From positions 1-6,677 of the forward strand of contig JAGQGA010000304.1 in assembly GCA_020432595.1 (NCBI GenBank): a stretch of DNA of 6,677 nt. Direction: 5' to 3'. Each line of letters begins with the position of its first letter. Positions within the stretch are counted from its first letter, which is position 1. Shown here in pieces: positions 1 through 6,677 of the stretch. Source of the stretch: Anaerolineales bacterium. Lineage in GTDB: Bacteria; Chloroflexota; Anaerolineae; Promineifilales; Promineifilaceae. Position numbers and translations under genes: made by a program. The notes beneath the pieces were generated by a model. That model ran no database searches and had not been told where the DNA came from. It saw only the letters and a program-made list of their open reading frames with translations.

Positions 1-158
1 GCCACCTCCGCCTCATGCAGCAGCATCTTCAGCATAATGCCATACTCATCGGCCGTTCGCGCCCTGTCCGTCCGCAGCCGCCACTGGTTTGCCCACGTCT
101 GCCCATCCCACAAACCAAGCGTTACATTGGTGTTGCCAATATCAATTGCAAGTAGCAT
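1..158 (-). CDS. coaX: Type III pantothenate kinase, N-terminal part (runs off left edge)
   Basis: This enzyme phosphorylates pantothenate with ATP in the cytoplasm, the first committed step of coenzyme A synthesis. Reading leftward from ATG at 158-156 gives MLLAIDIGNTNVTLGLWDG and continues for 52 codons without a stop. The D6-I-G-N-T-N11 element is the phosphate-binding loop of the ASKHA fold and is typical of the CoaX N-terminus. The later W26-R-L-R-T-D31 and R34-T-A-D-E-Y39 stretch also matches the family. The family is about 250 residues long, so roughly four fifths of the gene lies outside the window. The start fits the family, which begins almost directly with this motif, but no good Shine-Dalgarno sequence precedes it; upstream bases read CTCTAAAACT on the coding strand. 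The gene diverges from the histidine kinase at 485. A long hairpin-forming repeat (169-230) lies just upstream and would fall in its leader. The family call is firm; activity cannot be judged from a fragment. Confidence 0.93.
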   Translation of the reverse strand, partial: MLLAIDIGNTNVTLGLWDGQTWANQWRLRTDRARTADEYGIMLKMLLHEAEV

Positions 159-168
159 AGTTTTAGAG

Positions 169-230
169 ACTGGGAGACTGGGAGATTAAGAGATTTGTTT
201 TCCAGTCTCTCACTCTCCTAGTCTCCCAGT
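169..230. repeat. Long inverted repeat (25-bp arms, 12-base loop)
   Basis: The left arm (169-193) and right arm (206-230) are reverse complements at 22 of 25 positions, starting ACTGGGAGACT on one side and ending AGTCTCCCAGT on the other. The left arm also contains a short direct repeat of the unit GGGAGACT. As RNA this would make a stable hairpin. Transcribed leftward, it would sit in the coaX leader, ending about ten bases before the start codon. It could be a dispersed intergenic repeat, a leader structure limiting coaX translation, or a barrier between divergent promoters. The sequence cannot separate these. It is not a classic terminator, since no T-run follows either side directly. Confidence 0.8.
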
Positions 231-250
231 TACAAGTTTGTAGTGATTGG

Positions 251-279
251 ATTGTATAAGCGGCGACAAGTGTGGGCAA
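251..279 (-). promoter_or_regulatory. Candidate sigma-70-type promoter for coaX
   Basis: Read on the minus strand, TTGCCC (279-274) and TACAAT (256-251) are separated by 17 bases. That matches the -35 consensus at 4 of 6 positions and the -10 consensus at 5 of 6, with ideal spacing. Transcription would start near 244 and give a leader of about 85 bases containing the 169-230 hairpin. This is pattern matching only. Confidence 0.4.
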
Positions 280-328
280 GGCCGTTCATTTTTTGTACAC
301 TGGGCAGCAATCAAACAAATATACAAGC

Positions 329-409
329 GTCATTTCGAGGTCCTCCGAGAAATCCCATTCTTGCTGGTAAAGGGAATGGGATTTCTCCTCGAAGACTCGT
401 CGAAATGAC
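329..409. repeat. Two-tier inverted repeat, probably a dispersed palindromic element
   Basis: The outer arms GTCATTTCGA (329-338) and TCGAAATGAC (400-409) are perfect complements over 10 bases. The inner arms GAGAAATCCCATTC (347-360) and its complement (374-387) pair perfectly over 14 bases. An asymmetric internal loop of 8 versus 12 bases separates the tiers, and a 13-base loop caps the structure. This design, with strongly paired ends and a variable middle, is typical of REP- or MITE-like dispersed palindromes. It has no coding content and no visible target-site duplication. It lies 75 bases upstream of the kinase start, just before the AT-rich probable promoter. Confidence 0.8.
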
Positions 410-415
410 ATGTTT

Positions 416-456
416 TTGCTTAGACAGCTTGTTTTGGATAATAGATCTGATAATTA
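416..456 (+). promoter_or_regulatory. AT-rich probable promoter region for histidine kinase-carboxylase unit
   Basis: Two GATAAT boxes (437-442 and 449-454), each 5 of 6 to the -10 consensus, follow weak -35-like hexamers: TTGCTT at 416-421, TAGACA at 421-426 and TTGTTT at 429-434. None of the pairings has ideal 17-base spacing; the first gives 15 and TTGTTT with TAATTA (451-456) gives 16. I therefore support the region but not a specific start site. It lies between the palindromic element and the kinase start. Confidence 0.3.
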
Positions 457-484
457 ATCCTGTAAACCCTATCAAAAAAGCCCT

Positions 485-1627
485 ATGACCCAAACGAAGG
501 CGGAAAAGCTGCGGCAGCGGAACCGTGAACTCTCCATTTTGAATAGCATTGCCCAGGCACTGAACAGTTCGGTGGATTTGGCGCAGGCGCTGCAAGGGGT
601 GCTGGAGCAGGTTGCCAGTTTGCTCGATTTGCAAACAGGGTGGATTTGGCTGCTGGATGAAGAGACGGGGGCTTCGTATCTGGCGGCGGCGCAAAATTTG
701 CCGCCGGTGCTGGGGGAAAATCCGCGCCGGATGGAGGGAAGCTGCTACTGTTTACGGACGTACCGTGAGGATGATATGGAGGGGGCGGCCAATATTAATG
801 TGGTGACGTGCAGCCGTTTGGAGAAGGTGGTGGATGGCACGGACGGGCTGCGTTACCATGCAAGCATTCCGCTAAACGCCTACGGGAAGAAGCTGGGGGT
901 GCTGAATGTTGCCAGCCCGGATTGGCGACCGCTGTCGGCAGGGGATTTGCGGCTGCTGCATACGGTGGGCGATATGCTGGGGATTGCCATTGAGCGAGCG
1001 CGGCTGTTTGCCCAAAGTGCGCGGCTGGGGGCGGTGGAGGAGCGGAATCGGCTGGCGCGGGAGATTCATGATACGTTGGCACAGGGATTAACGGCCGTTT
1101 CCCTCCACCTCGAATCCGCCGATGCCCTGCTGGAAGCCCATGCCACCCTTGACCAACTCCAGCCGATGATTCGGTGGGCGCTGGCACTGACACAGGAAAA
1201 TCTGGAAGAGGTGCGCCGTTCGGTGATGGATTTGCGGGCAGCACCGCTGGCGGGGCGGACGCTGGCCGAGGCGTTGGAGATGTTGGTGGAAGGGGTGGAA
1301 ACGGCCGTTATTCTGCGCCTCACCGGAGCCAACCGCCCCCTTTCCCCGCGTATCGAGGCCGGGCTGTACCGGCTGGCTCAGGAAGCGTTGAACAATGTGG
1401 ACAAACACGCCGCCGCCACCCAAGCCATTCTCGATCTGGTTGTGACCCCGACCGAGGTATGGCTGACCGTTGAGGACAATGGCTGCGGCTTTGATGTGGA
1501 AACCAAGCCCCCCGGCCGCTTTGGGCTGGTGGGCATGAACGAAAGGGTACGGCTGCTGGGCGGCACGCTGCGGTTGGAAAGCTGTCCTGGTGAAGGGACG
1601 CGGGTCGCGGTGAAACTGCCGCTGTAA
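485..1627 (+). CDS. Soluble GAF-domain sensor histidine kinase, NarL/LiaS (HisKA_3) type
   Basis: This is a two-component sensor kinase that autophosphorylates on a histidine and passes the phosphate to a NarL-type response regulator. No transmembrane segment or signal peptide is visible in its 380 residues, so it should act in the cytoplasm. A short charged N-terminal helix (about 4-18) leads into a GAF domain (about 19-176). A HisKA_3 dimerisation region follows, with E185-E-R-N-R-L-A-R-E-I-H195-D. H195 is the phosphoacceptor, and HDxxxQ ending at Q200 is the phosphatase motif of this class. The ATPase domain shows the N box (Q299-E-A-L-N-N304 through K307-H308-A), G1 box D331-N-G-C-G and G2 region G344-R-F-G-L-V-G350. 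All catalytic elements appear intact. The GAF domain carries C87, C89, C109 and H125, which might bind a metal or sense redox state; that is inference. No response regulator adjoins it. The stop lies 16 bases before the carboxylase start, suggesting cotranscription. The start ATG has only an A-rich upstream stretch, no strong ribosome binding site. Confidence 0.93.
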   Translation: MTQTKAEKLRQRNRELSILNSIAQALNSSVDLAQALQGVLEQVASLLDLQTGWIWLLDEETGASYLAAAQNLPPVLGENPRRMEGSCYCLRTYREDDMEGAANINVVTCSRLEKVVDGTDGLRYHASIPLNAYGKKLGVLNVASPDWRPLSAGDLRLLHTVGDMLGIAIERARLFAQSARLGAVEERNRLAREIHDTLAQGLTAVSLHLESADALLEAHATLDQLQPMIRWALALTQENLEEVRRSVMDLRAAPLAGRTLAEALEMLVEGVETAVILRLTGANRPLSPRIEAGLYRLAQEALNNVDKHAAATQAILDLVVTPTEVWLTVEDNGCGFDVETKPPGRFGLVGMNERVRLLGGTLRLESCPGEGTRVAVKLPL

Positions 1628-1632
1628 AAAAT

Positions 1633-1639
1633 AAAGGAG
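1633..1639 (+). promoter_or_regulatory. Ribosome binding site of the biotin carboxylase gene
   Basis: AAAGGAG lies four bases before the ATG at 1644, within the 16-base gap after the kinase stop. It fixes the carboxylase start and supports independent initiation on a shared transcript. Confidence 0.85.
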
Positions 1640-1643
1640 CAAA

Positions 1644-3152
1644 ATGTTTAACAAAATCTTAGTTGCCAACCGGGGCGAAATTGCGCGGCGGATTTTTGCG
1701 GCGTGCCGCGAGCTGGGGGTGACAACGGTGGCGATTTATTCCGAGGTGGATGCAGGGGCGGCCTGGCTTGATTTGGCCGACGAGGCGTATCTGCTGCCGG
1801 GGGCAACGGCCGTTGAGACCTACCTCAATCGCCCCCTCATTTTGGACATTGCCCGCCGGTGCGGAGCCGAAGCTATTCACCCCGGCTACGGCTTTTTGAG
1901 CGAAAACGCCGATTTTGCCGCTGCCTGTGCCGAACACGGGCTTGTGTTTATTGGCCCCAGCCCGGAAGCGATGCGGCGGCTGGGGAGTAAGGCTTCGGCG
2001 CGGGCAGTGGCGGAGCAGGCCGGGGTGCCAGTGGTGCCGGGGGTAGACGGGCTGGGCAAAACAACGGCCGAACTGTTGGCTGCGGCCGAGGAAATTGGTT
2101 TTCCTGTTCTCATCAAAGCCAGTGCGGGCGGTGGCGGCAAGGGGATGCGGGTGGTGGAACGGCCGGCCGACTTTGCCGATGCGGTGCGAGCGGCGCGGAG
2201 CGAGTCGCAGTCGTCGTTTGGCAGCGGCCATTTGCTGCTGGAAAAATATTTTACCGATGTCCACCACGTCGAAATTCAGGTGCTGGGGGACAGCCACGGT
2301 ACGGTGCTGCATCTGTTTGAGCGGGAATGTTCGGTGCAGCGGCGACACCAGAAGATTATTGAGGAAAGCCCGGCGCCGATTGTGACCGACGATGGGCTGC
2401 GGCAGCAGATGGCGGCGGCGGCGGTGGCGCTGGCGCAGGTGGCGGGGTATGAGAATGCGGGGACGGTGGAGTTTATTGTTGATGGGCAGGGGGGTGGTTT
2501 TTACTTTTTGGAGATGAACACGCGCTTGCAGGTGGAGCATCCGGTGACGGAGATGGTGACGGGGCTGGATTTGGCGACGTGGCAGATTCGCATAGCGGCG
2601 GGGGAGCGGTTGTCGCTGGCGCAAGCCGATATCCGGCAGCGGGGACACGCGCTTGAGTGTCGGGTGTATGCCGAAGACCCGGCGAACCATTTTTTGCCGT
2701 CTACGGGGGAAATTGTGTGGTACAAACGGCCGTTTGGCCCCAACATTCGCGTAGACGACGGCATTGCCACGGGCAGCGTGGTCACGCCCTATTATGACCC
2801 GATGCTGGCAAAGGTGATCACCTGGGGAGCCAGCCGCGCCGAAGCCATTGCCAAGATGGTGCAGGCGTTGGAGAGCATGGTGGTGCTGGGGATTACCACC
2901 AATATCCCCTATTTGCTGGCGATTTTGCAGGAGCCGCAGTTCCAGGCGGGGCGGACGAATACCCATTATTTGGCGACGCATTTGGCAGGTTGGAAGGGGG
3001 AAACGGCCGTTTTTGAAACTGAATGGCTGGGGTTGGCGGCGATGGAGTTGCTGGCGGGGCGGCGCGTGAGTGGGAATGGGGGGGTGAATGAGGGAAAAAC
3101 GGCCGTTTTTGACCCCTGGGGCATGGCTGGTGGTTGGCGGAATGTTGCCTAA
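1644..3152 (+). CDS. accC: Biotin carboxylase of an acyl-CoA carboxylase, apparently truncated alpha subunit
   Basis: Biotin carboxylase uses ATP and bicarbonate to carboxylate biotin on a carrier domain, the first half-reaction of acetyl-, propionyl- or methylcrotonyl-CoA carboxylases. The 502-residue protein starts MFNKILVANRGEIARRI, the standard N-terminus. Its ATP-grasp core is complete: K116 in GSKASAR, K158 in LIKAS, the glycine loop around 162-168, H207-H208, K237 in HQKIIEE, E276, E290-M-N-T-R294 through E298-H, and R340. These match the active-site positions of E. coli AccC. Stand-alone AccC is about 450 residues long. Here the core ends near HYLATHLAGW (441-450), and about 52 extra residues follow. 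They include DPWGMAGGWR (490-499), which resembles the start of the BT domain of methylcrotonyl- and propionyl-CoA carboxylase alpha subunits. The rest of that domain and the biotinyl Met-Lys-Met domain are missing. The stop abuts the stop of the convergent gene. The enzyme may still work with a separately encoded carrier protein. Substrate is not determinable here. Confidence 0.92.
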   Translation: MFNKILVANRGEIARRIFAACRELGVTTVAIYSEVDAGAAWLDLADEAYLLPGATAVETYLNRPLILDIARRCGAEAIHPGYGFLSENADFAAACAEHGLVFIGPSPEAMRRLGSKASARAVAEQAGVPVVPGVDGLGKTTAELLAAAEEIGFPVLIKASAGGGGKGMRVVERPADFADAVRAARSESQSSFGSGHLLLEKYFTDVHHVEIQVLGDSHGTVLHLFERECSVQRRHQKIIEESPAPIVTDDGLRQQMAAAAVALAQVAGYENAGTVEFIVDGQGGGFYFLEMNTRLQVEHPVTEMVTGLDLATWQIRIAAGERLSLAQADIRQRGHALECRVYAEDPANHFLPSTGEIVWYKRPFGPNIRVDDGIATGSVVTPYYDPMLAKVITWGASRAEAIAKMVQALESMVVLGITTNIPYLLAILQEPQFQAGRTNTHYLATHLAGWKGETAVFETEWLGLAAMELLAGRRVSGNGGVNEGKTAVFDPWGMAGGWRNVA

Positions 3153-5705
3153 TTATCGAATGTATTCAATGGTTTCCTGAAGGCAATTCGGACAGGGACA
3201 GATCTTTTCGAGAGTGATGGCCGTGCGTCCATCATCCAGGCCGCGATTATGAGAAAGCTGTAGGCGGATAAAACCGATTTCGCGGGCGCGGGTGTGGGTT
3301 GCTTCACAAGCCATGGTCCAATCCTGGTGGGACAGGTAATCTTGCCAAAAGATGTTTTTGAGTTCGGTATAGATTTCGTCGGAGTATTGGCTGCTGGTGG
3401 CGTAGGAAACGGCCGTTTGTTCATCCCCAAGTAGCAAATAGGTGAGCATGAGCTGATACTCTGCAAAGGCAGAGTGATGGAAGTACGTGTGCGGCATTCG
3501 CATAAAGCTGGCTATTGCTTGCTCATACTCACCGCGCAGCAGATGCCAATTGCCTGTATAGGCATCCAAGTAGGAATGTGGATCGGGAACTGATGAGGCG
3601 AAGATATAACCAGCATTACTCCATAAGTAGGTGTTGGTGCTATTGCGTGTTTCGCCACCACTGACGACCCCACTGGCACCCCCATAGGTAATGATGTCGT
3701 TATACCCATCTTGATCCACGTCTTCAAACCGAAGGTCATATCCCCCAGATGTGTAGATTGATTGCCTATCTGCCAGCAAGGTGATGAATTGGTTATTCTG
3801 CCAGCCCATTGGCATATATTCATCAATTTGATTGCCATTACCAAAACAAGTGATGCGGAAGATAACATCCGGTAGAGCATCTTTGTTAAGGTCTTGGATG
3901 GCGTGAATGCGTGAGCCGGTCGCGGGTTGAACCCAAACGAGGCGATACGGTTCAGCTAAATTTTGCGGGTCAGGATGAATGACAAATACCCAGCCGGGTG
4001 GAGTAGATGAATAGGTGGGGTCGTGACGACAGTCTAGCTCAGACGTGCTGGCAAATAATAGAATTTCTTCATGCCCATCTCCGTCAAGATCAGCTTGTTC
4101 CCAACCTGCTTGAGCATGATACGATTCTGTCCAATTGGCAAGTAACGCATCCAGTTGGGTTAGCTGATCTGGTGCGGCATTCAAAAAAGCGGTGATCGTG
4201 GCCGGCCACTCGGCCATTGTTGGCGGTACAGGTGGTATGGTGTGGGCTGGCGGGGGTGTCAGAATCGGGTGCGGTGTTGTCGTTGGTGGCGGGGGTGGGG
4301 ATGTTGGTGTTGGGCCTGATGTTGCCGTAGGTGGTACGGGGGAAGGTGTCGGTGTTGATTGGGATGTTTGGCCGTTGGCCTTCAGGACAGCATAAGTGCC
4401 ATCAAACTTGATGTTGATGTTGCCCCATGAGTCAGTGAATTGCGGTGGTCGTATTTGAATCAAAATTTGGTTGTGGGGTAAGCTTTGGACTGGCTTGATG
4501 TGGGTATAGCGTGGCTGGAGGGTGGCCCATAAATCTTGCTGCCACAAAAATTCGCCGGTTGCCCGATCTAATTGGGCGAGATAGCCAGCCGTTGATCCCA
4601 CGTACAAATATTTTTCAGTGGGTAGGACGGGGGCTGATTCTTCGCCAGGCAATTGCGTTGCCCAAATGAGTTTTCCCGTTTGGGCACTGCGGCTGCTTAC
4701 TGCGGTTTCGTCACGCAGATAAAGGGCACCATCATAGAGGGCGAAGTTGGCTGTGAGGTAGGAAACGGCCGTTTGCCAGCGAATGGTGCCATCAGCTAAC
4801 GAGCGGGCAAAAAGCGTTGTTTTGCCATCTGCGTTAAAAATATAGAACAAGAGATCGCCATATACCGTTGGCTGATAGTAAGCCACACTTGATGTTTTGA
4901 CCTCATGCCGATTTTGGATTTCCTTGATGACTGCGCCAGAATTCAGGCCAATGACCAGCGTTAGCTGATTACAGTGGTGATAAATTTTGTTTCCAGCGAC
5001 TTGGGTTTGGTTGCTGTTTGTCATGCAGCGATTGGCGGCCTTTGTGTCCAGTTGCCACTGTTTGCTTCCGTCGTGTTGGCTGAATCGTGTAAGAATACCG
5101 TCCTGGTTGAGCAAAACCCCAGAGGCGAAGGCGGTAAGGTAAGGAGGTGGAGGATAGTTGGAAACGGCCGTTTTAGAGACATCTATAGACCAAAGCATAC
5201 TATCCTGCGATAACGTCTTGGCAGACAACACCATCCTGTCTGCTTGTTGATTGTCCTCAACAAGTAAATACAAAATTTCGCCATAGGCAGCCAGTGCCAG
5301 TGGTGGGCTGGAGGAAATCGTTTTTATTGTTTCATGTGTTAAATCAGCAGAAAATAGCTGTTTGTCGGGCGTTGTGCCAACTAGCCATTCCACGCTTCCA
5401 TTGGTTGTATAAAGTGCGGTTTGTAGTTTGTCGCCCATAGGCGGAGCAGCAAAACCAAGCTGAACTGTTGAGTCAGTGGTTGCAGATGTGGTGGGTGATG
5501 GGAACGCTGTAGCCGTTTTTGTTGCTGTTGTTGGCCTAGCAGTTGCTATACTTGTTTGATTGGTAGATGAGGCTGGTGGTTGCAGCGTCTGAATTGAGAT
5601 TTTTGAAACTGTTGCTGCTGGTACCGATAGGGTGGCGGCAGGTTGCTGACATGCACTTAGCAAAAATAGCACCAAACTAGCTAAAATCCATTGTTTTCCC
5701 CACAT
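3153..5705 (-). CDS. Large lipoprotein: PQQ-like beta-propeller, Pro/Thr linker, VCBS/FG-GAP-like region, TPR-like tail
   Basis: I do not recognise a named gene. From ATG at 5705 the product is 850 residues. A signal peptide (MWGKQW, hydrophobic core, LLSAC) ends in a lipobox with C19 as the predicted lipidated residue, so it should be anchored outside the cytoplasm. A Ser/Thr-rich stretch (about 20-85) leads to blades of a PQQ-type propeller (about 92-397), with recurring units such as GTIRWQTAV, GKLIWATQL and GEFLWQQDL. A linker of almost only Pro and Thr/Ser follows (about 449-496). Next come three calcium-loop-like motifs: DLDGDGHEE (539-547), DLNKDALPD (605-613) and DVDQDGYND (662-670), as in VCBS/FG-GAP repeats. 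The tail (about 713-800) is helical and TPR-like, and the C-terminus has CPCPNC (836-841). A binding or structural surface role is plausible; no catalytic motif is seen. G+C is visibly lower than in the carboxylase (26 of 60 bases at 4801-4860 against 45 of 60 at 2401-2460). An upstream GTG at 5714 would add three residues but overlaps the ribosome binding site. Confidence 0.88.
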   Translation of the reverse strand: MWGKQWILASLVLFLLSACQQPAATLSVPAATVSKISIQTLQPPASSTNQTSIATARPTTATKTATAFPSPTTSATTDSTVQLGFAAPPMGDKLQTALYTTNGSVEWLVGTTPDKQLFSADLTHETIKTISSSPPLALAAYGEILYLLVEDNQQADRMVLSAKTLSQDSMLWSIDVSKTAVSNYPPPPYLTAFASGVLLNQDGILTRFSQHDGSKQWQLDTKAANRCMTNSNQTQVAGNKIYHHCNQLTLVIGLNSGAVIKEIQNRHEVKTSSVAYYQPTVYGDLLFYIFNADGKTTLFARSLADGTIRWQTAVSYLTANFALYDGALYLRDETAVSSRSAQTGKLIWATQLPGEESAPVLPTEKYLYVGSTAGYLAQLDRATGEFLWQQDLWATLQPRYTHIKPVQSLPHNQILIQIRPPQFTDSWGNINIKFDGTYAVLKANGQTSQSTPTPSPVPPTATSGPTPTSPPPPPTTTPHPILTPPPAHTIPPVPPTMAEWPATITAFLNAAPDQLTQLDALLANWTESYHAQAGWEQADLDGDGHEEILLFASTSELDCRHDPTYSSTPPGWVFVIHPDPQNLAEPYRLVWVQPATGSRIHAIQDLNKDALPDVIFRITCFGNGNQIDEYMPMGWQNNQFITLLADRQSIYTSGGYDLRFEDVDQDGYNDIITYGGASGVVSGGETRNSTNTYLWSNAGYIFASSVPDPHSYLDAYTGNWHLLRGEYEQAIASFMRMPHTYFHHSAFAEYQLMLTYLLLGDEQTAVSYATSSQYSDEIYTELKNIFWQDYLSHQDWTMACEATHTRAREIGFIRLQLSHNRGLDDGRTAITLEKICPCPNCLQETIEYIR
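4218..4361 (-). repeat. Low-complexity Pro/Thr linker coding tract (G-rich on plus strand)
   Basis: About 48 codons of the lipoprotein gene read almost only Pro, Thr and Ser. On the plus strand this is a G-rich tract with several runs of three to five G, for example around 4251-4256 and 4291-4299. Such linkers separate extracellular domains and are prone to slippage-driven length change. The G runs could allow quadruplex formation on the template strand, which is inference. Confidence 0.75.
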
Positions 5706-5711
5706 GATAGG

Positions 5712-5719
5712 CACCTTTT
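5712..5719 (-). promoter_or_regulatory. Ribosome binding site deciding the lipoprotein start
   Basis: On the minus strand AAAAGGTG lies six bases before the ATG at 5705-5703. The possible GTG start at 5714 is part of this same motif and has no separate site upstream. The ATG is therefore preferred, and the signal peptide then begins MWGKQW, a normal lipoprotein N-terminus. Confidence 0.75.
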
Positions 5720-5753
5720 GCTGAAGTAGATGAATGACTGGATGTACCTCAGC
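5720..5753 (-). promoter_or_regulatory. Small hairpin candidate in the lipoprotein leader
   Basis: In the 89-base gap between add and the lipoprotein gene, the arms 5745-5753 and 5720-5728 can pair over nine bases with one non-canonical position, around a 16-base loop. The stem ends directly at the ribosome binding site (5712-5719). It could modulate translation, but a nine-base match may arise by chance. I found no convincing promoter in the gap, so the lipoprotein may be expressed from add or from a weak promoter here. Confidence 0.25.
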
Positions 5754-5794
5754 TTCAATGTTTGCGTTACTCCGTTAAATTTGCGACATCTTCC

Positions 5795-6677
5795 CTAAAA
5801 AACCTGCGACACCCACACGTCAAACGATTGCAGCAGCCGCGTTTTGGTTTCGGCATCCACCCCCGCTACCTCATAGGCATTGCGGGCGATGCGAACAAGG
5901 TCTTTTTGCGCGTAGCCAAATTGATACAACAACAACTCATACTCTTGGCATAGATTAGTGTTAAAAAGCGGCGGGTCGTCGGTATTGACAGTGACATATA
6001 GCCCTAACTCGTCAAGCTGCCGGAATGGGTGCTGGCTAATGTCGGGGTACACCTTAAGCTTTTGATTGCTGGTCGGGTTGATTTCCAGCGGAATTTGCCG
6101 GTCGCGCAGCAGTGCCAGCAGATTGGGGTCTTCGATGGCGCGAACGCCGTGGCCGATGCGGTCGGCTTGCAGGGCGTTAACCGCTCCCCAAACGCTGCCT
6201 GCTCCCATCGTTTCCCCAGCGTGGGGGACACTGAGCAGCCCGGCTTCCTTGGCGGCGGCAAAGGCATGGGCAAATGGTTCCGGCGGTGCGCCCACTTCGT
6301 AGCCACCCAGCCCAAAACCAACCACGCCCACATCCCGCCCTTGCAGGGCAAATTGCAGCGTTTTTTCGGCTGGGGCGGGGTTGTAGCCACTGTTTGGGGT
6401 GCCATTGGCATCGCGGAAGCTGAAGTTGCGCGGGCAGTCAAAGACCCAGCGCATTTCTACGCCAAATTCGTCGCGGGCGCGTAAACGGCCGTTTTCCAGC
6501 CCTGCCAAAATCTCCTCAATCTGCATCCGTTTATCCTGAATATGCGTGTGCGTAAACGGTGTGACCGTCACCTCGCGGTAGCGAATATTTTGCACCGCCA
6601 TGTCGGCTCCGCACTCATAGGCAATAAGGGCAAAGTCATCGGCCGAGCGAATCAGGTCAGAAATGGTAAGGTAGACT
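5795..6677 (-). CDS. add: Adenosine deaminase family protein, N-terminus beyond right edge
   Basis: Adenosine deaminases hydrolyse adenosine (or deoxyadenosine) to inosine and ammonia in purine salvage, using a zinc ion in a TIM barrel. The frame stays open from the right edge to TAG at 5797-5795, giving 293 visible residues. The ATG at 6601 is internal: upstream codons read ISDLIRSADDFALIAYECGAD, which is conserved family sequence before the V-x-Y-x-E-V strand. Visible motifs are HAGET (H codon 6221-6223, catalytic Glu 6212-6214), D-R-I-G-H-G (catalytic His 6149-6151), L-E-I-N-P-T-S-N and V-N-T-D-D-P (zinc-binding Asp 5978-5980). The N-terminal metal-binding HxH motif lies outside the window. 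The family usually has 330-360 residues, so perhaps 40-60 are missing. The sequence reads LEIN where many members have LEVC. A related reaction, such as aminodeoxyfutalosine deamination in menaquinone synthesis, cannot be excluded. The lipoprotein gene follows 89 bases downstream on the same strand. Confidence 0.9.
   Translation of the reverse strand, partial: VYLTISDLIRSADDFALIAYECGADMAVQNIRYREVTVTPFTHTHIQDKRMQIEEILAGLENGRLRARDEFGVEMRWVFDCPRNFSFRDANGTPNSGYNPAPAEKTLQFALQGRDVGVVGFGLGGYEVGAPPEPFAHAFAAAKEAGLLSVPHAGETMGAGSVWGAVNALQADRIGHGVRAIEDPNLLALLRDRQIPLEINPTSNQKLKVYPDISQHPFRQLDELGLYVTVNTDDPPLFNTNLCQEYELLLYQFGYAQKDLVRIARNAYEVAGVDAETKTRLLQSFDVWVSQVF

Follow-up and report, generated by a model that had tools for sequence, protein, structure and literature searches.

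Ten exact copies of the perfect palindrome AACGGCCGTT occur in a window of 6,677 bases (the whole stretch of DNA analysed), and with a probability of roughly 0.7 they belong to a highly iterated palindrome (HIP) system long inherited within a single order-level group of Anaerolineae-type Chloroflexota. It is a genuine HIP-type system, new in its lineage and in its core. The copies are spread over four genes on both strands, including the less GC-rich lipoprotein-like gene, and the count of ten in 6.7 kb given in an earlier note on this DNA was reproduced. The genes and the copies, which carry no strand, are listed below.

485..1627, + strand: GAF/HisKA_3/HATPase histidine kinase gene, 2 copies
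1644..3152, + strand: biotin carboxylase gene, 4 copies
3153..5714, - strand: lipoprotein-like gene with PQQ_2 and FG-GAP matches, GC 0.495, 3 copies
5795..6676, - strand: adenosine deaminase gene, truncated where the window ends, 1 copy
1090..1099: AACGGCCGTT copy, T-A-V frame, histidine kinase gene
1300..1309: AACGGCCGTT copy, T-A-V frame, histidine kinase gene
1805..1814: AACGGCCGTT copy, T-A-V frame, biotin carboxylase gene; 8-mer present at this alignment position in 4 of 24 ACGGCCGT-type orthologues
2725..2734: AACGGCCGTT copy, K-R-P-F frame, biotin carboxylase gene; 8-mer present at this alignment position in 13 of 24 ACGGCCGT-type orthologues, also in 1 of 6 others
3002..3011: AACGGCCGTT copy, T-A-V frame, biotin carboxylase gene; private to the window (0 of 30 in the alignment)
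3098..3107: AACGGCCGTT copy, T-A-V frame, biotin carboxylase gene; private to the window (0 of 30 in the alignment)
3408..3417: AACGGCCGTT copy, T-A-V frame, lipoprotein-like gene
4764..4773: AACGGCCGTT copy, T-A-V frame, lipoprotein-like gene
5163..5172: AACGGCCGTT copy, T-A-V frame, lipoprotein-like gene
6484..6493: AACGGCCGTT copy, N-G-R frame, adenosine deaminase gene

Markov models of order 1–3, trained on the window itself, predict 0.011–0.040 exact copies versus the 10 observed. When up to two mismatches are allowed, the window holds 16 matches, compared with a mean of 3.8 and a maximum of 10 in 200 dinucleotide-preserving shuffles. The flanks had been described as often common to the copies, and 7 of the 10 indeed reach the longer form AAACGGCCGTTT. 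T-A-V is encoded by 8 of the 10 copies; the four window proteins contain 9 TAV tripeptides, of which 8 are motif copies. A scan of genome contigs with the lipoprotein-like gene gave no match.

Confinement of the motif to the window is ruled out by thousands of copies in the genomes of relatives and by order-wide enrichment. Whole-genome counts in 11 of 13 Chloroflexota genomes, which were picked up by a two-copy pattern, range from 877 to 5,060 versus 6–42 for a reversed control word. In a class sample of 298 genomes, all 11 enriched genomes lie inside one order-level group, in which 29 of 56 genomes carry at least 361 copies; the enrichment is thus restricted to this group of Anaerolineae-type Chloroflexota, and the window nests within the ACGGCCGT clade. 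The comparison of density across related genomes, proposed in the earlier note as a check, returned high counts in 11 relatives and in one order only. The note's reading of a HIP1-like genome-wide palindrome in Chloroflexota holds because whole-genome counts, order restriction, conservation and alternate flanks concur.

The constrained unit in the relatives is the inner 8-mer ACGGCCGT, with the core CGGCCG, rather than the 10-mer; the core named in the earlier note stands, and its 10-mer unit does not. In three of four genome groups, conservation is 0.92–0.98 inside the 8-mer and only 0.72–0.81 at the next base, while in the fourth, with 45 sites, the footprint is weaker (0.76–0.92 inside). 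The base beyond the 8-mer is A in 56–57% of cases in two genome groups and most commonly C in another, and farther out than this base conservation varies from 0.65 to 0.94, a variation attributed to codon position. Among palindromic 8-mers seen at least four times, ACGGCCGT has the highest observed/expected (O/E) ratio in 28 of 28 genomes typed A..T. Pooled over 0.92 Mb, 1556 copies were found versus 61.8 expected (Markov), a 25-fold excess. Its density is 0.56–2.69 per kb in DNA samples from the 28 genomes; the sampling was in part built around two conserved genes, and G001 has 1.30 per kb in its sample versus 0.99 genome-wide. Among one-base deviants, those at the outer positions 1 and 8 are the most frequent (TCGGCCGT, O/E 2.26; GCGGCCGT, 1.23). 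All inner deviants have O/E below 1; those at position 3 are the most avoided (0.21–0.50), and those at position 4 reach 0.65–0.95.

The CGGCCG core is constant, and the flanking base switches (A..T, T..A, G..C) between branches. Other branches of the same order carry TCGGCCGA, GCGGCCGC or the bare hexamer; two relatives with TCGGCCGA have 9414 and 7668 copies genome-wide, and one with GCGGCCGC has 12040 versus 2 for the control. The trait can also be lost, because a strong HIP is missing from the subclade of G305, G330, G085, G053 and G132 and from G324, all of which nest in the ACGGCCGT clade. A mild 8-mer excess remains in G053 (646/116) and G085 (549/145).

Between related genomes, 1205 of 1415 ACGGCCGT sites are unchanged versus 6150 of 17414 (0.35) same-composition 8-mers, counted over 46 ordered genome pairs that are not independent, most of them entering in both directions. 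Fourfold third positions in biotin carboxylase are identical in 599 of 629 cases within sites (95%), versus 9567 of 15837 outside and 1889 of 2799 (67%) in the same codons outside sites. ACGGCCGT is therefore maintained at the DNA level beyond the demand of the protein, a comparison that the earlier note had suggested. This bears on the reading of the motif as a by-product of base composition or of a codon or peptide preference for T-A-V, in favour of which stand the eight TAV copies in the window and the 430 of 791 ORF copies in that offset. The other two offsets are also used (262 and 99), the motif occurs outside ORFs as well, the reversed word is not enriched, and words of the same composition are not conserved above background. 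Codon or peptide bias is refuted by the synonymous-site conservation and the use of all three offsets, and this explanation retains virtually no probability. The earlier note had allowed either selection or active spreading. Maintenance at the DNA level stands, and spreading or insertion of copies as units is unsupported, since sites touch alignment gaps no oftener than other 8-mers (65 of 1778, 0.037, versus 0.036). A REP/BIME or mobile repeat is rejected by the same gap rate and by the higher density inside ORFs (1.62 per kb) than outside (0.99 per kb). Sites are spread evenly along genes. Regular spacing was not found either: the spacing is close to random (CV 0.94 versus 0.97) except for avoidance below 40 bp, with 47 such pairs versus 82.7 at random, and three control words have no overall deficit of this kind.

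Two estimates are available for the strength of the force that keeps the sites; their basis is a single gene family and a Markov expectation in which the sites themselves are counted. A rate ratio of 0.088–0.116 gives a scaled strength S of 3.4–3.8, and the natural logarithm of the 25-fold enrichment gives 3.2. Three phage stretches with portal, terminase, head-protease or tape-measure genes carry ACGGCCGT at host density (1.71–2.16 per kb). Site conservation from phage to phage is 10/10, which is too few to use, as each pair is counted in both directions and 4 come from two contigs of one record.

In the HIP system proposed here, a cellular protein would read CGGCCG and one flanking base, and it would be dimeric or otherwise symmetric because the site is a palindrome. 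A weak force acting site by site, whether selection favouring sites that are read or a repair bias to the read form, may hold each site at a balance of mutation, force and drift with a scaled strength of about 3.2–3.8. This force would act on any DNA replicating in the cell, including that of phages.

The closest known system is HIP1 (GCGATCGC). The available portion of the 2015 survey by Elhai (PMC4390886), which covers cyanobacteria only, states that HIP1 was described in 1995, that in 2015 little was yet known of its significance, and that matching methyltransferases are reported for cyanobacterial HIPs. As far as that portion goes, both systems consist of an octamer palindrome of the layout x-CGNNCG-x' far above expectation, with similar densities (about 500–2500 per Mb in cyanobacteria, 560–2690 per Mb in the Chloroflexota samples), scattered losses, one-base deviants most frequent at the two end positions (1 and 8), and alternate flanks (TCGATCGA in cyanobacteria; TCGGCCGA and GCGGCCGC in the Chloroflexota order). 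The Chloroflexota motif differs in its host lineage (a Chloroflexota order), its core (CGGCCG instead of CGATCG), the lack of a matching conserved methyltransferase in the two families tested, and its presence in phage contigs. HIP1 also avoids change at positions 4–5, which the accessible text ties to the GATC methylation site (PMC4390886), whereas no marked avoidance there is seen in the one-base deviant O/E of the Chloroflexota motif. HIP1 proper is rejected by the core, by the 3 copies of ACGATCGT in 0.92 Mb, by the absence of GCGATCGC from the top octamers listed, and by the host, which is not cyanobacterial but nests in the ACGGCCGT clade. Among the papers listed in a literature search that covered few subscription papers, none reported the motif as a genome-wide feature or a HIP in Chloroflexota.

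The layout shared with HIP1 and the methyltransferases reported there, in the portion available, favour a model proposed for cyanobacteria (PMC4390886), in which CGGCCG (or GGCC) carries the mark of an orphan methyltransferase and methyl-directed mismatch repair shifts sequences, ratchet-like, to the palindrome. The prevalence of outer-base deviants agrees with it, and GGCC, the centre of the Chloroflexota motif, is the target of M.Ssp6803II, for which the part of the source available gives GG-m4C-C methylation in Synechocystis (PMC6560206). The search for such an enzyme covered two families, PF00145 (C5) and PF01555. A C5 enzyme is common to the hexamer-type G337 and G338 (76% identity) and also to G085, but PF00145 has no match in 14 of the 28 ACGGCCGT genomes. 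The C5 enzymes recovered are mostly unrelated to each other: those of G004, G085, G337 and G338 group together and the other ten stand alone, a grouping that is partial because the motif filter yielded a usable frame at only 14 of 30 loci; a single C5 methyltransferase for all is thus rejected. Strong matches to a two-part DPPY methyltransferase occur in 26 of the 28 ACGGCCGT genomes. This enzyme does not track the motif, which speaks against it as the reader: it also occurs in 13 of the 19 members of the order that lack a strong HIP, is found full-length at 48–65% identity in 13 genomes outside the order among 199 of the class, and is absent from the dense G008 and G012. G002 and G317 have no PF01555 matches at E <= 0.001 besides this two-part enzyme, which may also set them apart from the M.Ssp6803II case, and G002 has an additional 957-residue frame weakly like it. 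Within the two families searched, no conserved methyltransferase appears to account for the motif, and the solitary methyltransferase suggested in the earlier note finds no consistent candidate. CpG transitions are the commonest single differences in sites (28 of 73), as methylation might leave, but as a trace of deamination they are not in excess: CpG and other C changes are 0.0240 and 0.0200 in sites versus 0.0857 and 0.0779 in the background. The near-random spacing and the missing avoidance at positions 4–5, with position 3 most avoided instead, also speak against the methyltransferase model, which is somewhat unlikely.

Tentatively, the palindrome may instead be a methylation-independent self mark, in which x-CGGCCG-x' is recognised by DNA-processing machinery of the cell that favours marked DNA or spares it; this is unlikely. 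A Chi-like form of such a mark, quite unlikely in itself, would protect from or redirect the helicase-nuclease of the cell, so that marked chromosomes and phages survive better. It fits a lineage-specific octamer with an 8-bp footprint, the host density in some phages and the deficit of pairs below 40 bp, and it does not need methylation. Chi sites are likewise short, lineage-specific and over-represented genome-wide, but known ones are asymmetric and strand-biased, whereas a palindrome has no orientation. A chromosome-structuring role, with the copies as binding sites for a nucleoid-organising or regulator-like protein, would suit the density, the even spread along genes and the short-range avoidance, and readers of AACGNNCGTT-like palindromes exist, such as Thermus TTHA0973, whose homology-derived consensus is CNAACGNNCGTTNG in the part of the source available (PMC6651687). 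The equally dense phage stretches are unexpected under a chromosome-only role and the long-range spacing is near random; this role is distinctly improbable. Retention of a DNA uptake sequence through preferential uptake of marked DNA is very improbable, even though the available portion of the survey classes uptake sequences with Chi and HIP1 as over-represented oligomers (PMC4390886). The motif shares genome-wide over-representation as a short word with the uptake sequences of Neisseriaceae and Pasteurellaceae, but it is sparser outside ORFs than inside. Uptake sequences often lie as inverted pairs in terminators and are not known to be palindromic.

If the self mark were true, thousands of sites would have been built up and held in the chromosomes and phages of the same cells, and the flank switches (A..T, T..A, G..C) would make a lineage-specific password. 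The HIP system of this Chloroflexota order adds a second HIP family, outside the cyanobacterial phylum; it shares the x-CGNNCG-x' layout, its flanks switch likewise, and it provides comparative material beyond cyanobacteria. It questions the need for a matching conserved methyltransferase, its site-keeping force now has a measured strength, and its sites are common to some phages. The motif is also a cheap sequence signature by which contigs, phages and contaminants can be assigned to this group.

The window contains ten exact copies of the 10-mer palindrome AACGGCCGTT, which reproduces the count of the earlier note, against 0.011-0.040 expected from Markov models of order 1-3 trained on the window. 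The copies are carried by the histidine kinase, biotin carboxylase, lipoprotein-like protein, and adenosine deaminase genes. T-A-V is the peptide encoded by eight of the ten copies, and these account for all but one of the nine TAV tripeptides across the four proteins. An Rfam scan of the window returned no family at gathering score. The finding holds up and proves stronger than first claimed. An iterated palindrome is indeed present, but the repeated unit is the inner octamer ACGGCCGT (core CGGCCG, flanks A and T) and not the proposed 10-mer, whose outer A and T are a preference: two genome groups have A just outside the octamer at 56-57% of sites, and C is the commonest base there in another.

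A scan of genome_contigs for two motif copies 24 bp apart returned 39 stretches, including 24 from 13 genomes titled Chloroflexota, Chloroflexi, Anaerolineae, or Anaerolineaceae, and 15 from other bacteria. The 10-mer was counted in 18 of these genomes (the 13 Chloroflexota and five others), with the reversed string as control. Eleven of the 13 Chloroflexota genomes have 877-5060 copies versus 6-42 of the control, confirming in relatives the proposed genome-wide spread beyond the window; the remaining two have 21 and 6 copies, and the five other bacteria 3-14. Comparison across related genomes locates the enrichment in the order-level Chloroflexota group of genome G001 (56 genomes, hereafter the order). 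In an even, class-wide sample of 298 genomes, at least 83 copies were found in 11, all of which are members of the order, and at most 24 in the other 287. Within the order, 29 genomes have 361-5060 copies, six have 51-149, and 21 have at most 29. In a phylum sample of 400 genomes, three of them recognised as order members, G001 is the only outlier for ACGGCCGT (6147 versus 71), followed by G053 (646 versus 116) and G085 (549 versus 145), both of the same order, and then by G399 (471 versus 252) and G055 (408 versus 241). Some other Chloroflexota of this sample are strongly depleted in ACGGCCGT, with, for example, 0, 3, and 0 copies in G388, G370, and G599 beside 643, 490, and 158 of the reversed string; this may be due to restriction that targets CGGCCG or GGCC in other parts of the phylum.

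A survey drew 3-50 kb from each order genome except G332 (55 genomes), including stretches around two conserved genes, and ranked the palindromic octamers that occur at least four times by their observed/expected ratio. The top octamer is ACGGCCGT in 28 genomes (0.56-2.69 per kb), TCGGCCGA in G316 and G112, and GCGGCCGC in G198, the latter two sharing the CGGCCG core with other flanks. In G168, G296, G337, G338, and G339, CGGCCG as a bare hexamer exceeds the order-2 expectation 6-8-fold, and the remaining 19 genomes have no strong highly iterated palindrome (HIP), as judged on samples. Whole-genome counts of TCGGCCGA are 9414 in G316 (control 27) and 7668 in G112 (control 125), and the 8.0-Mb genome G198 has 12040 copies of GCGGCCGC (control 2). 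The densest form among the samples is a G168 stretch (L234, contig C188) with 6.0 CGGCCG per kb and no clear flank preference; G168 is without the two-part methyltransferase considered below.

The window's biotin carboxylase has relatives within the order at 60-77% identity. On a tree of the window and 44 genomes (45 rows; G008, G168, G241, G323, G331, G334, and G339 omitted for matches below 58% identity), with several weak forks and a midpoint root for drawing only, the HIP types require 7 changes, whereas shuffled types need 15.5 on average. The ACGGCCGT rows, among which the window is placed, make up one large part of the tree that also includes G305, G330, G085, G053, G132, and G324, which have no strong HIP. 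The other HIP types are grouped across the midpoint.

Across 46 ordered genome pairs (at least 2 kb aligned, 72.8-94.1% identity, most pairs counted in both directions), 1205 of 1415 ACGGCCGT sites are unchanged, versus 6150 of 17414 other composition-matched 8-mers and a fraction of 0.35 for all 8-mers. Per-base conservation in three groups is 0.92-0.98 within the octamer and 0.72-0.81 at the adjoining base; a fourth group, with 45 sites only, is weaker (0.76-0.92 and 0.71). The fluctuation further from the octamer is probably due to codon position. The proposed test for conservation at the DNA level beyond that of the protein is positive. Fourfold third positions of biotin carboxylase are identical in 599 of 629 cases in sites, 9567 of 15837 outside, and 1889 of 2799 for the same codons outside. 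Two of the four window sites in this gene recur in 4 and 13 of 24 ACGGCCGT-type orthologues, and the other two, where the peptide is variable, are private. The alignment has 111 site copies on 24 columns with up to 14 genomes per shared column, and 500 random placements never gave more than 4.

Contact with alignment gaps is similar for ACGGCCGT sites (0.037) and other 8-mers (0.036). Sites are evenly placed along genes, at 1.62 per kb inside ORFs and 0.99 outside. The scaled strength is 3.4-3.8 from conservation and 3.2 from enrichment, and this agreement suggests, under simplifying assumptions, a steady state maintained by a weak per-site force. CpG transitions are the commonest single-base departures (28 of 73), with no excess over background. 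Site spacing is near random; pairs less than 40 bp apart number 47 versus 82.7 at random, a deficit absent for three control words.

Carried over directly, the cyanobacterial model would predict a methyltransferase specific for the core. Searches with PF00145 and PF01555 gave no consistent candidate for the solitary methyltransferase hypothesised earlier. PF00145 matches 26 of 55 order genomes, with no match in 14 of the 28 ACGGCCGT genomes. PF01555 matches 51 of 55, and in most of 12 genomes inspected closely the weak recurrent match is an enzyme of 650-700 residues with the motifs DPMMGGGTT and DPPYFDSVQYSDL, low-score kinship with DUF1156-type methyltransferases, and, in G316, an adjoining NurA-domain gene:

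L200, 118-3326 (G316), with orthologues L202-L231: two-part DPPY methyltransferase, ~670 residues, low DUF1156-type scores

Strong matches (E <=1.6e-73, some cut by contig ends) occur in 26 of 28 ACGGCCGT genomes and 16 of 27 others, the latter comprising three with an alternate HIP and 13 without a strong HIP, and the enzyme is absent from the dense genomes G008 and G012 and all five hexamer-type genomes. Its presence does not follow the motif, which speaks against this enzyme as the reader. It is conserved in several orders of the class: of 199 class genomes, 13 that are not order members have full-length homologues.

An IMG/VR scan returned 25 stretches, chosen for holding a close motif pair and thus not a random phage sample, of which 13 have at least 1.19 ACGGCCGT per kb, four 0.66-0.88, and eight at most 0.43. 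Ten proteins from three dense stretches were checked against PHROGs:

L008: portal and head-protease genes, 1.71 ACGGCCGT per kb
L018: tape-measure gene, 1.82 ACGGCCGT per kb
L025: terminase and head-protease genes, 2.16 ACGGCCGT per kb

Their density matches that of the hosts. The sparse stretches are probably chance pairs or operators. L014 and L015, from one record (IMGVR 2654587566), have a conserved AACGGCCGTT pair 21 bp apart in motif-poor surroundings, which looks like a phage operator and not a HIP.

In 97 cyanobacterial genomes, HIP1 (core CGATCG) and alternate HIPs, including TCGATCGA, reach about 500-2500 per Mb, HIP1 deviants peak at positions 1 and 8 and are rarest at 4 and 5, and matching methyltransferases are described (Elhai 2015, PMC4390886). 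A text search of that paper gave no word starting with Chloroflex, Roseiflexus, or CGGCCG. The Chloroflexota system shares with HIP1 its layout, density, excess, outer-base deviants, alternate flanks, and scattered losses. In contrast, it differs in core and host, lacks the special avoidance at positions 4-5, and shows no methyltransferase link within the two families searched. The Chloroflexota motif works like a HIP, yet it is not HIP1.

Motif-dense contigs also occur within otherwise motif-free genomes, namely L312 (G207, contig C304; 17 ACGGCCGT in 8.8 kb, beside only 9 copies of the 10-mer in the entire genome) and contigs C224 and C343 of G005. These are probably mis-binned, and the motif could be used as a contamination check for MAGs.
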